In this document: one piece after another, positions 1 to 42,103 of the stretch
Position numbering within the stretch: position 1 is the first letter of the stretch
Layout of the letters: the number at the start of each line of letters is the position of its first letter
Virus record (IMG/VR): IMGVR_UViG_3300039186_000158
Coordinates: 1 to 42,103 of that record
DNA length: 42,103 nt
Strand: one strand, 5' to 3'
Source: a virus
Notes under the pieces: generated by a model
Told to the model about the DNA's origin: nothing
The model's input: only the letters and a program-made list of their open reading frames with translations
The model's database searches: none
Translations under genes and position numbers: made by a program

Positions 1-2
1 TC

Positions 3-2585
3 CCTGCAACATCTGGCCTTCTATCTGACTACCCAGGTGCTTCTGCTGCCTACTCTTTAAGAAACCTAGCGAACAATGTTACAATTGTTGTAAGAGTGAG
101 GCGTTCAAGTGATAACACAGAACAAGACTTTTCAGCAACACAAATAACAGATGGGACATTAACTACGTTTACAGGCGCAAACGATGGATTTGTAACAACT
201 TGGTATGACCAAAGCGGAAATAGTAATAATGCAGTACAAGCAACGGCTGCAAATCAGCCTAAATTAGTTTCAAGTGGGGTTGTTGAATTAGACAATGGAA
301 AACCTTGTGTTGTTTGGGATAATGCAAACGATACAATGACAATAAATACATCTTATAATAGCAGTAATTTATTATCTATATTTTCCGTTTATAATAAAAC
401 TACACCTATAGGAGGTGGTGATTCTGTGTATTTAGTTATCGCAGATAATTCCATATCTGTTCCAGATGGAGTATTGGCTTGGAGGGATGCAAATAAAATT
501 GGAACGTACAGAAGTGGCGGTTTTTCATTTGGCTCTATACTTTATAATTTGCAAGTAACTTCAAGTTTTATTTATACACTATCTCAAGTTGATTTTTATA
601 ACAACAATTTATTAGTGGGTTCTACAACAAACTCTAATGCAATATCAAATTTTGATTATACATCTATTCAAATAGGAAGAACGGGAGGAGGCAATGCTTT
701 TAAAAATCAAGAATTAATAATATATCCGTCAGACCAGTCAGCAAACAGAAATGATATAGAAACTAATATTAATACAAATTACGTTATTTTTCCTGAAACT
801 GGTTTATTAGCTGATTATCCAAATGCAAGTGTCGCATATAGTTTAAGAAATTTATCAAATATAACTACAAACGTAGTTAGAGTGAGACGGTCAAGTGATA
901 ATACAGAGCAAAATTTTACAAGTACTGAAATAACAGACGGTACACTAACAACATTTACAGGAACAAATGATGGGTTTGTTACAATTTGGTACGACCAAAG
1001 CCGCTACAGTAATGACGCAACTCAATCAACTGCAAGTGAACAACCTAAATTAGTTACAAATGGTGTTGTAGAATTAGATAATGGAAAACCTTGTTTAAGA
1101 TATGATACAACAGGAAATGACAGTTTTAACCTTACAACACGATTAACAAATGCAAGGTCTACATTTAGTGTTGTTAATTTTGTATATAATTCTGGAGACT
1201 TAACACAATATTTATTTGGTGATAATTCTTCATTTGATTATGTTAGTGGAAACAATACACTTTTAAGTTCAGAGTTTGCAGCAAGTTTTGTTAAGCTAGG
1301 TGATAATAAAGTTAATAATATCTCTAGTGATTTTACTACAACCGCAAGGCCTCTTGTGCAGTCTTTAGTAAGTATGATACATACAAGTTCAACGGGTGAA
1401 ATTAGTAGAATATCAAAAGATAGAAGCGAGGTGCCTTCTAGGAGTTTACAAGGAAAATTACAAGAAATTATAATATATTCAACAGACCAAAGTTCAAATA
1501 GAACTGGAATAGAAGCAAATATTAATAACGAATATGATATTTATGAGGCTCAGGGTTTATTAGCTGACTATCCAGATGCAAGTGCTGCCTACTCTTTAAG
1601 AAACCTTATTGATACAACCACAAATGTTGTAAGAGTGAGACGTTCTTCAGATAACGCAGAACAAGATTTTACAGCAACACAAATAACAGACGGTACATTA
1701 ACCTCCTTTACAGGTGCTAATGATGGATATGTTACTATATGGTATGACCAAAGTGGTAATAGTAATAACGCCTCACAAACAGCCGCAGCAAATCAACCTA
1801 AACTTGTGTCAAGTGGTGTTGTTGAATTAGATAATGGAAAACCATGTCTAAATTATGATAACACAGGAAATGATAATTTTGATCTTGCAACAACCTTAAC
1901 AGATGTGCGTTCTGTATTTCAAGTTTGGAACGCTGAGCAAAATTTCGGAGCAAATACCCAGTTTATACTTGGAAGCAACAATAGATATGATTATCACTCT
2001 GGCTCTGGTGCTGCTAATTTCATCCTAAGTTCCAGTGCTAGTGGTTTTGTTAAAGGCGGAGCTAATTATATTAACTCCGTTGCTAAAAACTTTCTAGAAT
2101 TTCCTAAGCCTTTAACGCAGTGTCTTGTATCAATGATAAGTTTGCAATCTGATGGCCGAGTTAATCAATTAACGAAGGATAGAACGATTAGCGGAAGGAG
2201 TTGGAGAGGCAAAATGACGGAAATAATTTTATATAATATTGACCAAACATCAAATAGGGTTGCAATAGACGCTAATATTATGTCTTATTACGAAGACCTT
2301 GGTAGTGTATCGTTTGGAGAAGCCGTGGAGAATAGCAACCTAACATTAATAGCCCCACTCGGAAAAGTTTTTGCAACCGTGGAGTTTGCTAGTTATGGGA
2401 ATCCTAGTGGTACAAATGGAAATTATACAATAGGATCTTGTAACGCGTCTTCATCACAAACAATTGTTGAGGGCTATTTATTAGGAAATACTGGGGAAAT
2501 AACAATACCTGCAACAAATGCCGTATTTGGTGACCCTTGCTCTGGGACTGCTAAAAAACTTGCGGTAAAAGTAACATTTAATTAA
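3..2585 (+). CDS. Tail fibre / adhesin, 5'-truncated: three AbfB-like (LamG-fold) repeats plus SUEL lectin domain
   Basis: The reading frame is open from the first bases of the window, so the N-terminus lies outside; an internal GTG at 96 is not the true start. Three modules of about 250 residues follow one another, each with the signature GLLADYP..A.AYSLRNL, VRVRRSSDN.EQ, DG(F/Y)VT.WYDQS and QPKLV..GVVELDNGKPC. This pattern is typical of the catalytic-domain fold of alpha-L-arabinofuranosidase B, which phages reuse in tail fibres as a glycan-binding LamG-like module. The last ~85 residues contain YGNPSG, IGSC and NAVFGDPCSGTAKKLAV, the hallmark of SUEL-type rhamnose/galactose-binding lectin domains. 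The inferred role is host receptor recognition at the distal fibre; enzymatic activity is not shown. The stop at 2583-2585 is followed by small genes in the same direction. Confidence 0.8.
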   Translation, partial: PATSGLLSDYPGASAAYSLRNLANNVTIVVRVRRSSDNTEQDFSATQITDGTLTTFTGANDGFVTTWYDQSGNSNNAVQATAANQPKLVSSGVVELDNGKPCVVWDNANDTMTINTSYNSSNLLSIFSVYNKTTPIGGGDSVYLVIADNSISVPDGVLAWRDANKIGTYRSGGFSFGSILYNLQVTSSFIYTLSQVDFYNNNLLVGSTTNSNAISNFDYTSIQIGRTGGGNAFKNQELIIYPSDQSANRNDIETNINTNYVIFPETGLLADYPNASVAYSLRNLSNITTNVVRVRRSSDNTEQNFTSTEITDGTLTTFTGTNDGFVTIWYDQSRYSNDATQSTASEQPKLVTNGVVELDNGKPCLRYDTTGNDSFNLTTRLTNARSTFSVVNFVYNSGDLTQYLFGDNSSFDYVSGNNTLLSSEFAASFVKLGDNKVNNISSDFTTTARPLVQSLVSMIHTSSTGEISRISKDRSEVPSRSLQGKLQEIIIYSTDQSSNRTGIEANINNEYDIYEAQGLLADYPDASAAYSLRNLIDTTTNVVRVRRSSDNAEQDFTATQITDGTLTSFTGANDGYVTIWYDQSGNSNNASQTAAANQPKLVSSGVVELDNGKPCLNYDNTGNDNFDLATTLTDVRSVFQVWNAEQNFGANTQFILGSNNRYDYHSGSGAANFILSSSASGFVKGGANYINSVAKNFLEFPKPLTQCLVSMISLQSDGRVNQLTKDRTISGRSWRGKMTEIILYNIDQTSNRVAIDANIMSYYEDLGSVSFGEAVENSNLTLIAPLGKVFATVEFASYGNPSGTNGNYTIGSCNASSSQTIVEGYLLGNTGEITIPATNAVFGDPCSGTAKKLAVKVTFN
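15..2296 (+). repeat. Three tandem ~750-bp coding repeats in the tail fibre
   Basis: Repeat units begin at 15, 801 and 1554, each at the codons for GLL(A/S)DYP, and run to about 795, 1550 and 2296. The first ~100 residues of each unit are very similar, including at the DNA level between units 1 and 3 (for example the stretches near 150-300 and 1690-1840). The later halves diverge strongly. This is what is expected if the conserved half is the fold core and the variable half carries the binding surface. Confidence 0.85.
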
Positions 2586-2606
2586 CGTATTTAATATAAC
2601 TTACTA

Positions 2607-2858
2607 ATGACACAAGAAATAACAGGGTATAAATACCTAACAGAACAAGAAGCAATTGATGCTCGTAAAGAGTGTGCAGACCACTACGGTTTACCAAAAA
2701 CACCAGAGGATACAACTCTATACTGGGTAGACTACAATACAGCAGAAGATGATATGCCTATATTTTGGTATATTATATTTGATGATAGCATTGAAATGAT
2801 ATTAGGAACACCAACAACATTTGATGTTACATTTCTAGAAGAACCAATAGAAGAATAG
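2607..2858 (+). CDS. Small acidic phage protein of unknown function
   Basis: 83 residues, acidic, rich in Trp/Tyr in the middle (YWVDYNTAEDDMPIFWYIIF). No catalytic motif or membrane segment is obvious. It starts 21 bases after the fibre stop at an ATG in an A/T-rich context without Shine-Dalgarno, as for all genes here. Its position directly behind the fibre gene suggests a fibre accessory or chaperone, but this is only positional. Confidence 0.7.
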   Translation: MTQEITGYKYLTEQEAIDARKECADHYGLPKTPEDTTLYWVDYNTAEDDMPIFWYIIFDDSIEMILGTPTTFDVTFLEEPIEE

Positions 2859-2874
2859 TATAAAAACAAAAAAT

Positions 2875-3111
2875 ATGTCAGGATTAAAAAGTTTAAAAAA
2901 CACGAAAATATGTTACCCAAAAAACGAAACATGGTTTATATGTTGGGATGACACAAGAGAAAACATAATGGCTTACGGATCTATTCTTCCTACGCAATGT
3001 ATGGAGACTAAGTGGACAGAAGTAGATTATTATGATAATGAAGCTGAGTGGGCTGCTATTCTTTTAGAGAATGGTATTAATCCATTTCCAGATGAAGAAG
3101 AAGAAGAGTAA
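2875..3111 (+). CDS. Small acidic phage protein of unknown function
   Basis: 78 residues with an acidic C-terminal tail ending in a run of Glu. Trp-rich (TWFICWDDT, ETKWTEVDYYDNEAEWAAI). No recognised family. Its composition and size resemble the preceding 83-residue protein, and both lie between the fibre and the glycosyltransferase, 16 and 26 bases from their neighbours, so all are probably on one transcript. Confidence 0.65.
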   Translation: MSGLKSLKNTKICYPKNETWFICWDDTRENIMAYGSILPTQCMETKWTEVDYYDNEAEWAAILLENGINPFPDEEEEE

Positions 3112-3137
3112 TTATTAATTAAACCAACAACTACATA

Positions 3138-4154
3138 ATGAAAGACTTAAGATTTATTCAGGCATGTCCTGACGATACTTACTATACATGGCAAGTTCAC
3201 TTGTGGCTTGAGAGCCTTAGAGATTTAGGACATAGTGATAAAGCAATATCATTGATCTATATCCCAAAAGGAAGAAATAGAAATAGTAAATGGGATCAGG
3301 TAATTGAACTATATCCAGAAGCAGAGTTTAACTTCTTTAAAGATGAAGAAGGAGAGTTAAATGATATGCTTAGAGTTTATATACCTGTATTAAGACCTTA
3401 TGTCTTGTGGAAGTACTTTAAAGACAATCCTGAGATGCGTAGTAAAGCAATATTTTACTGTGATTCAGATATATTGTTTATGAAGGATTTCAATATAGAT
3501 GAGTTTTTAGAAGATGATGTTTGTTATCTATCAGATACAAATAGTTATATCAGTTCTAAATACTTTGACAGTAAAGTTAATGATGTTCTTCCTGAGAAAT
3601 TAGAAGAATACAAACATAGAGATATACTAGCAGAGATTGCTAGTGTGATAGGCATAAGCAGAGAAGTAGCTGAAGCTAACGCTGAACACTCTGGTGGAGC
3701 TCAATATTTATTAAAGAACGTAGATAGTTCATTTTGGAGCAAAGTTATGAATGACTCTGTTTTAATTAGAACATATCTACAGAAAGTAAATAGAGAGTTT
3801 TTTGCAGATGAAAATAAAGGATTTCAAAGCTGGTGTGCAGACATGTGGGCTGTGCTTTGGAACTTATGGATGAGAGAACAAGAAACAAAGGTAGTTCCTG
3901 AACTAAACTTTGCTTGGGCATCAGATCCTATAGTTAAATTAAAAACCACCACCATACTACATAATGCAGGTATTGTCTCAAATGATATGGGACATCCTTG
4001 TTTTTACAAAGGTAACTATCACACTGGTGGAGATCCTACTAGAGATAAACATCTAGAAACTGTAATAAACAATGAAAGCTCTAAAAAGTTTTGTACTTGG
4101 CATTATGCAAATGAATTAAAAAAATTGTCAAAAAAGTATAAATTAAAATATTAA
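3138..4154 (+). CDS. Putative glycosyltransferase (GT-A fold, DxD)
   Basis: 338 residues. Around residue 108 the sequence FYCDSDILF carries the D.D metal/nucleotide-sugar motif of GT-A transferases, preceded by RPYVLWKYF, an arrangement seen in GT8-like and peptidyl-O-galactosyltransferase-like families. A later SGGAQYLLKN and a His-rich end (LHNAG, YHTGG) fit substrate-binding loops. It would transfer a sugar from a nucleotide donor in the host cytoplasm. It lies directly downstream of the tail fibre and upstream of the anchor-module surface proteins, so glycosylation of virion proteins is a reasonable guess. The exact family and acceptor are not determined. Confidence 0.6.
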   Translation: MKDLRFIQACPDDTYYTWQVHLWLESLRDLGHSDKAISLIYIPKGRNRNSKWDQVIELYPEAEFNFFKDEEGELNDMLRVYIPVLRPYVLWKYFKDNPEMRSKAIFYCDSDILFMKDFNIDEFLEDDVCYLSDTNSYISSKYFDSKVNDVLPEKLEEYKHRDILAEIASVIGISREVAEANAEHSGGAQYLLKNVDSSFWSKVMNDSVLIRTYLQKVNREFFADENKGFQSWCADMWAVLWNLWMREQETKVVPELNFAWASDPIVKLKTTTILHNAGIVSNDMGHPCFYKGNYHTGGDPTRDKHLETVINNESSKKFCTWHYANELKKLSKKYKLKY

Positions 4155-4164
4155 TAATAAGAAT

Positions 4165-4854
4165 ATGAGCACAAATAGAAATCAGAAAGCATATATTAGA
4201 ATCGATGGTTCTGGTAGAGATGTTGCAGGAAGTTTAATTCTACGTAACAAGAAGCCTGGAAACGGTAAGTGGAGAGAAATATTAGCATATGAATGCTGTA
4301 ATTTTGATCCAACACCAACTACCACTACTACATCAACATCTGGTACACCAACCACTACCACTACCACAAGTATTATACCTCTTAATGTAGGTACATTTTA
4401 TCAAGGGGGTATAATAGCTTCGACTAGTATTATAGATAATCAGATGATGATTGTAAGTCTTGAATATTTAGGAAACTTGCTTTGGTATAATGGTACTAGT
4501 ATCATTACAGGAGCAACAGCGACAGGCTTAAAAACTGGTTCAGCTAATACAGACACTATTATAAGTGTTCAAGGAGCTGGTACATATGCAGCAACTAAAA
4601 CTAGGGATAATATTTTACCTTGGGGACTACCTTCAAAAGATGAACTAAATCAGGTATATGTTAACCGTACTGTTATTAATACAGGTATAGCTAATAGTGG
4701 TGGTGATCAAATTGATGTTAATATTAGCTACTGGAGTTCTACGGAGAACGATCTATTACGCTCGTGGGAGCAGAGTTTCAACAATGGTGGTCAGTACCTC
4801 GGTAGTAAGAACGCTCCAAACAATGTGCGTGCTGTTCGATGGGTAAACATTTAA
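4165..4854 (+). CDS. Virion surface protein: anchor module, Thr linker, C-type-lectin-like (DUF1566/Lcl) domain; possible DGR target
   Basis: 229 residues in three parts. Residues 1-45 are the anchor module also found in the genes at 4873 and 6449 (pattern R.DG.GR.V.GS..LR...P..GKWRE, then AYECC). Next is a linker almost entirely of Thr/Pro/Ser. The C-terminal ~150 residues resemble the DUF1566/Lcl C-terminal domain, with ILPWGLPSKDELN, YWSSTE, then W.Q.F..G.....K.....VRAVRWV. That domain has a C-type lectin fold and is a known display scaffold. The Asn/Gly/Ser/Tyr-rich positions between the invariant residues look hypervariable. Inferred to be displayed on the virion and to bind the host. 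Confidence 0.6.
   Translation: MSTNRNQKAYIRIDGSGRDVAGSLILRNKKPGNGKWREILAYECCNFDPTPTTTTTSTSGTPTTTTTTSIIPLNVGTFYQGGIIASTSIIDNQMMIVSLEYLGNLLWYNGTSIITGATATGLKTGSANTDTIISVQGAGTYAATKTRDNILPWGLPSKDELNQVYVNRTVINTGIANSGGDQIDVNISYWSSTENDLLRSWEQSFNNGGQYLGSKNAPNNVRAVRWVNI
4740..4848 (+). other. Candidate variable region (VR) of a diversity-generating retroelement
   Basis: The last ~36 codons of the 4165 gene differ from their surroundings: they are richer in G/C and use codons such as CGC, TCG, CTC, GTG and CGA that are rare nearby. Most non-scaffold positions are NNC or NNT codons (AAC, GAT, CGC, AGT, GGT, TAC, CTC, GCT), as expected if AAC/AAT codons of a template were altered at adenines. A few (CTA, TTA, CCA, GAG) do not fit a simple AAY origin. 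The segment ends in a G/C-richer stretch (4825-4842) that could serve as the initiation site. No template repeat or reverse transcriptase is in the window. Confidence 0.4.
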
Positions 4855-4872
4855 TAAAAATATAGATATAAT

Positions 4873-6237
4873 ATGAGAGCTTTTGTAAGATATGACAACA
4901 AAGGAATTATTGTTCCTACAAGTTTTGTTATGAAAAAGACCGTACCTAAGGTGGGTCAATGGAAGGAAATTAGTACAAGTAAATCTGTATCAGGATCTCC
5001 TGCAGAAAGTTCTCAGAAAAATCTAAGGGCTTTTGTTAGGTATAATGGAAAGAATAAAGTTGTTGCAGGAAGTATAGTGTTAAGAGGACAAGTTCCCACA
5101 GGTAACTGGTCAGAGCTTACTTATGATTTATCTAGACCTCTAGTACCTGAACCAACTACCACTACCACTACCACCACTACTTTAATTTTAGATTCTTTTA
5201 TACTAGAAATGACATTTCAAGCTTCCACATTAATAACTATACCTCTGGGTGGACCTAATTTTAGTGGTTATGATTTTAATTGTGATTGGGGAGATGGAAC
5301 AAGTACTGGTCAATTAGTTAATTCTAATGGTAATCTGCTAGAACCTCAAATGACACATACGTATCAACCTGGTGTTTACGACCTTACTATAACAGGTAAG
5401 TTTCCATATTTATATTTGTGGGGAAATAGCAGTGCAAGAAGTGCTGTTAGCGATATAAAAAATTGGGGAACAACCCAATGGGAATCTTTTGCTGAATCTT
5501 TTGCAGGATGTTTTAGATTAAAAAACATTACTTCTACTGACATTCCTGATCTTTCTAGACTTAGACTTAGTTTAGGGTACAGTACTAGTAAACAATTCTT
5601 TAAAACATTTCGTCAATGTTACCTTTTAGAAAATCTTGATTTTATGGCAAATTGGGATATGAACGGAGTTGAATTATTTGAAGGAACATTTGATAACTCT
5701 AATCAAGCAATGATAGATTATAGTGCTATAGCTACTTGGGATATGTCTACTGTTACTATGATAAAAGGGATATTTTCTCAAACCTCCTCTTCAGGATTTG
5801 GTTCTAGTAAATTTAATGATGCAGCTGCAGTACATGTTGCAAACTGGGATGTTTCAAGTGTAACAGATATGGAGCGTGCGTTTTATAATTCTGAGTTTTT
5901 AACAACATTTCCTGGATCTAATTGGAATGTAAATAACGTTACTACTATGCGTGAAATGTTTTGGAACACAAATACTTTATCTGACATTGAAGGTCTTGAA
6001 AATTGGGATATTTCAAATGTTTCAGACTTCTTTAGGTTTATGAATAGTTCTAATACAGGATTACTTACAGCTCTTTACGATAATGTTCTAATTAATTGGT
6101 CTCAATTAAATGTTCAATCTATTGTAAATATAGATTTTGGTAATTCTAAATATACTTCAGGTGGGTTAGCAGAAGCTTCAAGACAATCTTTAATAACAAA
6201 TAAATCTTGGACAATAACAGATGGGGGCGCAGTGTAG
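4873..6237 (+). CDS. Virion surface protein: two anchor modules, Thr linker, PKD-like and BspA/DUF285-type repeats
   Basis: 454 residues. Two copies of the anchor module stand in tandem at the N-terminus (RAFVRYDNKG and RAFVRYNGKN, each closing with a P..G.W.E motif). A Thr-only linker follows. Then comes a PKD-like segment (CDWGDGTSTG ... HTYQPGVYDLTITG) and several BspA/DUF285-type repeats with the hallmark NWDVSSVTDM, NWNVNNVTTM and NWDISNVSDF. BspA-type repeats are surface leucine-rich-like modules often involved in adhesion. Inferred role: virion-displayed binding protein anchored in the same way as its neighbours. After the stop, another frame would continue with a short Pro/Thr stretch, hinting at a lost C-terminal module. 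Confidence 0.65.
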   Translation: MRAFVRYDNKGIIVPTSFVMKKTVPKVGQWKEISTSKSVSGSPAESSQKNLRAFVRYNGKNKVVAGSIVLRGQVPTGNWSELTYDLSRPLVPEPTTTTTTTTTLILDSFILEMTFQASTLITIPLGGPNFSGYDFNCDWGDGTSTGQLVNSNGNLLEPQMTHTYQPGVYDLTITGKFPYLYLWGNSSARSAVSDIKNWGTTQWESFAESFAGCFRLKNITSTDIPDLSRLRLSLGYSTSKQFFKTFRQCYLLENLDFMANWDMNGVELFEGTFDNSNQAMIDYSAIATWDMSTVTMIKGIFSQTSSSGFGSSKFNDAAAVHVANWDVSSVTDMERAFYNSEFLTTFPGSNWNVNNVTTMREMFWNTNTLSDIEGLENWDISNVSDFFRFMNSSNTGLLTALYDNVLINWSQLNVQSIVNIDFGNSKYTSGGLAEASRQSLITNKSWTITDGGAV

Positions 6238-6273
6238 CACCTCCAACAACAACAACTATTTAAATAATAAACT

Positions 6274-6465
6274 ATGAAATTAAAAGATTTAATAAAAACA
6301 ACAGAAGGAGCTGTAGTGCTACTAGGACTATTCTTAACCGTAACAGGTGGAAAGTTCTGGGCAATTGCAACAGCTATAGCTTATGTACTAATCAATGTAC
6401 CATCTTTATTTGCAAAGATTAAAGATGTATACTTAAATATAAAAAACAATGTCAAGAAAAAGTAG
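6274..6465 (+). CDS. Small membrane protein, holin candidate
   Basis: 63 residues. After a short charged N-terminus (MKLKDLIKTTEG) there are one or two hydrophobic segments, roughly residues 13-26 (AVVLLGLFLTVTGG) and 29-47, then a basic tail ending KNNVKKK. Size, membrane segments and charged tail are like small phage holins, which time lysis by permeabilising the inner membrane. No endolysin is visible nearby, so holin is only a candidate. Its end overlaps the next gene by 17 bases. Confidence 0.55.
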   Translation: MKLKDLIKTTEGAVVLLGLFLTVTGGKFWAIATAIAYVLINVPSLFAKIKDVYLNIKNNVKKK

Positions 6466-6967
6466 AGATCAGAGAGGGCAATTTAGAACCATGGTTAGAT
6501 ACGATGGTAGGGGAAGAATTATTCCTGGTGGGAATATATTAAAGAAAGGACAAAAACCTCAAGAAGGTAGATGGCAAGCTAAAGAAGCTTATGAATGTTG
6601 TACAGCTCCAGCTCCATCAGATGCTTTAATAGATGCTAGAATTCTTGCACCTAAAGCTTGGCGAAGTAGTCATCCAGGTCCTGATGAAAGATGGATACTT
6701 ACTCTTGAAGGTCGTAACGAAGAATGGGCTGGAACATTAATAGAGCAAAAAGAAGATGGTGTTGGAGGATTTATTGAATTAGGTAGATCTTTATATAAAA
6801 TAATTCCTGACGAAACTATTTTTATAGTTACCCTTGCTAATTCAATTAACAGTGATGTAATTGGTGAAACCACAACGGAGTTTAAATATGAGCTTTCAGG
6901 CTTTGATGGAACTATGGGAGTTTCTACTGATGATACATTTGTCTATCTTTACGTAGAGATATTATAA
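6449..6967 (+). CDS. Virion surface protein: anchor module plus small beta-rich domain
   Basis: 172 residues. Residues 8-50 are the shared anchor module (RTMVRYDGRGRIIPG, KKGQKPQEGRWQ, AYECC), the same arrangement as in the 4165 gene including the closing Cys-Cys. Instead of a Thr linker there is a short Ala/Pro segment, followed by ~110 residues that look all-beta (alternating hydrophobic residues, many Gly/Asp/Thr) and match no family I recognise. The gene starts inside the end of the upstream membrane-protein gene. Probably an alternative display protein for the same virion site. Confidence 0.6.
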   Translation: MSRKSRDQRGQFRTMVRYDGRGRIIPGGNILKKGQKPQEGRWQAKEAYECCTAPAPSDALIDARILAPKAWRSSHPGPDERWILTLEGRNEEWAGTLIEQKEDGVGGFIELGRSLYKIIPDETIFIVTLANSINSDVIGETTTEFKYELSGFDGTMGVSTDDTFVYLYVEIL

Positions 6968-6974
6968 CTAATAA

Positions 6975-7256
6975 ATGGAAATACAAAGAAAGTTCTTTCC
7001 TAAGTTAATGAAAGATAACGATGAAACATATTTTGCTCACTTAGAGGGCATTATATGTTCTGTCGATGAACATTCTAGTATGATGATCACAAAGCAACAA
7101 GACTCTTATCACTTTAGAATAGCAACAAGTCTTCCTAAGTATAATAACATGCTCATAGAGCAATTAATTAATTTTCACAATGTTTTTAAAATGAAGTTAA
7201 TATTCTCTAAGAGTATGAAGACATCAGGAACAATAGCATTTAAAATAGAAATGTAA
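6975..7256 (+). CDS. Unknown phage protein
   Basis: 93 residues, mixed alpha/beta by composition, no recognised motif, no membrane segment or signal peptide. It starts 7 bases after the previous stop and its stop codon overlaps the ATG of the next gene (TAATG), so it appears translationally coupled to the small basic protein downstream. Confidence 0.65.
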   Translation: MEIQRKFFPKLMKDNDETYFAHLEGIICSVDEHSSMMITKQQDSYHFRIATSLPKYNNMLIEQLINFHNVFKMKLIFSKSMKTSGTIAFKIEM

Positions 7257-7390
7257 TGGCAAAAGCAAAAAAGAAAAAAGGATCTAGTTGTTGGAAAGGT
7301 TATACAGCTGTGGGTAAAAAGAAATCACCTAGTGGTAAGAAAACTAAAAGTGGTAGAAGTAAGATGGTAAATAATTGTAGAAAAAAATAA
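7256..7390 (+). CDS. Very small basic protein (44 aa)
   Basis: 44 residues, nearly half Lys/Arg/Ser/Gly, with two Cys and a WKGY motif (SSCWKGYTAVGKKK ... NNCRKK). Start ATG overlaps the stop of the upstream gene and the stop lies 1 base before the APS kinase start, so packing supports a real gene. Comparable tiny Lys/Gly/Cys proteins are common in marine tailed-phage genomes without known function. Nucleic-acid or virion binding is a guess from charge. Confidence 0.6.
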   Translation: MAKAKKKKGSSCWKGYTAVGKKKSPSGKKTKSGRSKMVNNCRKK

Positions 7391-7391
7391 T

Positions 7392-7829
7392 ATGATATAT
7401 TGGTTTACAGGGCAACCTGCACATGGAAAGACAGTTTTAGCAAACATGTTAAAAGAAGAGCTTCCAAATGCATTTAGGATAGATGGAGACGAGATGAGAG
7501 AACTATTTACTAACAAAGACTACTCTATTAATGGTAGGGTGACTAATGTTGGTACAGCACAAAAAATAGCTCACTATCTTAATAATCAAGGACATGATGT
7601 TATTGTTTCGTTAGTAGCACCTTACGTTGATCAGAGAGAAGACTTTAAAAAGTTGATGGGTGATCAGATGATTGAATTTTACGTACACACATCTCAAGTT
7701 AGAGAGAGGGATCATTTTAAAGCTATTGCTTATACAGCTCCTACAACTGAACACTTTGATGTAGACACTACATACGATACACCTACAGAATCTTTTAATA
7801 AAATTAAAAAGTATATAGATGGGATATAA
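7392..7829 (+). CDS. cysC: Adenylylsulfate (APS) kinase, CysC-like
   Basis: 145 residues. P-loop GQPAHGKT at residues 7-14, followed by the APS-kinase signature DGDEMR at 31-36 (family form DGD..R), then SINGRVTNVGTAQ (family form S..DR..N..R) and VSLVAPYVDQRED (family form ..ISPY...R). The C-terminal YDTPTE matches the (Y/F)E.P..P region. The family phosphorylates APS to PAPS, the universal sulfate donor for sulfotransferases. It is shorter than typical CysC (~200 aa), losing mostly C-terminal residues. It overlaps the next gene by 11 bases and sits upstream of two sulfotransferase genes, which makes PAPS supply its likely job. Confidence 0.8.
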   Translation: MIYWFTGQPAHGKTVLANMLKEELPNAFRIDGDEMRELFTNKDYSINGRVTNVGTAQKIAHYLNNQGHDVIVSLVAPYVDQREDFKKLMGDQMIEFYVHTSQVRERDHFKAIAYTAPTTEHFDVDTTYDTPTESFNKIKKYIDGI

Positions 7830-8217
7830 AGCTAAAGCAGAAAAAGAAAGCTCAAGTACTGAAGTTAAATACTCAATGTTTGTAGGTAGATGGCAACCTT
7901 TACACAAAGGTCATCTATGGTTAATTAATGAACGCCTAAAAGAAGGTAAGAAAGTTTGGTTAGCAATTAGAGATGTTGAACCAGATGAAAAGAACCCATG
8001 GACAGCAGAAGAAATTCTAGATATGATTCATGAGGGTGAATTAAAAGAATTAATATTAGAAGGTAAGGTTGTAGCTTCAATCATCCCAGATATTGAATCC
8101 ATTAATTATGGAAGAGGAGTGGGGTATGATGTTATAGAACACCAACCACCTAAAGAGATTGGAGATATATCTGCAACGTCTATTAGGAAACAAATGAAAA
8201 AAGATGGTAAGTTATAA
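7819..8217 (+). CDS. HIGH-motif nucleotidyltransferase (NMNAT/adenylyltransferase-like)
   Basis: 132 residues. GRWQPLHKGH at residues 23-32 is the nucleotide-binding (H.GH) motif, and ISATSIR at about 117-123 is the second signature (IS.T.IR) of the NMN-adenylyltransferase/cytidylyltransferase superfamily. Such enzymes couple NTP to a phosphorylated or acidic substrate with release of pyrophosphate. ATP sulfurylase (Sat) belongs to the same superfold. The gene overlaps APS kinase by 11 bases and DUF2061 by 14, so it is translationally coupled within the sulfate-activation operon. Formation of APS is an attractive but unproven role; NAD salvage is the conservative alternative. Confidence 0.75.
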   Translation: MGYKAKAEKESSSTEVKYSMFVGRWQPLHKGHLWLINERLKEGKKVWLAIRDVEPDEKNPWTAEEILDMIHEGELKELILEGKVVASIIPDIESINYGRGVGYDVIEHQPPKEIGDISATSIRKQMKKDGKL

Positions 8218-8455
8218 AAGACACTTATTTAAAACTATTTCTTGGAGAGCTGTAGGAACCTTAGATACAATAATTCTATCAGGTATAATTACAGGGTCTT
8301 GGGAAACAGGTTTAGCTATTGGTGGTGTAGAAGTTTTTACAAAGATGATACTTTATTACTTACATGAAAGAGTTTGGTATAAATTTATAAAGTTTGGACT
8401 ATGGTCAAAAGAAAAGCTAGAAGAAGGTGGAAATGTTAAAACCAAAAAGTTATGA
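8204..8455 (+). CDS. DUF2061 family membrane protein
   Basis: 83 residues. The sequence RHLFKTISWRAVGTLDT, then TGSWETGLAIGGVEVFTK and YYLHERVW is the DUF2061 signature. Two hydrophobic segments (about residues 17-33 and 36-51) indicate an inner-membrane protein. My recollection is that DUF2061 genes in Bacteroidetes often neighbour sulfate-assimilation genes such as cysC/cysD/cysN; here the gene is directly coupled to an APS kinase. A role in sulfate uptake or in organising the pathway is inferred. Confidence 0.8.
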   Translation: MVSYKRHLFKTISWRAVGTLDTIILSGIITGSWETGLAIGGVEVFTKMILYYLHERVWYKFIKFGLWSKEKLEEGGNVKTKKL

Positions 8456-8580
8456 ATATAGAAATTAAAGAAAGTAAAAAGAAAGATCACTACCATTTAA
8501 CAGTTAACAATATGTATCTAGGAGAACTTGAACGTTCAGATCTTAGACACTTAATTGAAACAATAGATAATAAAATTTAA
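8452..8580 (+). CDS. Very small protein (42 aa), coupled to DUF2061
   Basis: 42 residues starting MNIEIKESKKKDHYHLTVN, charged, with a predicted beta-hairpin-like N-terminus and a helical end (LRHLIETIDNKI). Its ATG overlaps the DUF2061 stop as ATGA, the coupling pattern used throughout this genome. No family recognised. Confidence 0.55.
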   Translation: MNIEIKESKKKDHYHLTVNNMYLGELERSDLRHLIETIDNKI

Positions 8581-8583
8581 GTA

Positions 8584-8718
8584 ATGAGTATAAAGTCAGC
8601 AGGGCCTCAACTAAATCAGACACGGGATGATTTTAATAAGAGGGTGGGAAAAAAAAGTATATTAGGTAATACTAAAAAAGTAATCTGGAATTCTAGAAGA
8701 AGACATTCCAACATTTAA
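8584..8718 (+). CDS. Very small basic protein (44 aa)
   Basis: 44 residues starting MSIKSAGPQLNQTRDDFNKR and ending NSRRRHSNI, strongly basic. It begins 3 bases after the previous stop. No known family; basic charge and location next to another Lys-rich gene suggest nucleic-acid association or packaging in the virion, without direct evidence. Confidence 0.5.
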   Translation: MSIKSAGPQLNQTRDDFNKRVGKKSILGNTKKVIWNSRRRHSNI

Positions 8719-8739
8719 TAATTCCCAAATAATAAAGTT

Positions 8740-9099
8740 ATGATGCGTAAAAAAGCAAAAGTAAAAAAGGCACAAGGTGGTGCCATAGCAAGGAAAATGA
8801 TAAAAGCGTTAACTAAAACGAAGAAGGTAGTAAAAAAAGTTCCTATAAAAAAAAGTACTATAAATGACTTTTTAAAAGAACCACCAAAAAAGAAAAAACC
8901 TAAAGCTACATATGGTAAAACTATGAAAGCTAGAACTGGATTAAAAACTCCTACTAATAATGGAATGAGAGCTTTACCTAAAGCTGTTCGTAACAAAATA
9001 GGTTTTGCTCAGAAAGGTAAGACTGTAAAGAAAGCTGGATACGGTACTAAAGCTAAGAAAGCTAAAATGGGATGTAGTACTAAAAGAAAGAAAAAATAG
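8740..9099 (+). CDS. Lys-rich basic protein, histone-H1-like composition
   Basis: 119 residues, about a third Lys, with repeated AKK/KKA/KKVV segments, many Ala/Gly/Pro/Thr and a single Cys near the end (KMGCSTKRKKK). Composition resembles histone H1 tails or bacterial Hc1-like DNA-condensing proteins. The ATG at 8740 is followed by a second ATG codon at 8743; either may be used. Likely a DNA-binding or internal virion protein; low sequence complexity prevents firm family assignment. Confidence 0.6.
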   Translation: MMRKKAKVKKAQGGAIARKMIKALTKTKKVVKKVPIKKSTINDFLKEPPKKKKPKATYGKTMKARTGLKTPTNNGMRALPKAVRNKIGFAQKGKTVKKAGYGTKAKKAKMGCSTKRKKK

Positions 9100-9113
9100 G
9101 TATATTTGATGAA

Positions 9114-9830
9114 ATGAAAACCAACCTATTTATAATTGGAGGACAAAGATGTGGCACCACATGGTTAACTAACCAGCTAGATCTCTGTCCTTCAGTTAAT
9201 TTATTGAAGCCTGTAGCTCCTGAAACTAAATATTTCTTAAATGATGAAGTTAGTCATAAAGAATATATTAGTCTTTTTGATAATAGCTCTGGAAACATAC
9301 TCTTAGAGAAAGCTACAACATATATAGAGAGGCCTGATGCTGCTCTAAAGATTAAATCATTATATCCTGACGCTAAGTTAATAATATGTCTTAGGGATCC
9401 TGTAGAGAGAGCATTGTCTAATTACTTCTTCTCATACAACAATGGTTTAGAAACTAGAACGCCAGAAGAAGTGTTTTTAAATAATATTCCTGAACCAAAA
9501 ATAGACTTGTCTAAGTTTTCAACTAATCCTTTTAACTATTTAGAGAGAGGGCTATACTCATATTATATATCAGAGTATTTAAAAGTGTTTCCTATAGAAC
9601 AAATAATGATCACCTTTATAGAAGACTTTACAAGCGTTCCAGAAAGATTTTATGAAATAATTAGTTGGGTAAAAGCTTATCATTACCCAAAATTAATACC
9701 TGTTGTAAAAACTTCTAATAGAAAAAAAGTAAGCCCTGATGTAGTTTCTTACCTAGAAAATTACTACATCAAGGATACTAATAAGTTAATAAAAGATTTT
9801 GATCTAGATCCGCCTTATGCCAATCAATAA
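9114..9830 (+). CDS. Sulfotransferase (PAPS-dependent, Sulfotransfer_1 type)
   Basis: 238 residues. The 5'-phosphosulfate-binding loop is IIGGQRCGTTWL (residues 7-18) and the 3'-phosphate-binding motif is CLRDPVERALSNYFF (about 92-106), both in the expected spacing for heparan-sulfate-type sulfotransferases. LEKATTYIERP between them fits the conserved acceptor-binding region (E/K..P.Y). The enzyme would move sulfate from PAPS to a hydroxyl or amine of a glycan or other acceptor in the cytoplasm. It lies downstream of the APS kinase operon and overlaps the aminotransferase gene by 14 bases. Confidence 0.85.
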   Translation: MKTNLFIIGGQRCGTTWLTNQLDLCPSVNLLKPVAPETKYFLNDEVSHKEYISLFDNSSGNILLEKATTYIERPDAALKIKSLYPDAKLIICLRDPVERALSNYFFSYNNGLETRTPEEVFLNNIPEPKIDLSKFSTNPFNYLERGLYSYYISEYLKVFPIEQIMITFIEDFTSVPERFYEIISWVKAYHYPKLIPVVKTSNRKKVSPDVVSYLENYYIKDTNKLIKDFDLDPPYANQ

Positions 9831-10458
9831 ACATAGTCCTTATAACATTGTAAGAATGTTTGAAGAAGAGATGGCTCATTATACAGGAGCTAAATATGCT
9901 GTTTCTGTTGACAGTTGTACCAATGCATTGTTTTTATGTTGTAAGTATCTAGAAGTGAAGAATGTAACTATACCTAGTAAGACCTACTTGTCTGTACCAA
10001 TGAGTATTATACACTCAGGAGGAGATGTTATATTTGATACTAGCCCTACAGTTAATCACTGGAAAGGAATTTACCAGTTAAAACCCTACCCTATATATGA
10101 CTCAGCTAAAAGACTTACTAAAGATATGTATATCGATGGCTCTTTTATGTGTCTTTCTTTTCATATTAAGAAACACTTACCTATTGGAAAAGGTGGTATG
10201 ATACTCACTGATAGTCTTGAAGCAGTAGAGTGGTTTAAGAAAGCTAGGTACGAAGGAAGAAGTGAAAAGTATTACAAAGAAGATAACATTGAAACTCTTG
10301 GTTGGAACATGTATATGACACCTCAACAAGCAGCTGAAGGATTATGTCTACTACAGAGTTATTCTGTACACAATGAAGACTTTTATGAAGTTAACGGTTA
10401 TAGAGATCTTACAGAGTTTAAAGTATTTGAAAATCAAAAAACAATATGCTCCACATAG
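9817..10458 (+). CDS. Short DegT/DnrJ/EryC1/StrS-type aminotransferase (sugar aminotransferase)
   Basis: 213 residues. Features of the PLP fold type I sugar aminotransferases: FEEEMAHYTGAKYAVSVDSCTNALFL near the N-terminus, PSKTYLSVPMSII, a D followed by SAKRL, and SFHIKKHLPIGKGGMI with the probable PLP lysine (the second K of IKK). GWNMYMTPQQAAEGL matches the family G.N.RM...QAA. It is much shorter than usual (about 370 aa): the C-terminal small domain is missing and the next gene starts inside its end. It may be a reduced enzyme or inactive. The usual reaction would make an amino sugar, fitting the surrounding glycosyltransferases. Confidence 0.7.
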   Translation: MPINKHSPYNIVRMFEEEMAHYTGAKYAVSVDSCTNALFLCCKYLEVKNVTIPSKTYLSVPMSIIHSGGDVIFDTSPTVNHWKGIYQLKPYPIYDSAKRLTKDMYIDGSFMCLSFHIKKHLPIGKGGMILTDSLEAVEWFKKARYEGRSEKYYKEDNIETLGWNMYMTPQQAAEGLCLLQSYSVHNEDFYEVNGYRDLTEFKVFENQKTICST

Positions 10459-11012
10459 TAACAGCTTTATATAGACCAAAGTTATTAAAGAAGATGTATG
10501 AAAGTTTACCTGATGCACAAGATATAACTTGGCACATTGGTATATCTATAGAGGCTGAAGATAGTGCTTCATACATTCCCAACGATATAAGAGTTCACCC
10601 ATATATAATAAACTGTAAGGACAAGGAATCTTGGACTAAAAGACAGGTTTGTTTAGAACATGTAACTAACGGATATTATTGTTTTCTCGATGATGATACA
10701 ACTTTTCACGACCAACTGTATCAAGAGTATAAATTACTCAGGTCTTCAAAGTATAAAGGGATGGTTATTGGTGAACAAGTAAAGAAAGATGGGACCAAAA
10801 GACTTAAAGCTAACGTTCCTATGTTCTGTCAAATTGATATAGGTAATGTTATATGTCATCATTCTGCTAATAAGCATGTAAAGTTTCCCAGTGTATTAAA
10901 GAGTACACCTTCGGCCAGAGATTATGAATATTGGAGAGATGTGTATGAGTTTTATAATAATGAAGCTTTATTAATAAAAAAATCTATTTCAGTTTATAAT
11001 AACTTAAGATAA
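10446..11012 (+). CDS. Putative glycosyltransferase, small GT-A type
   Basis: 188 residues. The N-terminus MLHIVTALYRPKLLKKMYESL fits the start of a GT-A Rossmann unit, and YYCFLDDDTTFHDQLY (about residue 77-92) is the metal-binding D.D region. A second half with VIGEQVKKDG and RDYEYWRDVYEFYNN is of the size of an acceptor domain. It overlaps the aminotransferase by 13 bases and is followed 3 bases later by a sulfotransferase, so a single pathway is likely. Confidence 0.6.
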   Translation: MLHIVTALYRPKLLKKMYESLPDAQDITWHIGISIEAEDSASYIPNDIRVHPYIINCKDKESWTKRQVCLEHVTNGYYCFLDDDTTFHDQLYQEYKLLRSSKYKGMVIGEQVKKDGTKRLKANVPMFCQIDIGNVICHHSANKHVKFPSVLKSTPSARDYEYWRDVYEFYNNEALLIKKSISVYNNLR

Positions 11013-11015
11013 ACT

Positions 11016-11627
11016 ATGAAAGTATTTTGTATAGGCTTTAATAAAACAGGAACTACATCATTAACAGAAACTCTTGAAAGACATCGTTATAAATTAGCCC
11101 CTCAAGACAAAGGTGAAAAATTAGTTTCAGATTGGGCAAAAGGTGATTTTACTAACATTATTGATCTTTGCAAAAAACATGAGGCATTTCAAGACAGACC
11201 CTTTTCTATGCCTGGAACATATAAACATTTAGATAAGGCTTTTCCTAACTCTAAGTTTATATTAAGTATAAGAGATACTCCTGATAAATGGTATGATTCA
11301 TTTCTTAGGTTTCAAATTAAAATCTTTGGTGGAGAACCATCACCTGATGCTTCTATACTAAAAAGATCTGGACATTGTTATAGAGGGTGGATGTATCATG
11401 TAATGAAGAGTTTATTTAATACACTAGATGACGATTTGTACAATAAAGAAAGATTAGTTAGTGTTTACTCAAAACACAATGAAGAAGTTATAGAATATTT
11501 TAAAGATAGACCAGATGATCTACTTGTTATAAATCTAAAAGATGAAGATTCATACAAAAGATTTTGTAAGTTTCTTGACCAACGTGAAATACTTAAAAAG
11601 TTTTACCATCTTAATAAGGCTACTTAA
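11016..11627 (+). CDS. Sulfotransferase, Sulfotransfer_4-like
   Basis: 203 residues. FCIGFNKTGTTSL at residues 4-16 is the PAPS 5'-phosphosulfate loop; SKFILSIRDTPDKWYDSF at about 80-97 is the 3'-phosphate motif (IRD.P..WY.S form seen in Sulfotransfer_4). This is a different subfamily from the 9114 gene and from the 35-37 kb group. Its 3' end overlaps by 8 bases the end of the oppositely oriented gene at 11620, so rightward and leftward transcription units meet here. Confidence 0.8.
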   Translation: MKVFCIGFNKTGTTSLTETLERHRYKLAPQDKGEKLVSDWAKGDFTNIIDLCKKHEAFQDRPFSMPGTYKHLDKAFPNSKFILSIRDTPDKWYDSFLRFQIKIFGGEPSPDASILKRSGHCYRGWMYHVMKSLFNTLDDDLYNKERLVSVYSKHNEEVIEYFKDRPDDLLVINLKDEDSYKRFCKFLDQREILKKFYHLNKAT

Positions 11628-12372
11628 TGTGGTCTTTTAACATTTTAGCATAGTCTTTATTCCACTTAGGCTCTAAATGTATATCACCTGTAGGAATCTT
11701 ACCTTTCTTACGTTGGTTCTCTATATGTTCACAATGTCTTTCTATAATGTTTCTTTTACCAGGTTTATCTGTTCCTTGACCAGATTGATGATAACCTCTG
11801 CCTCCCCACATATAAAACCATGCAGCTTTCTCTTTAGGCATAGTAACATCTATTCTACCTCCTAACTTATGTATTTTATTAGTAAGAGTCATATCTCCTC
11901 CTGCATTCTCTAGAGGGCTCTTGCCTATTTGTTCCCAAACTTTTTTACTGTATACAATCCCTGAGTTTCCTACACCTGTAATTTTAGTTATTTTAGGTTC
12001 ATTATAAAATACTGCAGTGTTCCAGTGTATAATGTTAGTGTCTTCTTTCCAATGATCTGCTACGTTCTGAAGATGGTTACTAAGTGCAACATCATCATCG
12101 TCCCAAACAGCTATAAGTTCTCCTTTACAAAGCTCAATAGCATAGTTCTCTTTCTCTCCTATTAGTGGAAAGGTTTCATCAAGGTTATAAATAGTAACTT
12201 GTGGATGGTCAAAGATAAGTTTCTGCTTAGGATAGTCATTAACTATAACAAGTTCACACTTATCTGCTGGATAGTCTTGTATAAGAAAACTATGTAGGGC
12301 CTCCACTAATGTGTTGACCCTTCCATAGGTAATCATTTTACATGATATGAATGGTAATTCTTTCATTACCAA
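11620..12372 (-). CDS. Glycosyltransferase family 2
   Basis: 250 residues. PFISCKMITYGRVNTLVEALHSFLIQDYP at the N-terminus and VIVNDYPKQ are the GT2 nucleotide-binding start; GELIAVWDDDDVALSNHL (about 105-122) carries the D.D metal motif; the later ENAGGDMTLTNKIHKLG is in the acceptor/ED region. The enzyme would transfer a sugar from a nucleotide-sugar. It is the last gene of the leftward arm and overlaps the co-chaperonin gene start-to-stop by 7 bases. Confidence 0.85.
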   Translation of the reverse strand: MVMKELPFISCKMITYGRVNTLVEALHSFLIQDYPADKCELVIVNDYPKQKLIFDHPQVTIYNLDETFPLIGEKENYAIELCKGELIAVWDDDDVALSNHLQNVADHWKEDTNIIHWNTAVFYNEPKITKITGVGNSGIVYSKKVWEQIGKSPLENAGGDMTLTNKIHKLGGRIDVTMPKEKAAWFYMWGGRGYHQSGQGTDKPGKRNIIERHCEHIENQRKKGKIPTGDIHLEPKWNKDYAKMLKDHIK

Positions 12373-12659
12373 ACATGTATAACATCAAATGGTGATATTA
12401 GTAATACATCTTTGTCATCAGACAAAGGAATAAGTAATGCATCAGTAAGTTTAGCTGGATTAACAAGTACAATGTCTCCAGGCTTTACCATACTAACTGA
12501 ATCTCCTACATCAAATATTTCAAGTCTTGACATCTTCTTCAGCATTTCTTTCTGTAACGCTTCTTTAGTATTTTCGTCTACTATTATCTTACTTTCTTCT
12601 TTCTTAGGAACATTAACATATATTCTGTTTCCTAATAGTTTTTCGTATCCTTTTTTCAT
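12366..12659 (-). CDS. GroES-like co-chaperonin
   Basis: 97 residues from the ATG at 12659. A longer frame begins upstream but would overlap the previous gene; the chosen ATG is 1 base after that gene's stop. The order LGNRIYVNVPKKEE, then FDVGDSV..VKPGDIVLVNP and KDVLLISPFDVIHVW follows GroES/cpn10 (R.(I/V)V, VG.G, V..GD.V, E.D(I/V)..(I/V)). Instead of the mobile-loop GGI there is SKIIVDENTKEALQ. Inferred to cap host GroEL during folding of phage proteins, in the manner of T4 gp31. The remote similarity leaves some doubt. Confidence 0.6.
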   Translation of the reverse strand: MKKGYEKLLGNRIYVNVPKKEESKIIVDENTKEALQKEMLKKMSRLEIFDVGDSVSMVKPGDIVLVNPAKLTDALLIPLSDDKDVLLISPFDVIHVW

Positions 12660-12660
12660 C

Positions 12661-12960
12661 TTACTCAAATTTAGTAATTGATTCAAATCTTTTAATGTCT
12701 TCACCTTGTAAGTAAACTTCTGTTTGAAACACTTCACTCACTTTCTTCATACCAATCATTTTATTTGTTTTGGTATTGATATTAGGTACTTCTTTAACAC
12801 GCTCATGGATATCATCTAACAGAACAACTAAGTTCTCGTCATCCATTCTAACAGATCTAATAATCTTAGTTATGTTGAGGCTGTCTGTAAACTCTTTAAA
12901 CTCTACAGGGTCTGTATCTTGTATTGGTTCTCTTCTTGTGTAAAAAAATTGGTTTTTCAT
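12661..12960 (-). CDS. Unknown phage protein
   Basis: 99 residues, charged, with a central DENLVVLLDDIHERVKEVPNI and a C-terminal QGEDIKRFESITKFE. No family recognised. It overlaps the upstream NinG-like gene by 4 bases (ATGA) and ends 1 base before the co-chaperonin ATG, so it is part of the recA-terminal operon. Confidence 0.65.
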   Translation of the reverse strand: MKNQFFYTRREPIQDTDPVEFKEFTDSLNITKIIRSVRMDDENLVVLLDDIHERVKEVPNINTKTNKMIGMKKVSEVFQTEVYLQGEDIKRFESITKFE

Positions 12961-13361
12961 AATAAATGTTTAATTGTTAATTGTTCTCTTTTTTTATTAA
13001 TTATTTCATACTTATATATATCAGATTCTACATTTGCATGTTCGTCAATAGTCAAAAGTATGATATTTTCCTTATTCATTCTAAGATGTGGGTACTTATT
13101 TTTAGGAAGTATGTGATGGAAGAACGCACTTGATGGCTCTTTTCCTAAATAATCACCACTAATTTCAGACTTATGAGGTCTTTCTTTCCATATTTTAGTA
13201 AAGAATAAATGGTTTTCATTGGGTTTATCAACCCTAGCTGTTGGTTTTGCAGCTAGAGTTGACTTTTTCAAACCCTTGGATTTCTTAGATAGTGGTTTCT
13301 TAGGTTTATGTTTAAAGCACATTTCAGATTCTGACTTAGCTCCACATTTTTTACACATCAT
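12957..13361 (-). CDS. NinG/HNH-like zinc protein, possible recombination endonuclease
   Basis: 134 residues. An N-terminal zinc-ribbon-like CKKCG plus a further Cys and His (MCFKHKPKK), a Lys/Ser-rich linker, then SSAFFHHILPKNKYPHL and NIILLTIDEHANVESD. The HH.LPK and late D.H pattern resembles degenerate HNH/NinG (Rap) nucleases, which resolve branched DNA in lambdoid phages. It lies directly downstream of the RecA-like gene with a 4-base overlap, which supports a recombination role. Confidence 0.5.
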   Translation of the reverse strand: MMCKKCGAKSESEMCFKHKPKKPLSKKSKGLKKSTLAAKPTARVDKPNENHLFFTKIWKERPHKSEISGDYLGKEPSSAFFHHILPKNKYPHLRMNKENIILLTIDEHANVESDIYKYEIINKKREQLTIKHLL

Positions 13362-14455
13362 GGCTTATCAAATAATTCATTTTCACCAGGTGTTCCTGCA
13401 TAACGTATAGTTTCATCTGGTAAATGTGCTATAACTTCTGCTGGTGCTGTTTCTACAACTTCTTCTTCTATGCCTTTTATAGCATTAATTATCTTAAGTT
13501 TTAACTTTTCAAAGAAATCAACATCTTCTAAAATATCTTGTTTAAATTCTTCTAGGTTATACTTAACATCATCATAAGTATATGTTTTACCATATTTTCT
13601 ACCTAGTTCATAATCATGTAAAAGTTGTAAGGTTTCACTAACTCTATCAATACCAACACCATAGATTATTTCAAACTCTGATTTTTGATAAGGGGGGCTC
13701 ATTTTGTTCTTAGTAGCTTTCACTTTAGTAAGATTACCAATAACTTCTTGACCATCCTTCATTAATGATCTAGCCACTTCTATTCTTACATCAGAATAAA
13801 ACTTAAGAGCATGACCACCTTGTGTAGTTGTAGGGTTACCAAACATAACGCCAATCTTTTCTCTATACTGAGAAATAACTATTACACATGTATTTGTGTT
13901 ATGGGCTATACTTTTAATCTTTGGATATGCACTACTGTTTAGTCTTGCTTTCTTACCTATTGCATGATCTCCTACTTCACCATCTAATACTGACTTAGGA
14001 ATTAAAGATGAATCTGAATCTATTATAATAAGGTCTACATCACCTGTTTGCATTAATTCTACTGCAATGTTAAAACCTTCTTCACCACAAGATGGCTGAG
14101 ATATAAGCATTTTAGTTGTGTCAACTCCTAATGCTTCAAAATAGTTCTTATCTACAGCGTGCTCACCATCTATAAATACCACTTTACCACCTTGAGACTG
14201 ACAACTAGCTACAGCGTGTCCACATATAGTAGATTTACCTGTACCTTCCCATCCCATAAGTTCATACATCTTTCCTCTTACAAAGCCTCCAACTCCTAGA
14301 GTTCTGTAATCAAAACCAATACTTCCAGTAGAGAATACATCATAATCTCCTGTAGTTTTACTGTCTAACGCAAGTACAGTTCCCACACCGTATTGCTTGT
14401 TTAATTTTTCTAACGCCTGTTCAAAAGTGTTAGGGGCATCTTGTTTTTTTGCCAT
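13358..14455 (-). CDS. RecA/UvsX-family recombinase
   Basis: 365 residues. Walker A GWEGTGKST at residues 68-76, Walker B DLIIIDSDSS at 141-150, VVFIDGEHAVD at 92-102 (RecA FIDAEHALD), and GGHALKFYSDVRIEV (RecA GG.ALKFYAS.R..V). The family forms filaments on ssDNA and drives strand exchange and recombination-dependent replication. It is the first gene of a short operon (RecA-like, NinG-like, unknown, co-chaperonin, glycosyltransferase). Upstream there is a promoter-like box, a triple TTTAATTG repeat and a terminator for the preceding operon. Confidence 0.9.
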   Translation of the reverse strand: MAKKQDAPNTFEQALEKLNKQYGVGTVLALDSKTTGDYDVFSTGSIGFDYRTLGVGGFVRGKMYELMGWEGTGKSTICGHAVASCQSQGGKVVFIDGEHAVDKNYFEALGVDTTKMLISQPSCGEEGFNIAVELMQTGDVDLIIIDSDSSLIPKSVLDGEVGDHAIGKKARLNSSAYPKIKSIAHNTNTCVIVISQYREKIGVMFGNPTTTQGGHALKFYSDVRIEVARSLMKDGQEVIGNLTKVKATKNKMSPPYQKSEFEIIYGVGIDRVSETLQLLHDYELGRKYGKTYTYDDVKYNLEEFKQDILEDVDFFEKLKLKIINAIKGIEEEVVETAPAEVIAHLPDETIRYAGTPGENELFDKP

Positions 14456-14457
14456 TA

Positions 14458-14481
14458 TTTAATTGTTTAATTGTTTAATTG
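14458..14481 (-). repeat. Triple TTTAATTG repeat in the leader of the RecA-like gene
   Basis: Three perfect tandem copies of the 8-mer (read on the + strand) lie immediately before the start codon of the RecA-like gene, between the start and the promoter-like box. The first copy is 3 bases from the ATG. It may act as an A/T-rich translation enhancer or an operator; single copies of similar leaders precede other leftward genes. Confidence 0.6.
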
Positions 14482-14487
14482 TTAATT

Positions 14488-14495
14488 CAAATATA
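14488..14495 (-). promoter_or_regulatory. Promoter-like -7 box TATATTTG upstream of the RecA-like gene
   Basis: On the minus strand the box reads TTCGTATATTTG, matching the Bacteroidetes -7 consensus TAnnTTTG. It is 33 bases upstream of the ATG and downstream of a terminator, the right place for an operon promoter. No clear -33 TTTG was found. Near-identical boxes occur at 27021 and 34183. Confidence 0.4.
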
Positions 14496-14531
14496 CGAAA
14501 TATAGATAACATTATTCTGTTTATGTAATGC

Positions 14532-14562
14532 AAAAAGCCTTAAGATTTCTCTCAAGGCTTTT
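14532..14562 (-). terminator. Hairpin terminator ending the operon at 14650-17888
   Basis: A 9-bp perfect stem (AAAAGCCTT/AAGGCTTTT) with a 12-base loop; on the minus strand the stem is followed by a T run. It sits between the end of the HTH gene at 14650 and the promoter-like box of the RecA-like gene, so it most likely terminates leftward transcription from the upstream operon. Confidence 0.75.
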
Positions 14563-14649
14563 ACAACAATTAAAAACAGAAGTATTAAAATTCAAATTAT
14601 AACAAGAACTTCAAAGTTATAAAATAAATCTTAATACTAACGTTATTTT

Positions 14650-14829
14650 TTATTTTTCTTTTGGATAAGCTTTTCTCATCTTTTCTCTCCAGTACTCTGT
14701 AGTACGTTTCTGAACATATGAAAAAGTTAGACCTGTTTCTTTAACTATCTCTGTATCAGTCTTTCCCTGATTTGTTAGTTTTAATACTAACTTCGTCTTT
14801 TCCTCTGTTATCTTCGTTCCTTTTGGCAT
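14650..14829 (-). CDS. Small helix-turn-helix DNA-binding protein (59 aa)
   Basis: 59 residues beginning MPKGTKITEEKTKLVLKLTN. The core NQGKTDTEIVKETGLTFSYV reads as a helix-turn-helix (helix 2, GxT turn, recognition helix), followed by QKRTTEYWREK. It overlaps the 3' end of the preceding gene by 74 bases in another frame, which is long for this genome, but the coherent HTH and following terminator support it. A regulator or DNA-recruitment factor is likely. Confidence 0.65.
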   Translation of the reverse strand: MPKGTKITEEKTKLVLKLTNQGKTDTEIVKETGLTFSYVQKRTTEYWREKMRKAYPKEK

Positions 14830-15193
14830 TTTCTAATAAGTTTTCTAGTTCAACAATACCTATTGATAAAGCATGTTTTTCACAATCAATTCTAGAAGAA
14901 TATGAAAGAGCATCTTTGTCTGGATGATAGTTAGAGTGCCAAGTGTTATGATCTTTATCATAATGTATAGTTATAATAATTTCATGACTATCTAGTAAGT
15001 CAAAACATGCTCTAGGATTAATGTCAACTATGGAGTGCACCTGGTCATCAGATACACCTTTAGCTAACATGTACTCTTTAAACGCTTCATCTTTGTCAAA
15101 GTCTTTAAAACTTTCTGTAAGTTTATCAAACATCCATTCATGCAACTCTTTTGCAACCTTAGGATTTTGCTGTAATAATTTTTCTGCTTTCAT
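14756..15193 (-). CDS. Unknown phage protein
   Basis: 145 residues, charged, with a helical N-terminus (KLLQQNPKVAKELHEWMFDKL) and a middle segment IIITIHYDKDHNTWHSNYHPD. No recognised family. Its start is inside the end of the upstream gene (35 bases of overlap) and its end overlaps the HTH gene, so this operon is unusually compressed. Confidence 0.6.
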   Translation of the reverse strand: MKAEKLLQQNPKVAKELHEWMFDKLTESFKDFDKDEAFKEYMLAKGVSDDQVHSIVDINPRACFDLLDSHEIIITIHYDKDHNTWHSNYHPDKDALSYSSRIDCEKHALSIGIVELENLLENAKRNEDNRGKDEVSIKTNKSGKD

Positions 15194-15737
15194 TTAATAC
15201 TTTTTTAGTTAATGTTTCGTTTTTTATGTTAAATTCTGACCACACTTCATATTCATCTTTCCAAGAACTTGATGATCCTATTTTTTCTTGCCAATATTCT
15301 AGTAAGTCATTAGTCTTATTGAATACTCTGTATTGCAAAGATAGTTCATCTCTATGTAAACCATTCTTTTTCAGTTTAATAACTTTAGGAAATAGCTTTT
15401 GGAACTGTTCAGATGTTTTAGAATATTTACCTTCTTTAACTATCTTAAAGTCTTTCTCAAACTTTTTATCAAGTTTATAAACAACAACAACAAACCCTCC
15501 TTCATAGTCATAATCTTCTATAATCTGTTTTGTTCTTTCATATTCACCATCTAAAAAATCTTTAAACATGTCAAGATCATTGGGCTTAAATAACACATAG
15601 ATACAATCTTTATACTCAGAATCTGATAACTCATCTTTTATATAAGCATTTATAAAACCATTATTTCTTAAACTGTCTTTAGGAGTTTTTAATGTTGGTG
15701 CCATAAATATAGTAGTACAGTTGTTTATTCTTTTCAT
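15159..15737 (-). CDS. Unknown phage protein
   Basis: 192 residues. Alternating charged and hydrophobic stretches; KDCIYVLFKPNDLDMFKDFL and GGFVVVVYKLDKKFEKDFKI suggest a beta-alpha fold. No catalytic signature. The ATG overlaps the exonuclease stop as ATGA. An internal ATG (giving MAPTLK...) at 15704 is possible, but coupling favours 15737. Position behind the exonuclease suggests a role in DNA metabolism. Confidence 0.65.
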   Translation of the reverse strand: MKRINNCTTIFMAPTLKTPKDSLRNNGFINAYIKDELSDSEYKDCIYVLFKPNDLDMFKDFLDGEYERTKQIIEDYDYEGGFVVVVYKLDKKFEKDFKIVKEGKYSKTSEQFQKLFPKVIKLKKNGLHRDELSLQYRVFNKTNDLLEYWQEKIGSSSSWKDEYEVWSEFNIKNETLTKKVLNESRKIITAKS

Positions 15738-16573
15738 TGATTTCTACTTTTTAGTTCTTCTAGAGTGTACAACTTTAATACACCATAGTTCATTCTTATT
15801 TGTTTTTTACTCTCTTCAAAGTTTCCTTTGTTAGACTTTAAATAGGCAGTCATTATCGCTTTAATAAATTGATAATCTGTCATATCTAAATTCATGTTCT
15901 TGTTACACCAGCCTTTACCTACACCAAATGCACCAGGAATAGCGTCACCACTATCACCTATTACTACTTGGGAGGCTATAGCTAATCTACTTTGCTTTAG
16001 AGATATAGACTTAAATTCTCCTATAATATCTTTATGACTTCTGTAATTATAGAAAGGTATATCAGGACAATTATAGAATACATCTTTATCCATAGCTGCT
16101 ACGACACACTTACCCTCACTTACTACTGTAGCATCATACACATAGTCATCAGCTTCTGCTCCTACAGATGGTATAGCGTTAAGCTCTTCTAACATATAGT
16201 CTGCAATGATTGGAATCAATGCATTCTTTTCCTTTCTGTTAGATTTATACCCAGGTAATATGTCATATCTAAAGTTGTTACCTCCTCCAATAAATATAAA
16301 AGTGTTTTTTATATTATACCACTCTTCTACATTATTTTGAATTTCTTGCAACTTAGTTCTAGTTCTATACTTAGCCTCTTCTATTCTGTCTTCCTCTGTT
16401 GGGAAATCTAGTACAGAGTCTTCAGGAAAGTAACTAGAAAAATACATTATACTGTCTGCATCTACAATTAGCACTCTCTCTGTCTCATCATAGCTGCTGG
16501 GAAGATTTTTCACTTCCCTAACAACTATTACAGGTTCTTCATTAAAGTTTTTCTTTACCTGTCCCTGTATCAT
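15734..16573 (-). CDS. 5'-3' exonuclease / flap endonuclease (RNase H-like, T4 Rnh type)
   Basis: 279 residues. RVLIVDADSIMYF at about 33-45 (first acidic cluster), KSNRKEKN in the helical arch, AEADDYVYDA (E.DD), VVAAMDKDVFYNC (D.D) and VIGDSGDAIPGAFGVGKG, the helix-hairpin-helix segment GDS.D.IPG..G(I/V)G. These motifs in this order define the FEN/PIN 5' nuclease family used to remove RNA primers and flaps. It overlaps both neighbours by 4 bases. Confidence 0.85.
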   Translation of the reverse strand: MIQGQVKKNFNEEPVIVVREVKNLPSSYDETERVLIVDADSIMYFSSYFPEDSVLDFPTEEDRIEEAKYRTRTKLQEIQNNVEEWYNIKNTFIFIGGGNNFRYDILPGYKSNRKEKNALIPIIADYMLEELNAIPSVGAEADDYVYDATVVSEGKCVVAAMDKDVFYNCPDIPFYNYRSHKDIIGEFKSISLKQSRLAIASQVVIGDSGDAIPGAFGVGKGWCNKNMNLDMTDYQFIKAIMTAYLKSNKGNFEESKKQIRMNYGVLKLYTLEELKSRNQ

Positions 16574-16818
16574 CTTTCTTTTATTTGTTCTAACATTTCT
16601 AAATATGCTATCTCTCTATTTAGATACTCGAGAGCTTTTTTCAAGTCAACTAATTCGTTATCTTTTTTACCAGCTCTAGTAATATATTTAATTACATTAC
16701 CACGAGTGAAACTTAGATTATATAACTGACAAAAGTCTATTACATCTCCAGAATCATCTGGTAAATTAGTCTTGTAGTGATCTGGTTCTAGTATTTTTTT
16801 TAAATCTTGTTTTTTCAT
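16570..16818 (-). CDS. DUF3310 family protein
   Basis: 82 residues. PDHYKTNLPDDSGDVIDFCQ, then FTRGNVIKYITRAGKK and LVDLKKALEYLNREI match the DUF3310 (SaV-like) signature, a family widespread in phages and usually annotated as nucleotide-related. Both ends overlap neighbouring genes as ATGA. The biochemical role is not established. Confidence 0.85.
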   Translation of the reverse strand: MKKQDLKKILEPDHYKTNLPDDSGDVIDFCQLYNLSFTRGNVIKYITRAGKKDNELVDLKKALEYLNREIAYLEMLEQIKER

Positions 16819-16943
16819 TTGATTTTGTTTTTATTTAAACTTTTTTTAACTGAGTAGCCATTGTTTCGTAAAAGGTTAATAGCTTTTTGTAGTTCTCTCT
16901 GCTTGACTCTGTAGTGTTCAAAAATTGGATTGCTTATTGCCAT
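16815..16943 (-). CDS. Very small basic protein (42 aa), coupled to DUF3310
   Basis: 42 residues starting MAISNPIFEHYRVKQRELQK and continuing AINLLRNNGYSVKK. Basic, largely helical. The stop TGA overlaps the DUF3310 ATG (ATGA), which strongly supports translation. The LRNNGYSVKK end could be a short DNA- or protein-binding helix. No family recognised. Confidence 0.6.
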   Translation of the reverse strand: MAISNPIFEHYRVKQRELQKAINLLRNNGYSVKKSLNKNKIK

Positions 16944-16965
16944 GTTGGTTATTTTTATTTATTAA

Positions 16966-17490
16966 TTAATATGCTAAGCATCCTTTAATTTCCCATCTAC
17001 CATCTTTTTCTTTAGATGATTTCTTGTAATTAATTTCTGCTACCTTGTTTGGTTGTTTTGTTATTCTTTTATTTATTGTTACAGTTAATTCCCAATCAGG
17101 GTTCTTCTCAACGAGCTCTCTTGCTTTCTTAATAGCGTCTCCTTGTTTCAGTTCTGAAACTACAACATTGCCCCATTCAGGATGAGTAACTTCATACTTC
17201 GTAACCCACTTTCTAGTTCCGTTTGCAGGAAAGTTAGTTACAGTGGTTTTGGTTTTCATATCATTTCCTATTGGCTTTTGAGTACAAAGTACCCAAGCTG
17301 GTTCATGTTTAGATGGCTCATCATCACCATAGAATTTACTTCTAGATACTTCTACCACACCTTGTGCATTGTGCCAACTTCCATTATAATAATCATTACC
17401 AAGTTCTTCTCTATCTGAATCTTGCAACTTTTTAAATGCAGTTTTTAAATCTCTTCCTGTAATTGTGTCTTCTTTAGTTATTGCTCCCAT
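16966..17490 (-). CDS. Unknown phage protein
   Basis: 174 residues with several Trp-containing segments (YYNGSWHNAQG, EPAWVLCTQKP, TRKWVTKYEVTHPEWGNVVVS) and a basic C-terminal half. No recognised domain. It starts 3 bases after the HNH gene stop, so the two are co-transcribed. Confidence 0.65.
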   Translation of the reverse strand: MGAITKEDTITGRDLKTAFKKLQDSDREELGNDYYNGSWHNAQGVVEVSRSKFYGDDEPSKHEPAWVLCTQKPIGNDMKTKTTVTNFPANGTRKWVTKYEVTHPEWGNVVVSELKQGDAIKKARELVEKNPDWELTVTINKRITKQPNKVAEINYKKSSKEKDGRWEIKGCLAY

Positions 17491-17492
17491 GT

Positions 17493-17888
17493 TTATTTTG
17501 GTTTTTTTAATTTACGTTCTAATTGTGTTTTTTCGTTGTGGCATGTTGTACAAAGTGTTTGTAGGTTATCCACCTCACAAAACAATCTGTCTACAAAAGC
17601 AGGAAGGTCTTTTGAACAGTTAAGACTACCAGCAGGTTTTATATGATCAATGTTCACTTCATCGCTTTTAAACCAATCAGTACATTTTTTACATTGATAT
17701 TCCCACTTCTGTCTTTTGTTCTTTCCTTTGTATGCTCTTCTAGATTCTTGCTTACATTGTGCTACAGGTTTCCACCATCTACTCTTTTGCCTAAGAGCAC
17801 TTCTTATCATTGACCAGAATGCTGCTTCTGTCATTGTTTCAGCATTTCTAGTTCTAGGTACTCTTGGTTTTTTTACTTTCTTTGCCAT
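17493..17888 (-). CDS. HNH endonuclease
   Basis: 131 residues. A basic N-terminus (KKVKKPRVPRTRN), then CKKCTDWF, NIDHIKPAG, NLQTLCTTCHNEKT: the classical HNH arrangement with two CxxC pairs, the DHI core His and the final N..L..C..CH..KT. Such nucleases cut or nick DNA; in phages they act as homing enzymes, restriction-like enzymes or terminase partners. It is the first gene after a hairpin terminator, so it opens the operon that ends at 14650. Confidence 0.85.
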   Translation of the reverse strand: MAKKVKKPRVPRTRNAETMTEAAFWSMIRSALRQKSRWWKPVAQCKQESRRAYKGKNKRQKWEYQCKKCTDWFKSDEVNIDHIKPAGSLNCSKDLPAFVDRLFCEVDNLQTLCTTCHNEKTQLERKLKKPK

Positions 17889-17900
17889 AATTTTAAATTA

Positions 17901-17939
17901 AAGGGTTGTAACAAATTTAATTAAAATATTACAACCCTT
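17901..17939 (-). terminator. Hairpin terminator after the rIIB-like gene
   Basis: An 11-bp perfect stem AAGGGTTGTAA/TTACAACCCTT with a 17-base A/T loop lies 7 bases after the rIIB-like stop and before the HNH start, followed by a T-rich tract on the minus strand. Confidence 0.75.
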
Positions 17940-17946
17940 AATTAAT

Positions 17947-19377
17947 TTAATCTAACTCTACTATTCTATCCTCTATCTCATTTTTCATTTGATCTAGATT
18001 CATAATCACCTCACGTATGTCTGAGCTTGATATACTTGGTAGATTAAACTCATACTTAGATGATTCAACTGCATATCCTTCTGCTACTTTAGACTCAATG
18101 TCTGAAAGATCACGGATTGCATACTCCTCGTCTAGTTCTAAAGTATCAAACTGACCATCATGAAGAATAGTTGTAGCCTCTTCTCTTGGTACAGTCATAA
18201 TTGGTAAGTACTCATAGCATCTACCTTTATGTGTACCAATACCAACCACTTTCATAGGGTTGATAAGAACAAGAACAGATTGATCACCACATCCTACATA
18301 GTGTATTTGGTCTGAAGTAAAATGTAAACCAGCTGCAGCACAATCTTGTGTTGACCAGTTACAATCTTCTTTTGGCATATTAACCACTTTACCTACACGA
18401 ATATCAAATGTCTTTGTCCAATCATCTGTAAAACGATTTTCTTTTCTATTTGGTAAGTCTAGATACAGATCTGTAAGACCTCCTATTTCTTTACCATGAT
18501 CTACTTTGTATGTAATCTCCTCTTCATAAGCCTCACACTCCACATAGTCTTCTTCTTCATCACACCACTCTTCATACATTGTTCTAGTTTCTAACTTATA
18601 AAGCTTTTCTTCATGAACAACTTTATATTCATTATTCTCTAGAAACACAGTATAGACATCAGGACTCTTCTTCCATACAGCTTTTACTTTGTTATATGCA
18701 TTAGAAATAAAGTGTACAAGTTCTGGGCTACCATGTAACGTTACTACATTACGTAGAGCTACAAAGAACCCTTGCTTAGTAATACGAAAACTATTCTCAT
18801 CTAAGAATCTGTATAGCTCATTACTTACTTCAGCTCTTGGATTAAGACAGCACCACATAAAGAATCTCTTAAGTGATAAATACTCGTCATCTTCAGACAA
18901 GTCTTCTGCTCTATCTGCTACTTCTATAAGCTTTTCTACTAATAGTTGAGGAACAGATCTAGAAATACCTTTAAAGTAGACAACATTATCTTCTACAGTA
19001 AATTCTCCACTGTCTTCTAATAATTGAATACCTTTTAATAAAGCTTTTGCTTTAGCTATTTCTTTAGCTTTCACTTGTTTCTCCTGAAGTACATTAGGAT
19101 CCATAACTATACGCTCAAACTCAAATTGAGATTTTGCATTAATTATAGCCTCATAATCTTCTTCTGTAGCATTTGGCTTGTTAATAATTTTACCATCGCT
19201 CATTAAAATAGTTAGAGAATCATTAACTAATTTAATTCCTCTATATAGAGGTGTTTCACTTTCTTCTTCTTGTACTGATTCTTGGTCAATTAAGCTATCT
19301 AACTTCTTCTCGATAACTCTTTCAATTGAATGGTCCACCTTGTTTTTGAACCACTCTAAACTTAAAAATTTATTCAT
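17947..19377 (-). CDS. rIIB-like protein
   Basis: 476 residues. The C-terminal two thirds follow T4 rIIB: LKRFFMWCCLNPRAEVS then ELYRFLDENSFRITKQGFFVALRNV, VGKVVNMPKEDC, AAAGLHFTSD and VLVLINPMKVVGIG...CYEYLPI. It is longer than T4 rIIB (312 aa) because of an N-terminal charged region and inserted acidic segments (DEEEDYVECEAYEEE). rII proteins protect against some host exclusion systems and affect lysis timing and membrane physiology in T4. The rIIA-like gene is directly upstream, separated by its own terminator. Confidence 0.8.
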   Translation of the reverse strand: MNKFLSLEWFKNKVDHSIERVIEKKLDSLIDQESVQEEESETPLYRGIKLVNDSLTILMSDGKIINKPNATEEDYEAIINAKSQFEFERIVMDPNVLQEKQVKAKEIAKAKALLKGIQLLEDSGEFTVEDNVVYFKGISRSVPQLLVEKLIEVADRAEDLSEDDEYLSLKRFFMWCCLNPRAEVSNELYRFLDENSFRITKQGFFVALRNVVTLHGSPELVHFISNAYNKVKAVWKKSPDVYTVFLENNEYKVVHEEKLYKLETRTMYEEWCDEEEDYVECEAYEEEITYKVDHGKEIGGLTDLYLDLPNRKENRFTDDWTKTFDIRVGKVVNMPKEDCNWSTQDCAAAGLHFTSDQIHYVGCGDQSVLVLINPMKVVGIGTHKGRCYEYLPIMTVPREEATTILHDGQFDTLELDEEYAIRDLSDIESKVAEGYAVESSKYEFNLPSISSSDIREVIMNLDQMKNEIEDRIVELD

Positions 19378-19415
19378 ATTTAATTGTATTTATTAATTGT
19401 TAATTTACTAAAAAT

Positions 19416-19442
19416 ATGGGAGACTGTCTGTCAATCTCCCAT
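19416..19442 (-). terminator. Hairpin terminator after the rIIA-like gene
   Basis: An 8-bp stem ATGGGAGA/TCTCCCAT with an 11-base loop followed on the minus strand by a T run. It separates rIIA from rIIB, so the rIIB gene may need its own promoter or depend on read-through. Confidence 0.75.
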
Positions 19443-19453
19443 CTAATCTCTTG

Positions 19454-21769
19454 TTATACTTCAGTTTGTTCTATTTTTGTTTGTCCTCCTTCCATTTCTT
19501 TAAGTTTATAATGTTCTATATTTAATCTTAGTTTGTGATATTTAAATAAATCAGTAATAGCATCCATTGCACTTGTATTGGTGCCATAATTCGTATGACT
19601 ACACATATATTCTATAAACGGATTAGCCTCTAGAAAAGATTTAACTTTATTATATAAATAATAAATTCTATGATCTTCTAAATTATTACCAGCATTAGTT
19701 ATGTCTACCATTTTATTAAGCATGTCATAATTAACTTCTCTAGTATTAAAATTCTTACTTACATAATTTTCTAGTTTAGTAGTTTCTTCACAAAGACTAG
19801 TATTTATTTTATTTATAAATTTTCTACCACTACTTCTAAATATTGCAGGAAAATCACCTGTAAACTTTCTGATTTGATGAGATGTGCTAATTCTTCTAAA
19901 GAGGATGTGATCACCTTTCATGAATTCATCATAACTTATAAGATTCTTTATGTCTAAAGTGTTCACTAGTTTTAATTCTCTATTAGATAAAGAAATTAGT
20001 CTAATGTCCATACGTTGAATAATATTATATAACTTATCCAACTTATCTTGATTATCATATGAATCATAAATGTAAACATAGCTTTCTTTTTTGATGTTTT
20101 GTAATTTCATCTTGTTAGCAACAAACTTACAATTTCTATCTCCACTCCATTTCAAAAGATTTTCTGCTTGCTTAAAAGAAATCTCTCCCACAAGCTTCTT
20201 ACCTACAGCTCTGCTTATTGTACCTTTTTTAGATGCAACAGCTTTTCTATCAGATATCCATTGAGCAGGTACAACTGCATTAGTCATATCTGTTGAATCA
20301 GATAATATAAGCTCTTCTATCTTTTGCCAGTCCTTAATTACATCTCTCCATTGACTCTTGTCATAGTTCTCTAGGCGTAATATCTCATAATAAGAATCCA
20401 TTTGATAAGAGTTCTTATTACCTAGTACAAGGTTTCTATTCTTTTTAAGAATAAAACTTCTGAATGTACGTGAATCATTACCTGTCACAGGAGAGTTTAT
20501 AATATCCATAGCCTGCTCTCTTATCCAGTTCTTCTTGTGACCCTTCATTATACCATTCATGATAAAATGATTTTCACTTTGAGACCACTTAGGTGATGAA
20601 TGATAACTATTTTTAAGACTATACATTCTATCGTTTTCTACTTTGTAACTTTTTACATACTCACAAAGTAAATTACTAAATGTACTGGTATTATAAATAC
20701 TTAAGTCTATAGTATTGACATCCTTAATCTTAGGAGCTTTAAGTTTTACTGTGGTAAATGCTTTTAAAGGTTCATAGTTCATGTTAGTTCCAAACAGTTC
20801 TACTATTCTATTATTGTCAGTATAGTATTTTAAAGCAGCTTTTACATCATCAGTTTCTGTAATTGAACTATTGTAACGTTCAGTCATGTAATCAGCAAAC
20901 TCTACAAGTTTAGCACGAATAACTTTCTTAGATTCTTGGCTATAGATTAAAGACTCTCTATTAGGAGTAGGAAACAATCCATCTTCTAAACCAAATCTTA
21001 ATCCTACAGGCATGTCAATAGAATCTATTCCTATCTTTTGAAAATCTAAAGGATAATAAACATCATCTAAACATATATGAAGCTTATCATCATTTGCTAA
21101 TTCAGAAAATTGAAATATCTTATTTCTATGAATGCTAAAGTTATTATCTATATCATCTACGTTGAAATATACATTCTCAAAATAAGCAAGTTGTTCCTTG
21201 ATCTTATCCTTAAAATCATAGTTATCACTCCACTTTAATGGAATGGTAACTTTTACACCATTGCTCTTGTCTGTAACTGTTTCATCTAGAAGGTCAATAG
21301 TATTTGTTTCTTCACCCTCATACATCATATACTTACGCTCTCTTCCATCTTTTCTACATGTAAAATAGAATGAAGAAGTGTATGCTAATGGTGCTTTGAA
21401 ACCTAAACCAAACATACCAAGCTCAGTATTACTAGAACGCTTGGTAGATTTACCATACTTACTTAAAATGTTTGTAACATCATCATGATCTAAACCAGTA
21501 CCAAAATCCTCTACAGAAAACTCATAGTTATTACTATCATTTCTTACTAAGGATACTATTATTGGTTTTGTTACTCCAGCTCTTCTGTGGCTGTCTAATG
21601 CATTACTTGCACATTCCCTCACTGCAGAGCCTATTGAATCTGAATAAAGATTCTTACTTAACATCTGCATCAATACTTGTGCAGAATCTAAGTCTAGGGA
21701 CATTCCTATGCTCTCGTTGTTTTGTCCTGCTTGTAGGACTTTCGATTGTTTTTGTTTTTCTAAAATCAT
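19454..21769 (-). CDS. rIIA-like GHKL ATPase
   Basis: 771 residues. The N-terminal Bergerat (GHKL) ATP site is clear: N box RECASNALDSH at 51-61, G1 box EDFGTGLD at 87-94, G2 box LGMFGLGFKAP at 117-127. The rest (~500 residues) is the long rIIA-like region without further motifs. Length and neighbour (rIIB) match the T4 pair, which act together at the membrane in exclusion defence. The leader carries five consecutive TTTA units (+ strand) just before the ATG. Confidence 0.85.
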   Translation of the reverse strand: MILEKQKQSKVLQAGQNNESIGMSLDLDSAQVLMQMLSKNLYSDSIGSAVRECASNALDSHRRAGVTKPIIVSLVRNDSNNYEFSVEDFGTGLDHDDVTNILSKYGKSTKRSSNTELGMFGLGFKAPLAYTSSFYFTCRKDGRERKYMMYEGEETNTIDLLDETVTDKSNGVKVTIPLKWSDNYDFKDKIKEQLAYFENVYFNVDDIDNNFSIHRNKIFQFSELANDDKLHICLDDVYYPLDFQKIGIDSIDMPVGLRFGLEDGLFPTPNRESLIYSQESKKVIRAKLVEFADYMTERYNSSITETDDVKAALKYYTDNNRIVELFGTNMNYEPLKAFTTVKLKAPKIKDVNTIDLSIYNTSTFSNLLCEYVKSYKVENDRMYSLKNSYHSSPKWSQSENHFIMNGIMKGHKKNWIREQAMDIINSPVTGNDSRTFRSFILKKNRNLVLGNKNSYQMDSYYEILRLENYDKSQWRDVIKDWQKIEELILSDSTDMTNAVVPAQWISDRKAVASKKGTISRAVGKKLVGEISFKQAENLLKWSGDRNCKFVANKMKLQNIKKESYVYIYDSYDNQDKLDKLYNIIQRMDIRLISLSNRELKLVNTLDIKNLISYDEFMKGDHILFRRISTSHQIRKFTGDFPAIFRSSGRKFINKINTSLCEETTKLENYVSKNFNTREVNYDMLNKMVDITNAGNNLEDHRIYYLYNKVKSFLEANPFIEYMCSHTNYGTNTSAMDAITDLFKYHKLRLNIEHYKLKEMEGGQTKIEQTEV

Positions 21770-21785
21770 TTGTTTATTTATTTAT

Positions 21786-22073
21786 TTATTTATTAATTTC
21801 TATTCTTTTTACTAACCACATACTCTTATGGCTAAAGTCAAAGTATACATCCTTTTTTCCTTCACCATTTCCCCATATACTATTGTCTCTTGTACATTTA
21901 GCACTTGACCATTCGGTATAATTATGAACTGTTCCATCTGAATATTTATAACTTTTATTAACCATCTTTGGCAATCTATGTATTATCATATAATTCAGGT
22001 CTACGCCTCTAACTATCACTTCATCTCCTACTTGAAGATCCTTAAATTTAACTACTTTATTTACAGTGTTCAT
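21786..22073 (-). CDS. Unknown phage protein, paralogue of the next gene
   Basis: 95 residues. VKFKDLQVGDEVIVRGVDLNY and a second half with KDVYFDFSHKSMWLVKRIE. It shares an overall pattern with the 112-residue product of the next gene upstream (DL..GDEIV...., M(W/V)..K), so the pair arose by duplication. The GDEV opening looks like a small SH3-like barrel. Overlaps the neighbour by 4 bases. Confidence 0.65.
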   Translation of the reverse strand: MNTVNKVVKFKDLQVGDEVIVRGVDLNYMIIHRLPKMVNKSYKYSDGTVHNYTEWSSAKCTRDNSIWGNGEGKKDVYFDFSHKSMWLVKRIEINK

Positions 22074-22408
22074 ATTTCTTCTCTTTTAATAATTACCATG
22101 TTTTTATAATTTAAATCTACTTTTACTATAGGGTTATCTTCAGAAGGTCTTTCAAACTTATATGTTGTATAAACAGTTGTTTTAGGTTCTCCTTTCCAGT
22201 TAGTCCATTTGTTGATATTTTCTGAAACATTAGATCTAACTCTTACAGCTATGTATCTGTTTCTCTTATCACCCCATGCATAAGGTGACTTTTTACTAAT
22301 TCTTGGCATTTCTGTTATCTTATAATATCTCATTTCAGAGCCTGCGGATGTTACTATTTCATCTCCTATTTTTAGATCTCCTGGATCATTTGTTAAAATT
22401 GGTATCAT
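22070..22408 (-). CDS. Unknown phage protein, paralogue of the neighbour
   Basis: 112 residues from the ATG at 22408, which is 12 bases after the uracil-DNA glycosylase stop; a longer frame would begin with TTG inside that gene and is not preferred. DLKIGDEIVTSAGSEMRYYKI, then AVRVRSNVSE and LNYKNMVIIKREE. Same layout as the 95-residue neighbour. Function unknown. Confidence 0.65.
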   Translation of the reverse strand: MIPILTNDPGDLKIGDEIVTSAGSEMRYYKITEMPRISKKSPYAWGDKRNRYIAVRVRSNVSENINKWTNWKGEPKTTVYTTYKFERPSEDNPIVKVDLNYKNMVIIKREEI

Positions 22409-22419
22409 GTTTCTTGTTT

Positions 22420-23142
22420 TTAGAATGGTTGTTCTGCATCTTTTAACCAATTGATGCTATAACCGTTATTTTCATAAATTAATGTATCTATTTTTGTGAA
22501 TACTCCCTCTGAGTCCCAATCAGCACCTCTATATGCAGCACTTGCTGGATGACTTACTGAAAAGACGTGAGAGAATATTCCTGTATGCTTTTTATATCTA
22601 GCAGCATCTTTACCTAGAAAAACATAAGGTATACCTAGAGGGTTAAGAATCTCTTCAAACAAATATTTTGTGAAGGGTTCCCACAACTCTATGTGACTAC
22701 CTGCTTTGTTTTTCTCTGTAGTTAGTGCTACATTAAGCATCAGTACACCTTGGTTAGCTAAATAAGCTACATCAGGCGTTGGATCATAACTTAAGTTAAT
22801 TCCTCTGTGAAATTCTTTTTCAAGAGCTCTATAGAAATTATCTAGAGATGGTTGTAAATATCCTGTAACAGAACATCCCATCAGCAAACCATCTGCTACT
22901 GGAAGACCATACTTAAAAGTATGATATGGACACATACCTATAATTACTGCTTTCACCTCATCTAGTTTAGTTTCCTGAAAACATCTATAGACATTAGATG
23001 AGAGAGGAGCAATTTGCTTGCCCCTCTTACTCTCTTTTTTCAAGAATGCATACATTTCGTCACATTCTTTACTTTCTATAAATGGTTTCATTTTACTGTG
23101 CCACGATGGGTGGAACTTAGATTTAAAACTTTCCCATTTCAT
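22420..23142 (-). CDS. Uracil-DNA glycosylase family 1 homologue with altered active site
   Basis: 240 residues. The family 1 layout is present: VKAVIIGMCPYH at 63-74 (usual GQDPYH), GLPVADGL, GVLMLNVALTTE (usual LLLN..LT, Asn retained) and SVSHPASAAYRG around 197-206 (usual HPSPLS..RG, His retained). The catalytic Asp that activates water is Cys here, and the preceding Gln is Met. The family removes uracil from DNA; this copy may be slow, altered or only bind. It lies among replication genes, 7 bases downstream of the unknown 72-aa gene. Confidence 0.8.
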   Translation of the reverse strand: MKWESFKSKFHPSWHSKMKPFIESKECDEMYAFLKKESKRGKQIAPLSSNVYRCFQETKLDEVKAVIIGMCPYHTFKYGLPVADGLLMGCSVTGYLQPSLDNFYRALEKEFHRGINLSYDPTPDVAYLANQGVLMLNVALTTEKNKAGSHIELWEPFTKYLFEEILNPLGIPYVFLGKDAARYKKHTGIFSHVFSVSHPASAAYRGADWDSEGVFTKIDTLIYENNGYSINWLKDAEQPF

Positions 23143-23148
23143 ATTTAC

Positions 23149-23367
23149 TTAGTTTATACAAAGGGCATTACCCTTTGTTGGTTTACAATCTTCTATTTCT
23201 AGGTATTGATTATCAAGTGATTCCACCTTCATTACTATAGGTGAATATAGTACACGATGGTGAGAGTTACCTTCATCATCTGCACTATATATACATTCAT
23301 AATCAGCTACTTCAGGATTATTCTTAACAATCTGAAGTAATGCGTTTATATGATCTTGAACTTTCAT
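23149..23367 (-). CDS. Unknown small phage protein
   Basis: 72 residues starting MKVQDHINALLQIVKNNPEV, then YECIYSADDEGNSHHRVLYS. A helical start and beta-rich middle; no family recognised. One base separates it from the DUF932 gene stop. Confidence 0.6.
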   Translation of the reverse strand: MKVQDHINALLQIVKNNPEVADYECIYSADDEGNSHHRVLYSPIVMKVESLDNQYLEIEDCKPTKGNALCIN

Positions 23368-23368
23368 A

Positions 23369-24151
23369 TTAAAACATTTCTATTTGGTTATCAGCTGTTA
23401 CAAATGATGGTGCATCTATTATAGCAGGTGAAGGGCTTATAACATTACTAAAGAATGTATGCAGCTCTGAGTGTGCAGACATCCACTTAGAAGGATGTGA
23501 TCCTTTTAATGCAAATGTTGCATGATTATATAAATCCCATAAACTTCCATCAGCACCATAGTTATGAGTTGGATTAATCAACTCTCTTTTAATGATGTTA
23601 AGTTGTGTAGATGTTATAAGGTCGTCTTGAATAAACATTCTACCTATTAGCTCTGCTCGAACTTGATCAGTAGCTTCATATTGCTTAAATAAATCTCTAT
23701 CTCTCTGCAGTGATGAGAATGCTGACGATCCTTTCTTAATATATTCTACAATGTTTGCAGGTGCTACTGTTTGAACATCTCCTACATGCTTACTTTTAAA
23801 ACTACCATAGTTTCCACTAACCATTCCGTTAGAACAAATCATGATTCTAGTACCAAGAGCAAACTTTAAGCTCACTTTCTTGTTATAGCTATTCTGCCAA
23901 GCTACCTGTAGCTGCATTTCACTATCAGCAACATTAGAAATAGTATACTTACCATTAGCAACACCACCATCTTCAGCTACACTATACTCTTGTCTTGCAA
24001 GTTCGTATCCTGATTGATGAATGCTTTCTAATGTAAGGTCCATTAGTTCTTGATGACTTACTGGTTTGTAAGTTTTTGTTTGTTCTGGCACTGATGCATT
24101 TAACATTATTTGTAACGCTTCTGCACTTCCTGATTTAATTGTACTTTTCAT
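23369..24151 (-). CDS. DUF932 family phage/plasmid protein
   Basis: 260 residues. Features of DUF932 (TIGR03299-like): FALGTRIMICSNGMVSG, the acidic and Arg-rich middle, and LWDLYNHATFALKGSHPS near the C-terminus. The family is common on phages and plasmids, close to replication genes, with unknown biochemical role. It follows an A/T leader with consecutive TTTA units (+ strand). Confidence 0.75.
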   Translation of the reverse strand: MKSTIKSGSAEALQIMLNASVPEQTKTYKPVSHQELMDLTLESIHQSGYELARQEYSVAEDGGVANGKYTISNVADSEMQLQVAWQNSYNKKVSLKFALGTRIMICSNGMVSGNYGSFKSKHVGDVQTVAPANIVEYIKKGSSAFSSLQRDRDLFKQYEATDQVRAELIGRMFIQDDLITSTQLNIIKRELINPTHNYGADGSLWDLYNHATFALKGSHPSKWMSAHSELHTFFSNVISPSPAIIDAPSFVTADNQIEMF

Positions 24152-24172
24152 TTTTATTTATTTATTGATTAA

Positions 24173-24337
24173 TTATTCTAGTGATATTGAAAAATCTTCT
24201 TCTTTAAAATGTCTTCTTAGAATTCCTTCTAAGTTCTCTATACCAATACATTGAATCTCATCCTCTGTAGTTGTATATAACCATTCTATATTATTCTTGA
24301 TTTCCTGTTCTAACTTTTTTAATTTTCCTGGAGTCAT
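24173..24337 (-). CDS. Very small acidic protein (54 aa), coupled to primase
   Basis: 54 residues starting MTPGKLKKLEQEIKNNIEWL, mostly helical and acidic (TTEDEIQC, FKEEDFS). Its ATG overlaps the primase stop as ATGA, so translation is likely coupled. No family recognised; a primase-associated helper is possible by position only. Confidence 0.6.
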   Translation of the reverse strand: MTPGKLKKLEQEIKNNIEWLYTTTEDEIQCIGIENLEGILRRHFKEEDFSISLE

Positions 24338-25347
24338 TTTATAATATTTTTAGTTATTAAATATTCTTCTATTGTTTTAAGTCCGTGACCTTTTGCAAGA
24401 TCAGCCCAATCGTTTATACCTTCTGGTAAATACTTCTTAGGAACATTGCAATAGTCAAAACCAAACATTTTGGTAATATCTATACTATTGTTCACGCCTG
24501 TAGTATCTGAATCAAAAGATAATATCTGCCTCTCTGAGTTATTAGTGATGTATTCAACATTATCATATGAGAAACATCCTAATCCTTCATTCTGTACAGC
24601 ACATACGTTAGGGAATATCTTTTTCATCACCATGTAGTCTTTCTTACTCTTTGTAATAAAAGCTGTATGACAATCTTTGATATCTTCCATACCATCCATT
24701 GCTGTAATGGGAACGTTATTAGGCATCCACTTCCACTTTCTATCAGAGAAAGGTCTGTAAATTTTCCAATTACCATCATATAGATATCCAAACCTGAGCT
24801 CATTGTTATTTAGTACAATACGCTTTTTGTTTAGATACACCTCATCAATAGAATACACATTATTAGCTTTTAGATCATCTTTGTCTTGGTAGTAATCATT
24901 CCAATAAGAAAGCTCTTCATTTGTAAACTTTCTAGTCTTCACCTGTATAAAAGAATAGTCTTTAGCTTTTATCTCTGGTTTAACATAACTGGTTATGATT
25001 TTCTTATACTTACCTACGTCTGAGTTTGTATTAACACCTAGTCCAAAATCTACATCAATCTTCTTTAAGACATCTGTAAAGTTAGAAATGTTATATAACT
25101 GCATTACAAATGTGAAACAGTCACCTTTAAACTTGGTATCTCCAAAATCAATAAAATTCAAAGAATCTGCTGAGCCTTTAGTACCTATAAGAAAAGAAGG
25201 TGTCCTCTCATCTCTAAAAGGAGAATGTGTAACTACATTTACTTGCCAATCATTATTAGGCATGTAAAACTTAAATAGGTCATAAGAACATATTTTAGAA
25301 AGAATAAATGATTTACTTAATTGTTGTCTTTTATTTCCTTTAATCAT
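24334..25347 (-). CDS. DNA primase, Toprim type (DnaG-like)
   Basis: 337 residues. THSPFRDERTPSFLIG at about residue 38-53 resembles the CHC2 primase start (CPFH.E.TPSF) but without the Cys ligands. A Toprim-like core follows: TAFITKSKKDYMVMKK, then ILSFDSDTTGV (D.D) and INDWADL (the D..D.. end). Gene order with DnaB-type helicase, SSB candidate and polymerase supports a priming role. The missing zinc ligands are a notable divergence. Confidence 0.75.
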   Translation of the reverse strand: MIKGNKRQQLSKSFILSKICSYDLFKFYMPNNDWQVNVVTHSPFRDERTPSFLIGTKGSADSLNFIDFGDTKFKGDCFTFVMQLYNISNFTDVLKKIDVDFGLGVNTNSDVGKYKKIITSYVKPEIKAKDYSFIQVKTRKFTNEELSYWNDYYQDKDDLKANNVYSIDEVYLNKKRIVLNNNELRFGYLYDGNWKIYRPFSDRKWKWMPNNVPITAMDGMEDIKDCHTAFITKSKKDYMVMKKIFPNVCAVQNEGLGCFSYDNVEYITNNSERQILSFDSDTTGVNNSIDITKMFGFDYCNVPKKYLPEGINDWADLAKGHGLKTIEEYLITKNIIK

Positions 25348-25364
25348 TCTTTATTAATTAAAAA

Positions 25365-25390
25365 AGCTCCCAACATTTCTGAAGGGAGCT
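25365..25390 (-). terminator. Hairpin terminator after the SSB candidate
   Basis: A 7-bp perfect stem AGCTCCC/GGGAGCT with a 12-base loop; on the minus strand it is followed by six T. It lies 21 bases after the stop of the 25412 gene and upstream of the primase start. Confidence 0.75.
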
Positions 25391-25411
25391 CTTATTAAAC
25401 TTATTTATTTA

Positions 25412-26287
25412 TTAATAATCATCTCCATCGTCTGAGATGTGTTTATCAGATGCAACAAGATTGTCTCCAGGATTATAGGATTCAATCTCTTTAAGAATGT
25501 AATAGTCTTTACAACCATATTCTCCTGCAACCTGAACTACAAATCTTTCATGTTGCTTCAAGTCTCTAGACTTTTTAGAACTAAGAGATTCAACTACTCT
25601 TCTGTCTGTATAATCTACAGCTCTAAAGAACTTCATAGCCCATCCAGATAAGAAACCTTTATTGTAAATACCTTGATATTCTTTAGATTCACCATCACGC
25701 TCTCTAACTACCACTGTAGCTAACGAAACAACACTTCCACAGTACTCACCATCAATTTGGCTTTTTAAGTCTCTTACATCGCCTCTCATTAGTTTTTTCC
25801 AATCAAGCTGTAATTCTGTATCAGTGTGACGATAGTCTAATTTAGATAACCATTTCTGAACAAAATTATATAAATCCTCTTCACCTACATAAGCTACACG
25901 ATAATCACGATCTTTTGTAAACCATTCAAATAGACTAGCTTCTTCATCAGCCCAAGAAGTTGTACCAACATTGTTAATGTATTGTTTTTTAGTACCATCT
26001 CTGTTCTCACGTTCCTTGTCTTCTAGAAAGAAACTTACTTTATAGTTCTCTTGAGATTTAATTTCTCTAAGCCAAACATCTATACGTAAGTATGTATTCC
26101 CATCTTTAGTCTCTCCTAAATATTCTGTAGCTTTACTGTCTGGACTAATCTCCCTACCTAGAACACTACTGTATTCTTCAGCAGTGGGATTAATTGCCAC
26201 TACATCAGCTTCAAATATTCCTACTTTCTTTTCGTAATTGTTATCATTACTACTCTGTTCTCTTACTTTACCTCCAATTGCACTCAT
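25412..26287 (-). CDS. Putative single-stranded DNA-binding protein
   Basis: 291 residues. No clear OB-fold signature can be read by eye, but the protein is soluble and beta-rich and ends in a strongly acidic tail (KHISDDGDDY), as phage and bacterial SSBs do for partner recruitment. It stands alone between a terminator and the ATPase gene, near primase, helicase and recombination genes. Abundant single-gene transcription would suit an SSB. Function remains inferred. Confidence 0.4.
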   Translation of the reverse strand: MSAIGGKVREQSSNDNNYEKKVGIFEADVVAINPTAEEYSSVLGREISPDSKATEYLGETKDGNTYLRIDVWLREIKSQENYKVSFFLEDKERENRDGTKKQYINNVGTTSWADEEASLFEWFTKDRDYRVAYVGEEDLYNFVQKWLSKLDYRHTDTELQLDWKKLMRGDVRDLKSQIDGEYCGSVVSLATVVVRERDGESKEYQGIYNKGFLSGWAMKFFRAVDYTDRRVVESLSSKKSRDLKQHERFVVQVAGEYGCKDYYILKEIESYNPGDNLVASDKHISDDGDDY

Positions 26288-26321
26288 TTGTTTTTAAATT
26301 TAAATTATACATATTTATTAA

Positions 26322-26990
26322 TTATTGATAATACTTTACTATTGCATCTTTTACAAGTTGCAGATTGTTTGGAATCTTGATACTTTCAAACATTCCATCA
26401 GGGCTTTTTGCTGGTCTCTTTCTATATCTATTAGTTAAGAAACTATAATTAGCACCATCTTTTGTGTCTTCTACATCTGTGTATAAACACACCGTAAGTA
26501 AACCTTCTAACAATACTTGATTGTCAATAAGCTTACCTGCAGTTTTAATCTTGTATCCTATTATTTCACCACCATCTTCTATAGTTTCAGGATGTGAGAA
26601 ATAGAATGAAACAAGATCATCTCTAAGTCTTCTAGCTGTTCTGAACATGTCTACCATATCTTTAGCCATAACACTAAACTTTGTGTAGCCCACTTCTGTA
26701 GCTTTTTCAACCATTCTAAATCCCATAAGATAATTACTATCTTCTATCACAACATTTTTAATATGTGGTGCTTTTTCAGATATGGTTTTTAGTAGTCTTG
26801 TTACTTCTACAGGATCATCTACTTCCTTGTAGTTTTTGTTTTCTGCATTATACAGTTTTTCACTTCCCTTAAAAGGTAATTCCTTCTTAGCAACGTTTAT
26901 AATGTACGTTTCTTTAGGGTCTAAATGTTTAATTGCAGTTGATTTACCTGTTCCAGTTTCACCAACTATTCCTATTAGTTTTGAACTCAT
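26322..26990 (-). CDS. AAA/RecA-fold ATPase, Sak4-like phage nucleotide-binding protein
   Basis: 222 residues. Walker A GIVGETGTGKST at residues 7-18; Walker B-like NVVIEDSNYL at about 80-89; a basic patch (RTARRLRD) and a C-terminal FLTNRYRKRPAKSPDGMF region. This layout fits phage RecA-fold ATPases of the AAA_24/Sak4 type, associated with ssDNA annealing and recombination. A promoter-like box lies 31 bases upstream. Confidence 0.7.
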   Translation of the reverse strand: MSSKLIGIVGETGTGKSTAIKHLDPKETYIINVAKKELPFKGSEKLYNAENKNYKEVDDPVEVTRLLKTISEKAPHIKNVVIEDSNYLMGFRMVEKATEVGYTKFSVMAKDMVDMFRTARRLRDDLVSFYFSHPETIEDGGEIIGYKIKTAGKLIDNQVLLEGLLTVCLYTDVEDTKDGANYSFLTNRYRKRPAKSPDGMFESIKIPNNLQLVKDAIVKYYQ

Positions 26991-27020
26991 TTTTATTTGT
27001 ATTTATTAATAATTTAGTTT

Positions 27021-27030
27021 GTAAATATAC
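27021..27030 (-). promoter_or_regulatory. Promoter-like -7 box upstream of the ATPase gene
   Basis: On the minus strand TTCGTATATTTAC, sharing TTCGTATATTT with the box before the RecA-like gene. It lies in the 44-base gap between the helicase stop and the ATPase start, a short noncoding gap where a promoter is plausible. Confidence 0.35.
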
Positions 27031-27034
27031 GAAT

Positions 27035-28126
27035 TTAGCCTTGAAATCCAGCGTATTTAACCTTGTTCTTGTCAAAGAACTCAAGGGCTTTGTTGAGCCA
27101 TTTCTCTTCAACTTTCTCAGTAGAACATATAATATATATGTCTGCTTTTTTATCAGGAGTGTTGTACTCCATAGCCATACATCTATTAATCTTCTGAGCT
27201 AGATTTTCTGCATTGCTGTCAAAGTAATTTATAATCACCTTGTTCAATGGTTTGTATGTAATTCCTGTGTTACCAATCTTAACTACTGCCATGTGTTTTC
27301 CCTCACCTTCAGCAAACTTTTTAAAAGCATCTTTGTCTTTTGATTTACTGTGATGTGATGGTATTCCAAGTGCATCAGCTATTTTTGTTACACCACAGAA
27401 CACAAGAACACGTTCATCAGACCAGTTATTTAATAAACGTTTGGTCTCACTCAACTTTGCTATTGAATTCTGTATAAGTCTCATTCTTGCAAGTCTAAGA
27501 AACATAGTATTACCTCCAGCATACATCATTTTATTTATGACATAACTATAAGCTTTAAACTGTTTTAATTCAGTCTTCTTACCTTTCTTAAAATCTATTA
27601 AGGTTTTATCATCTAAAGGGCACTTGATTACAGTTATATTATAATCTACAATAACACCTTCTTCGATAGCCTTTTCTATAGGATACTCAGCTAACACTTC
27701 TAAACCTAAGTCTTGTGATAAATCACGTTTGGTAGACTTAGATAAAGTACCTGTTAATCCTAGTATGTAATCATTCTGAGAGAACAAATCTACACATGCA
27801 CCTACTTGTGCCTCTGATAGTAAATGTATCTCATCAATAACAACAATGTCAAACTCTGTACCTGAGTGCTTATGTATTGATAAGTGTGTAGTGTAAGTTA
27901 CATTATCATTTACATAGTTCATTTCTTCAAAGTCTTCTACCCAAGACTCTCTAATTTTTTTATCTGGATAAGCTATTAGAATACTACAATCTTTATCCAT
28001 CTTTTTTAGGATGTTAATTGTAGTTCTAATCTTTCCAAACCTAGGACATAAGTTTAATATTCCATACTTACCATGGTTCCACCATGTATTAGCAAACTCT
28101 GCTTGTCTTTCATCTCTAATTGTCAT
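27035..28126 (-). CDS. Superfamily 2 DNA helicase (UvsW/type III-Res-like)
   Basis: 363 residues. Motif I CPRFGKIRTT at about 27-36 (Walker Lys kept, but the usual Ser/Thr after it is Ile), motif Ia ILIAYPDKKIRESW, motif II VVIDEIHLL (DEIH), motif III LGLTGTLSK, then RVLVFCG, VVKIGNTGI and motif VI QKINRCMAM. The family remodels branched DNA and unwinds replication or recombination intermediates. It overlaps the 56-aa gene upstream by 11 bases. Confidence 0.8.
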   Translation of the reverse strand: MTIRDERQAEFANTWWNHGKYGILNLCPRFGKIRTTINILKKMDKDCSILIAYPDKKIRESWVEDFEEMNYVNDNVTYTTHLSIHKHSGTEFDIVVIDEIHLLSEAQVGACVDLFSQNDYILGLTGTLSKSTKRDLSQDLGLEVLAEYPIEKAIEEGVIVDYNITVIKCPLDDKTLIDFKKGKKTELKQFKAYSYVINKMMYAGGNTMFLRLARMRLIQNSIAKLSETKRLLNNWSDERVLVFCGVTKIADALGIPSHHSKSKDKDAFKKFAEGEGKHMAVVKIGNTGITYKPLNKVIINYFDSNAENLAQKINRCMAMEYNTPDKKADIYIICSTEKVEEKWLNKALEFFDKNKVKYAGFQG

Positions 28127-28286
28127 GTTCTGTTGGTTTAGGTTTATATTTATAAATTAACCTTTCTGGAGGAAACCCAGTTATAGGATTACACTTAAGC
28201 ATCCAAAATTTATTTTGCATGTCTTTAGTTTTGTGTACATAAATATTTTTTGCTATTTCTTTGTTATTTATGTTCTTGTTGCTCAT
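28116..28286 (-). CDS. Small unknown protein (56 aa)
   Basis: 56 residues from the ATG at 28286 (a longer version would need a TTG start). NKEIAKNIYVHKTKDMQNKFWMLKCNP then GFPPERLIYKYKPKPTEHDN. Basic, no family recognised. Its start is 1 base after the stop of a tiny Lys-rich ORF and its end overlaps the helicase gene by 11 bases. Confidence 0.55.
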   Translation of the reverse strand: MSNKNINNKEIAKNIYVHKTKDMQNKFWMLKCNPITGFPPERLIYKYKPKPTEHDN

Positions 28287-28287
28287 T

Positions 28288-28401
28288 CTATTTTTCAATT
28301 TTTAATTTTATTAATTTTTTTAATAAATGTTTTCTTTCTTTACCCTTTGGTAATTTGTCTAGTAGCTGTTGTAGCTTTTGTATTAATTTTTTTTTACTCA
28401 T
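28288..28401 (-). CDS. Tiny Lys/Leu-rich peptide (37 aa)
   Basis: 37 residues starting MSKKKLIQKLQQLLDKLPKG and ending in KKLIKLKIEK. An amphipathic helical pattern with Leu/Ile and Lys. The ATG overlaps the preceding peptide stop as ATGA and its stop is 1 base before the next ATG, the same tight spacing as confirmed genes here. Its N-terminus is duplicated in the preceding peptide. Confidence 0.5.
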   Translation of the reverse strand: MSKKKLIQKLQQLLDKLPKGKERKHLLKKLIKLKIEK

Positions 28402-28475
28402 TTTAAAATAATCTTTGTTGTGATTGATGTTGTTTTAATCTTTTGTTGTAGCTTTTGTATTAGTTTCTTTTTCAT
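28398..28475 (-). CDS. Tiny Lys-rich peptide (25 aa), duplicated start of the next ORF
   Basis: 25 residues starting MKKKLIQKLQQ, nearly identical in protein and DNA to the start of the next peptide; the repeated DNA (about 28 bases) appears at both 28366-28400 and 28443-28473. The rest (KIKTTSITTKIILK) differs. ATGA overlap with the next ORF supports translation, but a broken duplicate is also possible. Confidence 0.35.
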   Translation of the reverse strand: MKKKLIQKLQQKIKTTSITTKIILK

Positions 28476-28493
28476 AGTTTTTTTGTTGTTGAT

Positions 28494-28514
28494 GTTATAC
28501 GTTGTTAGGCGTAA
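28494..28514. repeat. Cassette-boundary-like element A
   Basis: Reads GTTATACGTTGTTAGGCGTAA on the + strand. It contains GTTAGGC, a form of the integron attC core (GTTRRRY), and overlaps the stop of the gene at 28505. Similar elements are at 28775, 29087, 41662 and 41955. They flank single small genes. Confidence 0.4.
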
Positions 28515-28744
28515 TGATAGCCAAATTCAATCATTATTTGCATAATTTTCTTTGCAATCCAAATAGGTTCTTCGTAGAATATACTATCTACCACACTTTC
28601 GGGCTTGCCTTCAATTATATGTGCTTCAAGTCGGTCTATAACCATATCAGGATATAAACCACTACGCCTAACATTGTATAGAAACAATGATAATTCTTTC
28701 TTTCTTCTATCATCGTTTATTTTAAATTCTATCAGTTCTGTCAT
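28505..28744 (-). CDS. Unknown small protein (79 aa) flanked by repeat elements
   Basis: 79 residues starting MTELIEFKINDDRRKKELSL, then YPDMVIDRLEAHIIEGKPES and WIAKKIMQIMIEFGYHYA. Helical and acidic. No family recognised. It lies between elements A and B, so it may be a mobile cassette gene; the stop codon TAA is part of element A's GCCTAAC (minus strand). Confidence 0.6.
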   Translation of the reverse strand: MTELIEFKINDDRRKKELSLFLYNVRRSGLYPDMVIDRLEAHIIEGKPESVVDSIFYEEPIWIAKKIMQIMIEFGYHYA

Positions 28745-28774
28745 TTTATTTATTTTTAGTTAATTATCACTGTT

Positions 28775-28797
28775 CTTATACTTATTCGTTAGGCACA
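28775..28797. repeat. Cassette-boundary-like element B
   Basis: Reads CTTATACTTATTCGTTAGGC... on the + strand, sharing TTATACTTA..CGTT with element C and GTTAGGC with element A. It fills the gap between the 79- and 88-residue genes. Confidence 0.4.
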
Positions 28798-28804
28798 ATA
28801 AAAA

Positions 28805-29071
28805 TTATTCTTGTATATCCTCCAAAAATTGTTGTTGTTCGTGAGTGTTTAAAAAGGCTTCAAATATTTCTTTTACCATTTCTATATCTGATTTTTTATT
28901 AAATCTGCTTATATCAAAAGCTGCAGTTAAGAGTTCTTCTGCAATATTTGAATCGGCTTCATAATTATTTGTTTCTCTATTTAAAAAAGTAAGGTTTTCA
29001 ACAATTTTAGCGTTATCGCTTTCTACTGTCATTTCACATAAACTAGAGTAAGTTCTTATTTCTATTTTCAT
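28805..29071 (-). CDS. Unknown small acidic protein (88 aa) flanked by repeat elements
   Basis: 88 residues starting MKIEIRTYSSLCEMTVESDN, then NIAEELLTAAFDISRFNKKS and FEAFLNTHEQQQFLEDIQE. Acidic, helical C-terminus. No family recognised. It is bracketed by elements B and C in the same way as the neighbouring 79-residue gene. Confidence 0.6.
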   Translation of the reverse strand: MKIEIRTYSSLCEMTVESDNAKIVENLTFLNRETNNYEADSNIAEELLTAAFDISRFNKKSDIEMVKEIFEAFLNTHEQQQFLEDIQE

Positions 29072-29086
29072 AATCGTAAATTTTTA

Positions 29087-29132
29087 GTTTGTTATACTTA
29101 GCGTTGTAAAACATTAAAACGATGCTACAAAC
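29087..29132. repeat. Cassette-boundary-like element C, imperfect palindrome resembling attC
   Basis: GTTTGT (29087-29092) pairs with ACAAAC (29127-29132), and inside it AGCGT pairs with ACG..GCT with unpaired spacers, giving a nested imperfect hairpin like an attC site. The inner segment GTTATACTTAGCGTTGTAAAACAT (in two blocks) recurs with small changes at 41662. Confidence 0.45.
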
Positions 29133-29212
29133 AAAGTATATAAAAAAGTGGCTTAGTTTGTCATTGTCTAATAAGTTTTTGTTGTTATTAGAGTAACTCA
29201 CATTTAATTAAT

Positions 29213-29281
29213 TCAGTCAATTAAACGCCACCATTTCATATACAAATAAGTTAGCATCAAAGCAATAGAGATAGTCTCCAT
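29213..29281 (-). CDS. Possible tiny membrane peptide (22 aa)
   Basis: METISIALMLTYLYMKWWRL plus two residues: one hydrophobic segment followed by Trp and Arg, as in small membrane peptides. Its ATG follows directly after the stop of another mini-ORF (TAAATG). Coupling and the membrane pattern are the only support. Confidence 0.3.
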   Translation of the reverse strand: METISIALMLTYLYMKWWRLID

Positions 29282-29329
29282 TTACCTTTTTTCATTGCTT
29301 ACTTCATTGGTTTTTGTCTCTTTATTCAT
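29282..29329 (-). CDS. Possible leader-like mini-ORF (15 aa)
   Basis: 15 codons (MNKETKTNEVSNEKR) starting at an ATGA overlap with the 52-aa gene and ending immediately before the next mini-ORF start. Too short to judge by itself; noted because the chain of overlaps is continuous. Confidence 0.25.
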   Translation of the reverse strand: MNKETKTNEVSNEKR

Positions 29330-29484
29330 TTTATTTCATTACCTATTTGATTTATAATTTCACTAAACTCAACTTCTTTCTTCCATCTTCTCGCTTGTTG
29401 TAAATCAAAAGTATGTCTTGTAAAAATTATTTTGCCTTCTTTTTTATCGTAAATATTTACTATATATAAATGATCTTTTACCAT
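29326..29484 (-). CDS. Small unknown protein (52 aa)
   Basis: 52 residues starting MVKDHLYIVNIYDKKEGKII, then FTRHTFDLQQARRWKKEVEF. Reads as a beta-hairpin followed by a basic helix. No family recognised. Overlaps the following mini-ORF as ATGA and lies 28 bases from the gene upstream. Confidence 0.5.
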   Translation of the reverse strand: MVKDHLYIVNIYDKKEGKIIFTRHTFDLQQARRWKKEVEFSEIINQIGNEIK

Positions 29485-29512
29485 ATCTTTATTTATTTTA
29501 TCCAATTAATAG

Positions 29513-29677
29513 TTATAGTTTCTTCTTGAGTGTTTTTAATAGTTTTATGCATACATAGTATTCATTATGTAGATAATTTATTTCAATGGCATCTTCTTCA
29601 GAAACTTTACATGCGTTCTCTTTCATACTTTTTATCTCACGTAATCTTTTCTCTAGTAATTTTATAGGTTCTGTCAT
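29513..29677 (-). CDS. Small unknown protein (54 aa), coupled to DnaB helicase
   Basis: 54 residues starting MTEPIKLLEKRLREIKSMKE, then YLHNEYYVCIKLLKTLKKKL. Almost entirely helical, probably a coiled-coil. Its ATG overlaps the helicase stop as ATGA. No family recognised. Confidence 0.6.
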   Translation of the reverse strand: MTEPIKLLEKRLREIKSMKENACKVSEEDAIEINYLHNEYYVCIKLLKTLKKKL

Positions 29678-30738
29678 GATAAAAAGAATGTTTTATTTAC
29701 AACTGATGAATAATCAGAATCTGTTATATGTTTACGTTTTGGTAGTTCTTTGAACATACCTAGTTGACCTAGAAACGCAAGACCAATCCTAATATCATCT
29801 TCACCATAACTATTTTTGATAAGGCGTAAACTTCTAAAGAACTTAGCACCATAATCATCTCTTAGTTTGTTTAAATCATATCCAGAAGGGTCTTCTACAT
29901 TATACCTCATAGGATCAAACAAAGCCATAACTACATCAGCATCATTCTGAGTAGTAGAACTATCAGCAAAGTCCTCCAATTGTGGTTCAACATCTCCATT
30001 CTTTATCCTAGAAGGATTAGCAATAGATCTATTGAACTGACTAACTACTACTGGTGAGTATCCATAGAAATCACGAGCATATCTTAACTCATCAGACATT
30101 TTATCAATAGCTTGCTTCTTAGTTGGTTGATCCCTAGTAGTCTTTAACAAACCAATATGATCAATAACAACAATAGTTATTTCATTTGGATCATCAGGGA
30201 TATATATCTTATTGTATTTATCCTGCTGTACGATCTCACCACGTTCTAATGCATAAGCTTTTAATTCTTTAGCTACTCCTACTGGGTTCTCTGGACCATC
30301 TATGATAGTTATTATTTCTGATAATTTATTCATATAGTCTTCATAAGAAAGAAACAACTTATGTTCTTCCTCACTCATCTGTTCAGTCCATCCTAATAAT
30401 TTATTAACTCCTATGGTGACACCATGGTCCATAAATATTCTACGAGATGTCCACTTTGCAAGCTTGTATGTTCTACTACGCTCCATAGATCTGTACCATA
30501 TCTTTATCTTAATCCCTGATGCTTGTCCTTCAGGAGACATAACCCAATCTACTGGATTAAGTACAAATGCATCATCAATAAAACTAGTCTTACCTGATCC
30601 TGTCAAACCTCCCACTAAGTAATACATAGACTTTCTAATACCTACATATCTATTTAGTCTGTCAAATCCCATTGGGATTCCTCCATTCTTTCCTTCAAGG
30701 CCCTTCCTTACTTCTTCTTTTAATATTTCAAAACTCAT
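29674..30738 (-). CDS. Replicative DNA helicase, DnaB/RecA-fold
   Basis: 354 residues. Walker A GGLTGSGKTSF at 43-53, Walker B ITIVVIDHIGLL at about 200-211 (DnaB L.(I/V)D(Y/H)..L), then MSDELRYARDFYGYSPVVVSQFNR (DnaB motif H3, V..SQ.NR) and a D..MALFDP segment with Arg finger candidates. It lacks the N-terminal DnaB domain, like T4 gp41- and T7-type phage helicases. The next gene upstream resembles a replication-initiation or loader protein. Confidence 0.85.
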   Translation of the reverse strand: MSFEILKEEVRKGLEGKNGGIPMGFDRLNRYVGIRKSMYYLVGGLTGSGKTSFIDDAFVLNPVDWVMSPEGQASGIKIKIWYRSMERSRTYKLAKWTSRRIFMDHGVTIGVNKLLGWTEQMSEEEHKLFLSYEDYMNKLSEIITIIDGPENPVGVAKELKAYALERGEIVQQDKYNKIYIPDDPNEITIVVIDHIGLLKTTRDQPTKKQAIDKMSDELRYARDFYGYSPVVVSQFNRSIANPSRIKNGDVEPQLEDFADSSTTQNDADVVMALFDPMRYNVEDPSGYDLNKLRDDYGAKFFRSLRLIKNSYGEDDIRIGLAFLGQLGMFKELPKRKHITDSDYSSVVNKTFFLS

Positions 30739-30750
30739 CTATTTTTAATT

Positions 30751-31380
30751 TTAAATGTCTGTTGATCTTGATTGTTGTTCTGGTTTATCTTTCTCTGATT
30801 CCATAAGCTCTATAAAACCTTCAAAGCTTCTTTGATTTAAGTATGGAACTGAGCCTTGCATATAACTCATTATGTTCTTACCTTCTTTAACAGAACGTTC
30901 CACTTTAACTTTCACTTCATACTTTAGAGCTTCTATCAACTGTTGAGCTGTATGCTCTCCTTCATTAATGATTGCTTTAAACTTTATTTTACAATCATTC
31001 TTAGCTCTACGTAAAGATCTACTACCCTTAAAAGTTTTATGGTTATATGTAAAACTATCTGTTGTTGGATAGTTCTTCCACCATTCTTCAAATTCAGTAA
31101 CTTCAGGTTTGCGTTTTACCATTTTAGGAGAAGCTTTATCGTTCTCTGAACCTATAAACTTTAATAAATCTTTCCCTTCTATTGTAATCTTCTCATCATC
31201 TCTACTTATCAATCCTTTTCTTATTAATCCTTGATAAAGAGCTCCAATTTTCATACTGTCTTCATACAATGGTGCTACATCCTGTCCATCTTCTATTAAT
31301 TTTAAAAGATAAACAGAGTCTAAGTTATAGCTCTTCTTTATTATTTCTTTGAATACTTTGGGGCTTATGTGGAGTTTCAT
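30751..31380 (-). CDS. Putative replication protein / helicase loader
   Basis: 209 residues. The N-terminal ~75 residues look like a winged helix (SVYLLKLIEDG, ALYQGLIRKGLISRDDEKI). The C-terminal part FEEWWKNYPTTDSFTYNHKTF then GSRSLRRAKNDCKIKF and MSYMQGSVPYLNQRSFEGF is a conserved phage replication-associated pattern (W..YP ... R...C...F). Position directly upstream of the helicase supports a loader or initiator role; not proven. Confidence 0.5.
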   Translation of the reverse strand: MKLHISPKVFKEIIKKSYNLDSVYLLKLIEDGQDVAPLYEDSMKIGALYQGLIRKGLISRDDEKITIEGKDLLKFIGSENDKASPKMVKRKPEVTEFEEWWKNYPTTDSFTYNHKTFKGSRSLRRAKNDCKIKFKAIINEGEHTAQQLIEALKYEVKVKVERSVKEGKNIMSYMQGSVPYLNQRSFEGFIELMESEKDKPEQQSRSTDI

Positions 31381-31546
31381 TTGTTGGCTTTTCTAATGTT
31401 ATAATTGCAGGTTTTTTGTTCTTTAGTTCTTGTTCATGTTCCCACTCTTGATATTCTACCATCATTCTGTGTTCCTTTTCTGCCCTATATAATTCATCAT
31501 TAGCATAAGCTGCATGTTCCCAGTCTTCGTTGATTAATTTACTCAT
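31325..31546 (-). CDS. Small unknown protein (73 aa) overlapping two genes
   Basis: 73 residues; N-terminal half strongly charged (MSKLINEDWEHAAYANDELY, RAEKEHRMMVEYQEWEHEQE), C-terminal half Pro/Thr/Lys-rich. It overlaps the loader gene by 56 bases and the 112-aa gene by 8. The long overlap lowers confidence, but the ATG and helical N-terminus are good. Confidence 0.5.
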   Translation of the reverse strand: MSKLINEDWEHAAYANDELYRAEKEHRMMVEYQEWEHEQELKNKKPAIITLEKPTNETPHKPQSIQRNNKEEL

Positions 31547-31877
31547 CTGTTTTTATTGTTAGTTGGTTAATAAAGTCTACTACTGCTTGGTACGTATTTT
31601 CTAATCTGTTTCCTCCATGACACTCTATTATATAATTAAAATGATCGTCTACAATTTTAGTTTCATTAACATGCAGGCGTACATCATAGTAACCATTTTC
31701 AGTTTCAGTACTTTCAATCTTCTCTACTACGAGCATCAGCCAATCCCAAGAGGTGTGGAATTTATAAGATATATTACTTGGAGATATTATAGACACGTCT
31801 TTAAAAAATTCTTTATGCCACTCAACCCCCATAAATTCTGTTATTAGTCTATTGTCTTTTCTTTCTTTATTTGTCAT
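31539..31877 (-). CDS. Conserved phage protein of unknown function
   Basis: 112 residues. DNRLITEFMGVEWHKEFF and FHTSWDWLMLVVEKIESTE, then YDVRLHVNETKIVD: the arrangement (N..I.EFMG, Y..SWDWLM.V.EKI) recurs in Bacteroidetes phage and prophage proteins annotated as hypothetical. Overlaps the next gene by 4 bases. Confidence 0.65.
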   Translation of the reverse strand: MTNKERKDNRLITEFMGVEWHKEFFKDVSIISPSNISYKFHTSWDWLMLVVEKIESTETENGYYDVRLHVNETKIVDDHFNYIIECHGGNRLENTYQAVVDFINQLTIKTDE

Positions 31878-32146
31878 TTCTCTATGTTTTTATTGTTTAT
31901 ACTTAGTCCAAAATGTCTATAAAACCAATTGAAAGTATCTTTTGCTTTGTTTGTATTAAACTTAAATACTTTCTTTAGTGTCTTTATAGAATATTGTTTA
32001 AATTGTTCATATTGCTCTATGGTGAGAGTCCACTGTACCCAATTATCATCTAAGGCATTATCTAAATCCTTTGCTACAAGATTTAGCTGATACCTCATCA
32101 GATGTTTTGCTATGTTTTTTCTATTTATTTTAGCTCTTTTTTGCAT
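31874..32146 (-). CDS. Small basic protein (90 aa)
   Basis: 90 residues starting MQKRAKINRKNIAKHLMRYQ, then WVQWTLTIEQYEQFKQYSIK and TFNWFYRHFGLSINNKN. Basic and helical. No family recognised. It starts 1 base after the polymerase stop and is transcribed with it. Confidence 0.6.
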   Translation of the reverse strand: MQKRAKINRKNIAKHLMRYQLNLVAKDLDNALDDNWVQWTLTIEQYEQFKQYSIKTLKKVFKFNTNKAKDTFNWFYRHFGLSINNKNIEK

Positions 32147-32147
32147 T

Positions 32148-34109
32148 TTAAAATAATTTAACTTGATTTGGTATTACAGTGTTTCTTTTACGTTTACCTC
32201 CTGTAAGCACTTTAACCAACATTCCTTCCGCTTTATCGATATAATAGTCAAAGTTTACATTATCTGTAGGGCTATCAGCCTCTAAATAATTACAAACTTG
32301 ACACACCCATTCACCAGCTTCTACTTGACTTCTATTAGGAGCTGTACTTTGAGAGTCATCTTTCTTAACTTTGAATATCTTCTCACCTTCTTTACTTACG
32401 TAATATCTAATGAGTTTATCATACTGAGTTTGTTTGTTAGTTTTGGGATTAACACCTTCATAATTAAAATCTTTACTTGTCTTTCTTCTAATACAGAAAT
32501 CATAAAGATTCTTGTGATTCCTAATAGTCTCACTTACAGGTATTCCATCAATGTAATACTTCTCCAAAGCAATAGGTACTATCCTAGCAGACTTATTCTT
32601 GTGTAATTCAAAGTCTGTTAGGAAATCACCTTTCTTCTTAACATACCCATCAGGCATGATAGCTATATAATCATTTACACTTGTGAATATAAGCTTGGTG
32701 TAATCAGTTCTTTCCAATATGTATTGGGTAACCTCACACCACGACTCATTAATCTCATGCATCTTAGGAATCAAGTCTTTTCTCACTTTAACTGTAACAC
32801 CGTCTGTGTTAGCAGAGATCACTTTGATATCGCTTAGTTCATATTGTTCAATAAGCATCATTAAGCTAAGTTCTCCAGTAATTGTGGTGAACATAGTTAA
32901 CTGCCTATCGTATATCCATGAAAGCATATCAGATGACTTACCATACACAGAATTAACTGCAAGTTTAAGTGCTCCTACGATTCCTTTGATTTTTCTATCT
33001 GTCTTAGCTAAAGGTTTAAGTTCTAACCTACGCTCAAACATCCTTTTATAGCCACTTAAGAAGGCTTTTCCTAAATGTGCAGGAAACTTACCATTGTTGA
33101 TTATAATAGCAGGATAATAACTTGCTACATCCCAGTCGATAATTTCATACTCATCATCAGCTTCAAAGATCTTTGGCTTCTGTTCTGTGTGAAGACCACC
33201 TTTACCAAAACCATATACATTATCATAAAAATGTAAGTGTTCTTTAAAGTCGTCTTGTAGACCAAGCGTTGTTCCTTTTAGCTGTTTAAGAAAGTCTTTT
33301 AGATGTTTAGTCTCAAACTTTACATAATGTGCTACACACTTCTTAAGCTCAATAGTTTTTCTAAAATATCCTTTCTTAGGAAGATCTTTAATAGTAATTC
33401 CTTTTTCTTCACAGTAATATTTCTTAATCATCTCATCACCTATCTTACTATCAGAATAGTTCAGACATGGTATACCAAACTCTTTTTCAATATCATTCCT
33501 GAGTTGAATCTGGTTGTTACCTTTGTATAATGGAAGATCTGTATTACCTAGTGTCACCTTGTAGAATTCATAAGTTGCATCTACATCATTGAAGCAGTAC
33601 AATAAGGATTGGTACACTTCATCTCTTGTTAAATCAGTTTTAGCATAATGGATAGGCATTTCTTCAATGTTCTCCATATCCATCTCAAACTCTAATCTTT
33701 TCAGGCTAACACGCCTGTTCTTATTATCGTAATGATGTATTCTAAATAAGTCTAATTGTTTTAATGATAACTCATAATCTCTGTATTCAGGAAATACATC
33801 AAAGTTAGCATCATGAATTATATCTTGTGCTTTCTGTGCTATTTTTGCACATATTTCTAATCCAGATAGTTCATGCCATTGCTCATAATTTCTAAGCACC
33901 CATTCAACTACTTGAGCATCAAAACGTAGATTGTTATAACCTACCCAATAAACATTTTTGTTTTCTTCAGTGTATTTTACAAATGAATCAAGTTGATTCT
34001 TCCACCTACTCACTGTAAAACTTTTAGGAGTTTGTTCAGGTTTCATACACACCACTATGAAACATTCCTGCATAGTTTCTATGTCATAGATAATATTATT
34101 GTCCCTCAT
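32148..34109 (-). CDS. Family B DNA polymerase
   Basis: 653 residues. Proofreading exonuclease: Exo I YDIE at 8-11, Exo II GYNNLRFD at 57-64, Exo III YCFNDVDATY at 171-180. Polymerase: motif A DWDVASYYP at 325-333, motif B KLAVNSVYG at 382-390, motif C SANTDG at 432-437. Motif C normally reads .DTD(S), so the first Asp is Asn here while the essential second Asp is kept. A CQVCNYLEAD near the C-terminus may bind metal. This is the replicative polymerase of the phage. A promoter-like box lies upstream. Confidence 0.9.
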   Translation of the reverse strand: MRDNNIIYDIETMQECFIVVCMKPEQTPKSFTVSRWKNQLDSFVKYTEENKNVYWVGYNNLRFDAQVVEWVLRNYEQWHELSGLEICAKIAQKAQDIIHDANFDVFPEYRDYELSLKQLDLFRIHHYDNKNRRVSLKRLEFEMDMENIEEMPIHYAKTDLTRDEVYQSLLYCFNDVDATYEFYKVTLGNTDLPLYKGNNQIQLRNDIEKEFGIPCLNYSDSKIGDEMIKKYYCEEKGITIKDLPKKGYFRKTIELKKCVAHYVKFETKHLKDFLKQLKGTTLGLQDDFKEHLHFYDNVYGFGKGGLHTEQKPKIFEADDEYEIIDWDVASYYPAIIINNGKFPAHLGKAFLSGYKRMFERRLELKPLAKTDRKIKGIVGALKLAVNSVYGKSSDMLSWIYDRQLTMFTTITGELSLMMLIEQYELSDIKVISANTDGVTVKVRKDLIPKMHEINESWCEVTQYILERTDYTKLIFTSVNDYIAIMPDGYVKKKGDFLTDFELHKNKSARIVPIALEKYYIDGIPVSETIRNHKNLYDFCIRRKTSKDFNYEGVNPKTNKQTQYDKLIRYYVSKEGEKIFKVKKDDSQSTAPNRSQVEAGEWVCQVCNYLEADSPTDNVNFDYYIDKAEGMLVKVLTGGKRKRNTVIPNQVKLF

Positions 34110-34182
34110 TTAGTTGTTCTGTTTAAATTAGAAAAGAAATGGCTAATAAGTTTTTACACCTACTAACCATTTTTTTGCTTTT

Positions 34183-34190
34183 CAAATATA
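34183..34190 (-). promoter_or_regulatory. Promoter-like -7 box TATATTTG upstream of the polymerase gene
   Basis: Minus strand AAGTATATTTGAAAAGC in the gap between the 34192 gene stop and the polymerase start, 74 bases from the ATG. It matches the TAnnTTTG -7 consensus and the boxes at 14488 and 27021. A -33 element is not evident. Confidence 0.4.
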
Positions 34191-34191
34191 C

Positions 34192-34578
34192 TTAATTAAA
34201 ATAATATCTTACATGGTCATCGTGTAATATTATTTTAGTTGGTTCCTTTTTTAACTTATTATATACTTTAAGAGCATCACCAGACAACTCTATACCATCT
34301 GTCTTCTTAACAAGATTAATAGTTGATGCTTTCTTTACAAAGTTACCTGTAGCAACTTTATCTCTGTTAGCTCTTTCTAGTTTCTTTCTAGCTTTGAAAG
34401 CCTTTAAATCTCCTGCAACCTTGTGAATCTTTTGGTATACAGCATTCGGTTCAACACCCCATTCTCTAGAAAGTGTTTCAGCTAACGCTTTTCTACTTGT
34501 TCCTAATCTTAAACCTTGTTTCATTTGGTTTACTCTTCTGTTTGTGTACTTTACGTACGTTTTTGCTTGGTTTTGCAT
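34192..34578 (-). CDS. Putative HTH DNA-binding protein
   Basis: 128 residues, basic. LRLGTSRKALAETLSREWGV followed by EPNAVYQKIHKVAGDL reads as a helix-turn-helix, and the second half (KKASTINLVKK, VYNKLKKEPTKI) is again basic. Only a short gap with a promoter-like box separates it from the polymerase gene. Regulation of the replication operon or origin binding is plausible. Confidence 0.5.
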   Translation of the reverse strand: MQNQAKTYVKYTNRRVNQMKQGLRLGTSRKALAETLSREWGVEPNAVYQKIHKVAGDLKAFKARKKLERANRDKVATGNFVKKASTINLVKKTDGIELSGDALKVYNKLKKEPTKIILHDDHVRYYFN

Positions 34579-34605
34579 TTTAATTGTATTTATTAATTAA
34601 TAAAA

Positions 34606-34628
34606 AATAGAACGGTTATCATTCTATT
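34606..34628 (-). terminator. Hairpin terminator after the 159-aa gene
   Basis: A 7-bp stem AATAGAA/TTCTATT with a 9-base loop, overlapping the stop codon of the upstream gene, followed by six T on the minus strand. It separates the sulfotransferase group from the HTH/polymerase operon. Confidence 0.65.
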
Positions 34629-35106
34629 ATTCTTCCTCATCATTGATGTAGTCTTCTTCTTCTTCTTCTTCATCAATGAATTTTATTATTACTTTGTTAT
34701 TATTCTCTTCATCGTAGATAGGTTCAATTAATCTATCATCAAGAGTGTCTTCGTCTATTAATACTTCTAACCATCCATCAAACTCTCTAAGTATGAAGTT
34801 CATTTCTGTAACTCCAAACTCTACAAAGCCTTCAGTATCATCATCATGAAATATTACAAACGTACCTATCTCACCAGGTGTCACTATGAGATCATCATTC
34901 ATGATAAAAGGTCTTACAGGATAACCATTTTCTTCAATGAGTATCTCATCAGTTAATTGATCATGAAAATAATCCTCTGTTATCTTCCACACTTGAACAT
35001 GTTCTTTATCAGGATGTCCAGGGTTAATATGTGTCATAAATAACATTCCTGGCTCTATCTTTTCAGGACTGTAATGTCTAAATTGTAACTCTGCTTCTAT
35101 AAACAT
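34627..35106 (-). CDS. Acidic protein of unknown function
   Basis: 159 residues, very acidic, ending in a long Glu/Asp tail (DEEEEEEDYINDEEE). The body contains YSPEKIEPGMLFMTHINPGH and LIVTPGEIGTFVIFHDDDT, beta-rich. Acidic proteins of this kind can mimic DNA or bind basic partners; no family recognised. It is 2 bases from the sulfotransferase gene upstream. Confidence 0.6.
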   Translation of the reverse strand: MFIEAELQFRHYSPEKIEPGMLFMTHINPGHPDKEHVQVWKITEDYFHDQLTDEILIEENGYPVRPFIMNDDLIVTPGEIGTFVIFHDDDTEGFVEFGVTEMNFILREFDGWLEVLIDEDTLDDRLIEPIYDEENNNKVIIKFIDEEEEEEDYINDEEE

Positions 35107-35108
35107 AT

Positions 35109-35744
35109 TTATTCTCCGAATTTATAATTATATAACTTAATATCTCTTGCCCATAGCTTTTCAACAGCTTCAATCATCTCATTACTAGTATAATATTTAG
35201 TGTAATGTTCATGATTTGATTTATTTACATGTTTAACTGGCACATTAGGTATACCTATTCTGTCAAATATAATAGGCATTTCTTCAGCTAAGTTTTCTAA
35301 CTTACCTACATAGTCTACTAGTGGAACTCCTTTATTATCTGTAAGCCAATCTATTTGATTATGATACCAACCATGTTTTATGATCATATCTTTTAATGCA
35401 TGACTTTCAGCTTTCCAATTATACACAGGTGTAAATTTATCAGTTTCTAATAAATATTGTTCAAAACTATATTTAGTAAAAAATAAATCTTTTTCCTTAC
35501 GATGATTATTTAATAACCTTTGTCTTTTATAAAAGTAATATGATACAGCTCTTTCCCATGGATTTCTAACAAAGCTAAATTTAAAATAATCTTTTGTCTT
35601 TTCAGATATTTGATCAGCTAAGTGCCAATGTCCCACATGACTTAAATCTTCTTCATCAGAAGATTCTAATAACATTTTAAGTATAGATGTTCCACCAGTC
35701 TTTACAATTTTTGTATATATAAACTTATGTTTATGGTTTATCAT
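35109..35744 (-). CDS. Sulfotransferase (Sulfotransfer_2 type), tandem copy 1
   Basis: 211 residues. HKFIYTKIVKTGGTSILKML at 5-24 is the PAPS 5'-phosphosulfate loop (K.GGTS), and FKFSFVRNPWERAVSYYFY at about 54-72 is the 3'-phosphate loop (RNP..R..S.Y). This subfamily sulfates carbohydrates (chondroitin/HNK-type). It is clearly paralogous to the next gene; both have HxH or GH(W/F)HL and VKHVNKSNHE / LHVNKSNHQE near the C-terminus. Start ATG overlaps the next gene's end by 1 base. Confidence 0.85.
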   Translation of the reverse strand: MINHKHKFIYTKIVKTGGTSILKMLLESSDEEDLSHVGHWHLADQISEKTKDYFKFSFVRNPWERAVSYYFYKRQRLLNNHRKEKDLFFTKYSFEQYLLETDKFTPVYNWKAESHALKDMIIKHGWYHNQIDWLTDNKGVPLVDYVGKLENLAEEMPIIFDRIGIPNVPVKHVNKSNHEHYTKYYTSNEMIEAVEKLWARDIKLYNYKFGE

Positions 35745-36373
35745 TATTCTTCAAACTTATAGTTAAACTTTTTTATATCTCTTTCGTATAATTTTGCAAC
35801 TTCATCTATCATTTTGTTGTTAGTGTAGTACTTAATGTACTCTTGATGATTAGATTTATTTACATGTAACATTTCTGGCGTAGGTATTTTTAGAATTGAA
35901 CAAACATGCTCTAAGTCATCTTTTAGGTTTTCTACTTTACCAACATAATCTGCAAGGAAATTACCATCTATATCTGTTAACCAATCTATTTGATTTTCAA
36001 AATGATTCATCTCTTTAAATATTCTAATTAAGTTAGGACTACGCTTTACCCAGTCATAAGGTTTATTAAATCTTTCATGTTCCATTACAAATTCTTCAAA
36101 TGTAGCTGTTCTAGCAGGGTTACTAAACTTACCAAGTTTTAAAGTTTTTTCTTTTACATAATGATATCTGGAAACAGTTCTATCCCAAGGGTTTCTTACA
36201 AATGAAAACTTAAAGTAATTTTTTGTTTCATTAGTAATATCATCAGTTAAATGAAAGTGACCTCTTTTATGATAGTCTTTTCTATCACTTACAGATTCTA
36301 ACATTTTTAGAATAGATGTACTAGCTGATTTACCAATTTTTGTATAGATGTATTTGTGTTTATGATTTACCAT
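35744..36373 (-). CDS. Sulfotransferase (Sulfotransfer_2 type), tandem copy 2
   Basis: 209 residues, paralogue of copy 1: HKYIYTKIGKSASTSILKML aligns with the donor loop but the GG before TS is SA, a change that could weaken PAPS binding; the 3' loop FKFSFVRNPWDRTVSRYHY is intact. Conserved WLTD(I/N), DYVGK.ENL and NKSNH..Y.KYY(T/I)N follow. Probably arose by duplication and divergence to another acceptor. Confidence 0.8.
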   Translation of the reverse strand: MVNHKHKYIYTKIGKSASTSILKMLESVSDRKDYHKRGHFHLTDDITNETKNYFKFSFVRNPWDRTVSRYHYVKEKTLKLGKFSNPARTATFEEFVMEHERFNKPYDWVKRSPNLIRIFKEMNHFENQIDWLTDIDGNFLADYVGKVENLKDDLEHVCSILKIPTPEMLHVNKSNHQEYIKYYTNNKMIDEVAKLYERDIKKFNYKFEE

Positions 36374-36969
36374 AGGTGGTCGTAGTTGTTAAAGTCATTA
36401 AAGTAGAGTGTTTTAACTATGTCTGATAGTTCTTCATTGTAATACTCAGTGTAGCTCTTGTGAATAGATGAGTTTAGATGTGGTAAATCTTGCCTCTCAA
36501 TGCCTATCTTATCACAAATGATATTCATATCATCTTGCATAGTGTTAAAGCTTCCTATGTAATCTAAACCAGTTGTACCAAATTCTACTTGTGGTTTAAA
36601 GTGTCTAGGTCTAATATCTTTGTTATCTAATATTATAGGAAGTTTCTTTTTAACAAAAGACTCAAAAGTGTCATCTTCTAATTTCCATTTTTTTCTAAAA
36701 CTAATATCGAATGGGAACTCAGAATCTTCCTTTATATAGAAAAATGCACTAACTAATCTATCATAAGGATTTCTTACTATAGTAAACTTAAAATAATCGT
36801 TTAGATTAGAATGTTTATCAGTTTTTTTATCATATATGTATTCTGATAAATAAGGATGACCAAAGTGACGTTCATTGTTATCAAACGTATCATTAAAAAA
36901 CTTATTTATAGATGTACCTCCTGTCTTTGGTAAATGTAAAAACAAAAACTTATGTTCGTGATTTATCAT
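36367..36969 (-). CDS. Sulfotransferase (Sulfotransfer_2 type), tandem copy 3
   Basis: 200 residues. HKFLFLHLPKTGGTSINKFF is a complete donor loop and FKFTIVRNPYDRLVSAFFY the 3' loop. It shares with copies 1-2 the opening M(I/V)NH.HK and the closing HLNSSIHKSYTEYYNEE, so all three derive from one ancestor, this one being the most diverged. A 60-base A/T gap lies before its ATG and may hold a promoter. Confidence 0.85.
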   Translation of the reverse strand: MINHEHKFLFLHLPKTGGTSINKFFNDTFDNNERHFGHPYLSEYIYDKKTDKHSNLNDYFKFTIVRNPYDRLVSAFFYIKEDSEFPFDISFRKKWKLEDDTFESFVKKKLPIILDNKDIRPRHFKPQVEFGTTGLDYIGSFNTMQDDMNIICDKIGIERQDLPHLNSSIHKSYTEYYNEELSDIVKTLYFNDFNNYDHLW

Positions 36970-37029
36970 TGTATATGTAATTTACAGTTATTTCAATTAA
37001 TAAACTATTGGTTTGTATATAGTGAGCTA

Positions 37030-37830
37030 TCATATGTATTTTATATTAAAGTTTTTAATTTGTAGTTCTGTAAGTTTTAGTGGTAATTTTAAATTAGATC
37101 TTCCCGAATGTTGTTCATTGTGTGAACAATTATAAACAGCTGCAGGAAATGGTATATCTAATCCTAGTAGTCCACGATCTTCTACAAAATGTTCATACAC
37201 AAACTTATGAGAACCTAATATCATTTTCAAATAATAATCATCAACACTTTCTAAAACTTCTTCTTGAGTATCATTTTGTATGATTCCAAAGTTGATAGGA
37301 TCTGCTATTGTATTAATCTTTACAATGTTACAAGTTCCACAGATACTATTAAATCTATCTCTAAACTTATATGTATTATTTACACCTAACTTAATACCGT
37401 CAAACACTCTAATTATGTCAGCATGTAAATTGTTGTTAGCAAACAGTGCTACATCTTTGTGAATGAAATCATCTCCATCAACAAACATTACAAAATGATC
37501 ATCGTTAGTTATTCTTCTAGCCTCTCTAAGAGCTATTACATGCTTAGTTCCTCTATCTAGTCTTATGTTCTTCATTTGTGAAGACTCAGCTCTAATTTTT
37601 AAATTACTATGCATTTGCCAGTCATCATTTATTGTTGGCGCATCCCAATCTAGTTCTATAAACTTAACACCTGGATAGTCTCTTAAAGTTTTATTACTAA
37701 CAACAATAATGTTGTAATTACTATCAGTTTGGTTATTTATAGAGTCTAATGTATTTTCTAGTAACTTCCAAGTGTTTTCATAAGAATGAGAATTAGTGTA
37801 ATGTTTTATAGAAATAATAAATGTTACCAT
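37030..37830 (-). CDS. Glycosyltransferase family 2
   Basis: 266 residues. FIISIKHYTNSHSYENTWKL then YNIIVVSNKTLRD at the N-terminus, and HFVMFVDGDDFIHKD at about 113-127 with the D.DD metal motif. It would extend a glycan using a nucleotide sugar. It sits between the sulfotransferase trio and the MazG-like gene and close to the GT-sulfotransferase fusion, suggesting a common product. Confidence 0.75.
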   Translation of the reverse strand: MVTFIISIKHYTNSHSYENTWKLLENTLDSINNQTDSNYNIIVVSNKTLRDYPGVKFIELDWDAPTINDDWQMHSNLKIRAESSQMKNIRLDRGTKHVIALREARRITNDDHFVMFVDGDDFIHKDVALFANNNLHADIIRVFDGIKLGVNNTYKFRDRFNSICGTCNIVKINTIADPINFGIIQNDTQEEVLESVDDYYLKMILGSHKFVYEHFVEDRGLLGLDIPFPAAVYNCSHNEQHSGRSNLKLPLKLTELQIKNFNIKYI

Positions 37831-38132
37831 TACTCATCTTTTACAAATTGTCCATCAATCATTTTACCTGTACGCTTATTGATTACATTATAAGCTGACT
37901 CAAGACATTGCTCAAGGCTTATATCTTGCATGTGAGCCTGAATAATTAATGTTACCATTATATCACCCATTGCATCTATTATCTCTGGTCTATCGTTCTT
38001 ATTTATAGCTGTACAGAGTTCTGTTGTCTCTTCTAGTGTCTTTAATGCTTGTGCCATTGGTGTAGCTTTATCAAATATTTCCTTTTCTTCAGCCCATTGT
38101 TCTACCGCACATTCTAATTCAAAATAATCCAT
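37830..38132 (-). CDS. MazG-like nucleotide pyrophosphohydrolase
   Basis: 100 residues. KTLEETTELCTAINK (E..EL) and EIIDAMGDIMVTLI (E..D..GD) are the two metal-binding helices of the MazG/iMazG all-alpha NTP pyrophosphatase fold. Such enzymes hydrolyse (d)NTPs or ppGpp-like nucleotides to steer host metabolism. It overlaps the fusion gene region tightly (1 base gap) and the GT gene by 1 base. Confidence 0.75.
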   Translation of the reverse strand: MDYFELECAVEQWAEEKEIFDKATPMAQALKTLEETTELCTAINKNDRPEIIDAMGDIMVTLIIQAHMQDISLEQCLESAYNVINKRTGKMIDGQFVKDE

Positions 38133-39614
38133 CTATTTTTTTGTTTTAAGTTTTATTAATTTTTTTTTTTTATAATTATAATAATTAAAGTCTAAATCAT
38201 AGACCTCATTTATCAGCTTAATGTTTTCATCAGATATATCATCAACAGTAAAGTTTAGATTACTTTCTTTCTTAATGTATGTTATGTCTATTCCATACTT
38301 TTTCATTAACTCATTGAATATATGTATTTCCTCATAACGAATTATATAGTCTACTACTTTCTCTCCCCTCAAGTTATGAGTGTATAAGCTCTGAGGTAGA
38401 AAGTGATGAAAGTTTTTATTATTTGCTTTAGGTACTTGTTTTTTAATATATGCATTTAAATCATTAACGTTCTCTATTTTCTTTGCAAACTTACCTCCCC
38501 ATTCACACATACATTCTGATATTACTCTAGTATATGGGTTTCTAATAACTGTAAAAACCTTAGTGCCTTTTTTATAAGGAAATTTATAAAACTCTTGTAA
38601 GGGTATATGCCAGAATGATGTGTTTTTTAACTGTCTATACTCTTCGTTATACTTTAAACTTTCTAATTTTTTATCGTTTCTACCCCAAAGTATACCTTTT
38701 TTTGAAGCCAAGTTTTCAATATATGTACCAGATGTTTTAGTTATGTGTAAGAATTTTAAGTTATTCATTGTCTTATGCATTAACGTTTTATCAATTATTT
38801 CTGAATGGTCTGAATCTTGTAAATCTTTTAAAGAATATCCATCTTCTATGTACCATTTATTATTTTTTAATTTATTTATAGAGTTTTCTATACTTATAAT
38901 TCTATAATGATAACATAATAACACACCACTTTTTATATCTTCTTCTCTTAGACTCTTATGAAGATTAAAATTATTAGGTGAACCATCAATACTATTTACA
39001 ATCGAAAGTTTACTATTGTTATAAGGTTCTATAGGACGATGATCAATAATAGATTTAAACTTTTTTGTTTTAAATATAGATTTACATTCTATTTTATTAT
39101 ACCTGCACCTAAATTTATTAATATCATTAGGGTGTTTTAAATCATGATTCCACCTGTGTATATTTTCTGACAGCACACTATTAGGGTTATTTAATCTATC
39201 ATTAGAAGACATCATAACCCAAGGAACTTTAACGCAATCATTATCTTTAAATGTTGTATTTAATTCTTCTAATATAGTTTTATTTATATTTCTTTTAGTC
39301 GTAATAAATTCATCAACGTCACAATAAATCATCCATTTAAACTTAGATTTAACTTTTTTATATAACTGGTCAGCATAGTTATTATCAATTATATTTTTGC
39401 TGTATATAATAACAACTCTAGAATCATTAATTTCATCATATATTGACTTGTCATTACTATCATCATCAATTATAAATATTTCATTAACTCCTTGTGATAA
39501 ATAATAATCTACAAATTCTTTTATAAAAAACTCATCTTTACATTTTGTTATTAAACCTAACATTTTCCTAGTTTCTTTTGGCGTTTGCATAAAATGCCAT
39601 TCTTTCTTTATCAT
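38133..39614 (-). CDS. Fusion: GT-A glycosyltransferase plus sulfotransferase
   Basis: 493 residues with two enzymes. The N-terminal ~280 residues are a GT92/GT2_4-like transferase: LGLITKCKDEFFIKEFVDYY, INEIFIIDDDS-type loop and MIYCDVDEFI at 95-104 (D.DEF). The C-terminal ~210 residues are a sulfotransferase: FLHITKTSGTYIENL at 288-302 (PAPS loop) and VFTVIRNPYTRVISECM at 353-369 (3' loop), then HFLPQSLYT. One continuous frame joins them. The fusion directly ties sugar transfer to sulfation, most simply adding a sugar and then a sulfate to the same glycan. Confidence 0.8.
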   Translation of the reverse strand: MIKKEWHFMQTPKETRKMLGLITKCKDEFFIKEFVDYYLSQGVNEIFIIDDDSNDKSIYDEINDSRVVIIYSKNIIDNNYADQLYKKVKSKFKWMIYCDVDEFITTKRNINKTILEELNTTFKDNDCVKVPWVMMSSNDRLNNPNSVLSENIHRWNHDLKHPNDINKFRCRYNKIECKSIFKTKKFKSIIDHRPIEPYNNSKLSIVNSIDGSPNNFNLHKSLREEDIKSGVLLCYHYRIISIENSINKLKNNKWYIEDGYSLKDLQDSDHSEIIDKTLMHKTMNNLKFLHITKTSGTYIENLASKKGILWGRNDKKLESLKYNEEYRQLKNTSFWHIPLQEFYKFPYKKGTKVFTVIRNPYTRVISECMCEWGGKFAKKIENVNDLNAYIKKQVPKANNKNFHHFLPQSLYTHNLRGEKVVDYIIRYEEIHIFNELMKKYGIDITYIKKESNLNFTVDDISDENIKLINEVYDLDFNYYNYKKKKLIKLKTKK

Positions 39615-39627
39615 GTGTTTTTTGATT

Positions 39628-39795
39628 TTACCATGGTAACAAAATTAAGAAACATAATCCAGTTATCACTATAGCCCAGAATATTTTCCAATATGGTGAC
39701 TGAACCCAATCTTCTTCCCACACTATACAATGGCATAGAAAACTAAGTCCTAACAGGAATAAGGTTTGCAACAACATAAGCTTTGTATCTATCAT
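39628..39795 (-). CDS. Small membrane protein (55 aa), two TM segments
   Basis: 55 residues from the ATG at 39795. Two hydrophobic segments (LMLLQTLFLLGLSFLCHCIV and IFWAIVITGLCFLILLPW) separated by WEEDWVQSPYW. A longer frame with a GTG start exists but is less likely. Holin- or spanin-like in size; function unknown. Confidence 0.5.
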   Translation of the reverse strand: MIDTKLMLLQTLFLLGLSFLCHCIVWEEDWVQSPYWKIFWAIVITGLCFLILLPW

Positions 39796-39799
39796 ATCT

Positions 39800-39979
39800 T
39801 TAATTTTTAAGTGCCCATGATGCATCTGCACCTAGACTAGTTAATGTTTTCTTTGCTCTATTCCACCATGAGTTTTGCAACTCTAGGTCTTTATACTCTT
39901 CTTCAGTGTATACGTTTATTGTTTTTCCTTCATGTATACAATGTAATCCGTTTCCTAATACTATATGTAATTTACTCAT
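39800..39979 (-). CDS. Small unknown protein (59 aa)
   Basis: 59 residues starting MSKLHIVLGNGLHCIHEGKT, then YTEEEYKDLELQNSWWNRAK and LTSLGADASWALKN. Overlaps the neighbour upstream as ATGA and ends 4 bases before the membrane-protein ATG. No family recognised. Confidence 0.55.
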   Translation of the reverse strand: MSKLHIVLGNGLHCIHEGKTINVYTEEEYKDLELQNSWWNRAKKTLTSLGADASWALKN

Positions 39980-40101
39980 ATTTGTTTTGGTTTTAAAAAA
40001 TAAGGTGTGAGGACTTTCTTTATTCCAAAAAATGGGTGGTTCTCCTCAAGAGTTTGCAACCTCTCTTTACATATCATACCAACAAGTTTTTCCTTATTCA
40101 T
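39976..40101 (-). CDS. Very small protein (41 aa)
   Basis: 41 residues starting MNKEKLVGMICKERLQTLEE, then HPFFGIKKVLTPYFLKP. Stop overlaps the next ATG (ATGA). No family recognised; support comes from coupling only. Confidence 0.45.
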   Translation of the reverse strand: MNKEKLVGMICKERLQTLEENHPFFGIKKVLTPYFLKPKQI

Positions 40102-40135
40102 CTTTGTTTTGGTTTAGTTCTATATTGTAATACAA

Positions 40136-40229
40136 TAGATGGGTGGGGTTTGAACCCACAAGACCGACTTATTTTCTTATGCAGCTATCCGTTAACGGAA
40201 CAGGCTTTAGCCAATTTGCCCACCACCTA
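40136..40229 (-). tRNA. tRNA-like gene, anticodon uncertain
   Basis: Read on the minus strand: 7-bp acceptor stem TAGGTGG/CCATCTA (one G-U), TG spacer, D arm GGC-AAATTGGCTAAA-GCC, and a perfect T arm GTGGG-TTCAAAC-CCCAC. Between D and T arms are 43 bases, long as in class II tRNAs, containing the palindrome TCCGTTAACGGA. No standard 7-base anticodon loop with U33 fits well: candidate loops are CGTTAAC (lacking U33) or GTTAACG (anticodon UAA, weak stem). No encoded CCA. Either a divergent suppressor/Leu-type phage tRNA or a degenerate one. Confidence 0.55.
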
Positions 40230-40241
40230 AAGTATACAACT

Positions 40242-40421
40242 TTACTCATTATCGTATAAATAACAATCTCTGCTACAATATCCTTTGTAACTTATATCTT
40301 CTACACGACAATGTTTACATTCGTTTTCTTCTTCTGATTCTTCCTCATCACAATGCTCACAACTTTCTACAAAGTCCTGATCATAATAATGATGATGTTC
40401 GTGACAATATTCTACGCTCAT
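40242..40421 (-). CDS. Small zinc-binding Cys/His protein (59 aa)
   Basis: 59 residues. CHEHHHYYD near the start, then CEHCDEEESEEENECKHC and GYCSRDCYLYD: three CxxC-like pairs plus His residues, consistent with a zinc ribbon or knuckle. The middle is strongly acidic. ATG overlaps the upstream stop (ATGA). Possible regulator or adaptor of host machinery. Confidence 0.6.
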   Translation of the reverse strand: MSVEYCHEHHHYYDQDFVESCEHCDEEESEEENECKHCRVEDISYKGYCSRDCYLYDNE

Positions 40422-40552
40422 AATGTAATTATTAAATTATAAATTAATAGAATTATAATTGAAACTGCAAAAGTTAATGCTGCCCATACAATTATCTTAT
40501 ATGACTTAACTCTTTTTTTAACTTTACTTTTTGCTATTTTATAATTTTTCAT
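40418..40552 (-). CDS. Small single-TM protein (44 aa)
   Basis: 44 residues: basic N-terminus (MKNYKIAKSKVKKRVKSYKI) followed by a hydrophobic segment IIVWAALTFAVSIIILLIYN reaching the C-terminus. Positive-inside rule predicts N-in topology. It starts 3 bases after the 190-aa gene and overlaps the zinc protein as ATGA. Confidence 0.55.
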   Translation of the reverse strand: MKNYKIAKSKVKKRVKSYKIIVWAALTFAVSIIILLIYNLIITL

Positions 40553-40555
40553 CTT

Positions 40556-41128
40556 TTAATATATTGCGAAACCACCACACTCTCTTAGGAATGCAATAAA
40601 GTTTCTGATTCGTTTTAAATATGCTCCATGTTTAGGCTTCCAAACATTACCATCATCATCTACAAATGATCCAAACATCACTGTACCAATAGGATAGATT
40701 GCATTTAATGTATCAGTTTCTGATATAAGAGTAGTTCCACCATTTAATTTCTCCCATGATCCGTAGTTAACATAGAATGTATCATCGTCTTCTTGAAGAT
40801 TTTCTTCTTCTTCTATTATATACTCCATTGCATTTGCAAGTAAGTGACAATCTTCTTGAGTCTTGAGCCCATCACCATCATTAAACTGCCAGTTAATTTC
40901 TCCAAAGTTTAATCCTGAGTTTTCAATAGCGTGTTGACATAATGATGCTATTGGTCTCCAACCCCACATGTTCACTGTAAAAGAATAACCTGGATTAGTT
41001 CTCATAAAACAATCATTCTCATCCCAATAAGCTGATTGTTCTTTAGTTGACAACTCTTCATAGTTGTCAGGAAACTCAGGTTTTTTACCTTTTAATTTTG
41101 GATTTAATCCATTTATGTCCATTCCCAT
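40556..41128 (-). CDS. Conserved phage hypothetical protein
   Basis: 190 residues starting MGMDINGLNPKLKGKKPEFP, with FMRTNPGYSFTVNMWGWRPI. The MGMD..G.NP start and the N.W.WRP motif are recurrent in phage and bacterial hypothetical proteins, and the C-terminus YLKRIRNFIAFLRECGGFAI is also typical. Function unknown. The leader contains consecutive TTTA units (+ strand) before the ATG. Confidence 0.7.
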   Translation of the reverse strand: MGMDINGLNPKLKGKKPEFPDNYEELSTKEQSAYWDENDCFMRTNPGYSFTVNMWGWRPIASLCQHAIENSGLNFGEINWQFNDGDGLKTQEDCHLLANAMEYIIEEEENLQEDDDTFYVNYGSWEKLNGGTTLISETDTLNAIYPIGTVMFGSFVDDDGNVWKPKHGAYLKRIRNFIAFLRECGGFAIY

Positions 41129-41159
41129 AGTTTATATATTTATTTATTTATTTATTAGC

Positions 41160-41605
41160 ACCATCTATAGTAGTATCTATCTCTCCTTCTCTACACTAGT
41201 CTGGCATTACCCTGTCTGGATTAATAGATAGATGTGTAGTACTTTTACTACTATAAATTGTCACGAGATAAAAAGGTAAGCCAGATTTCTCCCGATTCCA
41301 GTATTAATGGGGTACGGTTAGTCTACTATTTCTTTATCTCTTGCTGTAAACTCCTAAGTGTTTTCTAAGATAGTCTTGGAGTTCTCCTCAATCCGTTATC
41401 CAACATATTACAATACAGTTGGTACACTTGATAGATTTAATATGTGGATGCGTCAATTCGTTTCTTTAAAAACTGTTGCCTGCCATAGGACAACTCAGTC
41501 ACAATTTATATTCTATCTTTATTTAGTGATTATTTTTACTCAGACTATTACTTACGCTTTTACTCTGACTATTCTTCATCACTTGGTCATAGGTTTAACC
41601 ATTTT
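41160..41605. ncRNA. Candidate large structured noncoding RNA
   Basis: About 450 bases without a convincing gene on either strand but dense in helices: 41166-41175/41246-41255 (10 bp), 41265-41272/41333-41340 (8 bp), 41349-41358/41375-41383 (9 bp, one bulge), 41398-41410/41438-41449 (12 bp, one bulge), 41475-41481/41487-41494 (7 bp, small loop), 41525-41530/41578-41583 (6 bp). 41176-41182/41226-41232 and 41191-41196/41234-41239 would cross, allowing a pseudoknot. Helices work on either strand; the neighbours suggest minus-strand transcription. Size, phage context and a nearby tRNA recall GOLLD/ROOL-type RNAs, but no family signature was recognised. Confidence 0.5.
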
Positions 41606-41661
41606 AATTCATTTTTAATTGTTAATACTATAAAAAACTCTTTGTCCCAATTTTAGTGGGT

Positions 41662-41683
41662 GTTATTCGGTGTTGTAAAACAT
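41662..41683. repeat. Cassette-boundary-like element D
   Basis: GTTATTCGGTGTTGTAAAAC followed by AT: it matches element C (29091-29114) except for a 2-base gap and two to three changes. It lies directly after the stop of the 80-aa gene at 41685, in the same relative place as elements A and B next to their genes. Confidence 0.45.
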
Positions 41684-41684
41684 A

Positions 41685-41927
41685 TTATTGCTTATTATTC
41701 TTTCTGCAATATTCACATTGTCTTTGGCAAACATCATCTTTACCTCTATGTACCTCGTCCAAGCAATAAAACGATTTAACAACAACGGGTATAGTTAATG
41801 CTTGGTTTTCGTGTTCCTTATACCATTCATCGAAATTAGGCTTACTCCTGCCCATTTGCCACTCTATATCGTATTGCTTGTCTTTTCCTGCTTCAAAAGC
41901 TTTTCTTAATAATTCTTTCATATTCAT
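41685..41927 (-). CDS. Small Cys-containing protein (80 aa) flanked by repeat elements
   Basis: 80 residues from the ATG at 41927 (a longer TTG-start frame enters element E and is not preferred). MNMKELLRKAFEAGKDKQYD then NFDEWYKEHENQALTIPVVV and DDVCQRQCEYCRKNNKQ. The Cys-rich tail (CQRQCEYC) may bind metal. The LLRKAFEAG...FDEW pattern is common among phage hypotheticals. Confidence 0.6.
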   Translation of the reverse strand: MNMKELLRKAFEAGKDKQYDIEWQMGRSKPNFDEWYKEHENQALTIPVVVKSFYCLDEVHRGKDDVCQRQCEYCRKNNKQ

Positions 41928-41954
41928 TAAATTTATCGTTATTAATTCCGCACT

Positions 41955-41999
41955 AACCATACCCAAATACGTTGTATGCAATTAAAAAAGACATACAAC
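41955..41999. repeat. Cassette-boundary-like element E with hairpin
   Basis: Contains a perfect inverted repeat GTTGTATG (41971-41978) / CATACAAC (41992-41999) with a 13-base spacer, plus ACGTTGTA resembling elements A-D. It lies upstream of the 80-aa gene, opposite element D. It could also be a terminator for a gene entering from the right edge. Confidence 0.4.
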
Positions 42000-42103
42000 A
42001 ATAAATATAAGTAATAGCGCAGGTCGCTTCTGTTTGTTCCAAATGGAGCTTTAATTTTTCCGCTACTACTCATATTCTTTGCAGTTAGCATTAATACTAA
42101 CCG
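42000..42103. other. Right edge: no assignable gene
   Basis: On the minus strand a frame is open from the window edge and runs leftward through element E, ending near 41940; another frame stops after about 11 codons. Neither gives a recognisable protein. The true content depends on sequence beyond the window. Confidence 0.3.

Follow-up and report, generated by a model that had tools for sequence, protein, structure and literature searches.

A predicted pseudoknotted noncoding RNA gene representing a new RNA family of phages

Locus and architecture of the RNA

The stretch of DNA analysed here, referred to as the window, comprises 42,103 nucleotides and corresponds to positions 1 to 42,103 of the IMG/VR virus record IMGVR_UViG_3300039186_000158. 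About 556 nt of it without a credible gene lie between a 98-aa ORF (41685–41981) and a 190-aa ORF (40556–41128), both on the minus strand; the gap in which an earlier note on this DNA had placed a large structured RNA is thereby borne out. A tRNA-like gene, which the note had put about 1 kb away, was located 0.92 kb downstream of the RNA (Table 1). This gene has a long variable arm and was called by ARAGORN with a UUA (stop) anticodon; a similar tRNA-like gene adjoins the RNA in a further contig, L283 (922–1017, plus strand; ARAGORN call AAA). The anticodon register of both is uncertain, and they could be of suppressor type or Leu-like class II tRNAs.

At least six helices had been proposed; seven (P1 to P7), with P5 as a long-range helix, were found and are backed by covariation. 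In 5' to 3' direction the RNA consists of P1, P2, P3, P5 around P4 and a variable helix, GGAGUUUACAGCAAG, P6, GUGACC, P7 and GGUGCUAA. The pseudoknot, previously considered possible, proved to be real in both types of the RNA and joins the P4 loop with the strand before P6; it is common to types I (the window's type) and II, as are the seven helix positions. The two near-identical 16-base repeats (41534–41549, 41558–41573) do lie inside one hairpin, which is P2. Being present only in the window and its nearest homologue, L160 (99% identity over 113 nt), they are regarded as a lineage-specific decoration. Members span 149–654 nt with a median of 310 nt, some matches being cut off, and the minimal member, L190, has about 200 nt; P6 is missing in L189 (type I), in G017 (type II) and in L312.

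Within the variable P3 helix of the window a terminator-like hairpin with a U-run was observed (41494–41475, minus strand), at which internal attenuation is possible. At a distance of a few tens of nt upstream of P1, members of both types (window 41630–41670, minus strand; L182, L193, L200, L283) have a small hairpin and, after it, CAAAGARYUUUUU; this is possibly a promoter, a terminator or the end of another RNA.

Table 1. Positions of the predicted RNA gene, its parts and associated features (window coordinates unless a contig is named)
Feature	Positions	Strand	Sequence and remarks
Predicted structured RNA gene, complete	41152–41601	minus	450 nt; 5' end at 41601; 3' end ...GGUGCUAAUAA at 41152; assigned by homology to about 125 contigs
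P1 hairpin	41584–41601	minus	UGGUUAAACCUAUGACCA; loop AAACC conserved, stem covaries freely
P2 hairpin	41526–41582	minus	GUGAU...AUCAC; variable, holds both 16-base repeats; missing in some members
P3	41430–41517	minus	GAUAGA (41512–41517) with UCUAUC (41430–41435); variable distal helix
P3 internal loop	within 41430–41517	minus	conserved AUAUAAAUUGU/ACAUAUUAAA
P5	41356–41429	minus	AAGUGU (41424–41429) with ACACUU (41356–41361); encloses P4 and the variable helix
P4 hairpin	41400–41422	minus	CCAACUGUAUUGUAAUAUGUUGG (CCAAC...GUUGG); loop UGUAA (41408–41412) is one side of the pseudoknot
J5/6	41340–41355	minus	AGGAGUUUACAGCAAG; UUACA (41346–41350) is the second side of the pseudoknot
P6	41265–41340	minus	GAGAUAAA with UUUAUCUC; variable distal helix
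P7	41160–41261	minus	ACAAUUUAUAGUAG (41248–41261) with CUACUAUAGAUGGU (41160–41173); variable distal helix, then conserved GGUGCUAA
tRNA-like gene	40135–40229	minus	95 nt; same strand as the RNA; module neighbour, outside the RNA
Hairpin repeat in L004	349–416, 1346–1402, 2241–2345, 3013–3062, 4264–4310		GTTGTATG...CATACAAC

Homologues and covariation

The viral collection yielded about 125 homologues, of which about 27 belong to type I and about 98 to the diverged type II. A blastn search of the window region against annotated phages gave no match, and a core consensus and L188 gave short chance-level matches only. No blast match to the window RNA was obtained in the relatives closest in DNA polymerase and in the 190-aa protein; against 50 related records, blastn of the RNA yielded short AT-rich matches only, and covariance model R1 (225 positions) found no match in the same 50 relatives, the window itself being found. 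The match of R1 to the window RNA has E 2.4e-23, the window being part of the training set. A scan with the 16-base repeat motif led to L160, a 107.9-kb record with two copies at identical spacing, which carries the same RNA at a different locus, with 113 nt at 99% and then 128 nt at 80% identity; genes common to L160 and the window are about 72% identical. Further type I members were obtained through conserved blocks of this pair, and about 20 were confirmed by a scan for seven motifs. Of 17 contigs matched by a 17-base pattern of type I, 10 were new, and 8 of these were recognised by R1.

A weak match of R1 was obtained in the cultured Cellulophaga phage phi14:2, where P1 to P7 could be followed by eye with different letters. 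This type II RNA (NC_021806, about 2911–3362) occupies the space from gp004 to gp005, from which spurious ORFs had been removed in the annotation; its presence in a cultured phage makes the family directly testable. R2, a model of the 3' half, led to diverged members among the relatives of the window's phage which R1 had missed; G003, with a polymerase 97% identical to that of the window, is one of them. P5 of type II reads UGUGUUG/CAACACA, CGCAU/AUGCG or CGUGAG/CUCACG, and the P4 loop CUUGAGAAA; type II is the same architecture and pseudoknot as type I, made of other sequences. R3, the type II model, added G017, and it recognised at E below 1e-5 all 97 viral contigs matched by an 18-base type II pattern; the covariance models also match sequences outside their training sets. 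Weak matches of R1 in crAss001, phi4:1 and two bacterial contigs, and of R3 in phi38:1 and crAss002, were without the helix pattern and were discarded as chance. Copies were found neither in 299 genomes of the Polaribacter family (R1) nor in 395 genomes of Polaribacter's phylum (R3), results of little weight, since both searches used stricter filters and sets without a positive control.

In 18 hand-trimmed type I sequences 94.6% of the cells were paired, with double changes in 22 of 46 pairs; none of 500 shuffles reached as high, and slid versions were 33–45% paired. A count including 51 pairs gave double changes in 23, 95.1% paired, again none of 500 shuffles as high, and 33–44% for slid versions. 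For type II (91 distinct rows; pairs of P2 counted as helix 2), 92.2% of the cells were paired and 32 of 40 pairs covary; double-changed cells numbered 394 versus 87 in shuffles, and the score was 0.301 versus at most 0.059 when slid, in an alignment fitted to the structure model, a bias which shuffles and slides share only in part. The covarying pairs of P3 include GATAGA/TCTATC, GGTAGA/TCTACC and GGTGGG/CCCACC, and P5 covaries both within and between the types. Type I shows no variation in the stem of P4, which is in part a consequence of the search pattern, since the pattern demanded this stem.

The pseudoknot of type I pairs UGURA of the P4 loop with UYACA before P6 (UGUAA/UUACA, UGUGA/UCACA and G-U intermediates; A-U 12, G-C 4, G-U 2), the J5/6 side being free of search-pattern constraint. 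The type II counterpart, UGAGAA with UUCUCA, has fully changed letters with the pairing kept; one side was fixed by the search pattern across the 97 contigs. A pairing of the P1 loop with J5/6 (AAAC with GUUU) fails in type II and was dropped.

The covariation analysis proposed in the earlier note gave helices that covary beyond shuffled and slid controls in both types, and the two objections raised there, lack of conservation in relatives and random pairing, are rejected by homologues and covariation. Folding energies compared with shuffled sequence showed a moderate gain on either strand (z -2.5 minus, -2.1 plus), so that energy alone neither proves structure nor assigns the strand; the structure in the window is counted as real because of the comparative evidence. 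Modest z-scores, alike on both strands, are what chance folding of AT-rich noncoding DNA could produce, but this explanation is practically negligible, being refuted by the covariation against both kinds of control and by model matches outside the training sets. On these comparisons, window positions 41601–41152 (minus strand) almost certainly represent a freestanding, conserved, pseudoknotted noncoding RNA gene, type I of a new phage RNA family, the hosts of which, where inferable, are Bacteroidota.

Comparison with known RNA families

A comparison with Rfam 15, suggested beforehand, was carried out, and no family matched, ROOL and GOLLD included: there was none at gathering scores across the whole window, and around the region no match up to E 10 exceeded chance level. 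Up to E 10 around the window RNA the ROOL model found no match, nor did it among 14 type I loci at gathering scores or, with a cutoff of E 0.1, among 8 type II loci, and the GOLLD covariance model was unmatched by the window and by the type I and type II loci searched. Cores of the RNase P, SRP, 6S and group I kinds, also considered, found no support in Rfam. No description of the family was found in Rfam, in the annotation of the phage record or in the open-access literature searched, the candidate lists of Fremin and Bhatt (PMC8040213) standing outside this comparison. The RNA class is rated new, and the broad kind, large phage RNAs near tRNA genes, is already known. The Rfam result, together with the many homologues, the covariation and the tRNA and tmRNA neighbours, supports the earlier suggestion of a new class other than GOLLD or ROOL.

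ROOL (Rumen-Originating, Ornate, Large) is a pseudoknotted noncoding RNA found in phages, large and ornate, and frequently situated near tRNA islands; GOLLD is phage-borne, lies near tRNA genes, has a more conserved 3' part and a more variable remainder, and is raised during lysis (PMC12286853). The new RNA resembles ROOL as a large ornate pseudoknotted phage RNA, often near tRNA genes (PMC12286853), whereas its 200–500 nt with a core of about 200 nt, its Bacteroidota phages, its frequent adjoining of tmRNA and the lack of a sequence or covariance-model match set it apart; the ROOL-like setting (phage-encoded, often near tRNA islands) was found in part, not in every member. It recalls GOLLD in being phage-borne and near tRNA genes, GOLLD combining a conserved 3' part with a variable remainder (PMC12286853), and differs by the missing covariance-model match, other helices and half the length or less (149–654 nt, against often over 800 nt).

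Copies of the RNA could perhaps form a cage or other homo-oligomer which encloses or stores something during infection, as a ROOL- or GOLLD-like function, and this would be compatible with the explanation preferred below. The common setting (phage, near tRNA islands, pseudoknot, conserved core, variable periphery; PMC12286853) agrees with such a function, and long peripheral helices of variable length would suit intermolecular packing; however, the minimal member with its 200 nt or so is far below the 659-nt and >800-nt cage formers, a conserved intermolecular loop pair was not found, and Rfam matches to ROOL or GOLLD are absent. As membership in these families was tested with a negative result, a function of this type is kept as a rival, rather unlikely, and not as a classification.

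Carriers, genomic neighbours and possible role

The carrier phages are diverse, a relative of the window's polymerase being present in 3 of 19 carrier records, some of which are short. L160 belongs to the window's phage family; L188, L193 and L196 have terminase or portal proteins of Crassvirales type, the nearest cultured relatives of L193 being Flavobacterium psychrophilum phages; L189 has a phi12:1-like terminase, and L185 and L194 encode GroEL. Because of these terminase and portal types and the cultured relatives, Bacteroidota hosts are supported for several carriers and would be expected for the window. In the phage group to which the window belongs, type I was detected in the window and G051, type II in G003, G013, G017, G021, G022, G029, G031, G039 and G040, and neither type in the other records searched with R1, R2 and R3. 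Close relatives of the window thus carry type II, or none, or (one) type I at another locus, and the distribution is patchy and probably horizontal.

Several copies contain inserts. In L290 (720–1500) an ORF of HNH type, assigned by reading the sequence, replaces P5/P4 of a type II RNA, the 3' half of which is nearly identical to the uninterrupted L292. The 5' part (P3 segment) is duplicated in L160 (375–800, minus strand) and L185 (7219–7620), with a small ORF and a terminator-like hairpin (in L160, CTACACTCAACAGGTTGAAAAATGAGTGTAGTTTTTT) between the duplicates, and L188 has an ORF between P5 and P6. The periphery of the RNA can therefore host passengers. A selfish mobile RNA element, an intron-like or ribozyme relic which hosts homing-endonuclease ORFs and moves between phages, would account for these ORFs, inside or between RNA parts, and for the patchy occurrence at different loci among close relatives, and phage group I introns with homing endonucleases likewise have peripheral loops of variable length. 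But the RNA lies between genes, not inside them, most members are without an ORF, and no member RNA searched matched group I or II introns (the only RF00028 match, in L202, is 9 kb away); the helix topology appears to be without the P3/P7 arrangement of group I, and a structure so strongly conserved between such distant sequences suggests that the RNA is of use to the phage. A mobile element is accordingly an improbable explanation.

Of the 9 records of the window's phage group with type II, 8 have a tmRNA gene on the same strand, 55–100 nt downstream of the RNA, and in phi14:2 the tmRNA gene follows 0.67 kb downstream. ARAGORN alone called a downstream same-strand tmRNA within 800 nt in 16 of 83 members (12 within 100 nt; two of the 16 calls permuted-type), rates which are lower bounds, since the program misses some phage tmRNAs. 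In many members, among them the window, no tmRNA was detectable nearby, and tRNA genes adjoin the RNA in further members. The tmRNA (RF00023) is a separate gene with its own Rfam match, whereas the new RNA has no tRNA-like domain or tag reading frame. As G016 and G050 possess tmRNA and lack the RNA, it must be dispensable for tmRNA. A 5' processing or maturation element of the tmRNA or tRNA transcript, without a job of its own, would fit the short distance and the constant strand, but with relatives having tmRNA without the RNA, and many members the RNA without tmRNA, it is very improbable.

Protein neighbours are not conserved: 65 families were counted among 89 downstream genes and 79 among 107 upstream genes, and the RNA is intergenic in all members inspected. 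Since the neighbouring protein genes differ, the RNA is not the leader of one gene. A cis-acting leader or attenuator of the following gene is suggested by the 23 nt between the window RNA and the 190-aa ORF, by distances of 25–35 nt to an ORF in some members, and by the terminator-like hairpin in the P3 insert; against it stand the unrelated downstream families, the median distance of 127 nt to the downstream gene, tmRNA or tRNA as the next gene in many members, and L002, L003 and L006, in which the 190-aa gene is retained behind other leaders and the window RNA is lacking. This alternative, too, has a low probability. In L182, L194, L328, L343 and L357 the gene after the RNA belongs to one recurrent protein family, whose start resembles METNKKVQVIMLPASKSH; in phi14:2 a gene that looks related to this family precedes the RNA.

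Because the RNA so often adjoins phage tmRNA or tRNA genes, it probably serves the phage in some connection with protein synthesis. It would be transcribed in the direction of the phage's other genes, with or beside the tRNA or tmRNA genes, and would fold into a compact core of P1, P3, P4–P5, the pseudoknot and P7, the peripheral helices being free to vary in length and sequence. The invariant single-stranded elements (the AAACC loop, GAGUUYNCAGCAAG, GUGACC and GGUGCUAA) may bind a partner, most likely the infected cell's translation machinery (ribosome, tRNA or tmRNA), and the RNA could act in trans as scaffold or modulator of the phage tRNA/tmRNA module; a pairing site for tRNA or ribosome was not identified in it. 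The family and such a trans-acting, translation-linked mechanism, taken together, have nearly an even chance of being correct. That a new RNA class has spread horizontally among unrelated Bacteroidota phages, including Crassvirales, and acts with phage tmRNA or tRNA to alter or rescue translation, is proposed tentatively.

Few classes of large structured phage RNAs are known, and their roles are open; the new family adds about 125 members with a pseudoknotted core proven by covariation, its compact natural version of about 200 nt (L190) should suit structure work, and the tmRNA link gives a concrete lead on the role of such RNAs and bears on why phages carry translation parts.

Some minor observations concern the phage group and its relatives. 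Phage-encoded tmRNA is common in the group (G013, G016, G017, G021, G027, G029, G033, G041, G050), in some cases with unusually long predicted tags, e.g., ANAQIEANMNKVFSLLNEDVIVGLAA. Other structured-looking leaders, different from the window's RNA, occur before the 190-aa gene and another gene in L003 (1000–1260) and L006 (1430–1560 and 3300–3410), followed by a AAUAAAUAAAU-like stretch before the start codon. The hairpin repeat of L004 (Table 1) recurs about every 1 kb between small ORFs and is also present in the window at 41906–42016; it resembles a series of gene cassettes or of repeated promoters in the variable region of the phage group.
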